From Arthrobacter sp. SLBN-122 (GTDB taxonomy: Bacteria > Actinomycetota > Actinomycetes > Actinomycetales > Micrococcaceae): a stretch of DNA of 64,000 bases. The stretch covers positions 2,356,001 through 2,420,000 of the forward strand of contig NZ_VFMS01000001.1 in assembly GCF_006715165.1 (NCBI RefSeq), read 5' to 3'. A program made the position numbers and the translations under genes. The notes under the pieces were generated by a model. It searched no databases. It was not told where the DNA came from and saw only the letters and a list, made by a program, of their open reading frames with translations. Positions within the stretch are counted from its first letter, which is position 1. Each line of letters starts with the position of its first letter. Of the stretch, positions 1 through 64,000 are shown piece after piece.

Positions 1-467
1 TAGGCCTGGCCTGCGGGGGTCACGCCGTCCGCCGGCTTCTTGAGCGGGATGTCCTTGAAGTTGCTGCCCCAGGGGGTGGCGGCTGCGCTGCGGTCCACTT
101 CAGCGCCCCCGACGACGGCGCGCACCTGGTAGGCCGAGGCGGCCGTTCCGGTACGGTCCAGGAAGTTGGTGCTGTCCGTGACGGTGGCCAGCTTTTGCCC
201 GTCGCGGTACACAGTGAAATCGGTGCCGGTGAGGCCGGTGGCGGAGGACCCGGTGGCTTCGTTGCCCAGCAGGCGCCAGCTGAGGACAACGCCCTCCGAG
301 GTGCCGGCGGCCACCAGCCCCCGGTCCAGGTGGTCCAGTTGAATGCCGGGGTTCCCGGGCTTGGGGGAGGGTCCGACGGCGGAGGCCGGGGCGGCGAGGC
401 AGCCCACCGTCAGTGCCAGGCCGGCGCCGACCGAAAGAAGGCGTATGGGGGTGAGGCGGGGATTCAT
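1..467 (-). CDS. Rhamnogalacturonan lyase (PL11-like), N-terminal part, cut by window edge
   Basis: The first 155 codons are visible; the gene continues beyond base 1. The ATG at 467 follows an AAAGGA ribosome binding site. Residues 1-30 are a signal peptide (basic start MNPRLTPIR, hydrophobic core, cleavage after APASA), so the enzyme is secreted. The mature start (GLVAAGTSEGVVLSWRLLG, then FTVYRDGQKLATV and IPLKKPADGVTP) is the N-terminal beta-sandwich typical of family PL11 rhamnogalacturonan endolyases such as YesW, which cleave the pectin backbone by beta-elimination. The catalytic propeller lies outside the window, so the family call rests on this start alone. It is transcribed away from the fatty-acid cluster from its own promoter at about 512-541. 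Confidence 0.75.
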   Translation of the reverse strand, partial: MNPRLTPIRLLSVGAGLALTVGCLAAPASAVGPSPKPGNPGIQLDHLDRGLVAAGTSEGVVLSWRLLGNEATGSSATGLTGTDFTVYRDGQKLATVTDSTNFLDRTGTAASAYQVRAVVGGAEVDRSAAATPWGSNFKDIPLKKPADGVTPAGQA

Positions 468-511
468 CAGTGAATCCTTTCAATTTTGAGACCGGAAAAC
501 GCTTCCCCAGC

Positions 512-566
512 AATCTAGGCCTGGGGGAGGGGCGAAGGCAACCCTTGTATTCCTGACCCGGTCAGG
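512..566 (-). promoter_or_regulatory. Promoter and palindromic operator of the PL11 lyase gene
   Basis: On the minus strand, -35 TTGCCT (541-536) and -10 TAGATT (517-512) are 18 bp apart. Just upstream of the -35 is an interrupted palindrome CCTGACC-C-GGTCAGG (552-566), centred about 54 bp before the expected transcription start, a place where activators often bind. Promoter and site are inferred from sequence; the regulator is unknown. Confidence 0.45.
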
Positions 567-595
567 GTATTTAGAACGTTGTAGAAGCGGCAAGC

Positions 596-627
596 CGATG
601 CCCGCCAAGCATGCTTGGCGGGCATCG
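596..627. terminator. Perfect 32-bp palindrome, possible terminator of the acyl-CoA ligase operon
   Basis: Both arms (596-611 and 612-627) are exactly complementary, with AAGCATGCTT at the centre. It lies 113 bp past the end of the acyl-CoA ligase gene on the minus strand. No clear T-run follows, so it could be a weak terminator, a transcript-end stabiliser or a protein-binding site. Confidence 0.4.
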
Positions 628-669
628 ATGCGGAGCCCTGCCGCGAGGCGCCGGCCTTGCCCTGTCCCG

Positions 670-709
670 CCTCGACCCGCCCTGGCCTGCCTCGACCCGC
701 CCTGGCCTG
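670..709. repeat. Two tandem copies of a 20-bp unit
   Basis: A 20-bp unit beginning CCTCGACCCGCC and ending CTGGCCTG is repeated exactly at 670-689 and 690-709, in the non-coding stretch between the ligase stop codon and the palindrome. Related CCTG/CCGCC fragments flank it, suggesting slippage in a noncoding spacer. Confidence 0.7.
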
Positions 710-739
710 ACCTGACCGGCCTTGATATACCCGAATGCC

Positions 740-2323
740 CTAGGCGGGGTCGCCGGCCAGCTTCCGCTTCAGGATCTTCCCACTGGGTCCCAACGGTAGT
801 TCGGAAAGGATCCTGACCACCCGCGGGTACTTGTAGGCCGCGAGCTGGTTGCTGGCGAAGTCCACTAACTCGGTTTCACTGACGGTTGCGCCGGCGTCCA
901 GCACGATCGCGGCCGCAATTTCCTGCCCGTGGACCTCGTCGGGGATGCCGTAGACGGCGGCGCTCACCACTGCCGGGTGGGTCAGCAGGACTTCCTCCAC
1001 TTCCCGGGGGTAGACGTTGTAGCCGTTGCGGATGATCATGTCCTTCTTGCGGTCCACGATGGTGAGGTAGCCGTCGTCGTCCTTTGTTCCCAGGTCTCCG
1101 GTGCGGAACCAGCCGTCCACCACGGCCTCCGCGGTGGCCTCGGGCCGGTTGAGGTAGCCCTTCATCAGCAGGTGTCCGCGGACGACGAGTTCACCGAGTT
1201 CGCCGTTGGGCAGCAGCTCGATGGCCTCCACCGTCTCCGGGCGGGCGATTTCGATATCCACGCCCCAGATGGGGACCCCAATGGTGCCGGGCCGGGGTGC
1301 GGTGCCCACGTGGTTGAAGGAGGCCACCGGCGAGGTCTCGGTCAGGCCGTAGCCTTCGTGGATCTCCACACCGAAAACGTCCCGGAACCTGTCCATGACG
1401 GCCAGCGGCAGGGATGCGCCGCCGGAGATGCCGTACCGGAGCGCGCCCGGACGGTCCGGTACCGTCTTCGCAGCTTCCAGAAGCGCCACATACATGGTGG
1501 GCACCCCCAGGAAGATGTTGACCTTATGCCGCGCCAGCAGCCTCAGCGCGTCCTCGCCGTTGAACCGCGGCATTAGGACGATGGTGGCTCCGGCACGCAG
1601 GCCCGTATTGAGGACCACCGTCTGGCCAAAGGTGTGGAAGAGCGGCAGCCCGCCGAACAGGACGTCGCCTGGCCGGAAGTCCATCACGCTGGTCAGCAGC
1701 ACGCTTGTCTGTTCCACCAGTGAGAAGTGCGTGCCCAGCGCTCCCTTCGGTTTGCCGGTGGTGCCCGAGGTGTAGAGGATGGTGGCCGTATCCGAGGGGC
1801 GGCACGGTTCATACGTCCGGATGGGTTCGACGGCGGCTGCTTCCGCTTCCAGCCGGGGGAACCCGCCGTCGTCGGGAGCCATTACCGTCAGGACGCCGGT
1901 TCCGTTGGCCGCGGCGCCTGCAGCGCCCTCCGTGAGCAGGGGAGCGGCGCAGACCAGCAGCCTTGCGCCGCTGTCCTGCAGGACGTATTCGATTTCGCGG
2001 GCCTTCAGCAGGGCGTGAACGGGGACCACGATGGCGCCGAGCGACAGGATGGCGTAGTACACCCGGGCGAAGTCCGGGACATTGGGGATCAGGACGGCGA
2101 CGGCGTCCCCCGGGCCAATGCCGCGGGCCCGCAGCGCACCGGCATAAGCACGGGTCTGGGCCCAGAGGTCGGCGTAGCTGACCTGGTCCTCACCCACCAC
2201 GAGGGCGATGCTGTTTGGAGTCCTTTTGGCTGATTCGGCCAGGACGGCTGCGACGGAGATGGTGGCGAAGCCGTCGGCGGAGGGGTTGTTGGTCATGGCC
2301 TGCTTCTTCGTTGGGGTGGTCAT
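740..2323 (-). CDS. Long-chain fatty acid--CoA ligase (AMP-forming)
   Basis: An acyl-CoA synthetase of 527 residues that would activate a carboxylic acid to its CoA thioester through an acyl-adenylate. All ANL-superfamily motifs are present in order: the P-loop-like ILYTSGTTGKPKG, the GYGLTETSP adenylate motif, GWFRTGDLG, the hinge DRKKDMIIRNGYNVYP, and the C-terminal GPSGKILKRKL with the catalytic lysine. The ATG at 2323 overlaps the stop codon of the thiolase gene (ATGA), which implies translational coupling; a second ATG at 2296 is possible. It is the last gene of the TetR / acyl-CoA dehydrogenase / thiolase / ligase cluster, so a role in fatty or related acid catabolism is likely. The exact substrate cannot be read from the sequence. 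Confidence 0.9.
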   Translation of the reverse strand: MTTPTKKQAMTNNPSADGFATISVAAVLAESAKRTPNSIALVVGEDQVSYADLWAQTRAYAGALRARGIGPGDAVAVLIPNVPDFARVYYAILSLGAIVVPVHALLKAREIEYVLQDSGARLLVCAAPLLTEGAAGAAANGTGVLTVMAPDDGGFPRLEAEAAAVEPIRTYEPCRPSDTATILYTSGTTGKPKGALGTHFSLVEQTSVLLTSVMDFRPGDVLFGGLPLFHTFGQTVVLNTGLRAGATIVLMPRFNGEDALRLLARHKVNIFLGVPTMYVALLEAAKTVPDRPGALRYGISGGASLPLAVMDRFRDVFGVEIHEGYGLTETSPVASFNHVGTAPRPGTIGVPIWGVDIEIARPETVEAIELLPNGELGELVVRGHLLMKGYLNRPEATAEAVVDGWFRTGDLGTKDDDGYLTIVDRKKDMIIRNGYNVYPREVEEVLLTHPAVVSAAVYGIPDEVHGQEIAAAIVLDAGATVSETELVDFASNQLAAYKYPRVVRILSELPLGPSGKILKRKLAGDPA

Positions 2324-3516
2324 GCTGTGAGGATGAGGGCGTCGCCCTGGCCGCCGCCGCCGCAAAGGGCCACGACGCCGGTGCCGCCGCCGCGGCGTTT
2401 CAGCGCAAGCGCCTGGTGCAGCACCAGGCGGGCACCCGAGGCGCCCACGGGGTGGCCCAGGGCAATGGCCCCGCCGTCGGCGTTCACGGCCTCTGTATCG
2501 ATGCCGAGGTCGTTGGCGGAATGGATGAGGACCGAGGCGAAGGCTTCGTTGATTTCCACCAGGTCCAGTTCCTGCACCGTGAGCCCCTGGTCCTTCAGCG
2601 CGCGCTCGATGGCACGGGCCGGCTGGGAATGGAGGGATCCGTCCGGTCCCGCCGTCTGCCCGTGGGCGCCGATCTCGGCGATCCACTCCAGCCCTGCCGC
2701 TTCGGCCGCCGCCTTGCTCGCGATGACCAGCGCCGCGGCGCCGTCGGAGAGGGGCGACGCCGAGCCGGCGGTGATGGTGGCAGTCTCCTCCCTGGAGAAT
2801 GCCGGCCGGAGCTGCGCCAGGGATTCGGCCGTGGTTTCCGGGCGGATGCCCTCGTCGTGCTCAATGGTCAGCGCCGGGCCCTTGCGCTGCGGCACCTGGA
2901 TCGGCGCGATCTCCTCGGCCAGAACCCCGGCGGCCCGGGCTGCTTCGGCGCGCTGGTGCGAGCGGGCCGCCACGGCGTCTTGTTCGGCGCGGCTGATCCC
3001 GCGCTGGGCGTTGCCGGCGTCTGTGGCCTCGCCCATGAGCTTGCCGCTCACCGGGTCCTGGAGTCCGTCGTGGTTCAGGGAATCGAGCATGGGAGCATCG
3101 CCGATGACGACGCCGGCGCGAAGCCCGGGGACCAGGTGCGGTGCGTTGGTCATCGACTCCTGGCCGGCGGCCACAATGAAATCCGCTTCCCCGGTTCGGA
3201 TCATCCGGGCGGCGTCGATCACGGCAGTCAGCCCGGACAGGCAGAGTTTGTTGATGGTGATGGTGGGGACATCCCAGCCGATGCCCGCGGCCAGGCTGGC
3301 CTGGCGTGCGGGCCCCTGCCCGGCGCCGGCCTGGATGACCTGCCCCACGATTACGGCGCCGATTTGTTCTGGCGCCACGCCGGTCCGTTCCAGGGCCGCC
3401 CGGATGGCATGGGCGCCGAGCTGGCTGGAGGAGAAGGGCGTGAGGCCGCCGCGGAACCGGCCGAACGGCGTGCGGGCGCCGCCCAGGATGACGGGGATGT
3501 TGGCGTTCTGGTTCAA
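2320..3516 (-). CDS. Acetyl-CoA C-acyltransferase (thiolase)
   Basis: A 398-residue thiolase of normal family length. The nucleophilic cysteine is Cys92 in NKLCLSGL; the second half carries NEAFA, the GHPVGASGARL histidine motif and the C-terminal CGGGGQGDA motif with the second cysteine. It would cleave 3-ketoacyl-CoA with CoA, or run in reverse to condense two acetyl-CoA. It lies 48 bp downstream of the acyl-CoA dehydrogenase and overlaps the ligase start by 4 bp. No enoyl-CoA hydratase or hydroxyacyl-CoA dehydrogenase is next to it, so a complete beta-oxidation cycle would need genes from elsewhere. Confidence 0.92.
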   Translation of the reverse strand: MNQNANIPVILGGARTPFGRFRGGLTPFSSSQLGAHAIRAALERTGVAPEQIGAVIVGQVIQAGAGQGPARQASLAAGIGWDVPTITINKLCLSGLTAVIDAARMIRTGEADFIVAAGQESMTNAPHLVPGLRAGVVIGDAPMLDSLNHDGLQDPVSGKLMGEATDAGNAQRGISRAEQDAVAARSHQRAEAARAAGVLAEEIAPIQVPQRKGPALTIEHDEGIRPETTAESLAQLRPAFSREETATITAGSASPLSDGAAALVIASKAAAEAAGLEWIAEIGAHGQTAGPDGSLHSQPARAIERALKDQGLTVQELDLVEINEAFASVLIHSANDLGIDTEAVNADGGAIALGHPVGASGARLVLHQALALKRRGGGTGVVALCGGGGQGDALILTA

Positions 3517-3564
3517 GAACAGTCCTTTCAGGGATGACGGGCGGCGGAAGCCACGCGGTAGGTT

Positions 3565-4821
3565 TCAGGCGAACGCTGACATGCCGGTGATGCCCCGGCC
3601 GATGATCAGGGCCTGCATGGTCTCGGTGCCTTCATAGGTGTGGATGGCTTCGATGTCGGCCAGGTGCCGGGCCACGCGGTTCTCCAGCAGGATGCCGTTG
3701 CCGCCCAGAAGGTCACGTGCATTGGACGCAATGCCCCGGGCGGTCCGGGTGCAGGTGTACTTGGCCAGCGACGCCTGCTCCGGAGCAAGCATTCCGGCTT
3801 CATCGAGCCGGGTCATCTGCACCACCATCAGTTGCATGGTGGCCAGCTCGCTGAGCATGCGGGCCAGCCGTTCCTGGACGATCTGGGAGGCGGCCAGGGG
3901 CCGGCCAAACTGCTTGCGCTGCTTGGCGTACTGGACGGCGGTTTCGTAGCAGGCGGTGGCATGGCCGACGGCGGACCAAGCGACACCCAACCGGGTCGCC
4001 AGCAGGACACGGGCGGTGTCCTTGAAGGTTCGGGCGCCCGGGAGGACGCTTGCTTCCGGGACAAAGACATCCTCCAGCCGGATGTGGGCCTGCCAAATGG
4101 CGCGCAGGGCCAGTTTGCCCTCGATCCTGGTGGCGGTGTAGCCGGGGGAGTCCTGCGGAACCAGGTAGCCGTGGACCTGGCCGTCGTCGCCCCGCGCCCA
4201 CACAATGCTGACGCCGCCAACGGAGCCGTTGCCGATCCATTTCTTTTCGCCGTTCAGCAGGTAGCCGCCGTCAGTACGGGTTGCCGTGCTTTCCAGGGCC
4301 ACCGAGTCTGAGCCGTGGGTGGGCTCTGTCAGAGCGAAGGCGGCGTATTCGGTGCCGCCGGCGATCGCGGGCAGCCAGCGCTCCCGCTGCTCAGCGGATC
4401 CACATTCCGCCACGGAGCGCAGGGCCAGGCCGCCCTGGACCGCGATCATGGTTGCCACGGAGCCGTCGCCGCGGCTGATTTCCATGTTCACCAGCCCGGC
4501 GGCCATGCTGCTCATCGGAGCGTAACCGTCCACTGGCACGCCATCGCGCAGCAGGTCCAGTTCGCCAAGGCGGCGGAGCAGATGCAGTGGGTACTCGCCG
4601 CGTTCCCAGTAACCATCGATGACCGGGAGGACCTCCTCCTGTACGAAGCGGCGGGCCCGGTCCCAGTACATGCGGTCCTCATGGCTGATGCCGGTCAGGA
4701 CGGACGCGGGGTCGGTGCCGAGGGCCTCGGTCAGGAAATAGTCCGGCTCCACGGTGCCGGCAGGAAAGCCCGCAGGGCTTTCGGTGCGGGCGGGCACCTG
4801 GGTGGGCGACGTCGTCGTCAT
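3565..4821 (-). CDS. Acyl-CoA dehydrogenase, glutaryl-CoA dehydrogenase-like
   Basis: A 418-residue FAD enzyme that would oxidise an acyl-CoA to the enoyl-CoA. The family signature ALTEPTHGSDS and NGEKKWIGNG are present, and the C-terminal HTYEGTETMQALIIGRGITG has the likely catalytic base Glu397 in the position used by glutaryl-CoA dehydrogenases. The N-terminal extension of about 35 residues is normal for that subgroup. The ATG at 4821 has GAGGAT about 9 nt upstream. First structural gene after the TetR gene, with a promoter and inverted repeats in the 114-bp gap. The substrate could be glutaryl-CoA or another short acyl-CoA. Confidence 0.88.
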   Translation of the reverse strand: MTTTSPTQVPARTESPAGFPAGTVEPDYFLTEALGTDPASVLTGISHEDRMYWDRARRFVQEEVLPVIDGYWERGEYPLHLLRRLGELDLLRDGVPVDGYAPMSSMAAGLVNMEISRGDGSVATMIAVQGGLALRSVAECGSAEQRERWLPAIAGGTEYAAFALTEPTHGSDSVALESTATRTDGGYLLNGEKKWIGNGSVGGVSIVWARGDDGQVHGYLVPQDSPGYTATRIEGKLALRAIWQAHIRLEDVFVPEASVLPGARTFKDTARVLLATRLGVAWSAVGHATACYETAVQYAKQRKQFGRPLAASQIVQERLARMLSELATMQLMVVQMTRLDEAGMLAPEQASLAKYTCTRTARGIASNARDLLGGNGILLENRVARHLADIEAIHTYEGTETMQALIIGRGITGMSAFA

Positions 4822-4849
4822 GTATCTGCATCCTCTAAATCAGCGGCGG

Positions 4850-4913
4850 TGGAACTGATGTGGCTTCCGCCACACCGACACTAAGGATGCATTGAAACGC
4901 AGTTCCACGTCAA
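4850..4913 (-). promoter_or_regulatory. Putative promoter with paired TGGAACTG operator arms
   Basis: On the minus strand a -35-like TTGACG (4913-4908) is followed at once by TGGAACTG (4907-4900); the inverted copy CAGTTCCA lies at 4857-4850. The two exact 8-bp arms are 42 bp apart and flank the expected start of transcription for the acyl-CoA dehydrogenase operon. The adjacent TetR product is the natural candidate to bind here. No convincing -10 was found. Confidence 0.35.
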
Positions 4914-4935
4914 GAAACTCAGTGTCACCGGCGGG

Positions 4936-5643
4936 TTAGGGGAGGGCGTCCAGGACTGCCTGGGCGATCGCTTCCCTGCCTGCCTGGCCCGGAAGGACGG
5001 TCACGACGACGGTCGGCGCAGGTTGGGCGGTGGCGGCGCCACCAAGGAGTGCGGGCCTGAACGTTTCCGCCAGCGCCCGGAGTTCGGCTGCGAGGGCGGG
5101 AGCCCTTTTCCGGTCCCCATCCCCGGTTTCGCCGGCACCGGGCGCCCGCAGCCACTGCCGCAGGAAGGCGTTATGCACCGCCACCACGGCCGCGGCGAAG
5201 GCCACGGCCTTGTACCCGCCCGGCCCGTCCTGGGGCAGCTTGTCATTGAGGTACTGCAGGAAGGCCCGCTCGTACCGGTGCGACGTGACCAGTTCCCGGT
5301 CCCGAAGGGCCGGAACCGCCTGCAGCAGTTCGTACCGGGCCAGGGACGTTTCGCGGTTCCGCAGGTGGTGCTCGAAGACCAGCAGTGCTGCATCGGCGAC
5401 GGCGGCCAGGGGTTCCAGCCTCGATTCCGCAAGCCGGTCATTCACCTGGCGCAGGATCCGTTCATGATCGGCGAAGACCACGTCCTCCTTTGACCCGAAC
5501 CGCCGGAAAAACGTGCTGCGGCTCATGCCCGAGACTTCAGCCAGTTCCTCAACGGATGTTGCATCGAAACCCTGCCTGGCCAGGAGCCCGATGGCGGCGG
5601 CCACAGGCTTATCGGCGGACTGTTCGGAAGGGGGCAACGTCAT
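4936..5643 (-). CDS. TetR family transcriptional regulator
   Basis: A 235-residue regulator. The N-terminal helix-turn-helix is clear at about residues 15-60 (AIGLLARQGFDATSVEELAEVSGMS followed by RSTFFRRFGSKEDVVF); the C-terminal ligand domain is divergent, as usual. The start codon has no ribosome binding site but is preceded by TAATTT exactly six bases upstream, fitting a leaderless mRNA. It is encoded just upstream of, and in line with, the acyl-CoA dehydrogenase-thiolase-ligase genes and probably represses them in response to an acyl-CoA. The ligand is inferred from the neighbours only. Confidence 0.88.
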   Translation of the reverse strand: MTLPPSEQSADKPVAAAIGLLARQGFDATSVEELAEVSGMSRSTFFRRFGSKEDVVFADHERILRQVNDRLAESRLEPLAAVADAALLVFEHHLRNRETSLARYELLQAVPALRDRELVTSHRYERAFLQYLNDKLPQDGPGGYKAVAFAAAVVAVHNAFLRQWLRAPGAGETGDGDRKRAPALAAELRALAETFRPALLGGAATAQPAPTVVVTVLPGQAGREAIAQAVLDALP

Positions 5644-5713
5644 GCGCCGAAATTAGCACAGCCGGCAAGTAGCGCCGGCCCGCCGCTGGATGCGGCAGGC
5701 CGGCGCCACCGGC

Positions 5714-6736
5714 TCAGGCTCCCTGGCGGGACCAGCTGGTGAGTTTGTCCGAGAGCTGCATGTAGGCCTCGTTCACCTGCTGCAGCTCCGGGTGGCTGTC
5801 ATACCACTCGACGATTTCCCGGGCGCCGTCCGCGAACGGGATGGTGGCGGTGTAGTCCGGGACCAGGGACTTGATCTTGGTGTTGTCGAAAACCACCGAA
5901 TGGGACCTGTCGCCCAGGAGGTTGGAGCCCAGTTCCTGGTCGTGGGCGGCGATGGTTTCAGAGGCCACGTGCACCAGTTCCGGCTCCCGGACTCCGGCTG
6001 CTCGGGCGAAGAGCGCGTAGATCTGGTTCCAGGGCAGGTACTCGTCGGAGGTGATGGTGTAGCTCTCGCCCACCGCCTGCGGCCGTCCCAGTACGCCGAC
6101 GAATGCCTTGGCGAAGTCCCTGCTGTGGGTCAGCGTCCACAGTGAGGTGCCGTCGCCATGGACCATGACCGGAAGGCCGTTGCGCATCCGGTGGATGTCC
6201 GTCCAGCCGCCCACCATTGCAATCTTGGTGCGGTCGTAGGTGTGCGACGGGCGGATGACGGTCAGGGGGAAGTCCTGCTCCCGGTAGGCCAGGAACAGCA
6301 GTTCCTCGCATGCGATCTTGTCCCGGGAGTACTGCCAGAACGGATTCTTCAGCGGCGTCGACTCCCGGATGGGAAGCCTGGTGGGCGGCTTCTGGTAGGC
6401 GGAGGCGGAGCTGATGAAGACGAACTGCCCGGTCCGTTCCCGGAAGAGCTCCATGCTTGTTTGCGCCTGGTCCGGAGTGTAGGAGATGAAGTCCGCGACG
6501 GCGTCGAACTCCCTCCCGCCCAGGACTTCCCGGACCGAGGCCGCATCCCGGACGTCCGCGTGCAGCACTTCTGTCCCGTCCGGGACCGGCCTGCTGGACT
6601 GGCCTCGGTTCAGGATGGTCAGCCGGTGGCCCAGCGCGACGGCGCGTTCGGCTGCCGCCGCGCTGATGACCCCGGTGCCGCCGATGAAGAGGATGCTCCG
6701 GGATGCCACGGTATCGCCCACGGGTGGGGTTACCAC
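5714..6736 (-). CDS. NAD-dependent epimerase/dehydratase family protein (extended SDR)
   Basis: A 340-residue Rossmann enzyme. The dinucleotide motif is the atypical FIGGTGVIS near residue 17; FVFISSASAYQKP and a downstream YSRDKIACE supply the SDR Ser-Tyr-Lys set, and the C-terminal half resembles isoflavone-reductase/epimerase-like sugar or flavonoid SDRs. It starts with GTG at 6736, 8 nt after a GGAGGA, and overlaps the end of the aldo/keto reductase gene by 7 bp, so the two are co-translated. The substrate is unknown; pairing with a reductase suggests a small carbohydrate or related alcohol. Confidence 0.8.
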   Translation of the reverse strand: MVTPPVGDTVASRSILFIGGTGVISAAAAERAVALGHRLTILNRGQSSRPVPDGTEVLHADVRDAASVREVLGGREFDAVADFISYTPDQAQTSMELFRERTGQFVFISSASAYQKPPTRLPIRESTPLKNPFWQYSRDKIACEELLFLAYREQDFPLTVIRPSHTYDRTKIAMVGGWTDIHRMRNGLPVMVHGDGTSLWTLTHSRDFAKAFVGVLGRPQAVGESYTITSDEYLPWNQIYALFARAAGVREPELVHVASETIAAHDQELGSNLLGDRSHSVVFDNTKIKSLVPDYTATIPFADGAREIVEWYDSHPELQQVNEAYMQLSDKLTSWSRQGA

Positions 6737-7701
6737 GCGTAGTCCTCCGGTGCCGTGCGGTGTCCCGGGAAGATGTCGTCCAGCCGCTTGAGGGCGTCGT
6801 CGTCGAGGGAGACGTCCAGGGCGCGGATGGCGGCGTCCAGCTGTTCCTGCGTGCGCGGGCCCACGATCGGTGCGGTTACGGCGGGCTGGTGCAGGAGCCA
6901 GGCAAGGGCAACGTCGCCGGGCTCGTGGCCCAGTTCGTCGGCGAAGTCCTCGTACTGGCGGATCTGGTCTTCGTGCTTCTTCAGCGTCTCCGCGGCGCGG
7001 CCCTCGGTGCGCCGCACGCCTTCACGCTCCTTCTTCAGCACCCCGCCCAGCAGCCCGCCCTGCAGCGGCGACCAGGGGATCAGGCCAAGGCCGTACTGCT
7101 GTGCCGCCGGGATGACTTCCAGCTCCACCTGGCGCATGAACAGGTTGTAGATGGACTGCTCGCTGACCAGGCCGGTGTAGTTCCGCCGCCGGGCCGCTTC
7201 CTGCGCCTGGGCGATGTGCCAGCCGGCAAAGTTGCTGCTGCCCGAATACAGGATCTTGCCCTGCTGCACGGCCACCTCGATGGCCTGCCAGATCTCGTCC
7301 CACGGGGTATCGCGGTCGATGTGGTGGAACTGGTACACATCGATATAGTCCGTCTTCAGGCGCTTGAGGCTCGCGTCCAGTGCCCGGCGGATGTTGAGTG
7401 CCGAGAGCTTGGATTCGTTGGGCCGGTCCGTCATGGTGCCGTAGAGCTTGGTGGCCAGTACGGTGTGTTCGCGGCGCTCGCCGCCCTTGGCGAACCAGCG
7501 GCCGATGATTTCCTCAGTCCAGCCGCGGTGGTCCACGCCGCCATAGACGTTGGCGGTGTCGAAAAAGTTGATGCCGGCCTCGTGGGCCGAGTCCATGATG
7601 CCGTGGGCGTCCGCCTCCTCCGTCTGGGGGCCGAAGTTCATGGTGCCCAGGCAGAGGCGGGAAACTTTCAGGCCGGAACGGCCCAGGTGGGTGTACTGCA
7701 T
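6730..7701 (-). CDS. Aldo/keto reductase
   Basis: A 323-residue NADPH-dependent reductase of the (beta/alpha)8 AKR superfamily. Catalytic residues are in FFDTANVYGG (Asp, Tyr), ATKLYG (Lys) and YQFHHID (His); the cofactor-binding end carries APIVGPRTQEQLDAA. It starts at the ATG at 7701 (MQYTHLGRSGLKVSRLC), preceded by AAAGGA; the reading frame stays open further upstream but without a start signal. It lies 34 bp after the second aldo/keto reductase gene and overlaps the epimerase gene. It belongs to the larger YajO/YghZ-like group; substrate unknown. Confidence 0.9.
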   Translation of the reverse strand: MQYTHLGRSGLKVSRLCLGTMNFGPQTEEADAHGIMDSAHEAGINFFDTANVYGGVDHRGWTEEIIGRWFAKGGERREHTVLATKLYGTMTDRPNESKLSALNIRRALDASLKRLKTDYIDVYQFHHIDRDTPWDEIWQAIEVAVQQGKILYSGSSNFAGWHIAQAQEAARRRNYTGLVSEQSIYNLFMRQVELEVIPAAQQYGLGLIPWSPLQGGLLGGVLKKEREGVRRTEGRAAETLKKHEDQIRQYEDFADELGHEPGDVALAWLLHQPAVTAPIVGPRTQEQLDAAIRALDVSLDDDALKRLDDIFPGHRTAPEDYAW

Positions 7702-7735
7702 GGAAAATCCTTTCGGTGGTGGAGCTTGTCGGAAC

Positions 7736-8557
7736 CTACATCTGGGTGAATGCGGCGACGGCGGGATCGGAGCCAATGCGGGCGCCGGACTCCAGTGCGG
7801 TGATGGCGGCAAGTTCGTCCTGGGAAAGCTTCAGGGACGATGCTGCGAAGTTTTCCCGGATCCGGTCCGGGTTGGCCGACTTGGGGATGACGATGTTTCC
7901 GTTGGCCAGGTGCCAGGCGAGCACCACCTGGGCGGTGCTGGCGTTGTGGGCGTTGGCGATTGCCGTGACGGCGTTTCCGTTCAGGTCCCCGCCCTGCCCC
8001 AGCGGGCTGTAGGCCTCCACCGCGATGCCCAGGTCCCGGCATTTCGCCGCGAGGTCCGCCTGCTGGTAGCTGGGGTGCAGCTCGATCTGGTTGACGGCCG
8101 GAACGGTTTCCGCCGACTCAAGGAGGGTGTCCAAGTGGTCGGAGAGGAAGTTGGAGACGCCGATGGCGCGGATTTCCTTGTTTTCGTACAGCCGCTCCAT
8201 CTCCTTCCAGGCCTGGATGAAGAGCCCTTGCGAGGGGACCGGCCAGTGGATGAGGTAGAGGTCGATGAAGTCCAGGCCCAGTGCCTTGCGGCTGTTCTGG
8301 AATGCTTCCTGCGCGCGGCCCTGCTCGCCGTTCCGGAGCTTCGTGGTGATGAAGATTTCCTCGCGTGCTATTCCGGTGGCGGCCAGGGCTGCGCCCACGC
8401 CTGCCTCGTTCCGGTAGGCTGCGGCGGTGTCAATGTGGCGGTATCCCGCTTCCAAAGCGTCCTCCACGGTCCGCTGGGTTTCTTCCGGCGGGACCTGGAA
8501 AACGCCGAAGCCAAGCTGCGGGATCGTGACGCCGTTGTTGAGTGTCAGCTCTGACAT
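7736..8557 (-). CDS. Aldo/keto reductase, 2,5-diketo-D-gluconate reductase-like
   Basis: A 273-residue AKR of the compact DkgA/DkgB type, distinct from the neighbouring longer reductase. GYRHIDTAAAYRNE supplies Asp and Tyr, TTKLRN the lysine, and LYLIHWPVP the histidine; IVIPKSANPDRIREN binds the NADPH phosphate. The start at 8557 (MSELTLNNG) follows AAGGAG. First gene of the minus-strand unit facing the XRE regulator; a 17-bp palindrome lies in the 202-bp divergent gap. Members reduce keto-sugar acids or small aldehydes. Confidence 0.9.
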   Translation of the reverse strand: MSELTLNNGVTIPQLGFGVFQVPPEETQRTVEDALEAGYRHIDTAAAYRNEAGVGAALAATGIAREEIFITTKLRNGEQGRAQEAFQNSRKALGLDFIDLYLIHWPVPSQGLFIQAWKEMERLYENKEIRAIGVSNFLSDHLDTLLESAETVPAVNQIELHPSYQQADLAAKCRDLGIAVEAYSPLGQGGDLNGNAVTAIANAHNASTAQVVLAWHLANGNIVIPKSANPDRIRENFAASSLKLSQDELAAITALESGARIGSDPAVAAFTQM

Positions 8558-8706
8558 GGGTGTGCTCCTTGGAACGATATGGGATGGAACGTGGTGCTTA
8601 AGTGCCGGCTGCTCGACGGAATGAGAAAGCGGTTTCCGCCGGCTCACTCCTGAGCCTATGCACTTTCCGCCGCCAAGTCAGCAAACAAGGCTGTTCCTGT
8701 TTTTCC

Positions 8707-8723
8707 TAGGACTGCCAGTCCTA
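8707..8723. promoter_or_regulatory. 17-bp palindromic operator between reductase operon and XRE regulator
   Basis: TAGGACTG-C-CAGTCCTA is a perfect palindrome around C8715, 37 bp before the regulator start and about 150 bp before the reductase start. It is the only strong symmetrical site in this divergent gap and is probably bound by the regulator encoded at 8760-9668. Binding is inferred. Confidence 0.6.
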
Positions 8724-8759
8724 CCTTCGTTGTAGAGCAGGACACTCATCGCAGGCAGA

Positions 8760-9668
8760 ATGGTTTCCATGGGTCAAAGCGCAGAGTTCGGAAAATTCCT
8801 CAAGGCCATGCGGTCGCGCTTGAGCCCGGAGGTCGCAGGAACGGGTCCCAGCACGGGGGCCCGGCGGGTTCCGGGGCTGCGCCGGGAGGAAGTGGCGCGC
8901 CTTGCCGGTGTCAGCACCGATTACTACGTCCGGCTTGAGCAAGGGCGGAACATCCACCCCTCGCGGACCGTGCTGGACGCGGTGGCCCGGGCGCTGCGGT
9001 TGGACAGCAGCGAACACGCGCACATGTTGGACCTGCTCGAGAACTGCGCCGGTGCTCCCCGCGAGCCCGGCAGCAATGCGGCCCAGGGGGTCCGCCCGGC
9101 CCTCCGGCAGCTCCTCGACGCAGTGGGGGAGGTGCCCGCGATGGTGCTGGGCCGGCGCAGCGACGTCCTGGCGGGCAACAGGATGGCATTCCTGCTGTTC
9201 ACGGATTTCCCGGCGCTGCCGCCCGCCGAGCGGAACCTCACCCGCTGGACCATCCTGGACCCTGCAGCCCGGGAACTGTTCAGGGACTGGAAGACGGTGG
9301 CCGCCGAAGCCGCGGGATCCCTCCGGCTGGACGTGGGGCGGCACCCCAATGATCCGCAGGCCAACCATCTGGTGGGTGAGCTGGCGGTCCACAGCGAACA
9401 TTTCCGCCAGTGGTGGGCCGGGCACCGGGTGGCCACCCGATCGGCCGGCACCGTCCGGCTTCACCATCCCGCGGTGGGGGACCTGGAACTGAACTTTGAA
9501 AACCTCGTCCTGCCGGAGGACCCGGACCAGACGCTGAGGGTGTACTCCGCGCGGCCGGGATCGCCGTCGTCGGACGCCCTTGCCCTGCTGGGCAGCCTCG
9601 GTGCGGTGCCGGACGCCGGCTTGGAGCACGGCGACACCGTGGTGGTCGAACGCGGTGAAGCGGGCTGA
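8760..9668 (+). CDS. XRE-family regulator with MmyB-like ligand-binding domain
   Basis: A 302-residue regulator. The N-terminal helix-turn-helix begins EFGKFLKAMRSRLSP and includes RRVPGLRREEVARLAGVS and TDYYVRLEQGR (about residues 8-75), the hallmark of the MmyB-like group. The remainder (about 105-290) is the MmyB-type ligand domain with WTILDPAARELFRDW and VGELAVHSEHFRQWWAGHRV. Regulators of this group often control an adjacent, divergent oxidoreductase gene, as here. A second ATG at 8769 could be the true start. It probably binds the palindrome at 8707-8723; the ligand is unknown. Confidence 0.88.
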   Translation: MVSMGQSAEFGKFLKAMRSRLSPEVAGTGPSTGARRVPGLRREEVARLAGVSTDYYVRLEQGRNIHPSRTVLDAVARALRLDSSEHAHMLDLLENCAGAPREPGSNAAQGVRPALRQLLDAVGEVPAMVLGRRSDVLAGNRMAFLLFTDFPALPPAERNLTRWTILDPAARELFRDWKTVAAEAAGSLRLDVGRHPNDPQANHLVGELAVHSEHFRQWWAGHRVATRSAGTVRLHHPAVGDLELNFENLVLPEDPDQTLRVYSARPGSPSSDALALLGSLGAVPDAGLEHGDTVVVERGEAG

Positions 9669-9807
9669 CGCCGCGCTGCTGCTGTTCATTCGTCCAGGGA
9701 AGGGCGTTTATTCTGGCCAGCCGCCCATTGGCCGCTGACCAGGCGTTTCCTAGGGTGGGAGTACACGTTTTCCCTGCCCAGTCTTAATCACCAGGATGGT
9801 CTCAACG

Positions 9808-10014
9808 ATGAAACGCATCGCCCTGCTGAAGGAGCGCCAGGCGTCAGCCGGCGCCGCCTCCACCGCCACCGGCTCGCACTGCCCGGCTTCCGGCCTCTGG
9901 AGCCCGGACCTCGATCCGCACACGGTTCTTTCCTTCTTCGAAGGGCATGTCTTCCCCGCGTTCGACGGCGTCCCCACCGTGTGGCGCCGCCGCAGCCCGG
10001 GCACGGCAAACTAG
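9808..10014 (+). CDS. Small CPxSGxW protein of unknown function
   Basis: A 68-residue protein. The visible motif is HCPASGLWSP, then FFEGHVFPAFDGVPTVWRRR. The arrangement G-x2-C-P-x-S-G-x-W-x-P ... F-x-x-G-x-x-F-P-x-x-x-G-x3-W is shared with small uncharacterised proteins in many bacteria; no function is assigned here. The ATG at 9808 has AGGATGG upstream; an in-frame ATG at 9796 lacks one. A strong hairpin follows 20 bp after the stop. No signal peptide or membrane segment is seen. Confidence 0.55.
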   Translation: MKRIALLKERQASAGAASTATGSHCPASGLWSPDLDPHTVLSFFEGHVFPAFDGVPTVWRRRSPGTAN

Positions 10015-10033
10015 GACAATCAGCGCGCAATAA

Positions 10034-10068
10034 AACAGGTCGTGAAGCCAAAGGCTTCACGACCTGTT
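10034..10068. terminator. Strong bidirectional terminator hairpin
   Basis: A perfect 16-bp stem (10034-10049 with 10053-10068) and a 3-nt AAA loop, starting AACAGGTCG. It lies between the convergent small CPxSGxW gene and the dodecin gene and can serve both. Confidence 0.85.
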
Positions 10069-10081
10069 GTGTTTGGCTGGA

Positions 10082-10297
10082 TCAGCCCTGCTCTTCCAAG
10101 CGGAACCCGATCTTGATGGTGACCTGCCAGTCTGCGATCTTCCCGTCCTCCAGGTGGCCGCGGACCTCCTTGACCTCGAACCAGTCGAGGTTTCGCAGGG
10201 TCTGGGATGCCTTGGCAATGCCGTTCCGGACGGCGTCGTCCACGCCCTGGGTGGAGGTGCCGACAATTTCAGAAATGCTGTACGTGTGGTTGGACAA
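10082..10297 (-). CDS. Dodecin, flavin-binding protein
   Basis: A 71-residue protein matching dodecin in length and pattern: SISEIVGTSTQGVDDAVRNG, then LDWFEVKEVRGHL with the flavin-stacking tryptophan, and WQVTIKIGFRLEE. Dodecins form hollow dodecamers that bind flavin pairs and buffer free flavin in the cytoplasm. The start is an unusual TTG at 10297, chosen because GAGGAG lies 5 nt upstream and the next residues (SNHTYSI) match the normal dodecin N-terminus. It is monocistronic, bounded by the terminator at 10034-10068. Confidence 0.93.
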   Translation of the reverse strand: MSNHTYSISEIVGTSTQGVDDAVRNGIAKASQTLRNLDWFEVKEVRGHLEDGKIADWQVTIKIGFRLEEQG

Positions 10298-10394
10298 GTT
10301 CGCTCCTCGTGGTCATCGTTGCCCCCGGTTGCGGGCCGTCCCTGAAGCCTAGTGGGACCACTGGAGCGTTGAACAGGCCCAGTCCGCGCGCCGG

Positions 10395-11099
10395 CTACTT
10401 GGCTTCCAGCACCAGCTGCTTGAGGTCGTCGAGGGTTTGCTGCATGTGGGCGTCCATGGCCTGGCGCGCCCGGGCGGCGTCGCGGGACTGCAGGGCCTCG
10501 GCAATGTTCCGGTGATGGCCGATGGCGTGCTCCTGGATTGCCGGAACGGCAGAAGTCTCAGCCCTGCGCTTTTCCAGCACCCGGTGCAGGGGCTCGAACA
10601 GGACCGAAACGAAGACGTTCCCGGATGCACGCAGGATGACGTCGTGGAAAGCCAGGTCCGCCTCCACGAAGGCTGCCACATCGTTGATGCTGTGGGCCGC
10701 CTTCATCGCCGCGACGTAATTGAAGAGAGCTTCGATGTCCTCCTCCGCGATCCGTCCGGCGGCAAGCTCACAGGCCCCCGTTTCCAGCATCCGGCGGAGC
10801 TCGATGAGCTGGATGGAGGCGTCTGCGTCGTTCTTTCCCTCGGCCGCGGCCCGGAGCACTGCTTCCAGCGAAGCCCAGCTGCTCAGCGGGTTGACGAAGG
10901 TCCCCCGGCCGCGCTCCACACTCAGGATGCGCTGGGCCTGCAGCGTCTTCATCGCTTCGCGGACCGTCATGCGGCTGACCTCGTGGCGTGCGCTCAGTTC
11001 ATGCTCACCCGGAACGGTGGAGCCGGGCGGAAACTCGCCTTCGATGATGCGGTCCAGCAGCTCGTCGGCCACTACGCCTACCAGTGACTTCCTTGCCAA
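10395..11099 (-). CDS. GntR/FCD-family regulator of the acid-sugar operon
   Basis: A 234-residue regulator. Residues 1-70 are the winged helix-turn-helix (FPPGSTVPGEHELSARHEVS, RMTVREAMKTL, SVERGRGTFV); residues 85-230 are the all-helical FCD ligand domain with ELRRMLETGACELAA, the metal-binding type FHDVILRASGN, and H-x3-A further on. It starts with TTG at 11099 behind GGGGG. It is divergent from the DUF1537 kinase gene, and two identical TGTCAGACA sites lie in the 174-bp gap, so it very likely represses both its own gene and the catabolic operon until an acid-sugar ligand binds. Confidence 0.88.
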   Translation of the reverse strand: MARKSLVGVVADELLDRIIEGEFPPGSTVPGEHELSARHEVSRMTVREAMKTLQAQRILSVERGRGTFVNPLSSWASLEAVLRAAAEGKNDADASIQLIELRRMLETGACELAAGRIAEEDIEALFNYVAAMKAAHSINDVAAFVEADLAFHDVILRASGNVFVSVLFEPLHRVLEKRRAETSAVPAIQEHAIGHHRNIAEALQSRDAARARQAMDAHMQQTLDDLKQLVLEAK

Positions 11100-11141
11100 T
11101 GTTGCCCCCGATCCCTGTTCCAGGCCGTCGCCTGGCGGATA

Positions 11142-11150
11142 TGTCAGACA
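11142..11150. promoter_or_regulatory. GntR/FCD operator 1, TGTCAGACA
   Basis: First of two identical TGTCAGACA sites; it lies 43 bp upstream of the regulator start. Its symmetric TGTC-N-GACA form is usual for FCD regulators. Located upstream of a candidate promoter for the kinase operon (-35 TTGCGC, -10 CACACT, 17-bp spacing), it may serve autoregulation and cooperative binding. Confidence 0.6.
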
Positions 11151-11199
11151 AGTCTACTTGCGCGTCCGTATGCTCTGTGCCACACTAACTTTCAAATGC

Positions 11200-11216
11200 A
11201 AGATGTCAGACATCTT
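11200..11216. promoter_or_regulatory. GntR/FCD operator 2, extended 17-bp palindrome
   Basis: AAGATGTC-A-GACATCTT is a perfect palindrome whose core is the same TGTCAGACA as at 11142-11150; the centres are 62 bp apart. It lies just downstream of the candidate -10 of the kinase operon, the classical position for a repressor site. Confidence 0.7.
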
Positions 11217-11273
11217 ACAGTTATCTACACATCAGGATCCGCACGCCCGGATCCATACACAACGGAGTGCACT

Positions 11274-12758
11274 GTGACGCTTGAAGCAGACGTTCTGGCC
11301 GCCTATCCGGCAGACATGGAAATCCCCGCCGGGCTGGTTGCCGGCGCGCTGGCCGCTTCCAACGCGGAGGTGCCCCGTGTCCTGGTAGTGCTCGACGACG
11401 ACCCCACCGGCACCCAGTCCGTGGCGGATCTGCCCGTGCTCACCCGCTGGGACGTGGCGGACTTCGCCTGGGCCTTTAGCCAGGGCAAGCCCGCCGTGTA
11501 CGTCCTGACCAACACCCGCAGCCTGGACCCCGCAGAGGCCGCCGCCCGCAATGAGGAAGTGGTCCGGAACGCCCTGGCCGCCGCAGGATCACCCAGGAAG
11601 CTCCGCCTGGGCTTCGTCAGCCGCAGCGACTCCACGCTCCGCGGCCACTTCCCGCTGGAACCGGACGTCATCGCAGCCACCGTCGCAGAGGTCAGTGGGG
11701 AAAAGACCGACGGCGTGGTCCTGGTGCCGGCATTTCCCGACGCCGGCCGCGTCACCATTGGCGGCGTGCACTACATGCGCGGCACCGGCGATGCCCAGGG
11801 CAGCCTGGTCCCCGTTTCCGAGACTGAGTTCGCCAAGGACGCTTCCTTCGGTTTCAGCACCTCGGTCATGGCGGACTACGTGGCAGAGAAGTCGCAGGGC
11901 AGGTTCCCCGCCGACTCCGTGATTGTCCTGGACCTGAACATCATCCGGGCCGGCGCTTCGGCCCAGGATCCGGCCATTTCCGCCAAGGCCATTGCCGACG
12001 CCATCGAGCCGGCCACCGACTCCACGCCCATCGTGGCCGACATCGTCACGGAGAACGACTTCCGCGCCCTGGCCCTGGGACTGGACGAAGCGGAACGCCG
12101 CGGCAAGAAGCTCCTGTACCGCGTGGGTCCGCCTTTTGTCCGCGGCCGCATTGGTCAGGAAGTCCGCACCGCGCTGACCGCCGAAGAGGCATATGAGGGC
12201 AATACCCCGTCGGAGGCGGGCGGCCTGATCGTGGTGGGCTCGCACGTCGGCGTCACCACGCGGCAGCTCAACGTCCTCACGGCGGAACACAACTCCGCCC
12301 GCATTATCGAGATCGACGTCGAGAAGCTCCTTGGTGGCGAGCAGGACGCCAAGGCGCACCTGGACCAGACCGTGGACGCCGTCGTCGATGCCCTCCGCGC
12401 CGGTGACGTCATCGTTCACACCAGCCGCCTGCTCATCAAGACGGACGACCCCGCCGAAAGCCTGCGGATCGCACGGACCGTGTCTGCCGCCGTCGTGAAC
12501 GTGGTCAACCGGACCCTGAAGATCTTCCCGCCGCGCTTTGTCATCGCCAAGGGCGGCATCACCTCCTCCGACGTGGCAGCCCACGGCCTGGAAATCCGCC
12601 ACGCCATTGTCCGCGGCCCCATGCTGCCCGGCATCGTCAGCCTCTGGGAGCCGGTTGACGGACCCGCCAAGGGCATCCCGTACATCGTGTTCGCCGGGAA
12701 CGTGGGCGACGACGATTCCCTGGCGCAGGTCACCCGCAAACTCAGCAACACTTTCTGA
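11274..12758 (+). CDS. Four-carbon acid sugar kinase (DUF1537 family)
   Basis: A 494-residue DUF1537 kinase. The N-terminal domain shows LVVLDDDPTGTQSVADLPVL and GFVSRSDSTLRGHFPLE, the acid-sugar-binding signatures; the C-terminal nucleotide domain has RFVIAKGGITSSDVA and GIPYIVFAGNVGD. Family members phosphorylate 3- or 4-position hydroxyls of threonate, erythronate or their keto forms. GTG at 11274 is preferred because CGGAG lies just upstream; an upstream in-frame ATG at 11196 falls inside the operator. First gene of a co-directional operon with a dehydrogenase, a GntP permease and a class II aldolase. Which acid is used is not visible. Confidence 0.9.
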   Translation: MTLEADVLAAYPADMEIPAGLVAGALAASNAEVPRVLVVLDDDPTGTQSVADLPVLTRWDVADFAWAFSQGKPAVYVLTNTRSLDPAEAAARNEEVVRNALAAAGSPRKLRLGFVSRSDSTLRGHFPLEPDVIAATVAEVSGEKTDGVVLVPAFPDAGRVTIGGVHYMRGTGDAQGSLVPVSETEFAKDASFGFSTSVMADYVAEKSQGRFPADSVIVLDLNIIRAGASAQDPAISAKAIADAIEPATDSTPIVADIVTENDFRALALGLDEAERRGKKLLYRVGPPFVRGRIGQEVRTALTAEEAYEGNTPSEAGGLIVVGSHVGVTTRQLNVLTAEHNSARIIEIDVEKLLGGEQDAKAHLDQTVDAVVDALRAGDVIVHTSRLLIKTDDPAESLRIARTVSAAVVNVVNRTLKIFPPRFVIAKGGITSSDVAAHGLEIRHAIVRGPMLPGIVSLWEPVDGPAKGIPYIVFAGNVGDDDSLAQVTRKLSNTF

Positions 12759-12805
12759 GCCCACTGGCTCCCAACAAGCCCCGCAAAAATTCAACGGAGA
12801 ACACC

Positions 12806-13705
12806 ATGACCAGCAACTACACCGTCACCGTCCTGGGCCTTGGCGCCATGGGCCTGCCCATGGCCACCCGGCTGGCATCCCAGCTGACCGTCCACGGCTT
12901 CGACATTGCCGAGCCGCGCCTGGAACTCGCCCGGGAAGCCGGGATCGCCACCTTCACCACGGCACGCGAAGCCGCCAAGGGCGCCAACGCCGTCCTCCTG
13001 GCCGTCCGCAACGGCGAGCAGCTCAACGACGTCCTCTTCGGCGAGAACGGCGTGGCCCCGGTTCTCGAGCCCGGCGCCGTCGTTATCCTGGGCAGCACCG
13101 TGGGCACGGACGCCATTCCCGCCACCGTGGCCAGGCTTGCCGAATACGGCGTGGACCTGGTGGACGCCCCGCTCTCCGGCGGCCCCAAGCGCGCCGGCGA
13201 AGGTGACCTGCTGATCGTCGTCGGCGCTTCTCCGGAAGCGCGCGAAAAGGCCGCCCCCGCACTGGAGCTCCTGGCTTCCACCCTGACGGTGGTGGGCGAC
13301 AACCCCGGCGACGGCCAGGCCCTGAAAACCGTCAACCAGCTGCTGTGCGGCGTCCACATCGCCGCCGCAGCCGAGGCCCTGGCCCTGGCCGACGCCCTGG
13401 GCCTCGACCAGGCCAAGACCCTTGCCGCCCTGGAAGCGGGTGCGGCAGGTTCCTTCATGCTCTCCAACCGCGGCCCCCGCATCCTGGAGGCCTATGACGA
13501 GGAAGGCGCCGAGGTCCTGTCCCGCCTGGACATTTTCGTCAAGGACATGGGCATCGTAGGCAAGGCCGCCCGTGCCGCCGGCCTGGCAGCCCCCGTTGCC
13601 GCCGCCGCCGAACAGCTCTACCTCCTGGGCCAGGCCCAGGGCCTCGCGGCCGCCGATGACTCCGCCGTCATCAAGGTGGTCGCGCCCACTAAGCGCACCA
13701 AGTAA
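12806..13705 (+). CDS. 3-hydroxyacid dehydrogenase, L-threonate dehydrogenase (LtnD)-like
   Basis: A 299-residue NAD(P)-dependent beta-hydroxyacid dehydrogenase. GLGAMGLPMA near residue 11 is the Rossmann glycine motif, DAPLSGGPKRAGEGDL binds the substrate, and Lys174 in KTVNQLLCG is the expected catalytic lysine. Among this family, proteins encoded next to DUF1537 kinases oxidise L-threonate or D-erythronate to the 2-keto acid, which fits this operon. It follows the kinase by 47 bp behind a GGAG-type site. 2-Hydroxy-3-oxopropionate reductase is an alternative name from sequence alone. Confidence 0.85.
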   Translation: MTSNYTVTVLGLGAMGLPMATRLASQLTVHGFDIAEPRLELAREAGIATFTTAREAAKGANAVLLAVRNGEQLNDVLFGENGVAPVLEPGAVVILGSTVGTDAIPATVARLAEYGVDLVDAPLSGGPKRAGEGDLLIVVGASPEAREKAAPALELLASTLTVVGDNPGDGQALKTVNQLLCGVHIAAAAEALALADALGLDQAKTLAALEAGAAGSFMLSNRGPRILEAYDEEGAEVLSRLDIFVKDMGIVGKAARAAGLAAPVAAAAEQLYLLGQAQGLAAADDSAVIKVVAPTKRTK

Positions 13706-13738
13706 CCACTGCCGCGCTGGCCACCCCCCCCACCGGTG

Positions 13739-13770
13739 CGACGACGGCGGTCCCCCCTCCGCCGTCGTCG
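13739..13770 (+). other. Intercistronic hairpin in the acid-sugar operon
   Basis: A perfect 12-bp stem (13739-13750 with 13759-13770) with an 8-nt loop lies in the 171-bp gap between the dehydrogenase and permease genes. There is no T-run after it, so it is more likely a transcript-stabilising or partial-stop structure than a full terminator. Its arms are copies of the frequent ACGACGGC/GCCGTCGT oligomer. Confidence 0.6.
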
Positions 13771-13876
13771 TACCTCCCAGCGTTGCCGGGTCCGTTCCGC
13801 AACGTTTGTTCCACCCCTCACCATGCCCTGATGCCGACCTGCCCCGGGACCGGCACGTCAAAGGAGACACCTCCCC

Positions 13877-15343
13877 GTGAACCACCTGATGAGTCCGCTG
13901 ATACAGCGGGCGGCCGACGCCCCGGCCATCAAACCAGCCGCTGAGCTGGGCACCCCGGTACTGCTCACCATCGCGGCGGTGGGCATTGCCATCCTGCTGG
14001 TGATGATCATCCGCTTCAAGATCCAGGCCTTCGTGGCGCTGCTCACCGTCAGCATCCTGGTGGCCGTGGCTGCCACCATTCCGCTGCAGCACATCTTCAC
14101 CGTGGTGTCCGGCGGCGTAGGCAGCACCATGGGCAAGGTGGCCATCCTGATTGCGCTCGGCGCCGTGCTGGGCCGGATGATCGAGGTGTCCGGCGGCGTC
14201 CAGTCCCTCGCGGACCACTTCACCCGCAAGCTCGGAGCCAGGCGCGTGGCCGTAGCGCTCACCGCCGTCGGCTTCCTGGTGGCCATCCCCGTCTTCTTCG
14301 AGGTGGGCATCATCGTGCTGGTGCCCATCGTGTACGCCTTCGCCAAGATCGCCAAGGTCCACCCCATCAAGTTCGGCCTTCCCATGGCCGGCATCATGCT
14401 CGCCATCCACGTGGCCGTCCCGCCGCACCCGGGCATCGTTGCAGGCGCCGGCGTACTTGGCGCCGACATTGGGCTCATCGCCCTGATGTCCCTGCTGATC
14501 TGCATCCCGCTGGGCTTCCTGTCCTACTGGGTCGCCTCGATCATGAACCGCAAGGAATATGAGCTGCTGCCCGCCGTAAAGACCCAGGTGGAGGAGTTCG
14601 GCTCCGACTCACTGGTCAAGGTAGGCCATGACGGACCCGGTGCCGCCGCCATCGCACCGCCGCGGCCGGGCCTGATCATCTTCCTGATCGCCGCACCGAT
14701 CGTGCAGATCCTCCTGGGCACCGCCGGCACCCTCATCCTCCCCAAGTCCCACCCGCTGTACGGCCTTGCAGCCTTCGTCGGCAACCCCTTCCTTGCACTG
14801 CTGGTGGCCGTGGCGCTGTCCTTCTTCCTGCTGGCGGTCCGCCGCGGCTGGTCCTTCAAGGAAACCGGTGAAATCTTCGAAGGCTCGCTGCCGCCCATCG
14901 CCTCCATCCTGATGGTGGTGGCCGCTGGCGGCGTGTTCGGCAACGTCCTGCAGGTTTCCGGTATCGGTTCCGCGCTCTCCAAGACCCTGGACACGCTCGG
15001 CGTGCCCCTGCTGCTCCTTGGCTTCATCATCTCCCTGGCACTGCGCGCTGCCCAGGGTTCGGCCACCGTGGCCATCGTGACAACCACCGGCCTGCTCTCC
15101 GCAGCGGTCAGCGGCGGAGGCTACAGCCCCGCGCAGATTGCCGTGATTGTCATCGCCATCGGCTTCGGCGCCCTGGGCCTGTCCCACGTGACCGACGCCG
15201 GGTTCTGGGTTGTGGTCCGCTACTACGGACTCACGGTTTCCGACGGATTGAAGACCTGGACGGTCCTGACCACCGTCCTGGGCCTGGCCGGCTTCGCGCT
15301 GACCTTCGTTGCCTGGATCCTGGTGGGAGGCCTGGGCGTCTAA
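13877..15343 (+). CDS. GntP-family gluconate/acid-sugar permease
   Basis: A 488-residue inner-membrane symporter with about 12-14 hydrophobic segments. Family landmarks are MGKVAILIALGAVLGRMIEVSGG, VAIPVFFEVGIIVL, the PPHPGIVAGA motif and LRAAQGSATVAIVTTTGL. GntP members import gluconate and related acids with protons; in this operon the likely cargo is a C4 sugar acid such as threonate or erythronate. It starts with GTG at 13877 behind AAGGAG, after a 171-bp gap, and its stop codon overlaps the aldolase start by one base (TAATG). Confidence 0.92.
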   Translation: MNHLMSPLIQRAADAPAIKPAAELGTPVLLTIAAVGIAILLVMIIRFKIQAFVALLTVSILVAVAATIPLQHIFTVVSGGVGSTMGKVAILIALGAVLGRMIEVSGGVQSLADHFTRKLGARRVAVALTAVGFLVAIPVFFEVGIIVLVPIVYAFAKIAKVHPIKFGLPMAGIMLAIHVAVPPHPGIVAGAGVLGADIGLIALMSLLICIPLGFLSYWVASIMNRKEYELLPAVKTQVEEFGSDSLVKVGHDGPGAAAIAPPRPGLIIFLIAAPIVQILLGTAGTLILPKSHPLYGLAAFVGNPFLALLVAVALSFFLLAVRRGWSFKETGEIFEGSLPPIASILMVVAAGGVFGNVLQVSGIGSALSKTLDTLGVPLLLLGFIISLALRAAQGSATVAIVTTTGLLSAAVSGGGYSPAQIAVIVIAIGFGALGLSHVTDAGFWVVVRYYGLTVSDGLKTWTVLTTVLGLAGFALTFVAWILVGGLGV

Positions 15344-16206
15344 TGCGTACCCGACTGGACCACCTGGTCACCTCCGCCCTGCAGCAGGGCTCCGCGGTGC
15401 CCGCCTTCACCTGCTACGACTTCACCACCGCGCTGGCCATGGTGGGCGCCGCCGAGGAATCCGGGCGGGGCGTGATCCTGCTGGTGGCACCCAAGACCGC
15501 CGCCACCGCCAACGGCCTGCGGCTCATCGCGGCACTGCGCGGCCTGGCCGACGCTGCCACGGTGCCCGTGGCGGTGCAGCTCGACCACGCGTCCGACCTC
15601 AACGTCATGGCCGACGCCGTGGCGGCAGGCGCGGATTCCGTCCTGGCTGACGGTTCCTCGCTCCCTTACGAGGAGAACATCGAACTGGTCCAGGCGGCCC
15701 GCGCCCTGCTGGGCGCCGAGGTAGTGCTGGAAGCCGAACTGGGCGGCCTGGCAGGGGACGAGGACCGTGCCTTTTCCGCCGACCAGCCGGCCGGCCAGGC
15801 CGGCGTGGACGTGGCCGGCCTGACCGACTCCGCGCAGGTGGAGGACTTCGTGTCCCGCACCGGCGCGGAACTGCTGGCAGTGGCCGTGGGCAACGTCCAC
15901 GGCAAGTACAAGGGCGAGCCGCGGCTGCGCTGGGACGTACTGCAGGACATTGCCGCGCGGGTGCACATTCCCCTGGTCCTGCACGGTGCCTCCGGCATCC
16001 CCGCAACGGAACTCGTCAAGGCCGCGGCCATGAACGTTGGCAAGGTCAACTTCAATACAGAACTGCGAACCGGGGTGCTGGCCACCCTCCAGGACCAGCT
16101 TCCCGGCCACCGCGCGGACGGCGAGAACCTGCAGGGCCTGCTGGCCACCTGGAACCAGTCCGCCAAGGGCTTTGCCGCCACCACGCTGGCCACGCTGGCA
16201 CGGTAA
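15343..16206 (+). CDS. Class II (zinc) ketose-bisphosphate aldolase family protein
   Basis: A 287-residue TIM-barrel aldolase of the fructose-bisphosphate/tagatose-bisphosphate class II family (KbaY/GatY/FbaA). Zinc ligands are expected in VQLDHASD, NVHGKY and LHGASG; NVGKVNFNTELR binds the phosphate. In this operon it probably cleaves or converts the phosphorylated keto-acid made by the kinase. That is unusual, because described DUF1537 pathways use an OtnC-type class II aldolase/adducin-fold enzyme. It is coupled to the permease by a 1-bp overlap and ends the operon; a hairpin follows at 16266. Confidence 0.88.
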   Translation: MRTRLDHLVTSALQQGSAVPAFTCYDFTTALAMVGAAEESGRGVILLVAPKTAATANGLRLIAALRGLADAATVPVAVQLDHASDLNVMADAVAAGADSVLADGSSLPYEENIELVQAARALLGAEVVLEAELGGLAGDEDRAFSADQPAGQAGVDVAGLTDSAQVEDFVSRTGAELLAVAVGNVHGKYKGEPRLRWDVLQDIAARVHIPLVLHGASGIPATELVKAAAMNVGKVNFNTELRTGVLATLQDQLPGHRADGENLQGLLATWNQSAKGFAATTLATLAR

Positions 16207-16265
16207 CGTCTCAAGAAACACCACGGGAAGCCGCACCGCAAGCCGCACAAGAAGCCTCATAGACG

Positions 16266-16299
16266 GGAGGCCAGGATCAAGCAGCCAGTCCTGGCCTCC
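16266..16299 (+). terminator. Terminator hairpin after the acid-sugar operon
   Basis: An 11-bp perfect stem (16266-16276 with 16289-16299), GGAGGCCAGGA and its complement, around a 12-nt loop, 60 bp after the aldolase stop. Only a short T-run follows, so termination may be partial. Confidence 0.6.
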
Positions 16300-16356
16300 T
16301 TCCCGTTGACGGGTTTCCGCCGCTCTTATGCCTTTCCCGGAGGCTAGGATCAAGCA

Positions 16357-16761
16357 ATGACCCTGGCCTCCCTTCTTTTTGCCTTCCTTGCCGGCGCGCT
16401 GCACGTCTTCATCTTCACCCTGGAGTCGCTCACCTGGACCCGGCCCGCCACGTGGAAGCGCTTCGGGGTTGCTTCCCAGTCCGATGCCGAGACCACACGG
16501 TCCCTGGCCTACAACCAGGGCTTCTACAACCTGTTCCTGGCCACCGGGGCTTTCATCGGCGCAGGGCTCGTGGCGTTGGGTGGCGAGGGGTCCGCCCAGG
16601 CCGTGGCAGGCTGGACCCTCATCTTCAGCTGCTGCGGATCCATGCTGCTGGCGGCCGCCGTCCTGGCCTTCACCGGACGAAAGTACCTCCGCGCCGCCAT
16701 AACCCAGGGCATCACGCCCCTGATCGCCGTCGTGCTGGGACTGCTGGCAATACTGCCGTAG
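16357..16761 (+). CDS. DUF1304 membrane protein
   Basis: A 134-residue protein with four predicted membrane helices (about residues 3-23, 52-72, 83-103, 112-132). FIFTLESLTWTRP and SLAYNQGFYNLFLA are the conserved DUF1304 features. Its role is not known. The ATG at 16357 has no ribosome binding site; TAGGAT lies exactly six bases upstream, which fits transcription starting at the A of the ATG (leaderless). Confidence 0.85.
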   Translation: MTLASLLFAFLAGALHVFIFTLESLTWTRPATWKRFGVASQSDAETTRSLAYNQGFYNLFLATGAFIGAGLVALGGEGSAQAVAGWTLIFSCCGSMLLAAAVLAFTGRKYLRAAITQGITPLIAVVLGLLAILP

Positions 16762-16822
16762 GAAGATCCGCAACCGGCCAAAGTCCTTAATCCACACCGG
16801 CGCCTGGGGGCACAATGGTGCC

Positions 16823-16846
16823 ATGGGCAGCGTCGAGCCTTTGTAG
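16823..16846 (+). CDS. Putative 7-codon leaderless upstream reading frame (MGSVEPL)
   Basis: An ATG at 16823 opens a seven-codon frame that stops 6 nt before the acyltransferase ATG. A -10-like CACAAT (16811-16816) lies exactly six bases before it, so transcription may start on this ATG. Such a short leaderless frame could load ribosomes for the next gene. No protein function is implied. Confidence 0.3.
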   Translation: MGSVEPL

Positions 16847-16852
16847 GGTCCC

Positions 16853-18193
16853 ATGCGAAGCACCGGCACGCGGGGGACAGGAAGCGGGGCGGACACGGCA
16901 AGCCGTGATCCGGTGATCGATATTGTCCGGTTCATCTGCCTGGTCCTGGTGGTGGTGGGGCACTCCACGATGGTCAGCCCGGTCCTGCACCCAGACGGGA
17001 CCGTGACAACCGAAAACACCTTGGCCGAACAGGACTGGTTCGAACCCGTCATCTGGATCTTCATGGTCATGCCCCTGTTCTTCGTCACCGGCGGCATCAC
17101 CGGCCTGCAGTCCTGGCGCCGGCTCAAGGCAAGCGGCGGGACCGGGGCGCAGTTCATCCGCGCGCGCCTCCTGCGCCTGGTCCGCCCGGCCGCCGCCCTG
17201 CTGGCAACCATGGTGGCCGGCCTGTCCGTGGCCGCAGCGCTCGGCGTGGACCGGCAGGTGGTCCAGCTTGTTGCCACCGGGGCGGGCATGCCACTGTGGT
17301 TTCTTGCGGCCTACCTTGCAGCGCAGCTGAACATTCCGGTCCTGGCAGCGCTCCATGACCGCGCACCCTGGCTGACCCTCGGCCTGCTTACCGGGCTGGT
17401 GATTGCCGTGGACTGTCTCCGCGGTACCGTGCCGGACCTGGCCAACGCGAACCTGGTCTTCGTGTGGTGCGCAGTCCAGCAACTGGGTTTCCTTGCCGCG
17501 GACGGGCAACTTTCCCGCCTCTCCCGCTCCGGGCTGCTGGGCATCGCGGTGGCGGCACACCTGCTGCTGGGACTCGTGACCGGACTTGGCCTGTACCGCG
17601 GCAACATGCTGGTCAACCTCAACCCGCCCAACCTGTCCCTGGTGCTCCTGGGCGTTTCGCAGCTGGCGGCGATGGAACTTGCGCGGCCCGTCCTGGCGCC
17701 GCTGGCCGGCATCCGCTGGATCAGCCGGCTCCTGCAGGTGGCCGGCGCCCGGTCCCTGACGGTCTACCTGTGGCACCTGCCGCTGCTGGCGGCCATGTCC
17801 GGATTGCTGCTCCTGGCACCGATCGCCAAACCAGCATCGGGTACGCCCGAATGGTGGTGGTCACGTCCACTGGTGGTCCTCGCGCTGGTCTTCCTGCTTC
17901 TGCCGGTGGCCGCAGCCTTTGGCCGCCTGGAGGAACGGACGACGGCGCTCCAGGCTTTCCGCTGCAGGCCCGCCGTGGCGGGGACCGCCGTCGTAGTGGT
18001 CTTCATTCCCGTGGCGGACGCCGCGCTCAGCGGCCTGTCGTTGGGGCTGCTGGCAGCCGGCGCCCTGTGTTTTTGCGTGGCGATCCTTCTGCTGGGCGGA
18101 CTGCCGCTGCCGCGGCGCGGTGCTGTCCGCAGGGGCCGGAAGCGGGGGCCGGGGAAGAGGGGCCCAAGGGGCATTGCCAGCGGCGTGAAGTAG
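16853..18193 (+). CDS. Acyltransferase 3 family membrane protein
   Basis: A 446-residue membrane protein with about ten hydrophobic segments. The first segment (VIDIVRFICLVLVVVGHSTM) contains the catalytic-type histidine; RARLLRLVRPAAAL and YLWHLPLLA further along fit the acyltransferase-3 (OafA/NodX-like) family, which acylates sugars or lipids of the envelope. There is no SGNH domain. The C-terminus is very basic (RRGAVRRGRKRGPGKRGP). The acceptor molecule is unknown. A possible 7-codon frame ends 6 nt before the ATG. Confidence 0.8.
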   Translation: MRSTGTRGTGSGADTASRDPVIDIVRFICLVLVVVGHSTMVSPVLHPDGTVTTENTLAEQDWFEPVIWIFMVMPLFFVTGGITGLQSWRRLKASGGTGAQFIRARLLRLVRPAAALLATMVAGLSVAAALGVDRQVVQLVATGAGMPLWFLAAYLAAQLNIPVLAALHDRAPWLTLGLLTGLVIAVDCLRGTVPDLANANLVFVWCAVQQLGFLAADGQLSRLSRSGLLGIAVAAHLLLGLVTGLGLYRGNMLVNLNPPNLSLVLLGVSQLAAMELARPVLAPLAGIRWISRLLQVAGARSLTVYLWHLPLLAAMSGLLLLAPIAKPASGTPEWWWSRPLVVLALVFLLLPVAAAFGRLEERTTALQAFRCRPAVAGTAVVVVFIPVADAALSGLSLGLLAAGALCFCVAILLLGGLPLPRRGAVRRGRKRGPGKRGPRGIASGVK

Positions 18194-18208
18194 TGCCAGT
18201 GTCGAACC

Positions 18209-18538
18209 ATGACCGAGAACACCGCGTCCGCAGAGGACACCTTCACCGCCAATGTCTCGCTGCTGCGCAATGACGAACAGCAACGGTATGAGCTCCTGGT
18301 GGATGGCAGGTTGGCTGTCCAGGCCTTTTTCCGCGACCTTCCCGGGCACATTGATTTCACCCACACCGAGACCGGCGAGGACTTTGAAGGCCAGGGCCTG
18401 GGCAAGGTCCTGGCGCATTTTGCCCTGGATGATGTGGTGGCCACGGGAAAGCGGATCATCCCGCACTGCCCGTTCATTTCCAGCTACCTCCGCAAGCATG
18501 AGGGCTACGGCCAGTTCGTCGACTGGCCCGAACGCTGA
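18209..18538 (+). CDS. Small GNAT-like N-acetyltransferase (YjdJ-type)
   Basis: A 109-residue minimal acetyltransferase fold: RYELLVDGRLAVQAFF, HIDFTHTETGEDFEGQGLGKVLAHFALDD and RIIPHCPFISSYLRKH. EGQGLGK is the pyrophosphate-binding loop for acetyl-CoA; PHCPF...YLRKHEGY is the conserved end of this small GNAT subgroup. It lies 15 bp after the acyltransferase gene. The acetyl acceptor is unknown. CAGTGT six bases before the ATG suggests a leaderless start. Confidence 0.85.
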   Translation: MTENTASAEDTFTANVSLLRNDEQQRYELLVDGRLAVQAFFRDLPGHIDFTHTETGEDFEGQGLGKVLAHFALDDVVATGKRIIPHCPFISSYLRKHEGYGQFVDWPER

Positions 18539-18618
18539 CCCCTCCTGGCCACACCTGGTGGTTATTCCCCGGCCTGCACCGGGTACAGCCTGCATACGTG
18601 CGCGTGTGTAAAAGGCAT

Positions 18619-19608
18619 ATGCAGCTGGCCGGGAAGGGCAATGTGGCGGGAAACCAGGAAACCATTTTCGATGTGGCGGTCATTGGCGGGGGACCGGCGG
18701 GCCTAAGCGCGGGCACCGCCTTGGCGCGGGCGCTGCGTTCCGTGGTGGTGATCGACGGCGGCGAGCAGAGGAACCTGGGGGCGGAAAGTGTCCACGGCTT
18801 CCTGAGCCGGGAGGGGATGCATCCCCGGGACCTTCTGGCGGCAGGCAGGGAGGAACTGGCCAGGTACGGCGGGACGATGGCTTCCGGGTTTGTCAGATCG
18901 GCCAGCCGGGACGGGGATCGGTTCGTGCTGGCTTTGGGGGACGGCTCCACCCGGGTTGCCCGGCGCCTGCTGATCGCATCAGGAATCATGGATGAGCTTC
19001 CCGACCTGCCAGGCGTAGCCGACCGCTGGGGACGGGACGTGCTGTATTGCCCCTACTGCCACGGATGGGAAATCCGGAACCAAAGAATCGGAGTCCTGGC
19101 GGCCGATTCCCATTCCGTCATGCAGGCCCTGACGTTCCGGCAGTGGAGTCCGGACGTGACGCTCCTGCTCAACGACGCCCTGGAACTCAGCCCGGGCCAG
19201 GAGGAACAACTCGCTGCGCGGTCCGTCCGCGTGGTGGAGGGAAAGGTCCGGGCGCTGGAGGTCCGCGATGACCGGCTTACGGGCGCCTCCCGGGATGCGG
19301 GCCGGACGGTGCCCCTTGATGTCCTGGTGGTCAGTCCGGCCACCACGAGTAAAGCCAACATGCTTCAGCGGCTGGGACTGGAACCGGCCGCCCTGCCGGA
19401 TGGTCCGGGGAGCCGCCTGGAGACCGACGAAAGCGGCCGGACGTCATGCCCGGGAGTGTGGGCCGCGGGCAATGCTACAGATGTTTCCGCCCAGGTCATG
19501 ACGGCGGCCGCAGCGGGGCTTCGCGCGGCGGAGGCCATCAACGCGGACCTGGTCCTGGCCGACACCCGGCACGCGGTTGAGGCTGCCCGCGTTCCAGCTG
19601 GGCAGTAA
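18619..19608 (+). CDS. Thioredoxin reductase-like FAD/NAD(P) oxidoreductase with CPYCHG motif
   Basis: About 329 residues. FDVAVIGGGPAGLSAG binds FAD; VLYCPYCHGWEIRNQRIGVL holds a CxxC placed like the redox disulfide of thioredoxin reductases; the C-terminal CPGVWAAGNATDVSAQVMTAAAAG is the second FAD motif. The usual NADPH-binding GxGxxA loop is replaced by GVLAADSHSV, so cofactor use may differ from true TrxB. Start is uncertain: ATG 18619 is used here, GTG 18643 (behind GGGAAGG) is a good alternative. Cytoplasmic; the partner is unknown. Confidence 0.8.
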   Translation: MQLAGKGNVAGNQETIFDVAVIGGGPAGLSAGTALARALRSVVVIDGGEQRNLGAESVHGFLSREGMHPRDLLAAGREELARYGGTMASGFVRSASRDGDRFVLALGDGSTRVARRLLIASGIMDELPDLPGVADRWGRDVLYCPYCHGWEIRNQRIGVLAADSHSVMQALTFRQWSPDVTLLLNDALELSPGQEEQLAARSVRVVEGKVRALEVRDDRLTGASRDAGRTVPLDVLVVSPATTSKANMLQRLGLEPAALPDGPGSRLETDESGRTSCPGVWAAGNATDVSAQVMTAAAAGLRAAEAINADLVLADTRHAVEAARVPAGQ

Positions 19609-19620
19609 CCGCGGCGCTGC

Positions 19621-19947
19621 CTAGCTTGCGAGGGCCTGGTCGGTGACCGGCATGGCGGCGCCGGGGTCATCAATGGTGAAGCCGCAGGCGCACCGGTAGG
19701 TGACCACGCTCTCCGGGACGGACCCTGGCCGCAGGGCAACCACTGAGTTTCCGTCAACGTAGACGGGCTCTCGGACAGGCATTTCGCCGTGGTCTACAAG
19801 CTGCATCGGCATGCGGCAGTGCATGCGTGAATTCAGGGTCATCAGCAGCCCTGCGTCCACGGGTACGGTGGCGGTCATGAGCTGCTCGCCAGCTGCCTCG
19901 CTACGTTCCCCAAACGCCGTCAGCTGGTTTTCCATTGCGGTGGTCAT
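19621..19947 (-). CDS. Conserved hypothetical protein with C-terminal CxC motif
   Basis: A 108-residue soluble protein behind an AAGGAAG ribosome binding site. The middle reads MHCRMPMQLVDHGEMPVREPVYVDGNSVVALRPG and the end VVTYRCACGFTIDDP, where the two close cysteines with the upstream Cys could bind a metal. No known family is recognised. It converges on the oxidoreductase gene with a 12-bp gap and has its own upstream region with an inverted repeat at 20032. Confidence 0.65.
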   Translation of the reverse strand: MTTAMENQLTAFGERSEAAGEQLMTATVPVDAGLLMTLNSRMHCRMPMQLVDHGEMPVREPVYVDGNSVVALRPGSVPESVVTYRCACGFTIDDPGAAMPVTDQALAS

Positions 19948-20031
19948 TATGTTCTTCCTTGGGCTTCTTTCACGGAGCCGCCGGCTTTGGCAGCCCCGCC
20001 GCGAACTGCTTGCGGAGGTTCATCTACGTCA

Positions 20032-20048
20032 TAAGCAAAGCATGCTTA
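20032..20048. promoter_or_regulatory. Inverted repeat TAAGCA-N5-TGCTTA in a divergent promoter region
   Basis: A perfect 6-bp inverted repeat in the 174-bp gap between the hypothetical gene at 19621-19947 (minus) and the SDR gene at 20122 (plus), inside the most AT-rich stretch nearby. It looks like a regulator site, but no regulator gene is adjacent. Confidence 0.35.
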
Positions 20049-20121
20049 CTAATTAATGCACAAGTCAGGATGGGCGGGAGTGCCTGCACTGCGCGGCCGT
20101 CTCTCTGGCTAGGCTTGCAGC

Positions 20122-20895
20122 ATGACGCCATCGAGTTCGCGCACCACAGCACTTGTCACCGGGGCCAGCGCAGGGCTGGGCCATGAATTCGCAAAGCAGC
20201 TTGCGGCCCAGGGGCATGACCTGGTCCTGGTGGCGCGCAACGCGTCCCGGCTGGCGGAAACAGCGGAGGACCTCCGGCGCCGCTACGGCATCATGGCTGA
20301 GGTGCTCCCCGCAGACCTGACGGACGACGACGACGTCGCCGCCGTCGTCGAACGCCTGGAAGACACCAGCCGGCCGGTGGGGATCCTGGTCAACAACGCA
20401 GGGATCGGGCTGCTGCACAACTTTGAGGACAACCACGCGCCGGAGGAGAAGAAGCACCTGAAGCTGCACGCGGAAACGTCCATGGTCCTGACCCACGCGG
20501 CGCTGAAGGGCATGCTGGAGCGCGGGGAGGGACGGATCATCAATGTGGCCAGTGTGGCCGCGTTCCTGCCCCGCGGCACCTATTCCGCGGCCAAGGCCTG
20601 GCTGGTCAGTTTCAGCCGGTGGGCGAACCTGGCCTACCGCACGCGGGGCGTCAAGGTCACGGCCGTCTGCCCCGGCTTCACCCACACGGAGTTCCACGAC
20701 CGGATGGGGATGGACAAGTCCGTGGCGCCGTCGTGGACTTGGCTGCGCGCCGAGCGGGTGGTCAGTGAAGGCCTGGCGGACAACGAGCGCGGCAAGGCGG
20801 TGTCCATCCCGTCCAAGCGCTACAAGGTGCTGGCGGCGGTGGCCAAGGTGGCTCCGGCGCGGCTAATGGCTGGGCCGGCGCGGAAGCCGAAGTAG
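20122..20895 (+). CDS. Short-chain dehydrogenase/reductase (classical SDR)
   Basis: A 257-residue SDR. TGASAGLG (about residue 13) binds NADP, NNAGIG follows, and the catalytic set is Ser in NVASVAAFL with Tyr and Lys in YSAAKAW. It resembles the DltE/YqjQ-like SDRs; substrate unknown. TAGGCT exactly six bases before the ATG indicates a leaderless mRNA; there is no ribosome binding site. Its last 33 bp overlap the end of the convergent FUSC gene. Confidence 0.88.
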   Translation: MTPSSSRTTALVTGASAGLGHEFAKQLAAQGHDLVLVARNASRLAETAEDLRRRYGIMAEVLPADLTDDDDVAAVVERLEDTSRPVGILVNNAGIGLLHNFEDNHAPEEKKHLKLHAETSMVLTHAALKGMLERGEGRIINVASVAAFLPRGTYSAAKAWLVSFSRWANLAYRTRGVKVTAVCPGFTHTEFHDRMGMDKSVAPSWTWLRAERVVSEGLADNERGKAVSIPSKRYKVLAAVAKVAPARLMAGPARKPK

Positions 20896-22062
20896 GCCCG
20901 GGAGCGGAGTCCGGGTGCGGGCTCCCGGCCGGCGGACAGCCACCACCACCAGGATCCCCAACAGAGCACCCACCAGGGTTTCCACCGCGCGCTCCAGGAT
21001 CAGGACCTGCGGTTCGGTGGGGGCGGCCAGCTGCGTCATCAGCAGGATGACCGGCGTAAACCAGACCATGGCCAGGCCATAGTGCCGGGTCATGAACAGC
21101 TCGGTGGCGAACTGGAAAAGGATGACCAGGAGGGCCAGCACCGTGGCCTGGTGCACCGGCTCCTGAAATGCCGGATAGAGGGCGGCCAGTGCCCAGGGCC
21201 CCGGCAGGATTACGACGGCGGTAACCACCAGGCCCAGGAGCGTCCCCACGATGCGGTGGATACCCCGCCGGACGCTGCTGGGCAGGTCGGCGCCGGCGAG
21301 CGGTACGGCGGCTGCCGCCATGGCCCAGTGCGGGTGGCCGCTGCCGCTTAGGACACCCACTGTTCCGGCAGCACCCACGGCCAGGACGTACCGGGCGGCG
21401 TGGACGCTCAGTTCCCGCTGCCCTGCGGCCGAACGGGACGGCACGTTCCTGGTGGCCCCGGCTTCCCATGCCCTTTGCCGCACCCAGCCGCTGAAGCCGA
21501 TGAGGATGGAGAATGCTGATGATGCCGCGGCGATAAGCAGCGCGGCATACCAGGGGACTGTGGTGGGAACGGAGGCACACGCCCCAAGGGCCAGGATTCC
21601 GAAGAAGGGCCCGTTCGGTTTCAGCCGTACGCGGTCCGAGTACACGGAGCCCACTCCGGCCAGGATGGCCTCCACCGCCACCAGCCACCACGAGTGGATG
21701 TGGTTGATGGACAGCGTCACGCCCACAGCCACGCCACTGAGCAGCACCAGGGCACCCTGCCCCTGGTGGCGGAGCCGCAGCTGGTGCGGTTCCAAGCGGC
21801 CGTACATGCCGGTCAATGCGCCGAACACGGCGTAGATGATGAGGTCGGTCCGCCCGGCGGCCAGCAGGAGCAGCGAGGGGGCGGCAACGCTGAGGGCCAC
21901 GCGCAGTGCGGCAAGGTGGTCATTGGTGGCAGGCTCCAGCCGGTGGAGTGCGCGCACCTGTGCCACTACGCGCTTCATGTCCGGCGACACCTGTCCTGTC
22001 TTGTTGTCCTGCGGCGGCCCGAAGGCCTTTGGGAACGTATCACCGGCATGCGGCAGAGTCAT
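20863..22062 (-). CDS. FUSC-family membrane protein
   Basis: About 399 residues with two blocks of membrane helices (about residues 45-160 and 240-360), each followed by hydrophilic stretches, as in the fusaric-acid-resistance/aromatic-acid efflux family (AaeB/YccS-like). GRTDLIIYAVFGALTGMYGR and GIHRIVGTLLGLVV are family-like segments. The substrate is unknown. The ATG at 22062 is chosen because a terminator at 22102-22146 excludes starts further upstream; ATG 21978 is an alternative. The gene ends inside the last codons of the SDR gene on the other strand. Confidence 0.75.
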   Translation of the reverse strand: MTLPHAGDTFPKAFGPPQDNKTGQVSPDMKRVVAQVRALHRLEPATNDHLAALRVALSVAAPSLLLLAAGRTDLIIYAVFGALTGMYGRLEPHQLRLRHQGQGALVLLSGVAVGVTLSINHIHSWWLVAVEAILAGVGSVYSDRVRLKPNGPFFGILALGACASVPTTVPWYAALLIAAASSAFSILIGFSGWVRQRAWEAGATRNVPSRSAAGQRELSVHAARYVLAVGAAGTVGVLSGSGHPHWAMAAAAVPLAGADLPSSVRRGIHRIVGTLLGLVVTAVVILPGPWALAALYPAFQEPVHQATVLALLVILFQFATELFMTRHYGLAMVWFTPVILLMTQLAAPTEPQVLILERAVETLVGALLGILVVVAVRRPGARTRTPLPGLLRLPRRPSH

Positions 22063-22101
22063 ACTGCCGGCAGTCACAATAGGAAATCCGCAGGCACGCA
22101 A

Positions 22102-22146
22102 AGGCCCGTCCCTGTGCTTCCCCCAAGGAAGCACAGGGACGGGCCT
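22102..22146. terminator. Strong terminator hairpin
   Basis: A perfect 20-bp stem (22102-22121 with 22127-22146) with a 5-nt loop, 43 bp after the transporter stop codon on the minus strand. It isolates the transporter gene from the FUSC gene. Confidence 0.85.
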
Positions 22147-22188
22147 GTGAGCGTGGGCTACAAGAGTGCCCGGGTGGCCGGCTGGAGG

Positions 22189-23778
22189 CTAGGCTCCCGC
22201 CGGAACCCCGCGGTGTGCCTGGGTGTCCAGGGCGTCCTGGGTTTCGAACGGCAGTTCGTCCAGGTTGATCAGCGGGTTTTCATCCTGGGTGGCCACCAGT
22301 TCCCTTGCCTCTGCCTGCGTGTCCACGCTGGGCATGGATCCCGGCAGGGGGCGGTTGGCCGATTCCTTCAGGAAGTAGATGGCGATGGCGCCCACGAGGG
22401 AGGTGGCCATGAGGTAGTAGGCGGGCATCATGTCGTTGCCCGTGGCGCTGATCAGGGCTGCCACGATGAACGGTGTGGTCCCGCCGAAGATGGCCACGGC
22501 GAAGTTGTAGGCAATGCCCATGGCTCCGTAGCGGCTGGATGTGGGGAACTGGGCCGGGAGCGCCGAGGCCAGGTTGGCCACATAAAACGTCACCGGGAAG
22601 GCGATCAGGGCCAGCCCGGCAAGGGTGGACCAAATCTGACCAATGCCGATCAGCATGAAGGCGGGCAGAGCCAGCACGATGGTGCTCACGGCGCCGATCC
22701 AGAGCACGGGGCGGCGGCCGATCCGGTCTGACAGCTTGCCGGTCAGCGGAATGCACAGGCTCATGACCACCAGCACCGGAATGGTGAGCAGGGTGCCGTG
22801 GACTTCGTCGTAGCCCTTGGACTCCGTCAGGTAAGTGGGCATGTAGGAGGTGAGGGCGTAACCGGCCGTGTTGGCGGCGGCCACCACCACCATGGCAACG
22901 ACGATGGGGCGCCAGTAGGCCTTGACGATTCCCACCGGTCCCTTGGCCGTGGCAGTATCACCAGCGGATGCGTTCTTGGCGATCTCTTCCTGGGCATCAA
23001 GGGTTGCCTGGAACTGCGGCGATTCCTCGATCTTGCTCCGGAAGTAGACGGCGATCAGGCCCAGCGGGCCTGCCACCAGGAACGGGATGCGCCATCCCCA
23101 GTCCTCCATGGTGTCCTGGCCGAGCGTCAGCTGCAGGACGGAGACCAGGGCGGCGCCAATGGCGAAGCCCAGGTAACTGCCCAGGTCCAGGAAGCTGGCA
23201 AAGAAGCCGCGGCGCTTGTCGGCCGCGTATTCGCTCACGAACGTGGTGGCACCGGCGTACTCGCCACCGGTGGAAAAGCCCTGGACCACCTTGAGGAGCA
23301 CCAGCAGTGCGGCAGCCCACAGTCCGATCTGTGCGTACCCGGGCAGGAGGCCGACGGCGAAGGTGCTTGCCGCCATGATCATCAGCGTGGTGGCCAGGAT
23401 CTTTTGGCGTCCCACCTTGTCGCCCAGCCAGCCGAAGATCACGCCGCCCAGGGGGCGGGCGATGAAGGTGGCGGCAAAGGTTCCCAGCAGGAACAGCGTC
23501 TGGGTGGTGGGATCGGATTCCGGAAGGAACACCGGGCCCATGGTGGTGATGAGGTAGCCGAAGACGCCTACGTCGTACCACTCCATGGTGTTGCCAACGA
23601 TGGTTCCGCCGAGTGCCTTTTTGAGCATGGGCTGGTCCACCACGTTGACATCGGATTCCTTGAGCCGGCGGCGTGGCAACAGCCTGGGCTTCTTGGCGGC
23701 CACGGGGGCTGCCGGGTCTGTTCCGCGGGCGTTCCTGGCGCCTGCTGGAGAGTCGGTCCTGCTTCGGTCTGTGGGCAT
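22189..23778 (-). CDS. MFS transporter, metabolite:H+ symporter (MHS, ProP-like) family
   Basis: A 529-residue, 12-helix transporter with a 45-residue basic cytoplasmic N-terminus. Family marks: GTIVGNTMEWYDVGVFGYL, FIARPLGGVIFGWLGDKVGRQK between helices 2 and 3, and GFSTGGEYAGATTFVSEYA. This matches the MHS group, which moves betaine, proline, citrate, alpha-ketoglutarate or shikimate with protons. The ATG at 23778 is preferred because AGGAG lies 8 nt before it; the longer frame from 23802 has no ribosome binding site. Monocistronic, ending at the terminator at 22102. Confidence 0.88.
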   Translation of the reverse strand: MPTDRSRTDSPAGARNARGTDPAAPVAAKKPRLLPRRRLKESDVNVVDQPMLKKALGGTIVGNTMEWYDVGVFGYLITTMGPVFLPESDPTTQTLFLLGTFAATFIARPLGGVIFGWLGDKVGRQKILATTLMIMAASTFAVGLLPGYAQIGLWAAALLVLLKVVQGFSTGGEYAGATTFVSEYAADKRRGFFASFLDLGSYLGFAIGAALVSVLQLTLGQDTMEDWGWRIPFLVAGPLGLIAVYFRSKIEESPQFQATLDAQEEIAKNASAGDTATAKGPVGIVKAYWRPIVVAMVVVAAANTAGYALTSYMPTYLTESKGYDEVHGTLLTIPVLVVMSLCIPLTGKLSDRIGRRPVLWIGAVSTIVLALPAFMLIGIGQIWSTLAGLALIAFPVTFYVANLASALPAQFPTSSRYGAMGIAYNFAVAIFGGTTPFIVAALISATGNDMMPAYYLMATSLVGAIAIYFLKESANRPLPGSMPSVDTQAEARELVATQDENPLINLDELPFETQDALDTQAHRGVPAGA

Positions 23779-24214
23779 TTGGGCAACTCCTATGGAGGTC
23801 ATTTGCTTGCGACTTGTAGCTGCCCCGCTCTGGGCAGGCCTTCAATTTTACGTGATGCCTGTAGCGCGCGGACAGTTCGATGGCGTAGAGTGCGCCCTTT
23901 TGGGCCGCTTCAGGGGTGGTTTCCACAATTTTTTGTGCCGCCGTTTCCCGCGCCATTACTGGGAAGCACGCTGCTCAACGGCGGCGTTACCAAAAATTTT
24001 CCGCCGGGAACCGTTTTAGGGCCCATTTCTTGGTGATCGCGGCCGCGAAAGTGATTGGGGCCACCGTCCCTGGAGGGGGTTCACAGGACCTCCTGGCGTG
24101 CCTATGGTGGAGCGATGAAGACACCTCTTTCCGGGCAGTAGTCCGCGCGCGCCCGGACGCTTTCGTTGGCGTTTCGATTCAAGGAAGAACGAAGGAAAGA
24201 AGGGAAGAACCACA
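23779..24214 (+). promoter_or_regulatory. 436-bp noncoding gap with a promoter for the small gene at 24215
   Basis: The gap separates two divergent genes. On the plus strand, -35 TTCACA (24080-24085) and -10 TATGGT (24103-24108) are 17 bp apart, giving a leader of about 100 nt before the ATG at 24215, which has a purine-rich AAGGAAAGAAGGGAAG upstream. No convincing gene, RNA or repeat was seen in 23800-24075. Confidence 0.5.
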
Positions 24215-24469
24215 ATGGGTGAAGAGTCCAACCAGTTCCACATCAACCCTGAGGTGGCGGATCACATTGCGGCTGCCATGGATGCGCCGACGGCGCCGGG
24301 CCCTGCGGCCATGGGCGCCCCCCTCGGGCAGCAAAGCGGCTGGCCGGACGGCTACGGAAAGCGGCGGCATCCCAAGGACCGGGCCGCGGGCCACGGCCGG
24401 ATGGGACATGAAGCGGCCGTGACCGCCGTCCACCGCACCGGCCGGCCGCAGATGCCGCACTCCTCGTAG
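24215..24469 (+). CDS. Small hypothetical protein, proline/glycine/histidine-rich
   Basis: An 84-residue hydrophilic protein with a good ribosome binding site and its own promoter. FHINPEVADHIAAAMDAPTAPG is the most ordered-looking part; the rest (GWPDGYGKRRHPKDRAAGHGRMGHEAAVTA, given here only as composition: Gly, His, Arg-rich) is likely disordered. Not recognised; no domain, signal or membrane segment. The stop codon lies in the first copy of a 20-bp tandem duplication, and a hairpin follows. Confidence 0.55.
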   Translation: MGEESNQFHINPEVADHIAAAMDAPTAPGPAAMGAPLGQQSGWPDGYGKRRHPKDRAAGHGRMGHEAAVTAVHRTGRPQMPHSS

Positions 24470-24504
24470 CCGGTACCGAAAACACGTAGCCGGCACCTAA
24501 AACC
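24465..24504. repeat. Imperfect 20-bp tandem duplication over a stop codon
   Basis: Units 24465-24484 and 24485-24504, each starting CGTAGCCGG, match at 17 of 20 positions. The first holds the TAG stop codon of the small gene. Confidence 0.65.
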
Positions 24505-24512
24505 CGTCCACA

Positions 24513-24561
24513 CACAAATTACCTGGCGCCCCACAATGTTGCAGGTGCCAGGTAATTTGTG
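24513..24561. terminator. Bidirectional terminator hairpin between small gene and ligD
   Basis: An 18-bp stem (24513-24530 with 24544-24561) with one non-Watson-Crick pair and a 13-nt loop, beginning CACAAATTACCTGG. It lies between convergent genes. Confidence 0.75.
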
Positions 24562-24596
24562 CGTCGTGGGGTTACCTGCGCATCTAAAAACGCCGG

Positions 24597-27161
24597 TCAG
24601 CCTTCCCTGACCACCTCGGACGGGTCCTTGTCCACCCGCCAGCCGCGCCAGCGGGGATGCCGCAACCTCCCGGGCCCGGTCCACTCGCTGTAGGTCACCT
24701 CGCCGACAAGCTCGGGCGACACCCAGTGGGCGTCTGCAGCATCGGGGCGGGGGACTTCATGGAAGGGTGAGGTTTCCCGGCCAAGCCGCTCCAACGTTTG
24801 CCGCAGTTCCGTAAGCTCCCGCATACTGAAGCCGCTGCCGACGCGGCCCACGTACTGCAGCTTGCCGCCGTCGGGAATGCCCACCAGCAGCGACCCCACC
24901 GTGTCCTGCCGCCCGCCCTTTCCTGGCCGCCAGCCGCCCACCACCACTTCCTGGGTCTGCTCCGTCTTGAGCTTGATCCACGTCCGGGTGCGCTGGCCGC
25001 TCACATAGCGGCTGTCCGTCCGCTTGGCCATGATCCCTTCCAGGCCAAGTTCCTGCGCGCTCTCCAGGAGAAGCTTCACGGGTTCGTCCAGCACGACGGA
25101 CAGGTCCACCGGGCAGCCGGACGGGCGGAAGAACTCCTCCAGCCGCCGCCGGCGGGTGCTAAGCGGCAGGCGCCGAAGATCTTCCCCATCGTCGAACAAC
25201 AGGTCGAACAGCATCAGCTGGACCGGGATGGCGGTGCGTGCCTTGGCGACGTCGGCGGCCCGGGTCAGTTTCATCCGGCCCTGCAGCAGGCCAAAGTCCG
25301 GCTTCCCGCCGGGCCCGACGGCGATGATCTCGCCGTCCGCCACGAACGGATGCTCCGGCCAGCAGGCCCGGTCCGTGAACTCCGGATAGGTTCGGGTGAC
25401 GTCGTTGCCGTTGCGGGAAAAGATCCGCACCTTCTCCCGGTCCGCCACCAGGATGGCCCGGACCCCGTCCCATTTGAGCTCGTACTGCCAGCTGCTGCCC
25501 TGCAGGTCGGCGGCGTCCCCGGACGTTGCCATCATCGGTTGATACTCCAGTGGCTCGGCAACGGTGGCGGCGGCGGAGCCGGCCGGCTCCCTAAGGCTGG
25601 CTCCGGGTGCAGCCGCCCCACCGCCGTCGTCCTCTTCCCGCTCTTCCGCTGCCGGTGCCCGCGTCGCGGCGGGAGCTGCCTGCCGCCGTCGTCCCCCTTG
25701 ATGCTCCTGGTCCATCAGGTGGATGAGCCACTGGCCCTCGGCGTCCTTGCCCTGTCCGCGCCCCGTGTGGATGAGCGCGATCTTCCTGCTGCCGCCCAGC
25801 CCCCCGCCGTCGGAGCCGCTCAAGGTGACGATGACTTCCTTGCCGTTGATCCACTTGTGCAGCTCGTAGGTGCCGGTGTCCCAGATGGTCATGACACCCG
25901 CCCCGTACTGGCCCTTGGGAATGGTGCCGTGGAACGTGAGGTAGTCCATGGGGTGGTCCTCGGTCTGGACCGCCAGGTGGTTTTTCGTGCCTGACTCCGG
26001 AATTCCCTTGGGCAGCGCCCACGACACCAGGACGCCCTCGTGTTCCAGCCGGAGGTCGTAGTGCAGCCGGCTGGCGTGGTGCTCCTGGATCACAAAGCTG
26101 TTGCCGCCGGACGCGATGCCTGCGAACGGCTCGGGCGTTGCCTTGGGATCGCGCATCGCGCGGTACTTGCCCAGGCGCGGATCGCCGTCGTGGGGTGCTT
26201 CCCCCTGGCCGTGGCGAGCGTCCTGACCACCCTCCTGAGCGCTCTCCCCGGCGCCCGCCGCAGCACCGGCCGCAGCGTTGACGACGGCGGCGAAAAGGTC
26301 CTTGCCGTCCTGCACCCGCCGCAGGACCTCGTGGTAGTCCAGGTGCTTGAGCCCGGGAAATTCGATTTCCCGCCAGGTCCGCGGTGCGGCCACCAGCGGC
26401 GTGGGCCTTCCCCGCAGTGAGTAGGGGACAATGGTGGTTTTCGCTGCGTTGTTCTGGCTCCAGTCCACCAGCACCTTGCCCTTGCGGAGCGACTTCTTCA
26501 TGTCGCTGACGGCGAGGTCCGGGTGGTCGGCCTCCAGCGCCCTAGCCAGTTCCCGGGCGAAGGCCGAGATCTGCTCCGAGGTCTGCGTACCATCCAGTGC
26601 CGCGTAAAGGTGGATGCCCTTGCTGCCGCTGGTCACCGGCACCGGGTCCAGGCCCACATCCTCCAGGATGGACCGCGCCAGGAGGGCCACTTCGCGGCAT
26701 TCCGGCAGGCCGGCCCCCTCACCGGGGTCCAGGTCCAGCACCAGCCGGTCCGGATTCAGTTGGTTCCCGTGCGAATCCACCCGCCACTGCGGCACATGGA
26801 TTTCGAGCGAGTTGATCTGGCCGAACCAGGTCAGCGTGGCGGCGTCATTGACCATGGGGTAGTGGATGGTCCGGTCCTTGTGCGTGATGGCCGCCCGCGG
26901 CAGCCAGCCCGGGGCTGAGTCCTCCAGGTCCTTCTGGAAGAACACCTCACCCGGCTTGTCCGCCGTCCCCACCCCGTTGACCCACCGCTTGCGGGTGGCC
27001 GGACGGTTGGCCGCCGCCGGAATCAGGACGTGGGCCACCGCAGCGTAGTAGGCCAGCACGTCCGCCTTGGTGGTGGCGGTCTCCGGATAGATGATTTTGT
27101 CCAGGTTGGTCAGGGTCAATTCGCGTCCCGCAACCCGGACACGTTCCCTACTGGCGGCCAT
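24597..27161 (-). CDS. ligD: Multifunctional end-joining DNA ligase D (polymerase-phosphoesterase-ligase)
   Basis: An 854-residue LigD with three domains in the order found in mycobacteria: primase-polymerase (about 1-300; LDLDPGEG holds the metal-binding aspartates), 3'-phosphoesterase (about 345-500; HHASRLHYDLRLEHEG), and ATP-dependent ligase (about 545-850). The adenylated lysine is Lys563 in YELKWDGVRA; GLEGIMAKR and KLKTEQTQEVVVGGW are later ligase motifs. A low-complexity Ala/Arg/Glu linker joins the last two domains. With Ku it repairs double-strand breaks by nonhomologous end joining. Its start is only 40 bp from that of the divergent ku gene. Confidence 0.96.
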   Translation of the reverse strand: MAASRERVRVAGRELTLTNLDKIIYPETATTKADVLAYYAAVAHVLIPAAANRPATRKRWVNGVGTADKPGEVFFQKDLEDSAPGWLPRAAITHKDRTIHYPMVNDAATLTWFGQINSLEIHVPQWRVDSHGNQLNPDRLVLDLDPGEGAGLPECREVALLARSILEDVGLDPVPVTSGSKGIHLYAALDGTQTSEQISAFARELARALEADHPDLAVSDMKKSLRKGKVLVDWSQNNAAKTTIVPYSLRGRPTPLVAAPRTWREIEFPGLKHLDYHEVLRRVQDGKDLFAAVVNAAAGAAAGAGESAQEGGQDARHGQGEAPHDGDPRLGKYRAMRDPKATPEPFAGIASGGNSFVIQEHHASRLHYDLRLEHEGVLVSWALPKGIPESGTKNHLAVQTEDHPMDYLTFHGTIPKGQYGAGVMTIWDTGTYELHKWINGKEVIVTLSGSDGGGLGGSRKIALIHTGRGQGKDAEGQWLIHLMDQEHQGGRRRQAAPAATRAPAAEEREEDDGGGAAAPGASLREPAGSAAATVAEPLEYQPMMATSGDAADLQGSSWQYELKWDGVRAILVADREKVRIFSRNGNDVTRTYPEFTDRACWPEHPFVADGEIIAVGPGGKPDFGLLQGRMKLTRAADVAKARTAIPVQLMLFDLLFDDGEDLRRLPLSTRRRRLEEFFRPSGCPVDLSVVLDEPVKLLLESAQELGLEGIMAKRTDSRYVSGQRTRTWIKLKTEQTQEVVVGGWRPGKGGRQDTVGSLLVGIPDGGKLQYVGRVGSGFSMRELTELRQTLERLGRETSPFHEVPRPDAADAHWVSPELVGEVTYSEWTGPGRLRHPRWRGWRVDKDPSEVVREG

Positions 27162-27201
27162 GGGGCTTCACCTCCGGCCCGCTCTGATGTTGACTGTATG
27201 A

Positions 27202-28320
27202 ATGAGAGCCATCTGGAAAGGTGCCATCGCGTTCGGGCTGGTCAACGTGCCAGTGAAGGTCTACAGCGCCACTGAAGATCATGACATCAGTCTGCACCAG
27301 GTTCACAATGCCGACGGCGGCAGGATCCGTTACCAGCGCCGTTGCGAGGTGTGCGGCGAGGTGGTGGACTACTCGGACATCGAGAAGGCGTTCGAGGAGG
27401 ACGGCCGCACGGTGGTCCTGTCCAAGGACGAGCTCAAGTCCATTCCCGCGGAGAACAGCCACGAAATCGAAGTGGTGCAGTTCGTCCCGTCGGAGCAGCT
27501 TGAACCCATGATGTTCGAGAAGAGCTATTACCTGGAACCGGACTCCAAGTCGCCCAAGGCCTACGTGCTGCTTAGGCGGGCGCTCGAGGACACGGACCGG
27601 GTGGCCATCGTCCAGTTCGCACTGCGGGAGAAGACCCGGTTGGGGGCGCTGCGGATCAAGGACGACGTGCTGGTGCTGCAGTCCCTCCTTTGGCCCGATG
27701 AGGTGCGGGAGGCGAACTTCCCGTCCCTGGAAGCGTCCATCAAGATTTCTTCCCAGGAGCGGGACATGTCAGCGGCCCTGGTGGAATCCATGGCTGCCGA
27801 CTTCGACCCCACCTCCTTCACCGACGAGTACCAGGTGCAGCTCCGCCAGCTCATCGACGCCAAGCTCGAGCAGGGCGAATCGCTGGACACGGAGGAAACC
27901 TTCGGCGTCGAAGCCGGCGAAGGCGGGAAGGGCGAGGTCATCGACCTCATGGAGGCCCTCAAACGGAGCCTGGACAGGAAGCGCGGCGGCGGGGAGGCCG
28001 CCTCCAGCGGGAATTCCGACGACGAAGCGGACACCGGGGACGAGGAAGCGGAGGCGGCCAAACCTGCGCGAAAGTCTTCCGCTACCAAGGCATCGGGCAC
28101 CAAGACTGCCGCATCAAAATCGACGGCTTCCAAGACAACAACCTCAAAAGTAACGGCGTCCAAGTCGGCCGCAGCCAAATCAACGGCCGCCAAATCAACT
28201 GCTTCCAAAGCGGCGGACACCAAGTCCGCTGGAACAAAGTCCACGGCAGCCAAGTCCACGGGTACCAAGACGGCAGAAAAGCCTGCTGCCAAGACCACCA
28301 GGGCCCGCAAGCCCGCCTGA
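27202..28320 (+). CDS. ku: Non-homologous end-joining protein Ku
   Basis: A 372-residue Ku. The ring-forming core spans about residues 1-255 (MRAIWKGAIAFGLVNVPVK, RYQRRCEVCGEVVDY, KSYYLEPDSK). From about residue 265 a long tail of repeated S/T-K-A units (ATKASGTKTAASKSTASK and similar) carries a lysine about every four residues, ending in RARKPA. Extended lysine tails in actinobacterial Ku add DNA binding and let Ku move inward or bridge DNA. Ku loads on broken ends and recruits LigD. The divergent 40-bp gap leaves room only for short or absent mRNA leaders. Confidence 0.96.
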   Translation: MRAIWKGAIAFGLVNVPVKVYSATEDHDISLHQVHNADGGRIRYQRRCEVCGEVVDYSDIEKAFEEDGRTVVLSKDELKSIPAENSHEIEVVQFVPSEQLEPMMFEKSYYLEPDSKSPKAYVLLRRALEDTDRVAIVQFALREKTRLGALRIKDDVLVLQSLLWPDEVREANFPSLEASIKISSQERDMSAALVESMAADFDPTSFTDEYQVQLRQLIDAKLEQGESLDTEETFGVEAGEGGKGEVIDLMEALKRSLDRKRGGGEAASSGNSDDEADTGDEEAEAAKPARKSSATKASGTKTAASKSTASKTTTSKVTASKSAAAKSTAAKSTASKAADTKSAGTKSTAAKSTGTKTAEKPAAKTTRARKPA

Positions 28321-28451
28321 CCCTGGTGTTTCACGGCGTCGGTGCCTTTACACCGGCCGGTATCGCGTCCACAATGAGTCGCATCGCAGCCTCCGCTGTG
28401 CCAAACAGTGTGCTGCCGCTCATTTGAACGGACACGTAGAGGGGCACGGAC

Positions 28452-29294
28452 ATGGACAACCAGACCGACTTAGTGGACGCTGACCGGGAGCTCAAGAAGA
28501 AGCACCGGGCCATGTGGGCGTCAGGGGATTACCCGGCCCTCGCCGACGAGATGCTCCTGGAACTGGGCGCCGTCCTGGTCGAAGCCTGCGGCATCAGGTC
28601 CCGTCAGCGTGTACTGGACGTCGCGGCCGGAACCGGCAACGCCGCCATCCCGGCAGCAATGATGGGCGCCAAGGTGGTGGCCAGTGACCTCACCCCCGAG
28701 CTGTTCGAGGCAGGGCGCCGGGAGGCCGCAAACCGCGGCGTCAGCCTGGAGTGGCAGGAAGGGGACGCCGAGGCCCTGCCATTCGGCGATGCGGAGTTCG
28801 ACGTCGTGATGTCCTGCATTGGTGTCATGTTCGCACCGCACCACCAGGCGGCCGCCGACGAACTGCTCCGGGTGTCCAAGCCGGGCGGTTCCGTAGGGCT
28901 GCTGTGCTGGACGCCGGAAGGATTCATCGGCCGGATGTTTGCAGTCCTGAAGCCGTTCGCTCCACCGCCCCCGCCGGGCGCGCAGCCGGCGCCTCTGTGG
29001 GGGAGTGAGGAGCATATCCGCGAACTTTTGGGTGACAGGGTCACAGGGATCCATACCCGGAAGCAGAACCTGGCCGTCAGGAGCTTCCACCAGCCTGCGG
29101 ACTTCGTCAGGTACTTCAAGTCCCACTACGGCCCCATCATCTCCGTCTACAAATCACTCGGCGAGGACCAGGACAAGGTCAAGGCACTGGACCAGGCCCT
29201 TACGGAACTGGCTGATTCCTTCGGCGACGCCCACGGCGATGTCCCCTTCCAAATGGAATGGGAGTACCTGATTTTTACGGCCAAGAAGGCTTGA
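28452..29294 (+). CDS. Class I SAM-dependent methyltransferase
   Basis: A 280-residue methyltransferase. RVLDVAAGTGNAA is the SAM-binding motif I, VVASDLTPELFE motif II, WQEGDAEALPFGDAEFDVVMSCIGVMFAPH the UbiE/Methyltransf_11-type core and LLRVSKPGGSVGLLCWTP motif III. Its substrate is unknown. AGAGGGG precedes the ATG. Followed after only 3 bp by an SRPBCC gene, so the two are a transcription and translation unit. The 131-bp gap upstream after ku holds nothing else recognised. Confidence 0.85.
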   Translation: MDNQTDLVDADRELKKKHRAMWASGDYPALADEMLLELGAVLVEACGIRSRQRVLDVAAGTGNAAIPAAMMGAKVVASDLTPELFEAGRREAANRGVSLEWQEGDAEALPFGDAEFDVVMSCIGVMFAPHHQAAADELLRVSKPGGSVGLLCWTPEGFIGRMFAVLKPFAPPPPPGAQPAPLWGSEEHIRELLGDRVTGIHTRKQNLAVRSFHQPADFVRYFKSHYGPIISVYKSLGEDQDKVKALDQALTELADSFGDAHGDVPFQMEWEYLIFTAKKA

Positions 29295-29297
29295 GCG

Positions 29298-29729
29298 ATG
29301 GCGGAAGACCACGTGGCAACATCCGCCACCACCATCAACGCAGGTCCCGGACGCGTGTGGAAGGTGATTACGGACCCGGCTGCCGTCAGGGAGTTCATGT
29401 TCGGGGCCACGCTGGAGACAGACTGGAACGTTGGAAGCCCCATCACCTGGCAGGGCGAGTGGGAGGGAAAGGCCTACCAGGACAAGGGCGAAATCCTGGC
29501 GGTGGAGCCGGGACGGAAACTGGTGCACACCCACTTCAGCCCGCTGTCCGGCCAGGAGGACAAACCGGAGAACTACCACACGCTCGAATGGACCCTTGAG
29601 GCTCAGGGCGGCGCCACCCGGCTGACCTTGGCCCAGGACAACAACCCCAGCGAAGAAGCCGCCGCGCATTCGAAAGCCATGTGGGACAAGCTCCTGGCCG
29701 GCGTCAAAGCACTCGCCGAGAGCGGTTGA
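29298..29729 (+). CDS. SRPBCC/AHSA1-family protein
   Basis: A 143-residue START-like fold: ATTINAGPGRVWKVITDPA, then DWNVGSPITWQGEWEGKAYQDKGEIL, HTLEWTLEAQGGATRLTLAQDN and a C-terminal helix MWDKLLAGVKALAESG. Such proteins bind hydrophobic ligands in a central cavity or act as stress-linked chaperone cofactors. It starts 3 bp after the methyltransferase stop and ends before a strong terminator. Ligand unknown. Confidence 0.85.
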   Translation: MAEDHVATSATTINAGPGRVWKVITDPAAVREFMFGATLETDWNVGSPITWQGEWEGKAYQDKGEILAVEPGRKLVHTHFSPLSGQEDKPENYHTLEWTLEAQGGATRLTLAQDNNPSEEAAAHSKAMWDKLLAGVKALAESG

Positions 29730-29762
29730 ACTCCGCCAGCCCGCCCAACGCTTAAATGCCAA

Positions 29763-29812
29763 GCGGCCGCCGTCGGGCTTCCTCCTAATGGTGAAAGCCC
29801 GACGGCGGCCGC
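29763..29812. terminator. Strong terminator hairpin between convergent genes
   Basis: A perfect 18-bp stem (29763-29780 with 29795-29812) around a 14-nt loop, 33 bp after the SRPBCC gene and 33 bp after the HPr gene on the other strand. Confidence 0.85.
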
Positions 29813-29844
29813 CTGCGTTGTGCTGCCGTCAGACAGCGTGGCTG

Positions 29845-30123
29845 CTACTCGGCGTCGTGGTCCGTTTCCAGGATCTGCACCAGGTGGTTGAGCGCATCGT
29901 CTGCGCCGGCACCTTCGGCGCGGAGCACCACAACGTCGCCGTGTGAAGCGCCCAGGCTCATGAGGGACAGGATGCTGGCGGCGTCCATGGCCTCGTCGGC
30001 CGGTTCGCCTTCACGGGCGATGGTGATGTCCAGGTCGTACTCGCCGGCTGCCTCCGCGAAGATGGCGGCGGGGCGGGCGTGCAGGCCCACGCGGCTGGCG
30101 ACGGTTGCGGTGCGTTCTGGCAT
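29845..30123 (-). CDS. ptsH: HPr family phosphocarrier protein
   Basis: A 92-residue HPr. His15 in SRVGLHARPA is the residue phosphorylated by enzyme I and passed to EIIA domains; the DAASILSLMSLGA helix carries the serine (about Ser50) at the regulatory-site position. AAAGGAG precedes the ATG. It lies 66 bp downstream of the fructose EIIABC gene and on the same strand, so it is the phosphocarrier of this PTS cluster. Enzyme I is not in the window. Confidence 0.93.
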   Translation of the reverse strand: MPERTATVASRVGLHARPAAIFAEAAGEYDLDITIAREGEPADEAMDAASILSLMSLGASHGDVVVLRAEGAGADDALNHLVQILETDHDAE

Positions 30124-30189
30124 TGTTGCTCCTTTGTCTTTCGGCCCGCTGACGGTTCAGCGGCCGGTGAGGTTTGTGGCTATGCCGGC

Positions 30190-32271
30190 TCAGACGGTTA
30201 CGGGAACCGGTTCAACCGTATCAACGGTCTTCTTGGCTGCCCAGCGCTTCAGGGCCACCACTGCCACCGCGCTGACCACGGTGCCGGCGATGATCGAGAT
30301 CACGAACATCAACAGGTTGCCAATGGCGAAGAAGACGAAGATCCCGCCGTGCGGTGCCTGGGACGTCACGTTGAAGGCCATGGTGAGTGCGCCGGTGAGT
30401 GCGCCGCCCAGCATGCTCGCGGGGATGACGCGCAGGGGATCGGCCGCGGCGAACGGGATGGCGCCTTCGGAGATGAAGGAGGCACCCAGCAGCCACGCAG
30501 CCTTGCCGTTCTCACGTTCAGCCAGGCTGAAGAGCTTCTTGTCCAGGACCGTGGCCAGTGCCATGGCCAGCGGCGGGACCATGCCCGCGGCCATCACGGT
30601 GGCCATGATCTGCCATGGTGCCTGGTTGGCTGCGCTGCCTGCGCTCAGGCCGGCCACGGCGAAGGCGTAGGCCACCTTGTTGACGGGACCACCGAGGTCG
30701 AAGCACATCATCAGGCCAAGGATGATTCCCAGGACGACGGCGGAAGCGCCGGTCATGCCGGACAGCCAGTTGTTGAGCGCCGTGGTGAGTCCGGCGATGG
30801 GGCCGCCGAGCACCAGGAACATCAAACCGGAGGCAACGATCGAAGCGAGCAGCGGAATGATCACCACGGGCATCAGGCCGCGGAGCCAGCGGGGCACCTG
30901 CCAGGTTCCGATCAGGTGCGCAACGTAGCCGGCGAGGAGGCCGCCTACGATGCCGCCGAGGAAGCCGGCACCCATGAATCCGGAAACTGCGCCGGCAACG
31001 AAGCCCGGTGCAATGCCGGGGCGGTCAGCGATCGCGTAGGCGATGTAGCCGGCCAACGCAGGAACCAGGAATCCCATGGACAGCGCGCCGATTTTGAACA
31101 GGACGGCGCCGAGGTAAATGGCGAGGCCGCCCTCGGGAAGGTTGCCAAAGTTGTTCGCCAACACCACCTTGTCTGCCACGGTGGTGATGTTGTAGCCGCC
31201 CAGGAGGAAGCCCAGCGCAATCAGCAGGCCGCCGCCGGCAACGAACGGGATCATGTAGCTGACACCGGTGAGCAGCGCCTTCTTGAGCTTCTGGCCGATG
31301 TGCTCGCCCTTTTCTTCTGCCTCGTGCTCGGCCTGCTCTTCGGCACCGAAGTGAGCCACGCGGTGGGCGTTGGGGTTGTCAGCCGCGGCAAGTGCTTCCT
31401 GGACCATCTTTGCCGGCTCGTCGATGCCGCGCTTGACCGGAGCGTTGATGACGGGCTTGCCTGCGAAGCGTTCCTTGCCGCGCACGTCCACGTCCACAGC
31501 GAAGATCACTGCGTCCGCTGCTGCGATAACCGCCGGGTCCAGTGGTTTGGCACCGGAGGAACCCTGGGTTTCCACCTGAAGGTCAACACCCATTTCCTTG
31601 GCCGCAGCCACCAGCGAATCCGCGGCCATGTAGGTGTGGGCAATGCCGGTGGGGCACGCAGTAACGGCTACCAGGCGCTTGGGCCCGCGGCCCGCGCTTG
31701 AACCGGTCGAGGCCTCCCCGGCGACAGGGGCAGCGGATGAACCCGCTGCGCCTGCCGCGCCAACGCTGGCGCCAACCGGGACTGCGTCAGCCGGAGCGGC
31801 TGCGGCATGCGCGGCCGGCTTGTCCGCCAGGGCACCGTCGACGAGAGCCACAATTTCGGCCTCCGAGGAGGCGTTGCGGAGGGCCGCGGTGAAGTCCTTC
31901 TTGATGAGGGAGCGGGCCAGCTTGGAGAGCAGCTTCAGGTGCTCCTGGTCCGCCCCGTCCGGAGCGGCGATGAAGAACACCAGGTCGGCGGGACCGTCCT
32001 TGGCGCCGAAGTCCACCTTCGGGTTCAGCCGGGCCATGGCCAGGGTGGGTACGGTGACTGCGGCAGAGCGGCAGTGCGGGATGGCGATGCCGCCGGGAAT
32101 CCCGGTGGCGGTCTTCTGCTCGCGGGCGAAGGCATCGGCGAAGAGGCCTTCAACTTCTGACGCGCGTCCGGTGGCAGCTACCTTGCTTGCCAGATGCCGG
32201 ATCACCGCTTCGGGGGCATTGCCCAGGTTCTGGTCGAGCTCGACCAGTTCCGTGGTGATGAGCTGGGTCAC
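30190..32271 (-). CDS. fruA: PTS fructose transporter, fused EIIA-EIIB-EIIC
   Basis: A 693-residue fused permease. EIIA (about 1-145) has the phosphorylated His66 in GGIAIPHCRS; EIIB (about 197-300) has Cys206 in VTACPTGIAHTYMAA; EIIC (about 335-685) has around eight to ten membrane helices with MIPFVAGGGLLIALGFLLGG and GFMGAGFLGGIVGGLLAGY. The EIIA-EIIB linker is an Ala/Gly/Ser/Pro-rich flexible stretch. It imports fructose as fructose 1-phosphate. GTG at 32271 is chosen: AAGGA precedes it, and it lies 2 bp after the 1-phosphofructokinase stop. Confidence 0.93.
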   Translation of the reverse strand: MTQLITTELVELDQNLGNAPEAVIRHLASKVAATGRASEVEGLFADAFAREQKTATGIPGGIAIPHCRSAAVTVPTLAMARLNPKVDFGAKDGPADLVFFIAAPDGADQEHLKLLSKLARSLIKKDFTAALRNASSEAEIVALVDGALADKPAAHAAAAPADAVPVGASVGAAGAAGSSAAPVAGEASTGSSAGRGPKRLVAVTACPTGIAHTYMAADSLVAAAKEMGVDLQVETQGSSGAKPLDPAVIAAADAVIFAVDVDVRGKERFAGKPVINAPVKRGIDEPAKMVQEALAAADNPNAHRVAHFGAEEQAEHEAEEKGEHIGQKLKKALLTGVSYMIPFVAGGGLLIALGFLLGGYNITTVADKVVLANNFGNLPEGGLAIYLGAVLFKIGALSMGFLVPALAGYIAYAIADRPGIAPGFVAGAVSGFMGAGFLGGIVGGLLAGYVAHLIGTWQVPRWLRGLMPVVIIPLLASIVASGLMFLVLGGPIAGLTTALNNWLSGMTGASAVVLGIILGLMMCFDLGGPVNKVAYAFAVAGLSAGSAANQAPWQIMATVMAAGMVPPLAMALATVLDKKLFSLAERENGKAAWLLGASFISEGAIPFAAADPLRVIPASMLGGALTGALTMAFNVTSQAPHGGIFVFFAIGNLLMFVISIIAGTVVSAVAVVALKRWAAKKTVDTVEPVPVTV

Positions 32272-32273
32272 TG

Positions 32274-33299
32274 TCAATCCTTTCGAAGGGCCGTGATGGT
32301 TACGGCGTCCGGGGTTGTTTGGTTTACTGCCGGAACCGTGGAACCCGGCAGGGAGGCAGCGGCGGCACCGTGGGCCACCGCCTGGCGAAGGCAGTCGGCC
32401 GGGGCGGCGCCCCGGCCGTGGGCAAGCAGGTAGCCGGCAAGTGCGGAGTCGCCCGCGCCGACCGTGCTGACCGCGGCGACCGGCGGGTGCGTGGCCAGCC
32501 ACGCGCCGTCGGCCGTTACAAGGACAGCTCCCTTGGAACCGAGAGTTGCCAGCACAGCACCCACACCGGAACGTACGACGGCTGCTGCGGCGGCTGCGGC
32601 AGCAGCCGGGTCCGCTTCCAGTTCGTCACCGGAGGCCGGGGTGAAACCGGCGGCTGCGGCCAGCTCCGCCAGTTCCTCGGCATTGGGCTTGAGCAGGTCC
32701 GGTTTCCCGGAACCTGTGGTTGTTCCGCCGCCGGCGCCTGTTCCGTCGTCGGGGGTTCCGGCGTCAGTCAGTGCGGCGGCGAGGGGCGCCCCGGAGGAGT
32801 CGACGGCGATCAGCGGCGCAGTTCCGTTGCCCGCCTCCCGGATCCGCCGGGCCACCGTGGCGTAGAAGTTGTCCGGGAATCCAGGCGGCAGGGAGCCGGC
32901 AAGGACCACCCAGCCGGCACCGCGTGAGCTTTCCAGCAGCAGCTTGATAAGCGCTTCCTGCTGGTCGGCGGCCAGGACGGGGCCGGGTTCGTTGATCTTG
33001 GTGGTGACGCCGCCGGGCTCGGTGAGTGCCACGTTGGTGCGCAGCGGCTCATCGATGGGAAGCGACACGAAGGGAACTGCGCTTTCACGCAGGCCGGCAA
33101 GGACGGGATCGCTGTCCGCCCCGGGAAGGACGGCGAGCGACTCCAGGCCGGACGCCACCAGGGCGCGGGAGACGTTGACGCCCTTGCCGCCGGATTCCTG
33201 GCGGACAGAGACGGCGCGCTGCACCTCACCGCGCTGCAGTGGGCCGGGGAGGGCCACGGTGCGGTCAAGGCTGGGGTTGGCCGTGAACGTGATGATCAT
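32274..33299 (-). CDS. fruK: 1-phosphofructokinase
   Basis: A 341-residue PfkB-family kinase that makes fructose 1,6-bisphosphate from fructose 1-phosphate. MIITFTANPSLDRTV, RQESGGKGVNVSRALVASG and the C-terminal STVGAGDSALAGYL (catalytic aspartate) are diagnostic. A Gly/Thr-rich insert (about residues 185-205) makes it about 25 residues longer than usual. Its ATG overlaps the DeoR gene stop (ATGA), and only 2 bp separate it from fruA, so regulator, kinase and permease form one translationally coupled unit. Confidence 0.93.
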   Translation of the reverse strand: MIITFTANPSLDRTVALPGPLQRGEVQRAVSVRQESGGKGVNVSRALVASGLESLAVLPGADSDPVLAGLRESAVPFVSLPIDEPLRTNVALTEPGGVTTKINEPGPVLAADQQEALIKLLLESSRGAGWVVLAGSLPPGFPDNFYATVARRIREAGNGTAPLIAVDSSGAPLAAALTDAGTPDDGTGAGGGTTTGSGKPDLLKPNAEELAELAAAAGFTPASGDELEADPAAAAAAAAAVVRSGVGAVLATLGSKGAVLVTADGAWLATHPPVAAVSTVGAGDSALAGYLLAHGRGAAPADCLRQAVAHGAAAASLPGSTVPAVNQTTPDAVTITALRKD

Positions 33300-34102
33300 G
33301 CGACCACCACGTCTACGCCGGCATCTTCCAGGGCGGCTGCTAGTTCAGGTCCGGGTTCACTGTCTGTGATCAAGGTGTCCAGATCTTTCAGGGAGGCGAA
33401 CTGGACCAGGGTTTCCGTGTCCAGCTTGGAGGAGTCGGCCAGCACCACAATGCGGCGTGCCGACTGGACGAAGGCTGCCTTGACGGCGGCTTCTTCAGGA
33501 TCGGGAGTGCTGACACCAAATGTGGCGTGGATGCCATTGGTGCCAATGAACGCTATGTCCGGGCGGATGCGGCCGGCGGCGCTCACGGTCGCCTGCCCCA
33601 CTGCCACCTGGGTGATGCCGCGGACCCGGCCGCCAAGGATCTGCAGGGCAACGCCGGGAACATTCGAGAGCTTGCTGGCGATGGGTACCGCGTGGGTGAT
33701 GACCACCAGTTCGTGGTGGGGCCCGTTCCCGTCGGAGGGTTCGACGGCGGTGCGCCGCGCCAGCATGTCAGCCAGCACTTCGGTGGTGGTGCCGCCGTCC
33801 ATGAGGACACTGGCCGGCGAGTTCCGGGGGATCAGGGCGAGGGCAGCTTCAGCGATCCGGATCTTTTGGTCAGGCCGCTGGATGGCCCGTTCAGTGATGC
33901 TTTCCTCGGTGGTGCTGAAGCGATCCGCCGCCACCGCGCCGCCGTGGACGCGGCGGACGGTGCCCGCGTTTTCCAGGGCGGCAAGGTCCCTGCGGACTGT
34001 TTCAGTGGTGATGCTGAAGCGCTCAGCAAGCAGGGTCACGCTGACCCTGCCACTGCCGGCTACAAGCTCGGCAATCTTGTGCTGGCGCTCTTCGGCGAAC
34101 AC
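33296..34102 (-). CDS. fruR: DeoR-family transcriptional regulator of the fructose operon
   Basis: A 268-residue DeoR regulator. Residues 5-55 are the helix-turn-helix (ERQHKIAELVAGSGRVSV, LLAERFSITTETVRRDLAAL, VRRVHGGAV); the rest is the sugar-phosphate-sensing domain with LMDGGTTTEVLADML and FIGTNGIHATFGVSTPDPEEAAVKAAF. It starts with GTG at 34102 behind GGAGGG. First gene of the fruR-fruK-fruA operon; it likely represses the operon and is relieved by fructose 1-phosphate. The gene name follows from context. Confidence 0.88.
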   Translation of the reverse strand: MFAEERQHKIAELVAGSGRVSVTLLAERFSITTETVRRDLAALENAGTVRRVHGGAVAADRFSTTEESITERAIQRPDQKIRIAEAALALIPRNSPASVLMDGGTTTEVLADMLARRTAVEPSDGNGPHHELVVITHAVPIASKLSNVPGVALQILGGRVRGITQVAVGQATVSAAGRIRPDIAFIGTNGIHATFGVSTPDPEEAAVKAAFVQSARRIVVLADSSKLDTETLVQFASLKDLDTLITDSEPGPELAAALEDAGVDVVVA

Positions 34103-34196
34103 GTACCCTCCGTTGCGTAGGTCCTGGTGTTTCGGGTGCCCGGTAGATTCCCCGGGCTTTGGCGTGACTGGCATCACATCGATGTTGAGTTACTTG

Positions 34197-34237
34197 ACTT
34201 TATCTTTGCTTCTGTTGGTTTGTCAATGGAAACCAAC
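34197..34237 (-). promoter_or_regulatory. fru operon promoter with operator over the -35
   Basis: On the minus strand, -35 TTGACA (34226-34221) and -10 TAAAGT (34202-34197) are 18 bp apart, a near-consensus promoter. A perfect inverted repeat GTTGGTTT-N8-AAACCAAC (34214-34237) covers the -35 and is the likely site of the DeoR repressor encoded downstream. The surroundings are unusually AT-rich for this genome. Confidence 0.75.
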
Positions 34238-34282
34238 ATGAAACAAAATTTTGCTCCTGGTGGTCCTGTCCGGGGAAAGCTA

Positions 34283-34317
34283 AAGCCGGGCTGGACAGGT
34301 TCTGTCCAGCCCGGCTT
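34283..34317. terminator. Hairpin, possible terminator or insulator upstream of the fru promoter
   Basis: A perfect 16-bp stem (34283-34298 with 34302-34317) with a 3-nt loop between the DUF6458 gene and the fru promoter. On the minus strand it lies 54 bp past the DUF6458 stop and would stop read-through into fru. Confidence 0.75.
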
Positions 34318-34370
34318 GCCGGGTTTTCATTGGGGCGCTCTCCGGGATCCCCGTCCCGTTTATGCCTCTG

Positions 34371-34628
34371 TCAGACGCCGCCGTCGCGGCTTTCGTGGCG
34401 GGTAATGCGCTCGCCGGTATTGGGATCCACCACTGAGCGGGACTCACTCACGCGGCGGCTGCGCCCGGGGGAAGCGAGGATGAGCGAAGCGATCAGCCCA
34501 ATCACGCCCACGGCCATGAGGATGTAGCCCACCAACTGCTGGTCCACGAACGGGATCAGCCCGGGAGCAACGGCCCAGGCAAGGATGGCGCCGAGGGCGA
34601 TGAGGAAGATTGACGAGCCGATTCTCAT
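34371..34628 (-). CDS. DUF6458-family small membrane protein
   Basis: An 85-residue protein with two membrane helices (MRIGSSIFLIALGAILAWAV and LVGYILMAVGVIGLIASLIL) and a charged C-terminal tail (SRRVSESRSVVDPNTGERIT). The pattern IGxxIFLIALGAIL...ILMxVGxxGL is that of small actinobacterial DUF6458 proteins of unknown role. The ATG at 34628 follows AAGGAG. Confidence 0.8.
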   Translation of the reverse strand: MRIGSSIFLIALGAILAWAVAPGLIPFVDQQLVGYILMAVGVIGLIASLILASPGRSRRVSESRSVVDPNTGERITRHESRDGGV

Positions 34629-34792
34629 GACTTGCTCCTTATGGCCGCGTTTGCGGCGCTTGTTGGGCGTTACGGGACCTGCGTACACTGCCAGAGCTAA
34701 GCCTGCTGTCTGTTAAGCGTCACGCTACCCCGCCGCGATACGGGATTCAATGACCTGGCCGGGGCGGCGCGCCCGGCGTTTAGGCTGGTCAA

Positions 34793-35410
34793 GTGGAAAC
34801 AGTTGTATGGTCCAAGTCGGAAGGCCAACGCGCCGGCACGCCCTTGCTGGTGATGATGCATGGGTATGGGACGGACGAGTCGCGGATGGTGCGCCTTTTC
34901 GAATACCTCCCGCAGGAGTTCACCTTCGCCGCCCTGCGCGCGCCCATGCCCATCGGCGACCACTGGGGCTGGTTCCTCCTCGACTACTTCCTGGCCAACG
35001 ACTTCGCTGACGTCATCTCGGCCGCCAATGCCGTGCAGGCCTGGATCAACTCGGTCAAGGACCGGCACACCAGCGTCAGCTTGATGGGGTACTCCCAGGG
35101 CATGGCCATGGCCAGCACGCTGCTGAGGTTGCACCCTGACGACTACAAGGCCGTCGTGGGACTGTCCGGCTTCGTGCTCAACAACGAGCTCCTCTCCGTG
35201 ATGGATTCCTTCGAAACCAAACCGCCGTTCTTTTGGGGCCGGGACAAGGCGGATCTGGTCATCAACGAGGACGCCGTTGCGTACACCGCTGAATGGCTCG
35301 AAAAGAATACCCAGCTGACGGCCCGGACCTACCCGGGGATGGGGCATGCCATGTCCAAGGCCGAAATGGTGGACGTCAGCGCCTTCCTGCGCCATTACGT
35401 GCTGGCCTGA
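34793..35410 (+). CDS. Alpha/beta hydrolase, phospholipase/carboxylesterase family
   Basis: A 205-residue esterase of the small acyl-protein-thioesterase-like type. The nucleophile is the serine in LMGYSQGMAMA, the oxyanion region is VMMHGYGTDE, and the histidine is in YPGMGHAMSK; an acid in WGRDKADLVI completes the triad. It starts with GTG. TAGGCT lies exactly six bases before the GTG, so the mRNA is probably leaderless. Substrate unknown, likely a short-chain ester. Confidence 0.85.
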   Translation: METVVWSKSEGQRAGTPLLVMMHGYGTDESRMVRLFEYLPQEFTFAALRAPMPIGDHWGWFLLDYFLANDFADVISAANAVQAWINSVKDRHTSVSLMGYSQGMAMASTLLRLHPDDYKAVVGLSGFVLNNELLSVMDSFETKPPFFWGRDKADLVINEDAVAYTAEWLEKNTQLTARTYPGMGHAMSKAEMVDVSAFLRHYVLA

Positions 35411-35458
35411 CCCGCAGGCGGTTGTTAAGACAGCCAAAAAACATTTGCAAGTCAAATT

Positions 35459-35472
35459 TGCAAGCGCTTACA
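35459..35472 (+). promoter_or_regulatory. cre-like LacI-family operator upstream of the phosphorylase genes
   Basis: TGCAAGCGCTTACA fits the catabolite-responsive element consensus TGNAARCGNWWNCA at every position. A TTTGCAAG half (35444-35451) is repeated 13 bp before the one inside the site (35457-35464). It lies 137 bp upstream of the beta-phosphoglucomutase start and is probably bound by a LacI-type sugar regulator encoded elsewhere. Confidence 0.6.
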
Positions 35473-35608
35473 CTCGTCTACGGCCATAGTCGGTCCTGCA
35501 GTGGGCGGACAGGAAGCGATGCTGTGCGCATGCCGCGCCAGCAGCACCTCCTGCAGGCCGCCCCGGCAGGACCGGCAGTCCGTAAACCGAGAGGACACCG
35601 CACTGCCG

Positions 35609-36346
35609 ATGACATCACAAACTGCAGCTGGCACCGCCGCCTGGACCGGCGCGGCAGCAATCCTGTTTGACCTGGACGGGGTGCTCACGCCTACGGCCAC
35701 CGTCCATGAGCGTGCCTGGCAGGAACTGTTCGACGGCTACCTTGCCTCGCAGCCGGGCGTCGCCGGTTACAGCGAAAGCGACTACTTCGACCATATCGAC
35801 GGCAAGCCCCGCTTCGATGGAGTACGCGACTTCCTGTCCTCCCGCGGGCTCACGCTCCCGGAGGGTCCGCTGGATGACGACCCCGTCAACGACACCGTCC
35901 AGGGCCTTGGCAACCGGAAGAACGCGATCTTCAACGACATCGTGAGCACCGGCGTGGAACCGTTCGAAGGCTCGGTGCGCTTCCTCCAAGCCGCGTTGGA
36001 ACGCGGACTCAAGGTCGCCGTCGTCTCCTCCTCCCGCAATGCCCCCGCCGTCCTGGCGGCCGCCGGACTCAGCCGCCACTTCACCGTCGTGGTGGACGGG
36101 GTGGTGGCCGCGGAACAGGGCCTTCCCGGCAAGCCAAGCCCGGCCACCTACGAATACGCGGCCAAGCTGCTGGACCTGTCCAGCTCGGAGTGCGTGGTGG
36201 TGGAAGACGCCGTGTCAGGTGTGCAGGCCGGACACGCCGGATCCTTCCACTCGGTCATTGGCGTGGACCGGGGCGCCGGACGGCAGACGCTGCTCGACGC
36301 CGGAGCCACCCTGGTGGTCAACGACCTTCAGGAACTCATCCCCTAA
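35609..36346 (+). CDS. pgmB: Beta-phosphoglucomutase-like HAD hydrolase
   Basis: A 245-residue HAD protein. Asp21 (nucleophile) and Asp23 sit in ILFDLDGVLTPT; VVSSSRNAP and GLPGKPSPATYEYAAKLL followed by CVVVEDAVSGVQAG are motifs II-IV, and the four-helix cap follows motif I. It is immediately upstream of a GH65 phosphorylase, the classical pair in which the phosphorylase releases beta-glucose 1-phosphate and this enzyme converts it to glucose 6-phosphate. ATG 35609 follows GAGAGGA; the frame is open further upstream without a start signal. Confidence 0.85.
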   Translation: MTSQTAAGTAAWTGAAAILFDLDGVLTPTATVHERAWQELFDGYLASQPGVAGYSESDYFDHIDGKPRFDGVRDFLSSRGLTLPEGPLDDDPVNDTVQGLGNRKNAIFNDIVSTGVEPFEGSVRFLQAALERGLKVAVVSSSRNAPAVLAAAGLSRHFTVVVDGVVAAEQGLPGKPSPATYEYAAKLLDLSSSECVVVEDAVSGVQAGHAGSFHSVIGVDRGAGRQTLLDAGATLVVNDLQELIP

Positions 36347-36481
36347 AAAGCCCCGGACCCCCGTTGCCTTCCCCGGGCAACCCTGCTGCTTCCCTGGCAG
36401 CACCAATCCCAGTACCGCTCTTCCCCGAATACACCGTGCCGGCCTGCCCGGCAGCACGGCAACGCCAAAAGGACCCCGACC

Positions 36482-38827
36482 ATGGCACTCATCTCCGCGG
36501 ACCGCGAACGGTTCCCCGACACCCCCTGGCAGCTCGTTGAAACGCGCTACGAAACCGACAACGCGGGAACACTCGAGACCCTGTTTGCGCTGGGAAACGG
36601 GCACCTTGGCATCCGGGGTGCCCATTGGGCCGCGGCCGACGCCGCACTGCCGGGCAGTTTCATCAACGGGCTGCACGAAATCTGGGACATCAAGCACGCG
36701 GAAAACGCGTTTGGGTTCGCCCGGACGGGCCAGCGCATCCTGTACATCCCGGATGCCAACAATTTCACCGTGGTAGTGGACGGCGAAAGCCTCAGCCTGG
36801 CCGAATCCGAGGTCCTGGACTACCGGCGCACCATCGACTTCTGCACTGGCATCTATGAATGCCGCGTCACCTGGCAATGCCGGTCCGGCGCCTCGGTGAC
36901 CACCACGGAACAACGGGCGGTGGGCTTCGCCTCCCGCGGCAGCCTTGGCATCTCCCTGGAAGTTGCCACGGACCGGCAGGTCTCCCTGGACGTCATCTCC
37001 TCGGTCATCAACCGCCAGGACCAGCCGGTGGAAGACCACTCAGTGCATGATCCGCGCCGCGCCGGCCGCCACGCCGGGCGGGTGCTGCTGCCCCTGCGGC
37101 TTGACGGCGGCGACGGCTCCCTGCGCCTGTCATGGGAGGCATCAGAATCCAAGCAGCGCGTGGGGATAGCGGTTGACCACTGGACCTCCGCCGGGCACCA
37201 GCCGTTCGAGACCCTGGTGGACCAGGACGACAGCAGCGTCCGGTATGTCCTGGCCGTGGATGCCGGTGAACCGTTCCGGCTGGAAAAGAGCGTCAGCTAC
37301 GCGGCCGGCCGCACGGTGCAGGAGCCGGACGTCGATGCAGCCGCGGTGGCGGAAGAGAAACTTCGTCCCGTGAACGAGATCTTTGCCGAGAGCGAGGCCC
37401 ACTTCCGCAGCTACTGGGCAACGTCGGACATTCAGGTTGAGGGAGGCCGGCCGGGACTGCAGCAGGCCATCCGGTGGAACCTGTTCCAGCTGGCGCAGGC
37501 AACGGCCCGCGCCGATGTTGCCGGCATTCCCGCCAAGGGTGTGACGGGCTCGGGCTACGAGGGGCACTACTTCTGGGACCAGGAAGTGTACCTGCTGCCG
37601 TACCTGACCTACACGAATCCCGACGGCGCCCGGCAGGTCCTGGAGTTCCGCCACGGCATGCTTCCCGAAGCCAAGATCCGGGCCAAGGAGCTGAGCGTTG
37701 ACGGCGCCCTTTTCCCGTGGCGGACCATCAACGGGCTCGAGGCCAGCGCCTACTACGCTGCCGGCACGGCCCAGTTCCACATCGCGGCCGCGATCGCCTT
37801 TGCCACCAACAGGTACCTGTGGGCCACCGGCGACTCCGCCTTCCGGGAGGGAATGGGCGCTGAGCTGCTGATCGAAACCGCCCGGATGTGGATCTCGCTG
37901 GGCTTCTTCGGCAAGGACGGGCTCTTCCACATCCACGGTGTCACGGGCCCGGATGAATACACCGCCGTGGTGAACGACAACCTGTATACGAACGTGATGG
38001 CCCGCTTCAACCTGCGCGCGGCCGCCGCGCTTGAGCACGCCGAAATCACGCACGAGGAGCGGCAGCTGTGGGAGGCCGCCGCCAGCCGGATGCAGCTGCC
38101 GTACGACGAGCGGATGCAGGTGCACTCCCAGGACAATGACTTCATGACCCTGGAGGCCTGGGACTGGACCACGCCGCGGTCCAAATACCCCTTGCTCCTG
38201 CACTTCCACCCGCTGGTGATCTACCGCCACCAGGTCCTAAAACAGGCGGACACCGTCCTGGCCATGTTCCTGCAGTGGCAGGATTTCACCGCGGAGGAAA
38301 AGCAGCGAGCCTTCGACTTCTACGATCCCATCACCACCGGCGACTCCACCCTGTCCGCCTGCGTCCAGGGGATCATGGCGGCGGAGGTGGGCTATTCCAA
38401 GGAAGCCCTGGACCACTTCACCAACGCCGTCTTCATCGACCTGGACGACACCCACGGCAACACCATCGACGGCGTGCACATCGCCTCCACCGGGGGCGTA
38501 TGGAGTTCGTTGGTCTGCGGCTTTGCGGGGCTGCGTGACCAGGGCCCGGTCCCGTTCTTCGATCCCCGCCTCCCCGCGGAGTGGGACGCGCTGGCCTTCC
38601 ACCTGAAGATCCGCGGCCGCCTGCTGCTGGTCCGGCTTTCGGCCGACGCCATCACGCTCGCCGTCCAGGAAGGCGGGCCGCTGGAGCTCGACGTCCGCGG
38701 CCAGCGGGTTACCGTGGCGGGCCAGCCCGTGCAAGTCCACCTGGAGCGCGTCCCGGAGCCGGAGCCTACGGTCTTCCCCAGCGGCCTGCCCACGGCGAGC
38801 ATTCCCGTGGTGCGCGGCAACAGCTGA
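36482..38827 (+). CDS. Glycoside hydrolase family 65 disaccharide phosphorylase
   Basis: A 781-residue GH65 enzyme: N-terminal beta-sandwich (about 1-285), (alpha/alpha)6 barrel (about 320-690) and small C-terminal sheet. GSGYEGHYFWDQEVYLLPYL marks the barrel entrance and Glu492 in FHIHGVTGPDEY is the general acid. The enzyme splits maltose, trehalose or kojibiose with phosphate to glucose and beta-glucose 1-phosphate; which one is not decided by the sequence. It follows pgmB by 135 bp and has AAAAGGA before the ATG. The cre-like site at 35459 suggests sugar control of both. Confidence 0.92.
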   Translation: MALISADRERFPDTPWQLVETRYETDNAGTLETLFALGNGHLGIRGAHWAAADAALPGSFINGLHEIWDIKHAENAFGFARTGQRILYIPDANNFTVVVDGESLSLAESEVLDYRRTIDFCTGIYECRVTWQCRSGASVTTTEQRAVGFASRGSLGISLEVATDRQVSLDVISSVINRQDQPVEDHSVHDPRRAGRHAGRVLLPLRLDGGDGSLRLSWEASESKQRVGIAVDHWTSAGHQPFETLVDQDDSSVRYVLAVDAGEPFRLEKSVSYAAGRTVQEPDVDAAAVAEEKLRPVNEIFAESEAHFRSYWATSDIQVEGGRPGLQQAIRWNLFQLAQATARADVAGIPAKGVTGSGYEGHYFWDQEVYLLPYLTYTNPDGARQVLEFRHGMLPEAKIRAKELSVDGALFPWRTINGLEASAYYAAGTAQFHIAAAIAFATNRYLWATGDSAFREGMGAELLIETARMWISLGFFGKDGLFHIHGVTGPDEYTAVVNDNLYTNVMARFNLRAAAALEHAEITHEERQLWEAAASRMQLPYDERMQVHSQDNDFMTLEAWDWTTPRSKYPLLLHFHPLVIYRHQVLKQADTVLAMFLQWQDFTAEEKQRAFDFYDPITTGDSTLSACVQGIMAAEVGYSKEALDHFTNAVFIDLDDTHGNTIDGVHIASTGGVWSSLVCGFAGLRDQGPVPFFDPRLPAEWDALAFHLKIRGRLLLVRLSADAITLAVQEGGPLELDVRGQRVTVAGQPVQVHLERVPEPEPTVFPSGLPTASIPVVRGNS

Positions 38828-38859
38828 GCGGTTTGCCAGGCTGGGAGGACGCGTTCGAC

Positions 38860-38891
38860 GGCGGGCCGGCAGGAACTTCCGCCGGCCCGCC
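38860..38891. terminator. Terminator hairpin between convergent GH65 and lipA genes
   Basis: An 11-bp perfect stem GGCGGGCCGGC (38860-38870 with 38881-38891) and a 10-nt loop in the 99-bp gap. Confidence 0.75.
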
Positions 38892-38926
38892 TTAGCCTCC
38901 TGCCGCCGTCGTGCATTCCTCCGCTC

Positions 38927-39940
38927 TCAGCCAGCCAGAAGGGTGGCGGCTTCCTGGCGGGTGGTGCCGGAGTCCTGGATTCCGTCGGCGATGTGGGCGA
39001 GTTCGGCGGGGATGTCCCGGCCTTTTTCCCGCATGGCGGTGGCCCAGAGCCGGCCGGCGCGGTAGGAGGAGCGGACCAGCGGCCCGGACATGACGCCGAG
39101 GAAGCCGATTTCCTGGGCTTCGTGCTGGAGGTCCACGAATTCCTGGGGTTTGACCCAGCGGTCCACGGGCAGGTGCCGTTCGGACGGGCGGAGGTATTGG
39201 GTGATGGTGATCAGGTCGCAGCCGGCGGCGTGGAGGTCGCGGAGGGCCTCTGAAATTTCTTCGCGGGTTTCGCCCATGCCCAGGATGAGGTTGGACTTGG
39301 TGACCATGCCCAGGTTCCGGCCCTGGGTGATGACGTCCAGGGACCGTTCGTAGCGGAACGCGGGGCGGATCCGCTTGAAGATCCGGGGTACGGTTTCGAC
39401 GTTGTGCGCGAAGACCTCGGGGGCGGAGTCGCAGATCGCCTTGATGTGGTCGGGGTTGCCGGAGAAGTCCGGGATGAGCAGTTCCACGCCGGTGCCGGGG
39501 TTCAGTTCGTGGATTTTGCGGACGGTTTCGGCGTAGAGCCAGACGCCTTCGTCTTCCAGGTCGTCGCGGGCCACGCCGGTGACGGTGGCGTAGCGCAGGG
39601 CCATGGACTGGACAGAGCGGGCCACCTTGGTGGGTTCGAACATGTCCACGGGCGAGGGTTTGCCGGTGTCGATCTGGCAGAAGTCGCAGCGGCGGGTGCA
39701 TTCGGAGCCGCCGATCAGGAAGGTGGCTTCCTTGTCTTCCCAGCATTCGAAGATGTTGGGGCAGCCGGCTTCTTCGCAGACGGTGTGCAGGCCTTCCTTT
39801 TTCACCAGGTTCTTCAGCCCGACGAACTCCGGACCCATCTGGACCTTGGCCTTGATCCATTCCGGTTTGCGTTCCACCGGGACCGCAGCGTTGCGCTGCT
39901 CGATCCGCAGCATCTTCCGGCCTTCAGGTGCCAATGTCAT
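38927..39940 (-). CDS. lipA: Lipoyl synthase
   Basis: A 337-residue radical-SAM enzyme that inserts two sulfurs into octanoyl groups on carrier proteins. [12 protein letters not shown] binds the auxiliary iron-sulfur cluster, CTRRCDFC the SAM-cleaving cluster, and RSSY near the C-terminus supplies its conserved serine ligand. AAAGGA precedes the ATG. Its position after gcvP-gcvT-gcvH-glyA-sdaA makes sense because the H protein needs lipoylation. Confidence 0.97.
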
Positions 39941-39992
39941 GGTTGTTTCCTTTGTTTGATCTGGGGCTCTTGCCGGGCGGGGTTGGTGGTGG

Positions 39993-41444
39993 TCAGCATT
40001 CGACGACGTTGACGGCGAGGCCGCCCATGGCGGTTTCCTTGTATTTGGAGGACATGTCCTTGCCGGTTTCGCGCATGGTGATGATGACTTCGTCCAGCGA
40101 GACGCGGTGGGTGCCGTCGCCCCAGAGCGCCATTTTCGCGGCGTTGATCGCTTTCGCGGCGGCGATCGCGTTCCGTTCGATGCAGGGGACCTGGACCAGC
40201 CCGCCGATCGGGTCGCAGGTCAGGCCCAGGTTGTGTTCCATCGCGATCTCCGCGGCGTTCTCCACCTGCGCCGGGGTCCCGCCCATCACCTCGGCCAGGC
40301 CCGCGGCGGCCATCGAGGACGCCGAACCCACCTCGCCCTGGCAGCCGACCTCGGCCCCGGAAATGGAGGCCTGTTCCTTGTAGAGCACCCCGACCGCGCC
40401 GGCGCCGAGCAGGAACCGCACCACCACATCGTCCCGGTCGGCCTGGCTGGCCTGGTCCATGCCCGGGGCGAAGTGCAGCGCGTAGAACAGCACCGCGGGA
40501 ATGATCCCGGCCGCCCCGTTGGTGGGGGCGGTGACCACCCGGCCGCCGGAGGCGTTCTCCTCGTTCACCGCCAACGCCACCAAGTTAACCCACTCCTGCC
40601 AATACCTGGGGTCGAAGCGGACCGCGTCCCAGTCCGCCTCCTGGCCGCTGTGCTGTTCCTCGTCCTGGGTGTGCGCGGATTCCTTCTTGAGCCGGTCGTA
40701 CCAGTCAGGGGCGCGGCGGCGGACCTTCAACCCGCCCGGCAGCACCCCTTCGCGCTTCAGCGAGGTGGCCACGCAGTTTTCCATCACCGACCAGATCTGC
40801 AGCAGCCCCTCCCGGATCTGCTCCTCATCCCGGGAGGCTTTTTCGTTCACGAGCATGACATCGGCGATGCCCAGCCCGGTCACCGCGCAGTGCTCCAGCA
40901 GTTCCGCGGCGGTCCGGAACGGCAGCGGCAGCTCCTGTTTGGACGCGTCCAGTTCCTGCTGCGCCGCGTCCTCCTCACCCTCCCGGACAATGAACCCGCC
41001 ACCGACCGAGAAGAACGTCGCCGCATGCAACACCGAACCTTCCGCGTCAGAGACCGTGAACGTCATCCCGTTCGTGTGCCGCGGCAACACCGTCAACGGC
41101 CGCAGCACCATGTCCTTCACCCCATACGGCAACGGCACCGCACCGGCCAGGTTCAACGTCCCGGTCTCCGCGATCGAGGCCAGCCGCTCCTCCACCTCAT
41201 CCGGCAGGATCAGCTCCGGATGAAACCCCTCCAACCCCAGCAGGACCGCCGTCATCGTCCCGTGCCCGTGCCCCGTCGCGGCCAACGACCCATACAAATC
41301 CACCCGCAACGACCCCACCCCAGCCAGCACCCCCGAGGCCTTGAGTTCCTCAGCGAACACCGCAGCAGCCCGCATCGGCCCCACAGTATGAGAAGACGAA
41401 GGGCCAATACCGATCGAAAAGAGATCAAAGACTCCGACTGCCAT
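39993..41444 (-). CDS. sdaA: L-serine ammonia-lyase, iron-sulfur, single-chain
   Basis: A 483-residue L-serine dehydratase that makes pyruvate and ammonia. The N-terminal beta domain has [18 protein letters not shown]; the C-terminal catalytic domain has the cysteines of the labile 4Fe-4S cluster in [24 protein letters not shown] and VPCIERNAI. Alpha and beta parts are fused, as in E. coli SdaA. The start is the ATG at 41444 behind AAGGA; the frame is open further upstream without a start signal. It drains serine made by glyA, in line with the glycine cleavage genes. It ends 52 bp before lipA. Confidence 0.95.
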
Positions 41445-41617
41445 AACTAAATCCTTACTGAAACTGTGGTGAGGTGCGTGGCTGGTTTGGGCTGGAGCGG
41501 GCAGGACATCCTCTGCGTGCCCGGGGCCCACGCCGTCCGGGTTCCCTGGCCGAGCTTGCGAGGCTAGGGGGACGGTGGGGAGCACGCTGCCGGATACCCC
41601 GCCCACTCCGAGGGCAC

Positions 41618-41804
41618 GTCACCTAAGCGACAGGACCAGCAGCGACGACTTACTGGACAGGCATGCAAGCACGTCCAGGACACGGGTTGGGCGGAGCAGG
41701 AAAACACACGCACGTGGTCCGCGGCCGACCGTAGCCTGTACTGCACCCCTTCGTCGCTCGCCTTGGTGACTGCCCCACGCCCCATCGGGTGCGGCCTCCG
41801 GCAG
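41618..41804 (-). ncRNA. Candidate structured RNA element in the 463-bp glyA-sdaA gap
   Basis: Nested complementary segments: a 13-nt closing stem 41618-41630 with 41758-41770, continued by a perfect 7-bp stem 41642-41648 with 41751-41757; inside are a 6-bp hairpin (41653-41658 with 41673-41678) and an 11-bp hairpin (41685-41695 with 41718-41730, with a 2-nt bulge). A fifth stem CTGCC/GGCAG closes 41770-41804. On the minus strand the closing stem has one mismatch and one G-U pair; on the plus strand it has two mismatches, which favours an RNA in the sdaA leader. The inner 11-bp hairpin favours the other strand slightly. It matches no RNA family I know. The flanking 41445-41617 and 41805-41907 hold no gene I can support. 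Confidence 0.4.
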
Positions 41805-41907
41805 CATGCGTCTAAGGGAGCGTCACGTCCGCTTAGCGGGCGTCAACGCGACCGAGCATGCAGAGGAGGCCGGACCCGACGGGCAAAGGTGGCCACGGCC
41901 GAAAAAC

Positions 41908-43236
41908 TCAGGCGAGGGGCGCGATGCCCGGGTAGAGCGGGTGGGCCTTCGCCAACTCCTCGACGCGGTGACCGAGCCCGGAAAGGTCCGCGTCGGCGTC
42001 GGCAATCAATGCCTCGGCGATGATGTCCGCAACCTCGCGGAAGGCATCTTCGCCGAAGCCGCGGGTGGCCAGGGCGGGGGTGCCGATACGGAGGCCGGAG
42101 GTGACCATCGGCGGGCGTGGGTCGAAGGGAACGGCGTTGCGGTTGACGGTGATGTCGATGGCGGCGAGCCGGTCTTCGGCCTGCTGTCCGTCGAGGTCGC
42201 AGTTCCGCAGGTCGACGAGGACCAGGTGCACATCCGTGCCGCCGGAGACAACGCTGATGCCTTTGGCCGTGACGTCGGGCTGGACCAGCCGTTCTGCCAG
42301 GATGCGGGCACCGGAGAGGACGCGTTCCTGCCGTTCGCGGAACTCTTCGGATGCGGCGATCTTGAACGCCACGGCCTTGCCCGCGATCACGTGTTCCAGG
42401 GGGCCGCCCTGCTGGCCGGGGAACACAGCCGAGTTGATCTTCTTGGCGATGTCGGCGTCGTTGGTCAGGATGATGCCGCCGCGCGGACCGGCGAGGGTCT
42501 TGTGCGTGGTGGATGTGGTGACGTGCGCGTGCGGGACAGGGGACGGGTGCAGGCCCGCGGCCACCAGGCCGGCGAAGTGCGCCATGTCCACCATGAGGTA
42601 GGCGCCCACGGAATCAGCGATGCGGCGGAACTCGGCGAAGTCGAGCTGCCGGGCGTAGGCGGACCAGCCGGCAACGATCAGCTGCGGCTTGTGCTCCTGG
42701 GCCAGGCGCTCCACTTCAGCCATGTCCACCGTGTGGGTGTCCTCGCGGACGCCGTAGGGCACCACGTTGTAGAGCTTGCCGGAGAAGTTGATCCGCATGC
42801 CGTGCGTGAGGTGGCCGCCGTGGGCCAGGTTGAGGCCCATGATGGTGTCGCCGGGCTTGATTAGTGCGTGCATCACCGAGGCGTTGGCCTGCGCGCCGGA
42901 GTGCGGCTGGACATTCGCGAAGCCGGCCCCGAACAGGGCCTTCAGCCGGTCAATGGCAAGCTGCTCGATCACGTCGACGTGCTCGCAGCCGCCGTAGTAG
43001 CGCTTGCCAGGATAGCCTTCGGCGTACTTGTTGGTCAGCACCGAGCCCTGCGCCTGCATTACTGCTGCGGCAGTGTGGTTCTCGGAAGCGATCATCTCCA
43101 GGCCATCGCGCTGCCGGCCCAGTTCGTCGTCGATCTTTGCCGCAATCTCCGGATCCAGATTGGCGAGGTCGGCGTTCAGGCTGGGCGAGACTACCTGCTC
43201 AAAGGCGACGGTCCCCGCCGCTGCAGCCCCGCTCAC
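41908..43236 (-). CDS. glyA: Serine hydroxymethyltransferase
   Basis: A 442-residue PLP enzyme that interconverts serine and glycine with tetrahydrofolate. Lys246 in [13 protein letters not shown] holds [13 protein letters not shown] and [15 protein letters not shown] are family signatures. The GTG at 43236 overlaps the gcvH stop (GTGA), so translation is coupled; the first 18 residues are an extension relative to most SHMTs. It connects the glycine cleavage genes upstream with sdaA downstream. Confidence 0.96.
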
Positions 43237-43616
43237 AGCTCGCCGCCGTTCGCTGCTGCGTACTCCGCGGCCGACATCAGCGGGCCTTCCTCGGTAACGG
43301 CCACCTTGAAGAGCCACCCGGCGCCGTAGGGGTCGCTGTTGATCAGGGCGGGGTCCGAGACCACGCCGTCATTGATCTCGATGACCTCACCGGTTACCGG
43401 GGCATAGAGGTCGGAGACGGATTTGGTGGATTCCACCTCGCCGCAGGTATCGCCGGCCGTCACCGTGGAGCCGACCTCGGGAAGGTCAACGTACACGATG
43501 TCACCCAGGGCATCGGCAGCCACGGCGGAAATCCCGATCCCTGCAGGGCCGGATCCGTCAACCGCAACCCACTCGTGTTCGGCGGAGTACTTCAGTTCAG
43601 AAACAACTTTGCTCAT
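43233..43616 (-). CDS. gcvH: Glycine cleavage system H protein
   Basis: A 127-residue lipoyl carrier. Lys65 in [20 protein letters not shown] is the lipoylation site; SAEHEWV at the start and GWLFKV near the end are conserved. It shuttles the aminomethyl group from GcvP to GcvT. GGAAG precedes the ATG; it lies 30 bp after gcvT and its stop overlaps the glyA start. Confidence 0.96.
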
Positions 43617-43646
43617 GATTCTTCCTTACGTTTGAAAACTGTTGGA

Positions 43647-44783
43647 TTACTTTTGGCGCTTGTAGAACGGGAGGTTGACGACTTCGAAGCGCTCGGGCTT
43701 GCCGCGGAGGTCGATGTCCAGGACGGTGCCGGCTTCAGCGAATTCGACGTCGACGTAGGCCATGGCAACGGGGTAGCCGAGGGTGGGGGAGGGCTGGCCG
43801 GAGGTCACTTCGCCCACCAGGCTGCCATCCTTGAGGACGGGGTAGTGGGCACGTGCGGCGCGGCGGCCGGTGCCCTTGAGGCCCACCAGCTTCTGCCCGA
43901 TGGTTGAACCGACTCCGGCAGCCCTGATGGCGGCCAGTGCTTCCCTGCCCACGAAGTCGCTCTCCTTTGCCAGCGACACCACGGGGCCCAAACCGGCAGC
44001 GTAGGCGTTGACGTGGCGGGAGAGCTCGTTGCCGTAGAGCGGCATGCCTGCCTCGAGGCGGAGGGAGTCGCGGCAAGCCAGTCCGGCGGGGACCAGGCCG
44101 GAGCCGTCGCCGGCTTCAAGCAGTGCTTCCCACAGGGCGGGTGCGTCCACGTTGGGAACGTAGATTTCGAAGCCGTCCTCGCCCGTGTAGCCGGTCCGCG
44201 CCACGAGCAGGTCCTGCCCGTTAAGTTCCACCTCGACGGCGGCGTAGTACTTCAACTCCCGGACCAGTGCGTGCTGTTCGGCCGCGACCAGCTTCAGGAG
44301 GATCGCCTCGGAATTCGGTCCCTGCACGGCAATAAGCGAGGTCTCAGCGGAGGCGTCCTGCACAGTGACGTCGAAGTTGGCGGAGCGCTCCAGGAGTTCC
44401 TTCGCCACAACAGCCGCGTTGCCAGCGTTGGGAACCACCAGGAAGACGTCGGTGCCATCCTGTGCGGCGGGGCGGCGGTAGGTGATGAGGTCATCGATGA
44501 TGCCGCCGTCGGCGTCGCAGATCAGCGAGTATTTCGCTTTTCCGATCGCCACCGCTGACAGTTTGCCGGCCAAGGCATAGTCCAGGAACGCGGCGGCATC
44601 GGGCCCGGTCACCCAGACCTCACCCATGTGGGAAAGGTCGAACAGGCCGGCCGCGCTGCGCACGGCATGGTGTTCGGCCAGCTCCGAGCTGTACTTGAGC
44701 GGCATCTGCCACCCGCCGAAGTCGGTGAAGGAGGCTCCGGCCTTCTTGTGCTGCTCAAAGAGAGCGGTGTAATTCTCAGTCAT
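43647..44783 (-). CDS. gcvT: Glycine cleavage system aminomethyltransferase (T protein)
   Basis: A 378-residue folate enzyme that moves the methylene group from lipoyl-GcvH to tetrahydrofolate and releases ammonia. SFTDFGGWQMPLKYSS, FDLSHMGEVWV (folate and catalytic aspartate region), ARTGYTGEDGFEIYV and CRDSLRLEAGMPLYGNE are diagnostic. It starts 9 bp after the gcvP stop, with AAGGA before the ATG. Confidence 0.96.
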   Translation of the reverse strand: MTENYTALFEQHKKAGASFTDFGGWQMPLKYSSELAEHHAVRSAAGLFDLSHMGEVWVTGPDAAAFLDYALAGKLSAVAIGKAKYSLICDADGGIIDDLITYRRPAAQDGTDVFLVVPNAGNAAVVAKELLERSANFDVTVQDASAETSLIAVQGPNSEAILLKLVAAEQHALVRELKYYAAVEVELNGQDLLVARTGYTGEDGFEIYVPNVDAPALWEALLEAGDGSGLVPAGLACRDSLRLEAGMPLYGNELSRHVNAYAAGLGPVVSLAKESDFVGREALAAIRAAGVGSTIGQKLVGLKGTGRRAARAHYPVLKDGSLVGEVTSGQPSPTLGYPVAMAYVDVEFAEAGTVLDIDLRGKPERFEVVNLPFYKRQK

Positions 44784-44792
44784 TGGAAGTCC

Positions 44793-47666
<2,874 letters not shown>

Positions 47667-47716
47667 GAGGAACTCCAGTTCTGGCCGGCCGAAGGTGGCA
47701 CGGCGTGGGATGGGTT

Positions 47717-47918
47717 CCTCCCCGCTCTGTATTGGACCTGAGAGATTCCGCGTTGCCTGCTCTTGGCAGGGGGCCGCTTGCACCGTCGGTGAACCAGGCA
47801 GAAGCCCGGTTGCTTTCCAGAGTCGCCTCGCCATGACGGTACGTGGGCCTGAGAGATTCCTGGGGAGGATTTGCTCCTACGGCGCCTGCCCGGTGTTTCG
47901 CGGGAGGACTCTCCCGTC
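47717..47918 (-). promoter_or_regulatory. Tandem glycine riboswitch controlling gcvP
   Basis: Two consecutive aptamers on the minus strand. The first opens with GACGGGAGAGTCCTCCCG, then GCCGTAGGAGCAAA and ATCTCTCAGGCCCACGTACC; a linker GACTCTGGAAAGCA leads to the second, with CCGACGGTGCAAGCGG and ATCTCTCAGGTCCAATACAG, ending at GAGCGGGGAGG. These are the conserved glycine-aptamer features found before gcv operons of Actinobacteria, where glycine usually turns expression on. The ATG lies 50 nt after the last conserved base. Confidence 0.93.
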
Positions 47919-47960
47919 ACAGCTCGAAAGGCTTATTAAAATGTGGGTGATTCGGCTCAC

Positions 47961-47989
47961 AAGGTATCGGGATTAGCTGCCGGTGGCAA
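47961..47989 (-). promoter_or_regulatory. Putative promoter of the gcv operon
   Basis: -35 TTGCCA (47989-47984) and -10 TACCTT (47966-47961) with a 17-bp spacer, about 43 bp upstream of the riboswitch 5' end on the minus strand. Confidence 0.5.
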
Positions 47990-48061
47990 ATCGGACGGCT
48001 GCCACAGGCGGATGCATCCGGCCCGTGACGCCCTTCTGTCCCGCTTGTGTCGGAGCAGGTT

Positions 48062-48090
48062 TGACTTTCGATGGTGACGGACACCACACT
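48062..48090 (+). promoter_or_regulatory. Putative promoter of the permease leader
   Basis: -35 TTGACT (48062-48067) and a weak -10 CACACT about 18 bp on, roughly 130 bp upstream of the plus-strand riboswitch. The hexamers are only moderately good. Confidence 0.3.
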
Positions 48091-48221
48091 GAACCCCGGG
48101 ATTGGCACCGCCGGTGGCCGGCTCAACGTATCCGGAGCGGCCCACCAGCCGGCGTCCATCCCAATGCATGACCCGCCGCGGCCCCCAGGGCTGCGGCTTC
48201 CAACTGAACACGCCTTCGACC

Positions 48222-48410
48222 TGCGGCGGGAGAGCCCTGCCCGGTACATTCAGCAGGCGCCGTAGGAGCAAACCCTCCCCAGGAAACTCTCAGGCCCACG
48301 TACCGCCGCGGACAGGCAACTCTGGAAAGCAGCCAGGCAAGTCCTGGCTCACCGACGGTGCAAGCGGCATGGGCTGCGGAAACTCTCAGGTTCACTACAG
48401 AGCGGGGAGG
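48222..48410 (+). promoter_or_regulatory. Tandem glycine riboswitch controlling the amino-acid permease
   Basis: Two aptamers with the same order of conserved blocks as the gcvP leader: GGCGGGAGAGCCC, GCCGTAGGAGCAAACCC, AACTCTCAGGCCCACGTACC, the linker CAACTCTGGAAAGCAG, then CCGACGGTGCAAGCGGC, AACTCTCAGGTTCACTACAG and the end GAGCGGGGAGG. The start codon at 48461 lies 50 nt downstream, as in gcvP. It makes expression of the permease depend on glycine. Confidence 0.92.
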
Positions 48411-48460
48411 AATCAAATCTTTTGCGGTACCCAAGTGCCGCTTTATCGATGGAGTTCCTC

Positions 48461-50002
48461 ATGGCGATTCATCCCCCCACGTCCAACGGCGAACCTGCGC
48501 GCAACGAAGCCGTAAACACGCCCGCCCGCAGCGAGCCACCCCACCTTGAACGGCAGCTCAGCAACCGCCACATCCAGCTCATCGCCATCGGCGGAGCGAT
48601 CGGCACCGGCCTCTTCATGGGCTCCGGCAAGACCATCTCCGCCGCCGGCCCCTCCGTGATCTTCGTGTACATGATCATCGGCTTCATGCTCTTCTTCGTC
48701 ATGCGGGCCATGGGCGAACTGCTGTTGAGCAACCTGAACTACAAGTCCTTCAGTGACTTTGCCGCCGACCTCCTGGGGCCGTGGGCCGGCTTCTTCACCG
48801 GCTGGACCTACTGGTTCTGCTGGGTGATCACCGGAATCGCGGACGTGATCGCGATTGCCGGCTACTCCAAGGAGCTCTGGCCGGGGCTTCCGCTGTGGAT
48901 CCCGGGCCTGGCCACGGTGGGCATCCTGCTCCTGCTGAACCTCGCCACTGTCAAGGCTTTCGGCGAGACCGAGTTCTGGTTCGCCCTCATCAAGATCATC
49001 GCCATCGCTGCCCTCATCATCGTGGGCCTCTTCATGATTTTCACCGGGTTCCAGAGCGACGCGGGCACGGCAAGCTTCACCAACCTGTGGAGCCATGGCG
49101 GGTTCTTCCCCAACGAGTTCATGGGCTTCGTGGCCGGATTCCAGATCGCCGTGTTCGCCTTCGTGGGCATTGAGCTGGTGGGCACCACGGCAGCCGAGGC
49201 CAAGAACCCCGAGCGCACGCTGCCCAAGGCCATCAACGCCATCCCTGTCCGCGTGCTGCTGTTCTACGTCGGCGCGCTGGTCATCCTGATGGCGGTCACC
49301 CCGTGGACCCAGTTCGCCGCGGGCCACAGCCCCTTCATCGGCATGTTCTCCCTGGCCGGCCTCGGCGCCGCGGCCACAGTGGTCAACCTGGTGGTCCTCA
49401 CCTCGGCCATGTCCTCCGCGAACTCCGGCATCTACTCCACCTCCCGCATGGTCTTCGGACTGGCCCAGGAAGGCGACGCCCCCGGCATGTTCGGCCGCCT
49501 GTCCACGAGGAAGGTGCCCAGCAACGCGCTGTTCCTGTCCTGCGTCCTGCTGCTGTCCGGCGTCGTACTCATGTATGCCGGCCAGGACGTTGGCAAGGCC
49601 TTCGAAATGGTGACCACCGTGTCCGCCGTCTGCTTCGTCTTCGTCTGGTCGATCATCCTGGCCAGCTACATCTCCTTCCGCCGCCGCCGGCCGCATCTGC
49701 ACGCGGCGTCCAAGTTCAAGATGCCCGGTGGCATCCCCGCCGTGTGGGTGGTTTACGTGTTCTTCGCCTTCGTCCTGTGGGCCCTGACCACCCAGCCCGA
49801 CACCCTCGTTGCACTGCTGGTGACCCCCATCTGGTTTGTCGTCCTTGGCGTGGCGTGGGCCATCCTGCGGCGCCGTCCCGCCCACCTGGCCCGCTTCGAG
49901 GTCTTCCAGGCTGAACTTCGGGCCGACCAGGCTGCCGCCGGGCACAACGGCGGCGTGGATTCCGGCGCGGCAGGGCATGATGTCCAGGAGGCCAGGAAGT
50001 AA
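48461..50002 (+). CDS. Amino acid permease, D-serine/D-alanine/glycine (CycA)-like APC family
   Basis: A 513-residue APC-superfamily transporter with 12 predicted helices. HLERQLSNRHIQLIAIGGAI and GTGLFMGSGKTISAAGPSV form the family start, FVGIELVGTTAAEAKNPER is the helix 6-8 signature, and SANSGIYSTSRMVFGLAQEG follows. CycA-type proteins import glycine, D-alanine and D-serine with protons. The ATG at 48461 has GGAG 6 nt upstream; the long leader before it carries a tandem glycine riboswitch, which supports glycine as the cargo. The C-terminal tail is acidic/neutral and disordered-looking. Confidence 0.9.
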   Translation: MAIHPPTSNGEPARNEAVNTPARSEPPHLERQLSNRHIQLIAIGGAIGTGLFMGSGKTISAAGPSVIFVYMIIGFMLFFVMRAMGELLLSNLNYKSFSDFAADLLGPWAGFFTGWTYWFCWVITGIADVIAIAGYSKELWPGLPLWIPGLATVGILLLLNLATVKAFGETEFWFALIKIIAIAALIIVGLFMIFTGFQSDAGTASFTNLWSHGGFFPNEFMGFVAGFQIAVFAFVGIELVGTTAAEAKNPERTLPKAINAIPVRVLLFYVGALVILMAVTPWTQFAAGHSPFIGMFSLAGLGAAATVVNLVVLTSAMSSANSGIYSTSRMVFGLAQEGDAPGMFGRLSTRKVPSNALFLSCVLLLSGVVLMYAGQDVGKAFEMVTTVSAVCFVFVWSIILASYISFRRRRPHLHAASKFKMPGGIPAVWVVYVFFAFVLWALTTQPDTLVALLVTPIWFVVLGVAWAILRRRPAHLARFEVFQAELRADQAAAGHNGGVDSGAAGHDVQEARK

Positions 50003-50177
50003 CGGCCGTCGGCGGGTTGCGGCGCAGGCGCTTGGCTTCAGTTGCCGAATCCTGCCGCCGCAGCCCGCCAGTCGTGAGCTGCAGACCGAAAAGTTCAGCA
50101 TGCTTAGTGTTTGTCCACATAGGATGGAAAGAGCACGGCAGCCTACCCGCTGCAGGTCGATTTGAATGAAGGTGACC

Positions 50178-50978
50178 ATGGCCCGGCGCAGCAACCCCGC
50201 AGTACGTATCGCACAGGAAACCGCCCACAGTGCAATGTTCGATTCCGAGGGCAAGCCAAAGCCCGGGGTCCACAACATGCTCCTGAAGGCGGTACAGATT
50301 CAGCGGCCCCTGGTGGTTGGCTACATCCGCCGGCTCCAGAAGAAGCATCCACGGGCCACCGCTGCCCAGCTGGCGGACATCGCAGAGCGCGACTACCTGC
50401 GTGCGGTCGCCGGCGGGGGTGCCTTGGTGGGTGCAACCGCCGTCGTCCCCGGTGTTGGAACCGTGGCGTCGCTGGGACTTTCCGCCGCCGCCACCGTCGG
50501 TTTCCTGGAAGCAACGGCCCTCTACGCCACCTCGCTGGCTGAACTCCACGGCATTCGCCTCACCAATCCGGAGAAGGCCGGCACCATGGTCATGGCCATC
50601 ATGCTTGGCGAGGAGGGGACCGCCCTGCTGGGCACGCTCAGCGGCCAGGCATCCGGCGGCCCCAACAACACGTGGGGCAATGCACTCTCGAAGTCCATGG
50701 TGGTGCCCGGGTTCGGCAGCGTCCGGAAGCGGATCCAGCATGCCTTCCTCAAAAACCTGCTTAAGCGCCAGGGAACTGCGCTGTTCGGCAGGGCCCTCCC
50801 GTTCGGAATAGGTGCCGTGGTGGGTGGAGCCGGTAACCTCGTGATGGGCCGTGCGGTGGCCAAGAATGCCCGGGAAGCGTTCGGGCCAATGCCGGACACC
50901 ATTCCCGGGGAGCTGACTGCCGCCGCCGGGCCGGACAACCTGACGCTGGAAGGCAACACATTTGGATCTCAACGCTGA
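50178..50978 (+). CDS. Unrecognised protein with glycine-rich hydrophobic segments (EcsC-like pattern)
   Basis: A 266-residue protein. After a basic N-terminus (MARRSNPAVR) come a helical part LLKAVQIQRPLVVGYIRRLQKKHP, then glycine-rich hydrophobic stretches: AVAGGGALVGATAVVPGVGT with SLGLSAAATVGFLEATALY, and FGRALPFGIGAVVGGAGNLVMG with GRAVAKNAREAFGP. The latter resemble EcsC-type lipid-facing segments, but I cannot assign the family firmly. The ATG at 50178 has GAAGG upstream; 50166 is an alternative. The last 17 bp overlap the start of pxpA, so the two are translationally coupled. Confidence 0.7.
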   Translation: MARRSNPAVRIAQETAHSAMFDSEGKPKPGVHNMLLKAVQIQRPLVVGYIRRLQKKHPRATAAQLADIAERDYLRAVAGGGALVGATAVVPGVGTVASLGLSAAATVGFLEATALYATSLAELHGIRLTNPEKAGTMVMAIMLGEEGTALLGTLSGQASGGPNNTWGNALSKSMVVPGFGSVRKRIQHAFLKNLLKRQGTALFGRALPFGIGAVVGGAGNLVMGRAVAKNAREAFGPMPDTIPGELTAAAGPDNLTLEGNTFGSQR

Positions 50979-51711
50979 CGTAGGCCAATCATTCGGCCCC
51001 TGGACCACCGGCGGTGATCCGGCGATGTTCCAGCTGGCCACCAGCGTCAACGTAGCCTGTGGCCTCCACGCTGGCGACCCCGTCACCATGCTGGACAGCT
51101 GCAGGGCGGCATACGAACTTGATGTCACCGTCGGTGCGCACCTGGGCTACCGGGACCTGGCCGGCTATGGGCAGCGCTCGCTGGGGATGAGCTTCGATGA
51201 ACTTTTCGGCGACGTGCTGTACCAGCTGGGGGCGCTCGACGGCGTCGCGCACGCCGTGGGTGCCTCCGTGGACTACGTGAAGCTGCACGGAGCGCTGTAC
51301 GGCACCACAATTCATGACGCCGAGCAGGCCTCCGCCGTAGTCGCGGCGGTAAACGCTTACGATCCAGGCCTCCCGTTCCTGGGCCTCCCGGGCTCGGAGC
51401 TCCTGAAGCAGGCCAAGGAAGCAGGGCACCCGGTATTCGTCGAGGCCTTCGCGGACCGCGCCTACCTCGCCGATGGCACCGTGGTGCCGCTCTCCGAGGA
51501 AAATGCAGTCCTTCACGACGTCGATGCAGTGGTTGAGCGGGCTATCCGCCTGGCCACGCAAGGCGAAGTGGTGGCTGCGGACGGCACGGTGGTAGCGCTC
51601 CGGCCCGGCTCACTGCGTCTTCAGGGCGGGAGCCCCGCGGCGGTAGAGATGGCGGCCAGGATCAGGGCAGGACTCGAAGCTTGCGGCGTAGGACTGGAGT
51701 CTTTCGCATAG
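50962..51711 (+). CDS. pxpA: LamB/YcsF family protein, 5-oxoprolinase subunit A-like
   Basis: A 249-residue LamB/YcsF protein: DLNADVGQSFGPW, SVNVACGLHAGDPVTM, VGAHLGYRDLAGYGQRS, VKLHGALYG and FVEAFADRAY cover the family core. PxpA opens 5-oxoproline (pyroglutamate) together with PxpB and PxpC, neither of which is next to it here. The start is a TTG at 50962 with GGAAGG upstream, inside the end of the preceding gene. Cytoplasmic. It may act with distant pxpBC genes or have another role. Confidence 0.85.
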   Translation: MDLNADVGQSFGPWTTGGDPAMFQLATSVNVACGLHAGDPVTMLDSCRAAYELDVTVGAHLGYRDLAGYGQRSLGMSFDELFGDVLYQLGALDGVAHAVGASVDYVKLHGALYGTTIHDAEQASAVVAAVNAYDPGLPFLGLPGSELLKQAKEAGHPVFVEAFADRAYLADGTVVPLSEENAVLHDVDAVVERAIRLATQGEVVAADGTVVALRPGSLRLQGGSPAAVEMAARIRAGLEACGVGLESFA

Positions 51712-51760
51712 AGGCCTGGACTCCTTCGCGTAAGGGCTAGCGCACGAGCACAGGCCAGCC

Positions 51761-53395
51761 TCAGCCGGACAGTACGAATGGTTTGGTGAAGAACTCCGCC
51801 CAAACCGGATCCTCCGGCGAGAGGTCGTTGAGGTCTATGAGTTGGTCGTCGTCTGGTTCCCACTGCGGAAGGTCTTCAGGGCTGGCATCCAAGCACAGGC
51901 GTTCACCCGGCATGAGCCATTGCGGCCACTGGGTCGGGTTGGGGTCGGGGTGTTCGGGTTTGTAGTGGCGGCCTGTTGGTGAGGTCCAGCCGGGCGGTGA
52001 GTTTTCCGTTGCGGCGTCCGGGACCCATGGCCGGGCGTGCTTGAGCCGGTGGTGTTTTGGGCAGAGTTGTCCCAGGTTCCGGACGTCTGTTCTGCCGCCG
52101 TGTTTCCAGGCGGTGAGGTGGTCGGTGTCATTGTCCGGGGTGCGGTTGCTGCAGCCGGGGAAGGTGCATTTTCCGTCGCGCATCCGGATCCACTGTTTGA
52201 TGGTTTCCGTGAGCCGGTAGCGGGTGCGGCCGATCTCCAGCGGGGCCCCGTCGCGGGGGTCGACCAGGACCCGGTAGAACGATTCCGCCCCGTCCGTGAC
52301 GAGTTTGCGTGCCATCGATGCCGGGATGGGGCCGTGGCCGTCCAGCTCTGCGGGTTCGTCCGTGACACTGAGCAGGGAGAACACTGGCACCATGACCAGG
52401 ACGTCGGCCCGCGGGGTGGGGACTCGTCCAACATCACTATTGCTCCCCGCAGCGCTCCCGGTACCGGAAACGCTGCCTGCGCCTGTTCCCGCAGCATCAC
52501 CCGTCCTCCCGGCCGCCTCACCCGCAGCAGCCTCACGCGCAGGCGTTCCGGTCCCGAGGAGCAGGGATGCTGCGATGTCTGGGCGGAGCTGGGTGAGGGT
52601 GCGGGGTTCGTTGGGGCCTTGGAGGCCGCGGGCGGTGGCGGTGGTGCGGTTCCAGATCGCCGAGGCGGTGTCGCCGGGGAGGCGGAGCGCGATCCAGGCC
52701 ATGCCGTCGCGGTCCGGGGTGTATTCCATCCGCCGGTCCGCGACGCCTTTGGCGTGGCGCTTCTGCAGGCTTTCGGGGTGGTGGCGTTCGCGCCACGTGC
52801 GGACTTTGACCCGGAATCGCGATGGCACGAGTTCACCGGGGGCGGCCCCGCGGGCCGGCTTGGAGGCGTCGGGGTCGAAGAAGTGCGCCACCAGGGCGGC
52901 GGCGCCGTCGGGGGTGAGGCCTTCGGTTTCGTCGGCAACAATCCTGGCGTGCTGCCAGGACAGGGCCCCGGCGGCCAAAGCGTCCATCACCGGCGGCAGG
53001 GAACAGGCCCGCCGGGACTGCTCCACGAACGCCCCGGCCGCGCCTGAGCTGATGGTCAGAACCCCGGCGATCTCCTCCACCGCTGACATCTCCGCATAGG
53101 TGCATTCGTGCATCGGCGCGTCGGGGGCAAGCATTGCGTGCTGGATCTCAACGGCCTCGGCAACATCAACGGCCTTGACCGCGGCGAGCTGCGCCTCCAG
53201 CCGCTTCACCACCTCCAGCCGGGTCAGCCGGAGCTCGTACCGCCGCTGCAACACATCCACATCAGCCCCAATACCAACCCCGGCAGCCAGGAAATTATCC
53301 TCACAGTCCAGCGCATCGAGGGCAGCAACAGAGGAGTGAACCCCCTCCAAAACCACCCCGCCACCGCTGCTGATTTCCATACGAACATCATCCAT
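51761..53395 (-). CDS. DUF222 / HNH endonuclease-signature protein (13E12 type)
   Basis: A 544-residue protein of the family common in many copies in Actinobacteria. The N-terminal DUF222 part spans about residues 30-360 (RLEVVKRLEAQLAAVKAVDVAE, SWQHARIVADETEGL), an Ala/Gly/Ser-rich linker lies near 280-315, and the C-terminal HNH motif reads CTFPGCSNRTPDNDTDHLTAWKHGG in part, followed by LCPKHHRLKHARPW. DHLTAWKHGG, N and HH give a full HNH metal site. Whether it cuts DNA in vivo is unknown. Starts at 53395 or 53380 are possible. Confidence 0.85.
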   Translation of the reverse strand: MDDVRMEISSGGGVVLEGVHSSVAALDALDCEDNFLAAGVGIGADVDVLQRRYELRLTRLEVVKRLEAQLAAVKAVDVAEAVEIQHAMLAPDAPMHECTYAEMSAVEEIAGVLTISSGAAGAFVEQSRRACSLPPVMDALAAGALSWQHARIVADETEGLTPDGAAALVAHFFDPDASKPARGAAPGELVPSRFRVKVRTWRERHHPESLQKRHAKGVADRRMEYTPDRDGMAWIALRLPGDTASAIWNRTTATARGLQGPNEPRTLTQLRPDIAASLLLGTGTPAREAAAGEAAGRTGDAAGTGAGSVSGTGSAAGSNSDVGRVPTPRADVLVMVPVFSLLSVTDEPAELDGHGPIPASMARKLVTDGAESFYRVLVDPRDGAPLEIGRTRYRLTETIKQWIRMRDGKCTFPGCSNRTPDNDTDHLTAWKHGGRTDVRNLGQLCPKHHRLKHARPWVPDAATENSPPGWTSPTGRHYKPEHPDPNPTQWPQWLMPGERLCLDASPEDLPQWEPDDDQLIDLNDLSPEDPVWAEFFTKPFVLSG

Positions 53396-53473
53396 CGAGG
53401 CACTGACATTCGAAGCGGCGGCTAACGTTCCTGAGTCACACCGCTGGACCGAGACCGCTCATCGCGAAGGGAT

Positions 53474-54835
53474 TTACCCAAAGACCAGGTGCGCCACCGT
53501 GAAGATCGCCAGGCCGGCCAGCGACCCCACCACGGTGCCGTTGATGCGGATGAACTGCAGGTCCTTGCCTACCTGGAGCTCGATTTTCTGGGACGTTTCT
53601 TCGGCATCCCAGCGTGCCACGGTGTCCGTGATGACCCCGGCGATGTCCGAACGGTAGGTCCGGACCAGGTACCCAGCAGCGTCGCCGATCCAGGCGTTGA
53701 CCTTCCCGGCCAGTTCCGGGTCCTCAACCAGCCGCGACCCGAAATCGCGCACCGCTGCCTTGAATTTGATGGTGAGTTCGCTGTCCGGATCGTCTACGGC
53801 GCCCAGCAGGGCGTTCTTGACCGTGCCCCACGTGCGGGAGGCGAGTTCACGGACCTCCGGGTCACCCAGGACCTGTGCCTTGATGTCTTCGGCGCGCGCA
53901 ATCATCGCGGGATCATGCTGGAGGTCCTGGGCCAGGTCGTTGAGGTACTTGTCGATCGACTGCCGCACCTGGTGCCGGGGGTCAGCCTGGACGGCCCGCA
54001 CAAACTTCAGGATCTCGATATAGACCTTGTCGCCCACCAGCCCGTCCACGAACTGCGGAACCCAGGTGGGGGAGCGGTCAGACACCAGGTGGGTGACCGT
54101 GTCGTGGTTGTCGTCCACCCAGTCCGCTGCCCGGTCCACCAGCAGGTCCACCAGAGTGTGGTGATGCCCGTCATGGAAGATGCGCTCCGCAAGCCTTCCC
54201 ACCGGAGGTCCCCACGGCGGTGTGAGCAGGTGCTTGCGCACCATGCCCTCGATAACGGCCTGGACGTCGTCGTCATTCAACACCTTGAAAGCACCGCGGA
54301 TGACGGCAGCGCCCTCCTTGGCCACCCGGTCCGCACCGCCGGGGGCGGCCAGCCATTCACCTGCCCGGCGTGCAATGTTGACGCTCGCCAGCTTGTCCTG
54401 GACTACCTGCTCAGAGAGGAAATTGGTCTCCACGAACTCGCCCAGCGAGGCGCCGATCTGGTCCTTCCGGCGGGGGATGATGGCGGTGTGGGGGATCTTG
54501 ATGCCCATCGGGTACTTGAACAGGGCCGTCACGGCGAACCAGTCTGCCAGTGCACCCACCATGCCGCCCTCGGCCGCCGCACGCACGTACTGCAGCCACG
54601 GATATTCCTTCTGCAGCGCGAACGCAAAGACAAAGACCACGGCCATGGCAATCAGCAGGCTCAGCGCCAGCAGCTTCATCTTCCGCAGCGCTGCCGCCTT
54701 TTCGGCGTCGCCGGCACCGGGTTGGCGGCGTACGACGGCGCCTGCCGCCTGGGTGCCCGGCCGCACCTGCTGCGGGGTTTCGGTGGGGGATTCCTGCGTG
54801 GTTGGCCCAGTAGTTGCCTCAGAGTTCACCTGCAT
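53474..54835 (-). CDS. DUF445 domain membrane protein
   Basis: A 453-residue DUF445 protein. A hydrophilic N-terminus (about 1-48) precedes one membrane helix (MKLLALSLLIAMAVVFVFAF) and the signature AAAEGGMVGALADWFAVTALFKYPMG with IPHTAIIPRRKDQIG; the bulk is a long helical region and the C-terminus is a second membrane helix (VVGSLAGLAIFTVAHLVFG). Function unknown; members sit in the envelope. Convergent on nothing: it is divergent from the GDPD gene, 49 bp apart. Confidence 0.88.
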   Translation of the reverse strand: MQVNSEATTGPTTQESPTETPQQVRPGTQAAGAVVRRQPGAGDAEKAAALRKMKLLALSLLIAMAVVFVFAFALQKEYPWLQYVRAAAEGGMVGALADWFAVTALFKYPMGIKIPHTAIIPRRKDQIGASLGEFVETNFLSEQVVQDKLASVNIARRAGEWLAAPGGADRVAKEGAAVIRGAFKVLNDDDVQAVIEGMVRKHLLTPPWGPPVGRLAERIFHDGHHHTLVDLLVDRAADWVDDNHDTVTHLVSDRSPTWVPQFVDGLVGDKVYIEILKFVRAVQADPRHQVRQSIDKYLNDLAQDLQHDPAMIARAEDIKAQVLGDPEVRELASRTWGTVKNALLGAVDDPDSELTIKFKAAVRDFGSRLVEDPELAGKVNAWIGDAAGYLVRTYRSDIAGVITDTVARWDAEETSQKIELQVGKDLQFIRINGTVVGSLAGLAIFTVAHLVFG

Positions 54836-54884
54836 GTGCCAAGCCTAGCCCCGAAGGCGGGGGCCGGTCGGCTACCGTGTGTCC

Positions 54885-55784
54885 ATGACAACTGACGAGT
54901 CAGTGCCGCACCGGCCGCTGGTCTTTGCCCACCGTGGTTCGAGCGGCGCCTACGCCGAACACACCAGAGCCGCTTACTTGCAGGCTTTGGCTGACGGCGC
55001 CGACGGGGTTGAATGCGATGTGCACCTCACCCGGGACCAGCACGTGGTCCTGCTCCACGACGCCAACCTGGACCGCACCTCGGACGGGACGGGCCCGGTG
55101 GCCGAACGGACCCTGCGCGAGCTGCACCAGCTGGATTTCTCCTCCTGGAAGGGTGTCCGCATCCCCGAAGCGTACGGGGCGCGTTCAGAGCAGCTCCTCA
55201 CCCTCCCGGAACTGCTGGACATCCTCAGGGGTGCGGGCCGTCCGGTACAACTCGCCATCGAGCTCAAGCATCCCAGCGCCTACCAGCTCAAACTTGAGGA
55301 CCGCGTGCTGGAGGTGCTCCGCAGCGAGGGCTGGAACCCGCAAAGCTCCACCGTGGACAACGTGGCCGTGACCTTCATGAGTTTCAGCCCGGATTCGGTC
55401 CGCCATCTGCTCCGCTCCGTGCCACCCCAGTACATTTGCCAGCTGGTGGACGATCTCACCATCCACGAGATCCGCGGCGGACTGGGCGTGGGGCCAATTG
55501 CCGGCGGCGCCATCGCCAACTTCATGAAGGCCACGCAGATGGAGGGCGAGCGGATCCTGGATGACCGGGAGGTGGGCATGGCCGGCCCCGGGATCGACTA
55601 CGTCAGGGAGCGGCCCGCCACCGTGCGCCGCTGGCTGGACTCCGGCCGGCGTTTCCGTGTGTGGACCGTGGACAGCCCGGAGGACGTGGCGCTCTGCCAG
55701 GAACTGGGCATCCACGAGATCACCACCAACGTGCCGGGCCGTGTCCTGGACCAGCTCCACGCGGCCTCGACCCAGGGAAAGTAG
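54885..55784 (+). CDS. Glycerophosphodiester phosphodiesterase
   Basis: A 299-residue GDPD-family TIM barrel that would split glycerophosphodiesters into glycerol 3-phosphate and an alcohol. FAHRGSSGAYAEHTRAAY, DGVECDVHLTRDQHVVLLHD and IELKHPS supply the catalytic histidines and calcium ligands. No signal peptide, so it is cytoplasmic (UgpQ type). TACCGT lies exactly six bases before the ATG, which marks a leaderless start. The CoA-transferase gene begins 7 bp after its stop. Confidence 0.92.
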   Translation: MTTDESVPHRPLVFAHRGSSGAYAEHTRAAYLQALADGADGVECDVHLTRDQHVVLLHDANLDRTSDGTGPVAERTLRELHQLDFSSWKGVRIPEAYGARSEQLLTLPELLDILRGAGRPVQLAIELKHPSAYQLKLEDRVLEVLRSEGWNPQSSTVDNVAVTFMSFSPDSVRHLLRSVPPQYICQLVDDLTIHEIRGGLGVGPIAGGAIANFMKATQMEGERILDDREVGMAGPGIDYVRERPATVRRWLDSGRRFRVWTVDSPEDVALCQELGIHEITTNVPGRVLDQLHAASTQGK

Positions 55785-55791
55785 CGCGGAG

Positions 55792-57210
55792 ATGGTGGCC
55801 GCCGGCCGGGACTGGCCAAGGCCGTATTCGTCCAGCCCGCATTTACCGGGCGGATATTCCCCGCGCCGCTGGTGGGCCGGGCCGCTCGACGTCGAAGGCC
55901 TTGCCCTGCACTCCGTGGCAGCCGCGGCGGAGGCGCTGAATCAGTACGCGCGCACCCCTGGCCGGTTCAGCACCACATCCGGGCTGGCCGCGGCTGCCTT
56001 TGATTCCTTCGGCCACCTGCGGATTGCCGGGCGGAAACCGCAGGGCTTCGCGCCCCTGTCGGGCTTCCGGCAGACAAGCGATGGCTGGATCAGGCTCCAC
56101 GCGAACTACCCGCACCACGAGCAGAGGCTGCTGCAGGCGCTGGATACCAGTTCTGCGGAAGGAGCTGGACACGCCCTTCGTTCCATGACGGCGCTGGAGG
56201 CCGAGACCGCCATCCAGGGCCAGGGCGGTATCGCTGCGGCCGTCAGGACGCGCGGAGAATGGCTGGGCTCGGAGATGGGCCAGGCGGCGGGCGAGGGGCC
56301 GTGGGTTGCGGTGGAACTGTCCGACGGCAGCACAGCCGGTTGGGGGCTGCAGGAGTTCGCAGCGGCCACCGGCGGGACAGGCGACGGCAAGGACAGAGGC
56401 AAGGGCGAAGAACGCAAGGGTGACGACGGCGGCAACGGCCTGCCACTCGAGGGGCTGCGGGTCCTGGACCTGACCCGGGTGATCGCAGGGCCGGTGGCCA
56501 CCCGCCTGCTGGCGGCACTCGGAGCCGACGTCCTGCGGATCGATCCGCCGGCCTTCCCTGAAATCGAAGACCAGTTCGTGGACACGGCCTTTGGCAAGCG
56601 CAGCGCGGAGGCCGATCTGGGGCTCCCGAAGAACCAGCGCAGCCTCCAGCAGCTCCTGGCCGGCGCCGACGTCCTGGTCACCGGCTACCGGCACGGCGCC
56701 CTGGACCGGTTTGGCCTCAACCCGCGTGACCTGCTGGCATCGCATCCCGGGCTGGCGGTGGTCACCCTCGACAGCTGGGGGAGCGCAGGGCCATGGAGCG
56801 GTATGAGGGGTTTTGACAGCATCGTCCAGGCAGCCTGCGGAATCGCACATATCTACGGAAAGGAGAATGACGACGGCGGGTGGCACCCGGGTGCCCTGCC
56901 TGTCCAGGCGCTGGACCACGCCACAGGGTACGGGGTGGCTGCCACTGCCGTCCGGCTTCTGGACGGACGCCGGGAGACGGGGGTGGGCGGCTCCGCGCGC
57001 CTGTCGCTGGCCCGTACCGCCGAGGAACTGTTTGCCCTGCCTGCCAACAAAGAAAGCCCAGGGGAAGTGCCCGCGCCCCGCTACATGTCCATGGACAGCA
57101 CGTATGGGGAGCTCCGTTATGTAGGTCCGCCGTTGCTGGCAGGGGGCCGGACGATGGATTACCTGTCCCCGCCGCCCCCGTACGGAAGTTCAACGCCCAC
57201 TTGGGTGTAA
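55792..57210 (+). CDS. Class III (CaiB/BaiF) CoA-transferase family protein with duplicated/permuted N-terminal part
   Basis: A 472-residue protein. From about residue 220 it is a standard class III CoA-transferase: LEGLRVLDLTRVIAGPVATRLLAALGADVLRI, then VTGYRHGALDRFGL and GSAGPWSGMRGFDSIVQAACG. The probable catalytic aspartate is Asp375 in QALDHATGYG. The first 200 residues contain DGWIRLHANYPHHEQRLLQAL, which looks like the C-terminal section of the same family placed in front. A Gly/Lys/Asp-rich linker (about 198-218) joins them. The enzyme would transfer CoA between carboxylic acids; substrates unknown. GCGGAG precedes the ATG. Confidence 0.82.
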   Translation: MVAAGRDWPRPYSSSPHLPGGYSPRRWWAGPLDVEGLALHSVAAAAEALNQYARTPGRFSTTSGLAAAAFDSFGHLRIAGRKPQGFAPLSGFRQTSDGWIRLHANYPHHEQRLLQALDTSSAEGAGHALRSMTALEAETAIQGQGGIAAAVRTRGEWLGSEMGQAAGEGPWVAVELSDGSTAGWGLQEFAAATGGTGDGKDRGKGEERKGDDGGNGLPLEGLRVLDLTRVIAGPVATRLLAALGADVLRIDPPAFPEIEDQFVDTAFGKRSAEADLGLPKNQRSLQQLLAGADVLVTGYRHGALDRFGLNPRDLLASHPGLAVVTLDSWGSAGPWSGMRGFDSIVQAACGIAHIYGKENDDGGWHPGALPVQALDHATGYGVAATAVRLLDGRRETGVGGSARLSLARTAEELFALPANKESPGEVPAPRYMSMDSTYGELRYVGPPLLAGGRTMDYLSPPPPYGSSTPTWV

Positions 57211-57297
57211 GGGCTGCAAAGCCGCCTCCCGCCGTCGCCCGTTTTGCCTCAAATGGCGGGTTTCCAGCCACCGCTGTGGCTGTGATTGAGTGGTTCC

Positions 57298-57828
57298 ATG
57301 TCTTTTCCCTGGTCCGGCCCTGCTGGAAACGGCCTGCCCGCCCCGAACTTGTCTCTGCACGGCCCAGCCATTCAGGGCCTGTCCGCAGCCGCCATGGGAG
57401 CCCTGCTGCTGGCCAGTGCCGGCAAGCATTTCAGGGACCCCGGCTTTTACCGCGACGTGGTTCCGGAATACCTCTGCCGCCCGGATCCGGAACCCGGCGG
57501 GGATCAAAGCGCCGGGGCCAATCATCCACTGGCCATCCTGTCCCGGGACGAATGGATCGCCGTGAGCGGCATGCTGGAGCTGGCAGCCGCCGTCGGCATC
57601 CTCCTCCCGCCTACCCGAAAACTGACTGCCACCGCCCTCACCGCGATGTTCACCGCATTCCTGGCCGGGCACATCGATGCCCTGAGGAAGGCCTACGGCC
57701 CGCAGGGGACACCCCTCCGGCGGAAGATCCACAGTGCCAGGCTGCCCCTCCAGGCGCCGCTGATCCTCTGGGCCTGGAGCCTGCGGAAGCCTGTACAGCC
57801 CGCACCCCAACTGGGCGGCGTGGTGTGA
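57298..57828 (+). CDS. DoxX-like membrane protein
   Basis: A 176-residue protein with about four membrane helices (about 26-46, 90-110, 112-132, 147-165). ASAGKHFRDPGFYRDVVP and GMLELAAAVGILLPPTRKLTATAL with FLAGHIDALR match the DoxX/YphA-like group of uncertain function. Its stop overlaps the azlC GTG by 4 bp (GTGA). The ATG at 57298 has TTGAGT six bases upstream, possibly a weak leaderless -10. Confidence 0.7.
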   Translation: MSFPWSGPAGNGLPAPNLSLHGPAIQGLSAAAMGALLLASAGKHFRDPGFYRDVVPEYLCRPDPEPGGDQSAGANHPLAILSRDEWIAVSGMLELAAAVGILLPPTRKLTATALTAMFTAFLAGHIDALRKAYGPQGTPLRRKIHSARLPLQAPLILWAWSLRKPVQPAPQLGGVV

Positions 57829-58631
57829 AACTGCTGGCTTCGCCCGCGGTCAGGGTGGGCATCTCCATCAGCATCGCCACCGGCCTCTACGGGGTGTCCT
57901 TCGGGGCGCTCGCAGTGACTTCAGGGCTCGACATCTGGCAGACCATGGCCCTGAGCCTGCTCCTCTTCAGCGGCGGTTCGCAGTTCGCGTTCATCGGCGT
58001 GGTGGCGGGCGGAGGTTCCGGCATCGCCGCCATGAGCGCCGCAACCCTTTTGGGCATGCGCAACGGCATCTACGGCATGCAGCTGAACGCCCTGCTGCGC
58101 CCCACCGGCTGGCGCAAGTACGTGGGCGCGCAGCTGACCATCGACGAATCGACGGCCACCAGCACGGGCCAAACGGACCCGGCCGAGCAGCAGCGCGGAT
58201 TCTGGACCGCCGGCGTTGGTGTCTACGTGCTGTGGAACCTCTTTACGGCGGTGGGTGCGCTCGCCGGGAGCGGGTTGGGCGATCCCAAGCAGTGGGGACT
58301 CGATGGCGCCGCTGTTGCCGCTTTCCTGGCATTGCTCTGGCCGCGCCTCAAGGGCCGGGAGCCCATCGCCATCGCGGTGGTGTGTGCCGCGGCCACCGTT
58401 GTGGCCGTTCCCTTCGTGCCGGCGGGGGTGCCCATCCTGGTGGCCGCCCTGGTGGCAGCGTTGGTTGGCTGGTTCAGCCACGGGCGCCGCGATGAAGGCC
58501 TTGAGCCGGACATCGAGCCCTACGGCGGGCATCACTCCGGCGGTCATTCGGGCCATCATCACCAGGACGAAACCGGGGCGCGTCCCGGTGCGGAGCGGGC
58601 AGAAGGCAAGGATCCGGGGGCAGGCGCATGA
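57825..58631 (+). CDS. azlC: AzlC family branched-chain amino acid export permease
   Basis: A 268-residue membrane protein, the large subunit of a two-part exporter for branched-chain and similar amino acids. GISISIATGLYGVSFGALAV, SLLLFSGGSQFAFIGVVAGG and GMRNGIYGMQLNALLRP are the AzlC core; about six helices are visible. The C-terminal tail is cytoplasmic-looking and unusually histidine-rich (YGGHHSGGHSGHHHQ), suggesting metal binding. The GTG at 57825 overlaps the previous stop; its own stop overlaps azlD (ATGA). Confidence 0.9.
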   Translation: MKLLASPAVRVGISISIATGLYGVSFGALAVTSGLDIWQTMALSLLLFSGGSQFAFIGVVAGGGSGIAAMSAATLLGMRNGIYGMQLNALLRPTGWRKYVGAQLTIDESTATSTGQTDPAEQQRGFWTAGVGVYVLWNLFTAVGALAGSGLGDPKQWGLDGAAVAAFLALLWPRLKGREPIAIAVVCAAATVVAVPFVPAGVPILVAALVAALVGWFSHGRRDEGLEPDIEPYGGHHSGGHSGHHHQDETGARPGAERAEGKDPGAGA

Positions 58632-58939
58632 GCCTGTGGTTCTGGCTGTTTCTTGCCTGCGCGCTTGCCTATGCATGGAAAATTGTGGGGTACTTCGTGC
58701 CCGCCAGGTTCCTTGAGGACCCCCGAACATCACGGATCGCAGGGACCATGACCATCGGCCTGCTTGCCTCCCTGACCGTGGTGAACGCTGTGGTGTCGGG
58801 CCAGGGGCTCGCCGCAGACGCCAGGCTCGGCGCGCTTGCCGCGGCCGGAATCGCACTGATATTCCGTGCGCCCTTCCTGGTGGTGGTCATCGCCGGCGCC
58901 GGCGCCGCGGCGCTGCTGAGGGCCCTCGGCTGGAACTGA
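58628..58939 (+). CDS. azlD: AzlD domain-containing protein, small exporter subunit
   Basis: A 103-residue protein with three to four membrane helices. AWKIVGYFVPARFLEDPRTS and GLLASLTVVNAVVSGQGLAAD, then LGALAAAGIALIFRAPFLVVV, match AzlD. It pairs with AzlC; the 4-bp overlap ensures coupled synthesis. Confidence 0.9.
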   Translation: MSLWFWLFLACALAYAWKIVGYFVPARFLEDPRTSRIAGTMTIGLLASLTVVNAVVSGQGLAADARLGALAAAGIALIFRAPFLVVVIAGAGAAALLRALGWN

Positions 58940-59052
58940 TACAGCCTGCAACTGCAGGTATTGGTGACGTGGATCACGTGCCGGTCCACATGGCGGTTGT
59001 AGTATGAAAATGGCTTATGCAATTGGCCATGGCATTCCTATGAACGGCCACC

Positions 59053-59310
59053 ATGGAAAATCAGCTGCATCCTGCAGGAGGCTTGGCGGGCAGGCCCCGC
59101 CACAAGGACGCCCGACGTCGGGCAGGCCTCCCAGCTAAACGCTTCTTCAAACGCTTTTCCGGGCTTTCGGACGTACCGGAAGAGGACCTGGAAATTCTCT
59201 GCCGAAGGCTCCGGGAGGCATTCGACCTGGACCCGTCGTCGTCCGTTCCGGCCTTGCAGGCCTTGGTGCGCCAGGAAATCCGCAAGCGGGCGGACGCAGG
59301 GAACACCTAG
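59053..59310 (+). CDS. Small hypothetical protein
   Basis: An 85-residue basic, helical protein. FFKRFSGLSDVPEEDLEILCRRLREAFDLDP and ALQALVRQEIRKRADAG form two amphipathic helices; the first 25 residues are Arg/Gly-rich and may be disordered. No family recognised and no good ribosome binding site, so the start is uncertain. Codon third-position GC looks like that of real genes here. Confidence 0.45.
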   Translation: MENQLHPAGGLAGRPRHKDARRRAGLPAKRFFKRFSGLSDVPEEDLEILCRRLREAFDLDPSSSVPALQALVRQEIRKRADAGNT

Positions 59311-59392
59311 CGGCCCAGCATTCCAGGTGCCATGTGTGGTGGACTGGAGGAGATGCAGCCCACACCAGGCGGCCCCCAAAGGAGGAATCGAG

Positions 59393-59788
59393 ATGGACGA
59401 ACAGTCGCGGCCTGTCGAGCCGCAGGACGGCCAAGGCACCGAGGAGACCGGAGAGCGCGCTACCGAAGCGCACGGCACCGGAGTACCTGGCGCAGAGCAG
59501 ACCGGGAAGCATCGGGTCGCCTACCTGGACCCCCGGGGCTCCGAATCAACGCGTGAACTGCGGGACACCGCACGTCGGCGCCGGGATGCCGAGGAGAAAC
59601 TCCAGCAGCACTTGATGGAGGCCAAGCACCACGTCCCCAACGAGTTCCATGAGCACCACGGCCACGAAGAACATGGCCACGAAGAGCATGGCCACGAACA
59701 TGAGGGGCACGGGCAACAGGCCACTGAACAGGCCCAGCCTGACACTCAGGATAGTACCCGGGGCGGAGAGACCGGGGAAAACTCCTGA
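59393..59788 (+). CDS. Histidine-rich small protein, probable metal binder
   Basis: A 131-residue hydrophilic protein with a near-perfect AAAGGAGG ribosome binding site. The N-terminal 50 residues are acidic and disordered-looking; a helical RESTRELRDTARRRRDAEEKLQQ-like charged middle (about 55-80) follows; then about residues 85-107 repeat His-Glu/Gly-His units (HEHHGHEEHGHEEHGHEHEG). Such a stretch could bind nickel, zinc or copper. No known family. It ends inside a terminator hairpin. Confidence 0.7.
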   Translation: MDEQSRPVEPQDGQGTEETGERATEAHGTGVPGAEQTGKHRVAYLDPRGSESTRELRDTARRRRDAEEKLQQHLMEAKHHVPNEFHEHHGHEEHGHEEHGHEHEGHGQQATEQAQPDTQDSTRGGETGENS

Positions 59789-59817
59789 CAGCCGGGCAGC
59801 GCCGGCCGGCTGTCAGG
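59784..59817. terminator. Terminator hairpin between convergent small genes
   Basis: A perfect 12-bp stem CCTGACAGCCGG (59784-59795 with 59806-59817) around a 10-nt loop; the stop codon of the histidine-rich gene lies in the left arm. Confidence 0.75.
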
Positions 59818-59834
59818 GGGTCATAAAGCGTTAG

Positions 59835-60059
59835 CTAAGCTACGCCGTGGGCGGCGCCGCCAGGAGAGACGGACCTGCGGCAGCTTTCTTCTACGCCCAT
59901 CTCGTACCACACCTGAGCTCCGAACTCGGGCTCAGGGGTATCAAGGTTCTGGTAAAGGGCGTCAAGCAATTGGACGAGTTCCCCGGTTGTCAGCGTAGGC
60001 AGGACTTCCTCCGGCCCCCGGGGATCATTGAGGTACTGGAGTAGTTTTGAGCTGTTCAT
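59835..60059 (-). CDS. Small hypothetical protein
   Basis: A 74-residue acidic protein: NSSKLLQYLNDPRGPEEVLP, TLTTGELVQLLDALYQNLDTP, EPEFGAQVWYEMGVEESCRR. The composition is that of a folded helical protein and the length suits a small conserved protein, but no family is recognised. No strong ribosome binding site was seen. It ends 18 bp from the terminator at 59784-59817. Confidence 0.5.
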   Translation of the reverse strand: MNSSKLLQYLNDPRGPEEVLPTLTTGELVQLLDALYQNLDTPEPEFGAQVWYEMGVEESCRRSVSPGGAAHGVA

Positions 60060-60157
60060 CGCAGCGTGGCCATTGCAGGGCGGATACGCACGAAATTATG
60101 CATGGTTCGGCTCCATCTCGGAATATTCGAGGCTGGCTGCCTAACCCCGCTCTGAGT

Positions 60158-60817
60158 TTATTGCACCTGCTGTGTGCCGACAATGGGGCCGGCCGGAGTC
60201 CCGGCTGCTGCAGCCGGGACGGGCACCAGTACGGGAAGCGGGCGTAAAGGACGGACCGTGCGGATGGCGTCCTCGACCAGCGCCAGCGGGCGGCGCCATG
60301 CGTCAGAGCCCGGTTCCATCGTGTCCACTACGCCAATGAGCATGGCGAGCAGCCGGAACATGTCCGTCATGGAGATGTCCGGGCGCAGGCTTCCCTGGCC
60401 TTGCCCGCGGACCAAAAGGACACTGATTGAATCCATCAGGGATCCGGTGATTCCCGTGAGGAGTTCGCGGCGCCCGGCCACCGCGCAGAGCAGGTTGGCG
60501 TCGTCGCTTGCGGCAGCCATCAGGGCCTCGAGAACGCGCAGCAGGCCGGCAGCGGCATCGATGTCGGCCAGGGCGTCGTCCATGACGGGGTCCACGGTAA
60601 GCCGGAGCTGCCGGTTCAGTGCTGCCAGGACCAGTTCTTCCTTGTCTGCAAAGTTGCGGAACAGCGTTGCCGGGCCCACGCCCGCCGTGGTGGCAATGGT
60701 CTGGAGCGGTACTTCCGGACCGAATTCACGGAAACACTGGCGCGCCGCCGTGATGATCTTGTCCACGTTCCGCGCTGCGTCTGCGCGGAGGGGCTTTCGG
60801 GCGACTGCGAGGCTCAT
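60158..60817 (-). CDS. TetR family transcriptional regulator
   Basis: A 219-residue TetR protein. ADAARNVDKIITAARQCFRE, FGPEVPLQTIATTAGVGPATLFRNF and ADKEELVLAAL form the DNA-binding part (about residues 10-70); the C-terminal domain has RLLAMLIGVVDTMEPG and the proline/alanine-rich end VLVPVPAAAAGTPAGP. The start is the ATG at 60817; the frame is open further upstream. It is divergent from the small DUF77-like gene at 60941. Target unknown. Confidence 0.85.
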   Translation of the reverse strand: MSLAVARKPLRADAARNVDKIITAARQCFREFGPEVPLQTIATTAGVGPATLFRNFADKEELVLAALNRQLRLTVDPVMDDALADIDAAAGLLRVLEALMAAASDDANLLCAVAGRRELLTGITGSLMDSISVLLVRGQGQGSLRPDISMTDMFRLLAMLIGVVDTMEPGSDAWRRPLALVEDAIRTVRPLRPLPVLVPVPAAAAGTPAGPIVGTQQVQ

Positions 60818-60940
60818 GCCCAAAAGGGTAGCAACGGAGCCCCGGGCCAACACCGTTACCGCGGGGTAGGCGCTTATGTGACGACGGGCAGCCGGACCGG
60901 CCCCTGCGCACCTCCCGAGCCGCATGCGAAACTGGGAGGC

Positions 60941-61264
60941 ATGTTGCTTGCATTTTCTGTTGCTCCCTCAGGCGTTCCCAGCGAAGGTTCCCGACCCAAC
61001 GATGCGTCCGTCCACGACGCCGTTGCAGCCGCCGTGAAGATCGTCCGTGAGTCCGGGCTGCCCAACCAGACGGATTCCATGTTCACCACCATCGAGGGTG
61101 AGTGGGATGAAGTGTTCGACGTCGTAAAGCGCGCCACCGAGGCAGTGGGCCGCTACGGCAGCCGCGTCTCACTGGTGATCAAGGCCGACATCAGGCCGGG
61201 ATACAGCGGTGAGCTGACGGCAAAAGTGGACCGCCTCGAAAACGCGTTGGTACAGGAGTCCTGA
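60941..61264 (+). CDS. MTH1187/YkoF-type thiamine-binding family protein (DUF77)
   Basis: A 107-residue protein, the family's usual size: MLLAFSVAPSGVPSEG, VHDAVAAAVKIVRESGLPNQTDSM, TIEGEWDEVFDVVKRATEAV and SLVIKADIRPGYSGEL. Members fold as ferredoxin-like dimers or tetramers and bind thiamine or related compounds. GGGAGG precedes the ATG; the open frame extends upstream without a start signal. Confidence 0.85.
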   Translation: MLLAFSVAPSGVPSEGSRPNDASVHDAVAAAVKIVRESGLPNQTDSMFTTIEGEWDEVFDVVKRATEAVGRYGSRVSLVIKADIRPGYSGELTAKVDRLENALVQES

Positions 61265-61338
61265 GTCTGCGTGGCGGGGTTGAAGCGGACCGGCTGAAGT
61301 GTCTGGACCGCCGGAACGCCGCGTGCCAAACTGTGCCC

Positions 61339-62016
61339 ATGTTCGAGCACAAACCCCGGCCGGAGTGGATTGCCACTGAGGAGTTCTTGTCCCGCACGGT
61401 GGTGCACCCGGATGATGCCGTCCAGCAGGCCATCCACACTGCGGCTGACGCCGGGATGCCCGCTATCGAGGTGGCGCCGAACGCCGGCAAGCTCCTGAAG
61501 CTGCTGGTCCAGCTGTCCGGCGCCCGCCGCATCCTGGAGATCGGGACCCTGGCAGGCTACAGCACCATCTGGATGGGCCGCGGGCTTCCGCACAACGGCA
61601 AGCTTGTCACGTGCGAATACCTTCCCCAGCACGCAGAGGTGGCGTGGGCCAACATCGACGCTGCCGGCTTGGGTGAAAGGGTGGAGATCCGCCTGGGCCC
61701 TGCGCTGGAAACCCTGGCTGCCCTCGAGGAGGAGGACAGGGAACCGTTCGACTTCATCTTCATCGACGCCGACAAGCAAAACAACAGCCGCTACCTTGAC
61801 TGGGCGGTCAGGCTGGGCAGGCCGGGTGCCGTGGTGGTCCTGGACAACACGGTCTGGGAAGGCGCCGTCCTGGATCCGGACATGGACCCGGTCAACGCGC
61901 CGGGCATTATCGACGCTCTCAAGCTGCTCGGCGACCACCCGCGGCTGGACGCCACCGTTATCCAGACCGTCGGCTCCAAGGGCTGGGACGGGTTCGCCCT
62001 GGCGCGCATCACGTGA
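61339..62016 (+). CDS. O-methyltransferase, class I SAM-dependent (catechol/caffeoyl-CoA type)
   Basis: A 225-residue methyltransferase. RRILEIGTLAGYSTIWMGRGL is motif I, LVTCEYLPQHAEVA motif II, and FDFIFIDADKQNNSRYLDWA carries the metal-binding aspartate (DADK); VVLDNTVWEGAV completes the site. Family members methylate catechols or caffeoyl-CoA with a divalent metal. CAAACT lies exactly six bases before the ATG at 61339, a possible leaderless start. A canonical terminator follows. Confidence 0.88.
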   Translation: MFEHKPRPEWIATEEFLSRTVVHPDDAVQQAIHTAADAGMPAIEVAPNAGKLLKLLVQLSGARRILEIGTLAGYSTIWMGRGLPHNGKLVTCEYLPQHAEVAWANIDAAGLGERVEIRLGPALETLAALEEEDREPFDFIFIDADKQNNSRYLDWAVRLGRPGAVVVLDNTVWEGAVLDPDMDPVNAPGIIDALKLLGDHPRLDATVIQTVGSKGWDGFALARIT

Positions 62017-62039
62017 GGCGCCAGGAACTTTATACAAGA

Positions 62040-62081
62040 AAGGTGGAGCTGTTGCCTTTCGGCAACAGCTCCACCTTTTTT
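62040..62081 (+). terminator. Canonical rho-independent terminator
   Basis: A perfect 17-bp stem (62040-62056 with 62061-62077), TTTC loop and a run of T from 62075, 23 bp after the O-methyltransferase stop. The best textbook terminator of the window. Confidence 0.92.
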
Positions 62082-62155
62082 CGTCTTAGTCCAGGCTAAA
62101 GCGTTCTGCACTCCGGCCAGCCGGCTTGGCCGGTCCTGGCCTCGGATGCAGGCGG

Positions 62156-62413
62156 TTAGACCAAGTCCGGAGCGCTGGCCACGATGTAGTCCGCCGCAGC
62201 AGGTCCGGTCATGGAAAGGTTATTGCTGTCCGGGTTGATTCCGGCGTCCTGCATGGCCTCCCAAAGGGCGGCCGGTTGCTGGAGTTCTGCCTTCTGCAGA
62301 AGACACCAGCTGGTGTAGAGGCCGTATAGCTCGTCGCGTCCGAGGCCCAGTCCGGGCTCCCTGTCCGGGACAACTGCTTCGGCAAGAAACTGTTCAAAAT
62401 GGGTAGCAGGCAT
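62156..62413 (-). CDS. Small conserved-looking hypothetical protein
   Basis: An 85-residue acidic, helical protein: THFEQFLAEAVVPDREPG, GRDELYGLYTSWCLLQKAEL, QPAALWEAMQDAGINPDSNN and GPAAADYIVASAPDLV. The pattern of a primase/helicase-accessory-like helical bundle (RDELYxxYxxWC) is suggestive, as in the C-terminal part of some phage primases, but no firm family is assigned. GAGCGG precedes the ATG. No neighbour explains it. Confidence 0.6.
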   Translation of the reverse strand: MPATHFEQFLAEAVVPDREPGLGLGRDELYGLYTSWCLLQKAELQQPAALWEAMQDAGINPDSNNLSMTGPAAADYIVASAPDLV

Positions 62414-62737
62414 GTCCGCTCATAAGGGTCGACCGTAATGCCGCCGTCTGCTTCAGCGGACCTGCCGGTCTCCAAAGGATTCCGGCGAGGTATTCAAGAA
62501 AGTATTGCAGTTCTCCGTATTTTGTCCAGTTACGGGCGGAAACGGGGGAGATTGAGGGGGGCCGACGGCGACTGGGGGGACTGGCCTCGGTCTCAGAAGA
62601 GGCCATCTCACCGCCGACCCCGCATTGCCCCGGGAGATATAAAACCCGGGAAACCTCAACAGGACCTTCAAGATGAATTTTCCTCCATCCTGAAGGTCCT
62701 GCCTAGTCCCACTTACGGCAAAGCCTGCACCCGCCGG
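62414..62737 (-). terminator. 324-bp noncoding gap with a terminator-like hairpin at 62661-62700
   Basis: A 15-bp stem with one G-U pair (62661-62675 with 62686-62700, AGGACCTTCA arms) and a 10-nt loop lies 38 bp after the YihY gene stop and would end its transcript. The rest of the gap is presumed promoter region of the small gene at 62156-62413; no clear promoter, gene or RNA was recognised. Confidence 0.55.
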
Positions 62738-63979
62738 CTAAGCCCTCCCACTTGGCCGGCCGCCGTCGTCGGTTTCTCCGTTGCCCGCACGGTGCTGGAC
62801 CTTCTCGCGGACACGGTCGCGGTGGGGCTCACGTTGACCGCCGCCGTTCTGCCCGTCGCCGTTCTGCCCTTGGCCGGCAAACTGCCCGTCCTGGCTTTCG
62901 CCGTCGCCCTGGCCGTTCTCCGAGGCGTACTTCTCCCGGAGTTCACGGCCGTGCTTGATGTCTTCCTCGATCTGCTGCTGCAGCTTTTCGCTCTTCTTGG
63001 TATCCCGTGGCGGCAGCTGGAGGGTTTCCTCCGCCTCGATGCCCGCCTGGAGTTGACGGCCGCGCTCCACTTCGGCGTCGAACTCAGCGCCAAAGAGCAG
63101 GGACATGTTCAGGATCCAGAGCCACAGCAGCATGATGATCACGCTGCCCAGCGCGCCGTACGTCTTGTTGTAGTTGCCGAAGTTGCCGACGTAGAAGCCG
63201 AAGCCCAGCGATGCGATCAGGAACACGAACAGCGCGATCCCGGAACCCATGCTCATCCAGCGGAATTTAGGCTGCTTGACGTTGGGCGTGGCGTAGTACA
63301 GGACGGCAATGATGGCGATGATCAGGACGATCATGACCGGCCACTTGGCGATGTTCCAGACCATGAGGAAGGGACCGCTGAGGCCGATCAGGCCGCCCAC
63401 CGCCTCGGATACCGGGCCACTGAGGACCAGCATGCCGGCCAACAGCGCCACGATGACCACGGCGAGGAGCGTGACGGCCAGCATGGTGCCGCGGAGCTTC
63501 ACGAAGGCGCGCCCCTCATCCACCTCGTAAACCCGGTTCATGGCCCGGCCGAAGGCACCCACGTAGCCGGATGCGGACCACAGGGCGGTGACAAGGCCGA
63601 TTACCAGGGTGAACCCGGCCGCGGGGGCACTGGTCAGTTCAGAGATCGGGCCGCTGATCGTATTGACGGTTTCGGCAGGAGCGAAGCCACTGACGATTTT
63701 CAGGAGCGCGTCGGTGGTCTTCTGCGGGTCACCAAAGAGTCCTATCAAGGACACAAGTGCCAGGATGGCCGGGAACAGCGACAGGACCGCGTAATACGTC
63801 AGTGCCGCCGCGAGGTCCGGGCACTGGTCCTTATTAAACTCCCGCAAGGTCCTCTTGAGGATGTATTTCCAGGACGGCTTGTTCAGGTCCTTGGGGCTGC
63901 CGGGTTTCCTTGCGTCATTTGGATCCGGAGCCTGGCCCGCCTTGGCCGTGCTGGTCTCGGAGCTGTCGTGAGTGGCCAT
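62738..63979 (-). CDS. YihY/virulence factor BrkB family membrane protein
   Basis: A 413-residue protein with six membrane helices between about residues 60 and 300. FNKDQCPDLAAALTYYAVLSLFPAILALVSLIG and GLVTALWSASGYVGAFGRAMNRVYEV are diagnostic for YihY/BrkB; VWNIAKWPVMIVLIIAIIAVLYYATPNVKQPKFRW and ALGSVIIMLLWLWILNMSLLFGAEFDAEVER complete the core. The C-terminal 110 residues are hydrophilic, rich in Gln, Gly, Asp and Asn. Function unclear; once named ribonuclease BN by error. GAGAGGA precedes the ATG at 63979. Confidence 0.9.
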   Translation of the reverse strand: MATHDSSETSTAKAGQAPDPNDARKPGSPKDLNKPSWKYILKRTLREFNKDQCPDLAAALTYYAVLSLFPAILALVSLIGLFGDPQKTTDALLKIVSGFAPAETVNTISGPISELTSAPAAGFTLVIGLVTALWSASGYVGAFGRAMNRVYEVDEGRAFVKLRGTMLAVTLLAVVIVALLAGMLVLSGPVSEAVGGLIGLSGPFLMVWNIAKWPVMIVLIIAIIAVLYYATPNVKQPKFRWMSMGSGIALFVFLIASLGFGFYVGNFGNYNKTYGALGSVIIMLLWLWILNMSLLFGAEFDAEVERGRQLQAGIEAEETLQLPPRDTKKSEKLQQQIEEDIKHGRELREKYASENGQGDGESQDGQFAGQGQNGDGQNGGGQREPHRDRVREKVQHRAGNGETDDGGRPSGRA

Positions 63980-64000
63980 GGGGCGTCCTCTCAATAAAGG

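Follow-up and report, generated by a model that had tools for sequence, protein, structure and literature searches.

A tandem glycine riboswitch leader, probably copied with its start codon, in front of gcvP, cycA and other genes of Arthrobacter

In the window, that is, the whole 64,000-nt stretch of Arthrobacter sp. SLBN-122 DNA that was analysed, gcvP on the minus strand and a CycA-type permease gene on the plus strand were each preceded by a tandem glycine riboswitch (Table 1). These two leaders quite probably go back to a single tandem glycine riboswitch leader of the ON type, duplicated long ago and copied repeatedly to several genes with its start codon included. The riboswitch class is already known; what is new is repeated copying together with the donor start codon, giving rise to chimeric N-termini or relay ORFs.

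Both leaders consist of two aptamers followed by a single downstream platform. A whole-genome search with RF00504 placed four of the four aptamers over the cut-off, and Rfam cmscan of the window at the gathering threshold found three of the four. Thus, the two divergent tandem riboswitches proposed in the first-pass annotation were confirmed by covariance search, rather than being reduced to one valid switch. Its suggestion that the leaders resemble copies also agreed with their alignment, which scored 310, whereas none of 200 mononucleotide shuffles scored above 95. No terminator-like site was present at nt 47600–48500. No sigma-70-like promoter was found, so the two leaders are assumed to be transcribed separately.

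Table 1. Positions of the leader elements and genes in the window
Feature	Position	Strand	Basis or remark
gcvP, glycine dehydrogenase (aminomethyl-transferring)	44793..47666	-	TIGR00461, 1314.6 bits
gcvT	43647-44783	-	NCBIfam match over cut-off
gcvH	43233-43616	-	NCBIfam match over cut-off
glyA (start unsure)	41908-43317	-	NCBIfam match over cut-off
sdaA	40152-41444	-	NCBIfam match over cut-off; place from locus comparison
Second lipA	38933-39940	-	NCBIfam match over cut-off; place from locus comparison
Remainder of probable gcv operon	38933..44783	-	Co-transcription assumed
cycA, D-serine/D-alanine/glycine-type APC permease	48461..50002	+	NF008272, 735 bits vs cut-off 732; PF00324
gcvP leader, aptamer 1 (RF00504)	47827..47926	-	57.1 bits
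gcvP leader, aptamer 2 (RF00504)	47717..47830	-	45.7 bits, whole-genome search only; absent from window cmscan
gcvP leader, P5 5' half, CCUCCCC in loop of aptamer 1 P3b	47862..47868	-	Sequence
gcvP leader, P5 3' half, GGGGAGG directly 3' of aptamer-2 P1	47717..47723	-	Sequence; complementary to loop
gcvP leader, anti-Shine-Dalgarno (anti-SD) helix 5' arm, GAGGAAC	47714..47720	-	Fold; consensus fold of 86 platforms
gcvP leader, anti-SD helix 3' arm, GUUCCUC adjoining ATG	47667..47673	-	Sequence, folds; overlaps GGAG 47676-47673
gcvP 25-nt start block: RBS, ATG (47666-47664), first codons MTIHP	47653..47677	-	24/25 bases common to cycA block
cycA leader, aptamer 1 (RF00504)	48217..48315	+	61.8 bits
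cycA leader, aptamer 2 (RF00504)	48312..48410	+	40.9 bits (window cmscan, 48316-48410); 48 bits (whole-genome search)
cycA leader, P5 5' half, CCUCCCC in aptamer 1 loop	48274..48280	+	Sequence
cycA leader, P5 3' half, GGGGAGG after aptamer-2 P1	48404..48410	+	Sequence
cycA leader, anti-SD helix 5' arm, GAGGAAU	48407..48413	+	Fold; one G-U pair
cycA leader, platform hairpin GCGGUAC-CCAA-GUGCCGC	48424..48441	+	Fold
cycA leader, anti-SD helix 3' arm, GUUCCUC before ATG	48454..48460	+	Sequence, folds; SD GGAG 48451-48454
cycA 25-nt start block: RBS, ATG (48461-48463), first codons MAIHP	48450..48474	+	

The distance from GCGGGGAGG to the ATG was 50 nt in both leaders, and the two 25-nt start blocks differed at a single base, both as noted earlier; TGGAGTTCCTCATGNCG had two copies in the genome, located at these blocks. 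Equal spacing was observed in 8 of 21 divergent gcvP-cycA pairs only, including the pair in the window, and is therefore weak evidence alone. Following the ATG, gcvP had CATCCG in this strain, CAATCG in G010 and G028, and CATTCG in G001, so the match to cycA at this place is in part specific to this genome; in this strain, coincidence partly accounts for the exact spacing and for the agreement beyond the ATG. A second in-frame ATG was observed 12 nt upstream of the cycA start.

Evidence for copying came from a survey of 103 distinct leaders from 51 of the 61 genus genomes. The GGAGTTCC start block was located in front of gcvP (64/64), cycA (27/27), an MTHFR-domain gene (6/6), sdaA (2/2), and lipA (2/3), and was missing from the single APC permease leader (L008, 0/1). 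These sequences support an extension of the glycine leader design to sdaA, lipA, glyA, and the MTHFR-domain gene. One switch design thus appears to stand before many genes in Arthrobacter-related soil bacteria, with protein front ends sometimes rewritten. Loci were also compared in sets of the best 30 matches, one per genome; in the MTHFR set, from which 6 of 30 loci lacking the anchor were left out, three genes (L366, L371, and L431) kept the start block with no aptamer motif near by, and L368 was degenerate. Some copies are thus not glycine-controlled. At another MTHFR locus, L370, a full leader with a TTG start was followed by 36 gcvP codons in an ORF that terminates with TGATCCATG at the MTHFR gene, and in L113 MTIQSPST was joined onto Gly (11 protein letters not shown).

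All 27 genus CycA proteins with a leader matched the pattern [MLV][TAS][ITNV][HQ], which is loose and was matched by 42 of the 64 gcvP leaders and not by the other 22. Among the best 30 CycA loci, one per genome, the five with an abutting leader all fitted the pattern, and 20 lacked CTCTCAGG in the 520 nt preceding their GGAIG motif. Nineteen of these 20 leaderless proteins misfitted the pattern at every in-frame start listed, and the remaining one (L295, MSNQQ) fitted. Since the same block precedes unrelated genes, leader-bearing CycA proteins have gcvP-like N-termini, and L370 retains gcvP codons, the copied unit evidently included the start codon, which upholds the earlier suggestion that the leader was duplicated as a unit. 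Starting at aptamer 1, the unit would have taken in the RBS and start codon and reached the first codons, and cycA would thereby have been given its gcvP-like N-terminus. Annotated N-termini behind riboswitches may therefore be borrowed.

In this family, repeated copying to MTHFR-domain, sdaA, lipA, and glyA genes would have produced either in-frame fusions or short ORFs that stop close to, or exactly at, the start of the next gene. Somewhat better than even, in our judgement, is the chance that the gcvP leader is a transplantable glycine-control cassette with its own start codon, joined to its targets by fusion of gcvP codons or through a truncated-gcvP relay ORF, the pieces of a split operon included. 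Every copying event would then place a further gene under glycine control. Splitting of the gcv operon would have provided sdaA-lipA-MTHFR, lipA-MTHFR, and MTHFR pieces each with a copy of their own; a relay ORF that stops at the next start codon or close to it would hand control to the gene that follows; and some copies would later lose the aptamers, with the borrowed start staying. Relay ORFs carrying gcvP remnants were found in L370 and, with a few codons, in L034 and L035, and that of L097 was not gcvP-like. Five CycA loci whose aptamers lie further upstream were also searched for relay ORFs, L309 being unreadable: L306 had a 64-codon ORF with its stop 20 nt before cycA; L292 had a 12-codon ORF unsuited to simple coupling because its stop lies 100 nt away; and L308 and L310 had 33-codon ORFs overlapping the cycA start, neither beginning at the leader start block. 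The idea that the stop of the sdaA relay ORF derives from the glyA stop was not borne out, as other sdaA upstream regions shared only a similar TAAGGA/TTAGGA ribosome site. By analogy, translational platforms controlling a short ORF ahead of a gene are described in the available text on Mycobacterium tuberculosis Mbox/rv1805A, where a riboswitch acts on a small upstream ORF (PMC12810186), and on an actinobacterial B12 riboswitch with a uORF (PMC11260477), whereas the relay ORF here can be a gcvP remnant carried with the leader. Likely intermediates of riboswitch regulon growth can thus be read, namely in a full leader that retains 36 codons of its donor, in genes fused in frame, in relay ORFs, and in start blocks devoid of aptamers.

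As to function, both leaders contained the sequences for two overlapping pairings. One is P5, which joins the P3b C-tract of the first aptamer to the G-tract that follows the second; it had been regarded as new but is the pseudoknot described in the available text of PMC13104608, where it is reported to be frequent in ON-switches and absent in OFF-switches. Among the 101 genus leaders for which the G-tract was listed beside the P5 loop, 100 had CCTCCCC and the remaining one paired by G-U. Class-wide, 137 of 143 distinct combinations paired over at least 5 bp (G-U allowed) and six over 3–4 bp, a count that leaves out 22 entries, some loci listed twice among them, with no aptamer pattern or an unreadable post-P1 strand. 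Compensatory changes were observed, for example CCUCUCC/GGAGAGG in L237 and L239 versus CCUCCCC/GGGGAGG in L250; a permutation test with the first 66 distinct combinations, in which relatedness is ignored, gave a modest result, the observed mean being reached by 6 of 500 shuffles. The other pairing, the anti-SD helix, appeared in the predicted folds of 85 of the 86 platforms, with a mean z of -2.6. Its score was lower in cycA (5.3, with a G-U pair) than in gcvP (6.1), the helix was shorter in the anti-SD register in the lipA leader L071, and the central hairpin differed between gcvP and cycA platforms, whose identity within genomes was 0.67. An RBS within a predicted helix and no terminator point to translational control, which the available parts of PMC6944388 and PMC13104608 describe as preferred in Actinobacteria.

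Without glycine, GAGGAAC/U after aptamer 2 would pair with GUUCCUC by the start codon and bury the SD sequence GGAG. With glycine, the docked aptamers would let CCUCCCC pair with GGGGAGG, and P5 formation would take four bases, GAGG, out of the anti-SD helix and free the start. Because P5 overlaps the RBS-burying helix in both leaders, glycine is predicted to turn both genes on, with more translation of gcvP for breakdown and of cycA for uptake. As judged from the leaders themselves, the earlier proposal of one sensor design for glycine uptake and breakdown is supported. The layout resembles gcv ON-type tandem riboswitches (RF00504) in the two aptamers, single platform, P5, and glycine cleavage targets, but differs in that platform, start codon, and first codons were apparently copied as a unit to other genes, yielding chimeric N-termini and relay ORFs.

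A reading in which ancestry is shared but the cycA switch works in the opposite sense, with glycine shutting uptake off, is unlikely. Glycine leaders do precede amino-acid transporter genes in symporter-type OFF systems: the riboswitch of the Streptococcus pyogenes sodium:alanine symporter is discussed with glycine-dependent downregulation in the available text of PMC5829553, and OFF-versions of this type are described in that of PMC13104608. However, P5, there described as absent in OFF-versions, is kept in both leaders here, the anti-SD layout of the cycA leader is the same as that of gcvP, and the transporter is an APC permease instead of a sodium:alanine symporter. If the predicted ON sign is true, a transporter would be induced by its own substrate via the platform of a catabolic gene, a feed-forward arrangement unlike the symporter-type OFF switches.

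Quite improbable is an explanation by functional constraint only, in which unrelated leaders converged under the need for GUUCCUC to pair with GAGGAAC and for GGAG to serve as the RBS. The start block is indeed the 3' arm of a conserved helix, and across the family anti-SD arms fitted their own partners slightly better than shuffled ones (5.16 versus a mean of 5.02; 0 of 300 shuffles reached it, relatedness being ignored). Nevertheless, pairing gives no reason for gcvP codons before an MTHFR gene, for the gcvP-like N-termini of leader-bearing CycA, or for retention of the block by MTHFR genes that lack a nearby aptamer motif, and L113 also argues against constraint as the sole cause.

Least probable is concerted evolution, the alternative raised earlier, in which gene conversion would keep the two divergent leaders similar as arms of an inverted repeat; it was rejected for the gcvP and cycA leaders taken whole. 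Across the 21 divergent pairs, identities within/between genomes were 0.813/0.811, 0.736/0.754, 0.673/0.660, 0.762/0.758, and 0.533/0.521 in five segments, so paralogues were not clearly more alike within a genome, and the partner from the same genome was the best match in only 2, 2, 1, 0, and 0 of 21. In favour of conversion, 15 of the 21 pairs had platforms (the third segment) more similar within the genome than the mean between genomes, by a small margin, and a change of CAATCG to CATCCG in gcvP, matching cycA, occurred in this strain alone among the strains compared. A better case is provided by gcvP and MTHFR leaders, whose linker plus aptamer 2 is identical in G025 and has a single base difference in each of G034 and G008, and which share a private platform variant in L057, but recent copying would give the same picture. 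Orthologous leaders shared 0.65 to 0.94 identity, and the leader tree, which leaves out two leaders with a single aptamer match, grouped mostly by gene. The gcvP/cycA duplication is old, and midpoint rooting together with the distribution of N-termini suggests that the leader most likely originated upstream of gcvP; the gcvP start MT[IV] was found in some other genera (g8, g10, g22, g23, and g28), not in every genus.

The gene behind the minus-strand leader was gcvP (TIGR00461), followed on that strand by gcvT, gcvH, glyA, sdaA and a second lipA; the plus-strand leader preceded a gene (cycA) for a D-serine/D-alanine/glycine-type permease (NF008272, 735 bits; cut-off 732). The first-pass annotation had assigned a two-aptamer glycine riboswitch to each gene, and Rfam model searches agreed: three of the four window aptamers exceeded the gathering threshold with cmscan, and a whole-genome search recovered all four plus two further matches, before a second gcvP and before an APC permease. 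The proposed likeness of spacing and start region also held on base-by-base alignment, the distance from GCGGGGAGG to the ATG being 50 nt in both leaders and the 25-nt start blocks (ribosome binding site, ATG and first codons) differing at one base. Local alignment of the two leaders scored 310, versus a maximum of 95 in 200 shuffles. No sigma-70-like promoter was found between the divergent leaders. Two lipA matches were also present in many relatives.

Coordinates of the leaders and associated genes (C1, own-genome coordinates; window, positions in the window)
Feature	Position	Remark
Divergent gcvP and cycA leaders	window 47653-48474	imperfect inverted repeat, spacer ~290 nt
Second lipoyl synthase gene (lipA)	window 38933-39940	beside sdaA on the gcv strand
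Other lipA copy	C1:3720146	
Second gcvP locus (L007)	C1:2781000-2784500	own glycine leader, GTG start
Aptamer match before second gcvP	C1:2782181	
Second sdaA copy	C1:2786971-2788263	further along from second gcvP
APC permease locus (L008)	C1:842500-846500	another tandem glycine leader, before the permease
Aptamer match before APC permease	C1:843795	

A glycine aptamer was detected in 60 of the 61 genus genomes searched. Together with the window, 92 loci (L007-L098) yielded 120 leader entries (103 distinct) from 51 of the 61 genomes. Among these leaders, the start block GGAGTTCC was carried by 64/64 gcvP, 27/27 cycA, 6/6 MTHFR-domain, 2/2 sdaA, 2/3 lipA and 0/1 APC leaders. A longer block, TGGAGTTCCTCATGNCG, occurred 33 times in 21 of the 61 genomes, in which its reversed control pattern had no occurrence. 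Because an aptamer motif lay no more than 320 nt upstream of 42 of 43 block occurrences (30 loci returned, repeats in overlapping loci counted), the block is, judging from sequence, specific to the glycine leader and not a general ribosome site; the sole occurrence lacking the motif within 320 nt (L431) lay directly before an MTHFR-like gene. Leader copies were uncommon, at 1/30 sdaA, 2/30 lipA and 3/24 readable MTHFR loci, and in two genomes (G019 and G058) sdaA, lipA and MTHFR were grouped behind their own leader. Six plasmid records, from Arthrobacter, Paenarthrobacter, Rhodococcus and Nonomuraea, carried leader-like DNA, and plasmids are a possible route for leader copies.

Comparison of the copies indicates that the start codon moved together with the leader. 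At one MTHFR locus (L370), a full tandem leader led into an ORF of 76 codons that opened with TTG, continued with 36 recognisable gcvP codons and terminated TGATCCATG at the MTHFR gene. Four MTHFR proteins began MTPQS (L044), MTIQS (L055 and L057) or MTIRS (L056), and in a glyA locus (L113) MTIQSPST was fused to Gly (11 protein letters not shown). Before sdaA in L034 and L035, the latter from a separate search outside the 1/30 count, a gcvP-like start opened an ORF of 17 or 34 codons ending TAAGGA directly before sdaA. Other MTHFR loci showed a 34-codon ORF that was not gcvP-like and ended TAATG at the MTHFR gene (L097), a degenerate start block (L368), or hairpin, ribosome binding site and start with the aptamer motif absent within 700 nt (L366 and L371). 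At loci with a start block but no aptamer motif, the aptamers may have been lost or may not have been carried over at all.

Among 30 homologous CycA loci in the bacterial family, five had an abutting leader, three from this genus and two from another (g28), with N-termini MAIHP, MTTHS, MTIHP, MTIQK and MTIHQ; divergent gcvP-cycA leaders also occurred in g28 (L127 and L264). Another five had aptamers further upstream and different N-termini, and in 20 the 520 nt preceding the GGAIG motif lacked CTCTCAGG. Nineteen of these 20 did not fit the loose pattern [MLV][TAS][ITNV][HQ] at any in-frame start listed, the exception being L295 (MSNQQ); one (L305) resembled a leader-bearing paralogue in the same genome and one (L289) had a leader further away (L107). 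In two loci of another genus (L308 and L310), a 33-codon ORF downstream of a glycine leader overlapped the cycA start (ATGA), possibly a translational coupling of different origin.

The first-pass interpretation was mostly right: its observation is confirmed, and duplication of the leader as a unit, start codon included, was borne out by leader and start-block comparison across related genomes, but gene conversion keeping the gcvP-cycA pair alike was not. In 21 divergent pairs, mean gcvP-cycA identity within genomes was about that between genomes in all five segments, and orthologues were more alike than gcvP-cycA pairs; thus the pair is, by these comparisons, an old duplication. The platform showed a small within-genome excess (0.673 vs 0.660; 15/21 pairs exceeding their between-genome mean), whereas in aptamer 2 the trend was reversed (5/21). 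Spacing was equal in 8/21 pairs. When 101 leaders were placed in a maximum-likelihood tree (midpoint root; support <80 on 27 of 98 inner branches), cycA (27 leaders) required 2 label changes (shuffled mean 24) and gcvP (62) 8 (shuffled mean 31); MTHFR leaders, nested among gcvP leaders, required at least 3. Within single genomes, gcvP and MTHFR leaders differed over linker and aptamer 2 at 0 (G025), 1 (G034) and 1 (G008) positions, and at more in G016; this near-identity makes recent copying or conversion possible. In this strain, two adjacent gcvP changes after the ATG, absent from its sisters, create a match to cycA; either chance or conversion over a short tract could account for it.

In the predicted fold, GAGGAAC/U after aptamer 2 was complementary to GUUCCUC next to the start codon, the pairing covering GGAG. 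Of the 86 distinct platform folds (mean z -2.6), 85 contained this anti-SD helix, and the central hairpin varied among them. GGGGAGG shares four bases with the 5' arm of the helix and is the complement of the CCUCCCC loop in aptamer 1; this pairing is the known P5 pseudoknot of glycine riboswitches. Of 101 genus leaders, 100 had CCTCCCC, and the remaining one keeps the pairing via G-U. Class-wide (35 families), 137 of 143 distinct combinations paired over at least 5 bp (G-U allowed) and six over only 3-4 bp, with compensatory changes such as CCUCUCC/GGAGAGG (L237, L239), ACCCC/GGGGU (L208, L259), ACUCCCC/GGGGAGU (L140, L225) and UCUCCCC/GGGGAGA (L156, L176, L229). P5 and the anti-SD helix would compete for the shared bases, so that glycine would turn on translation of both gcvP and cycA; we infer a glycine-driven change of state in both leaders. 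A passage in PMC13104608 credits P5 to Torgerson et al. and states that ON-switches frequently have it and OFF-switches lack it, and one in PMC5829553 cites two glycine riboswitches activating the glycine cleavage system of Streptomyces griseus.

The riboswitch class is known; what is new is the repeated copying of the leader with donor start codons. Available passages describe glycine riboswitch regulons of metabolism, transporter and some serine genes (PMC3766115), actinobacterial targets that are mainly gcv (74%) and other glycine metabolism (22%) (Crum et al., PMC6944388), and small upstream ORFs under riboswitch control in mycobacteria (PMC12810186, PMC11260477). In the open-access papers searched, mostly as listings and passages, nothing described the copying of a glycine leader along with its start codon, the control of MTHFR or lipA by such a leader, or relay ORFs (short ORFs that end close to the start of the next gene) made from gcvP.

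Elsewhere in this genome, the second gcvP shared 85% identity with the other (675 residues compared) and, together with the second sdaA copy, suggests a second gcv cluster. The start block of the APC permease leader (GGAGATTCTCTATG) was unlike the common one, with P5 complementarity retained, and the ORF after this permease presumably encodes an acetamidase/formamidase-like protein.
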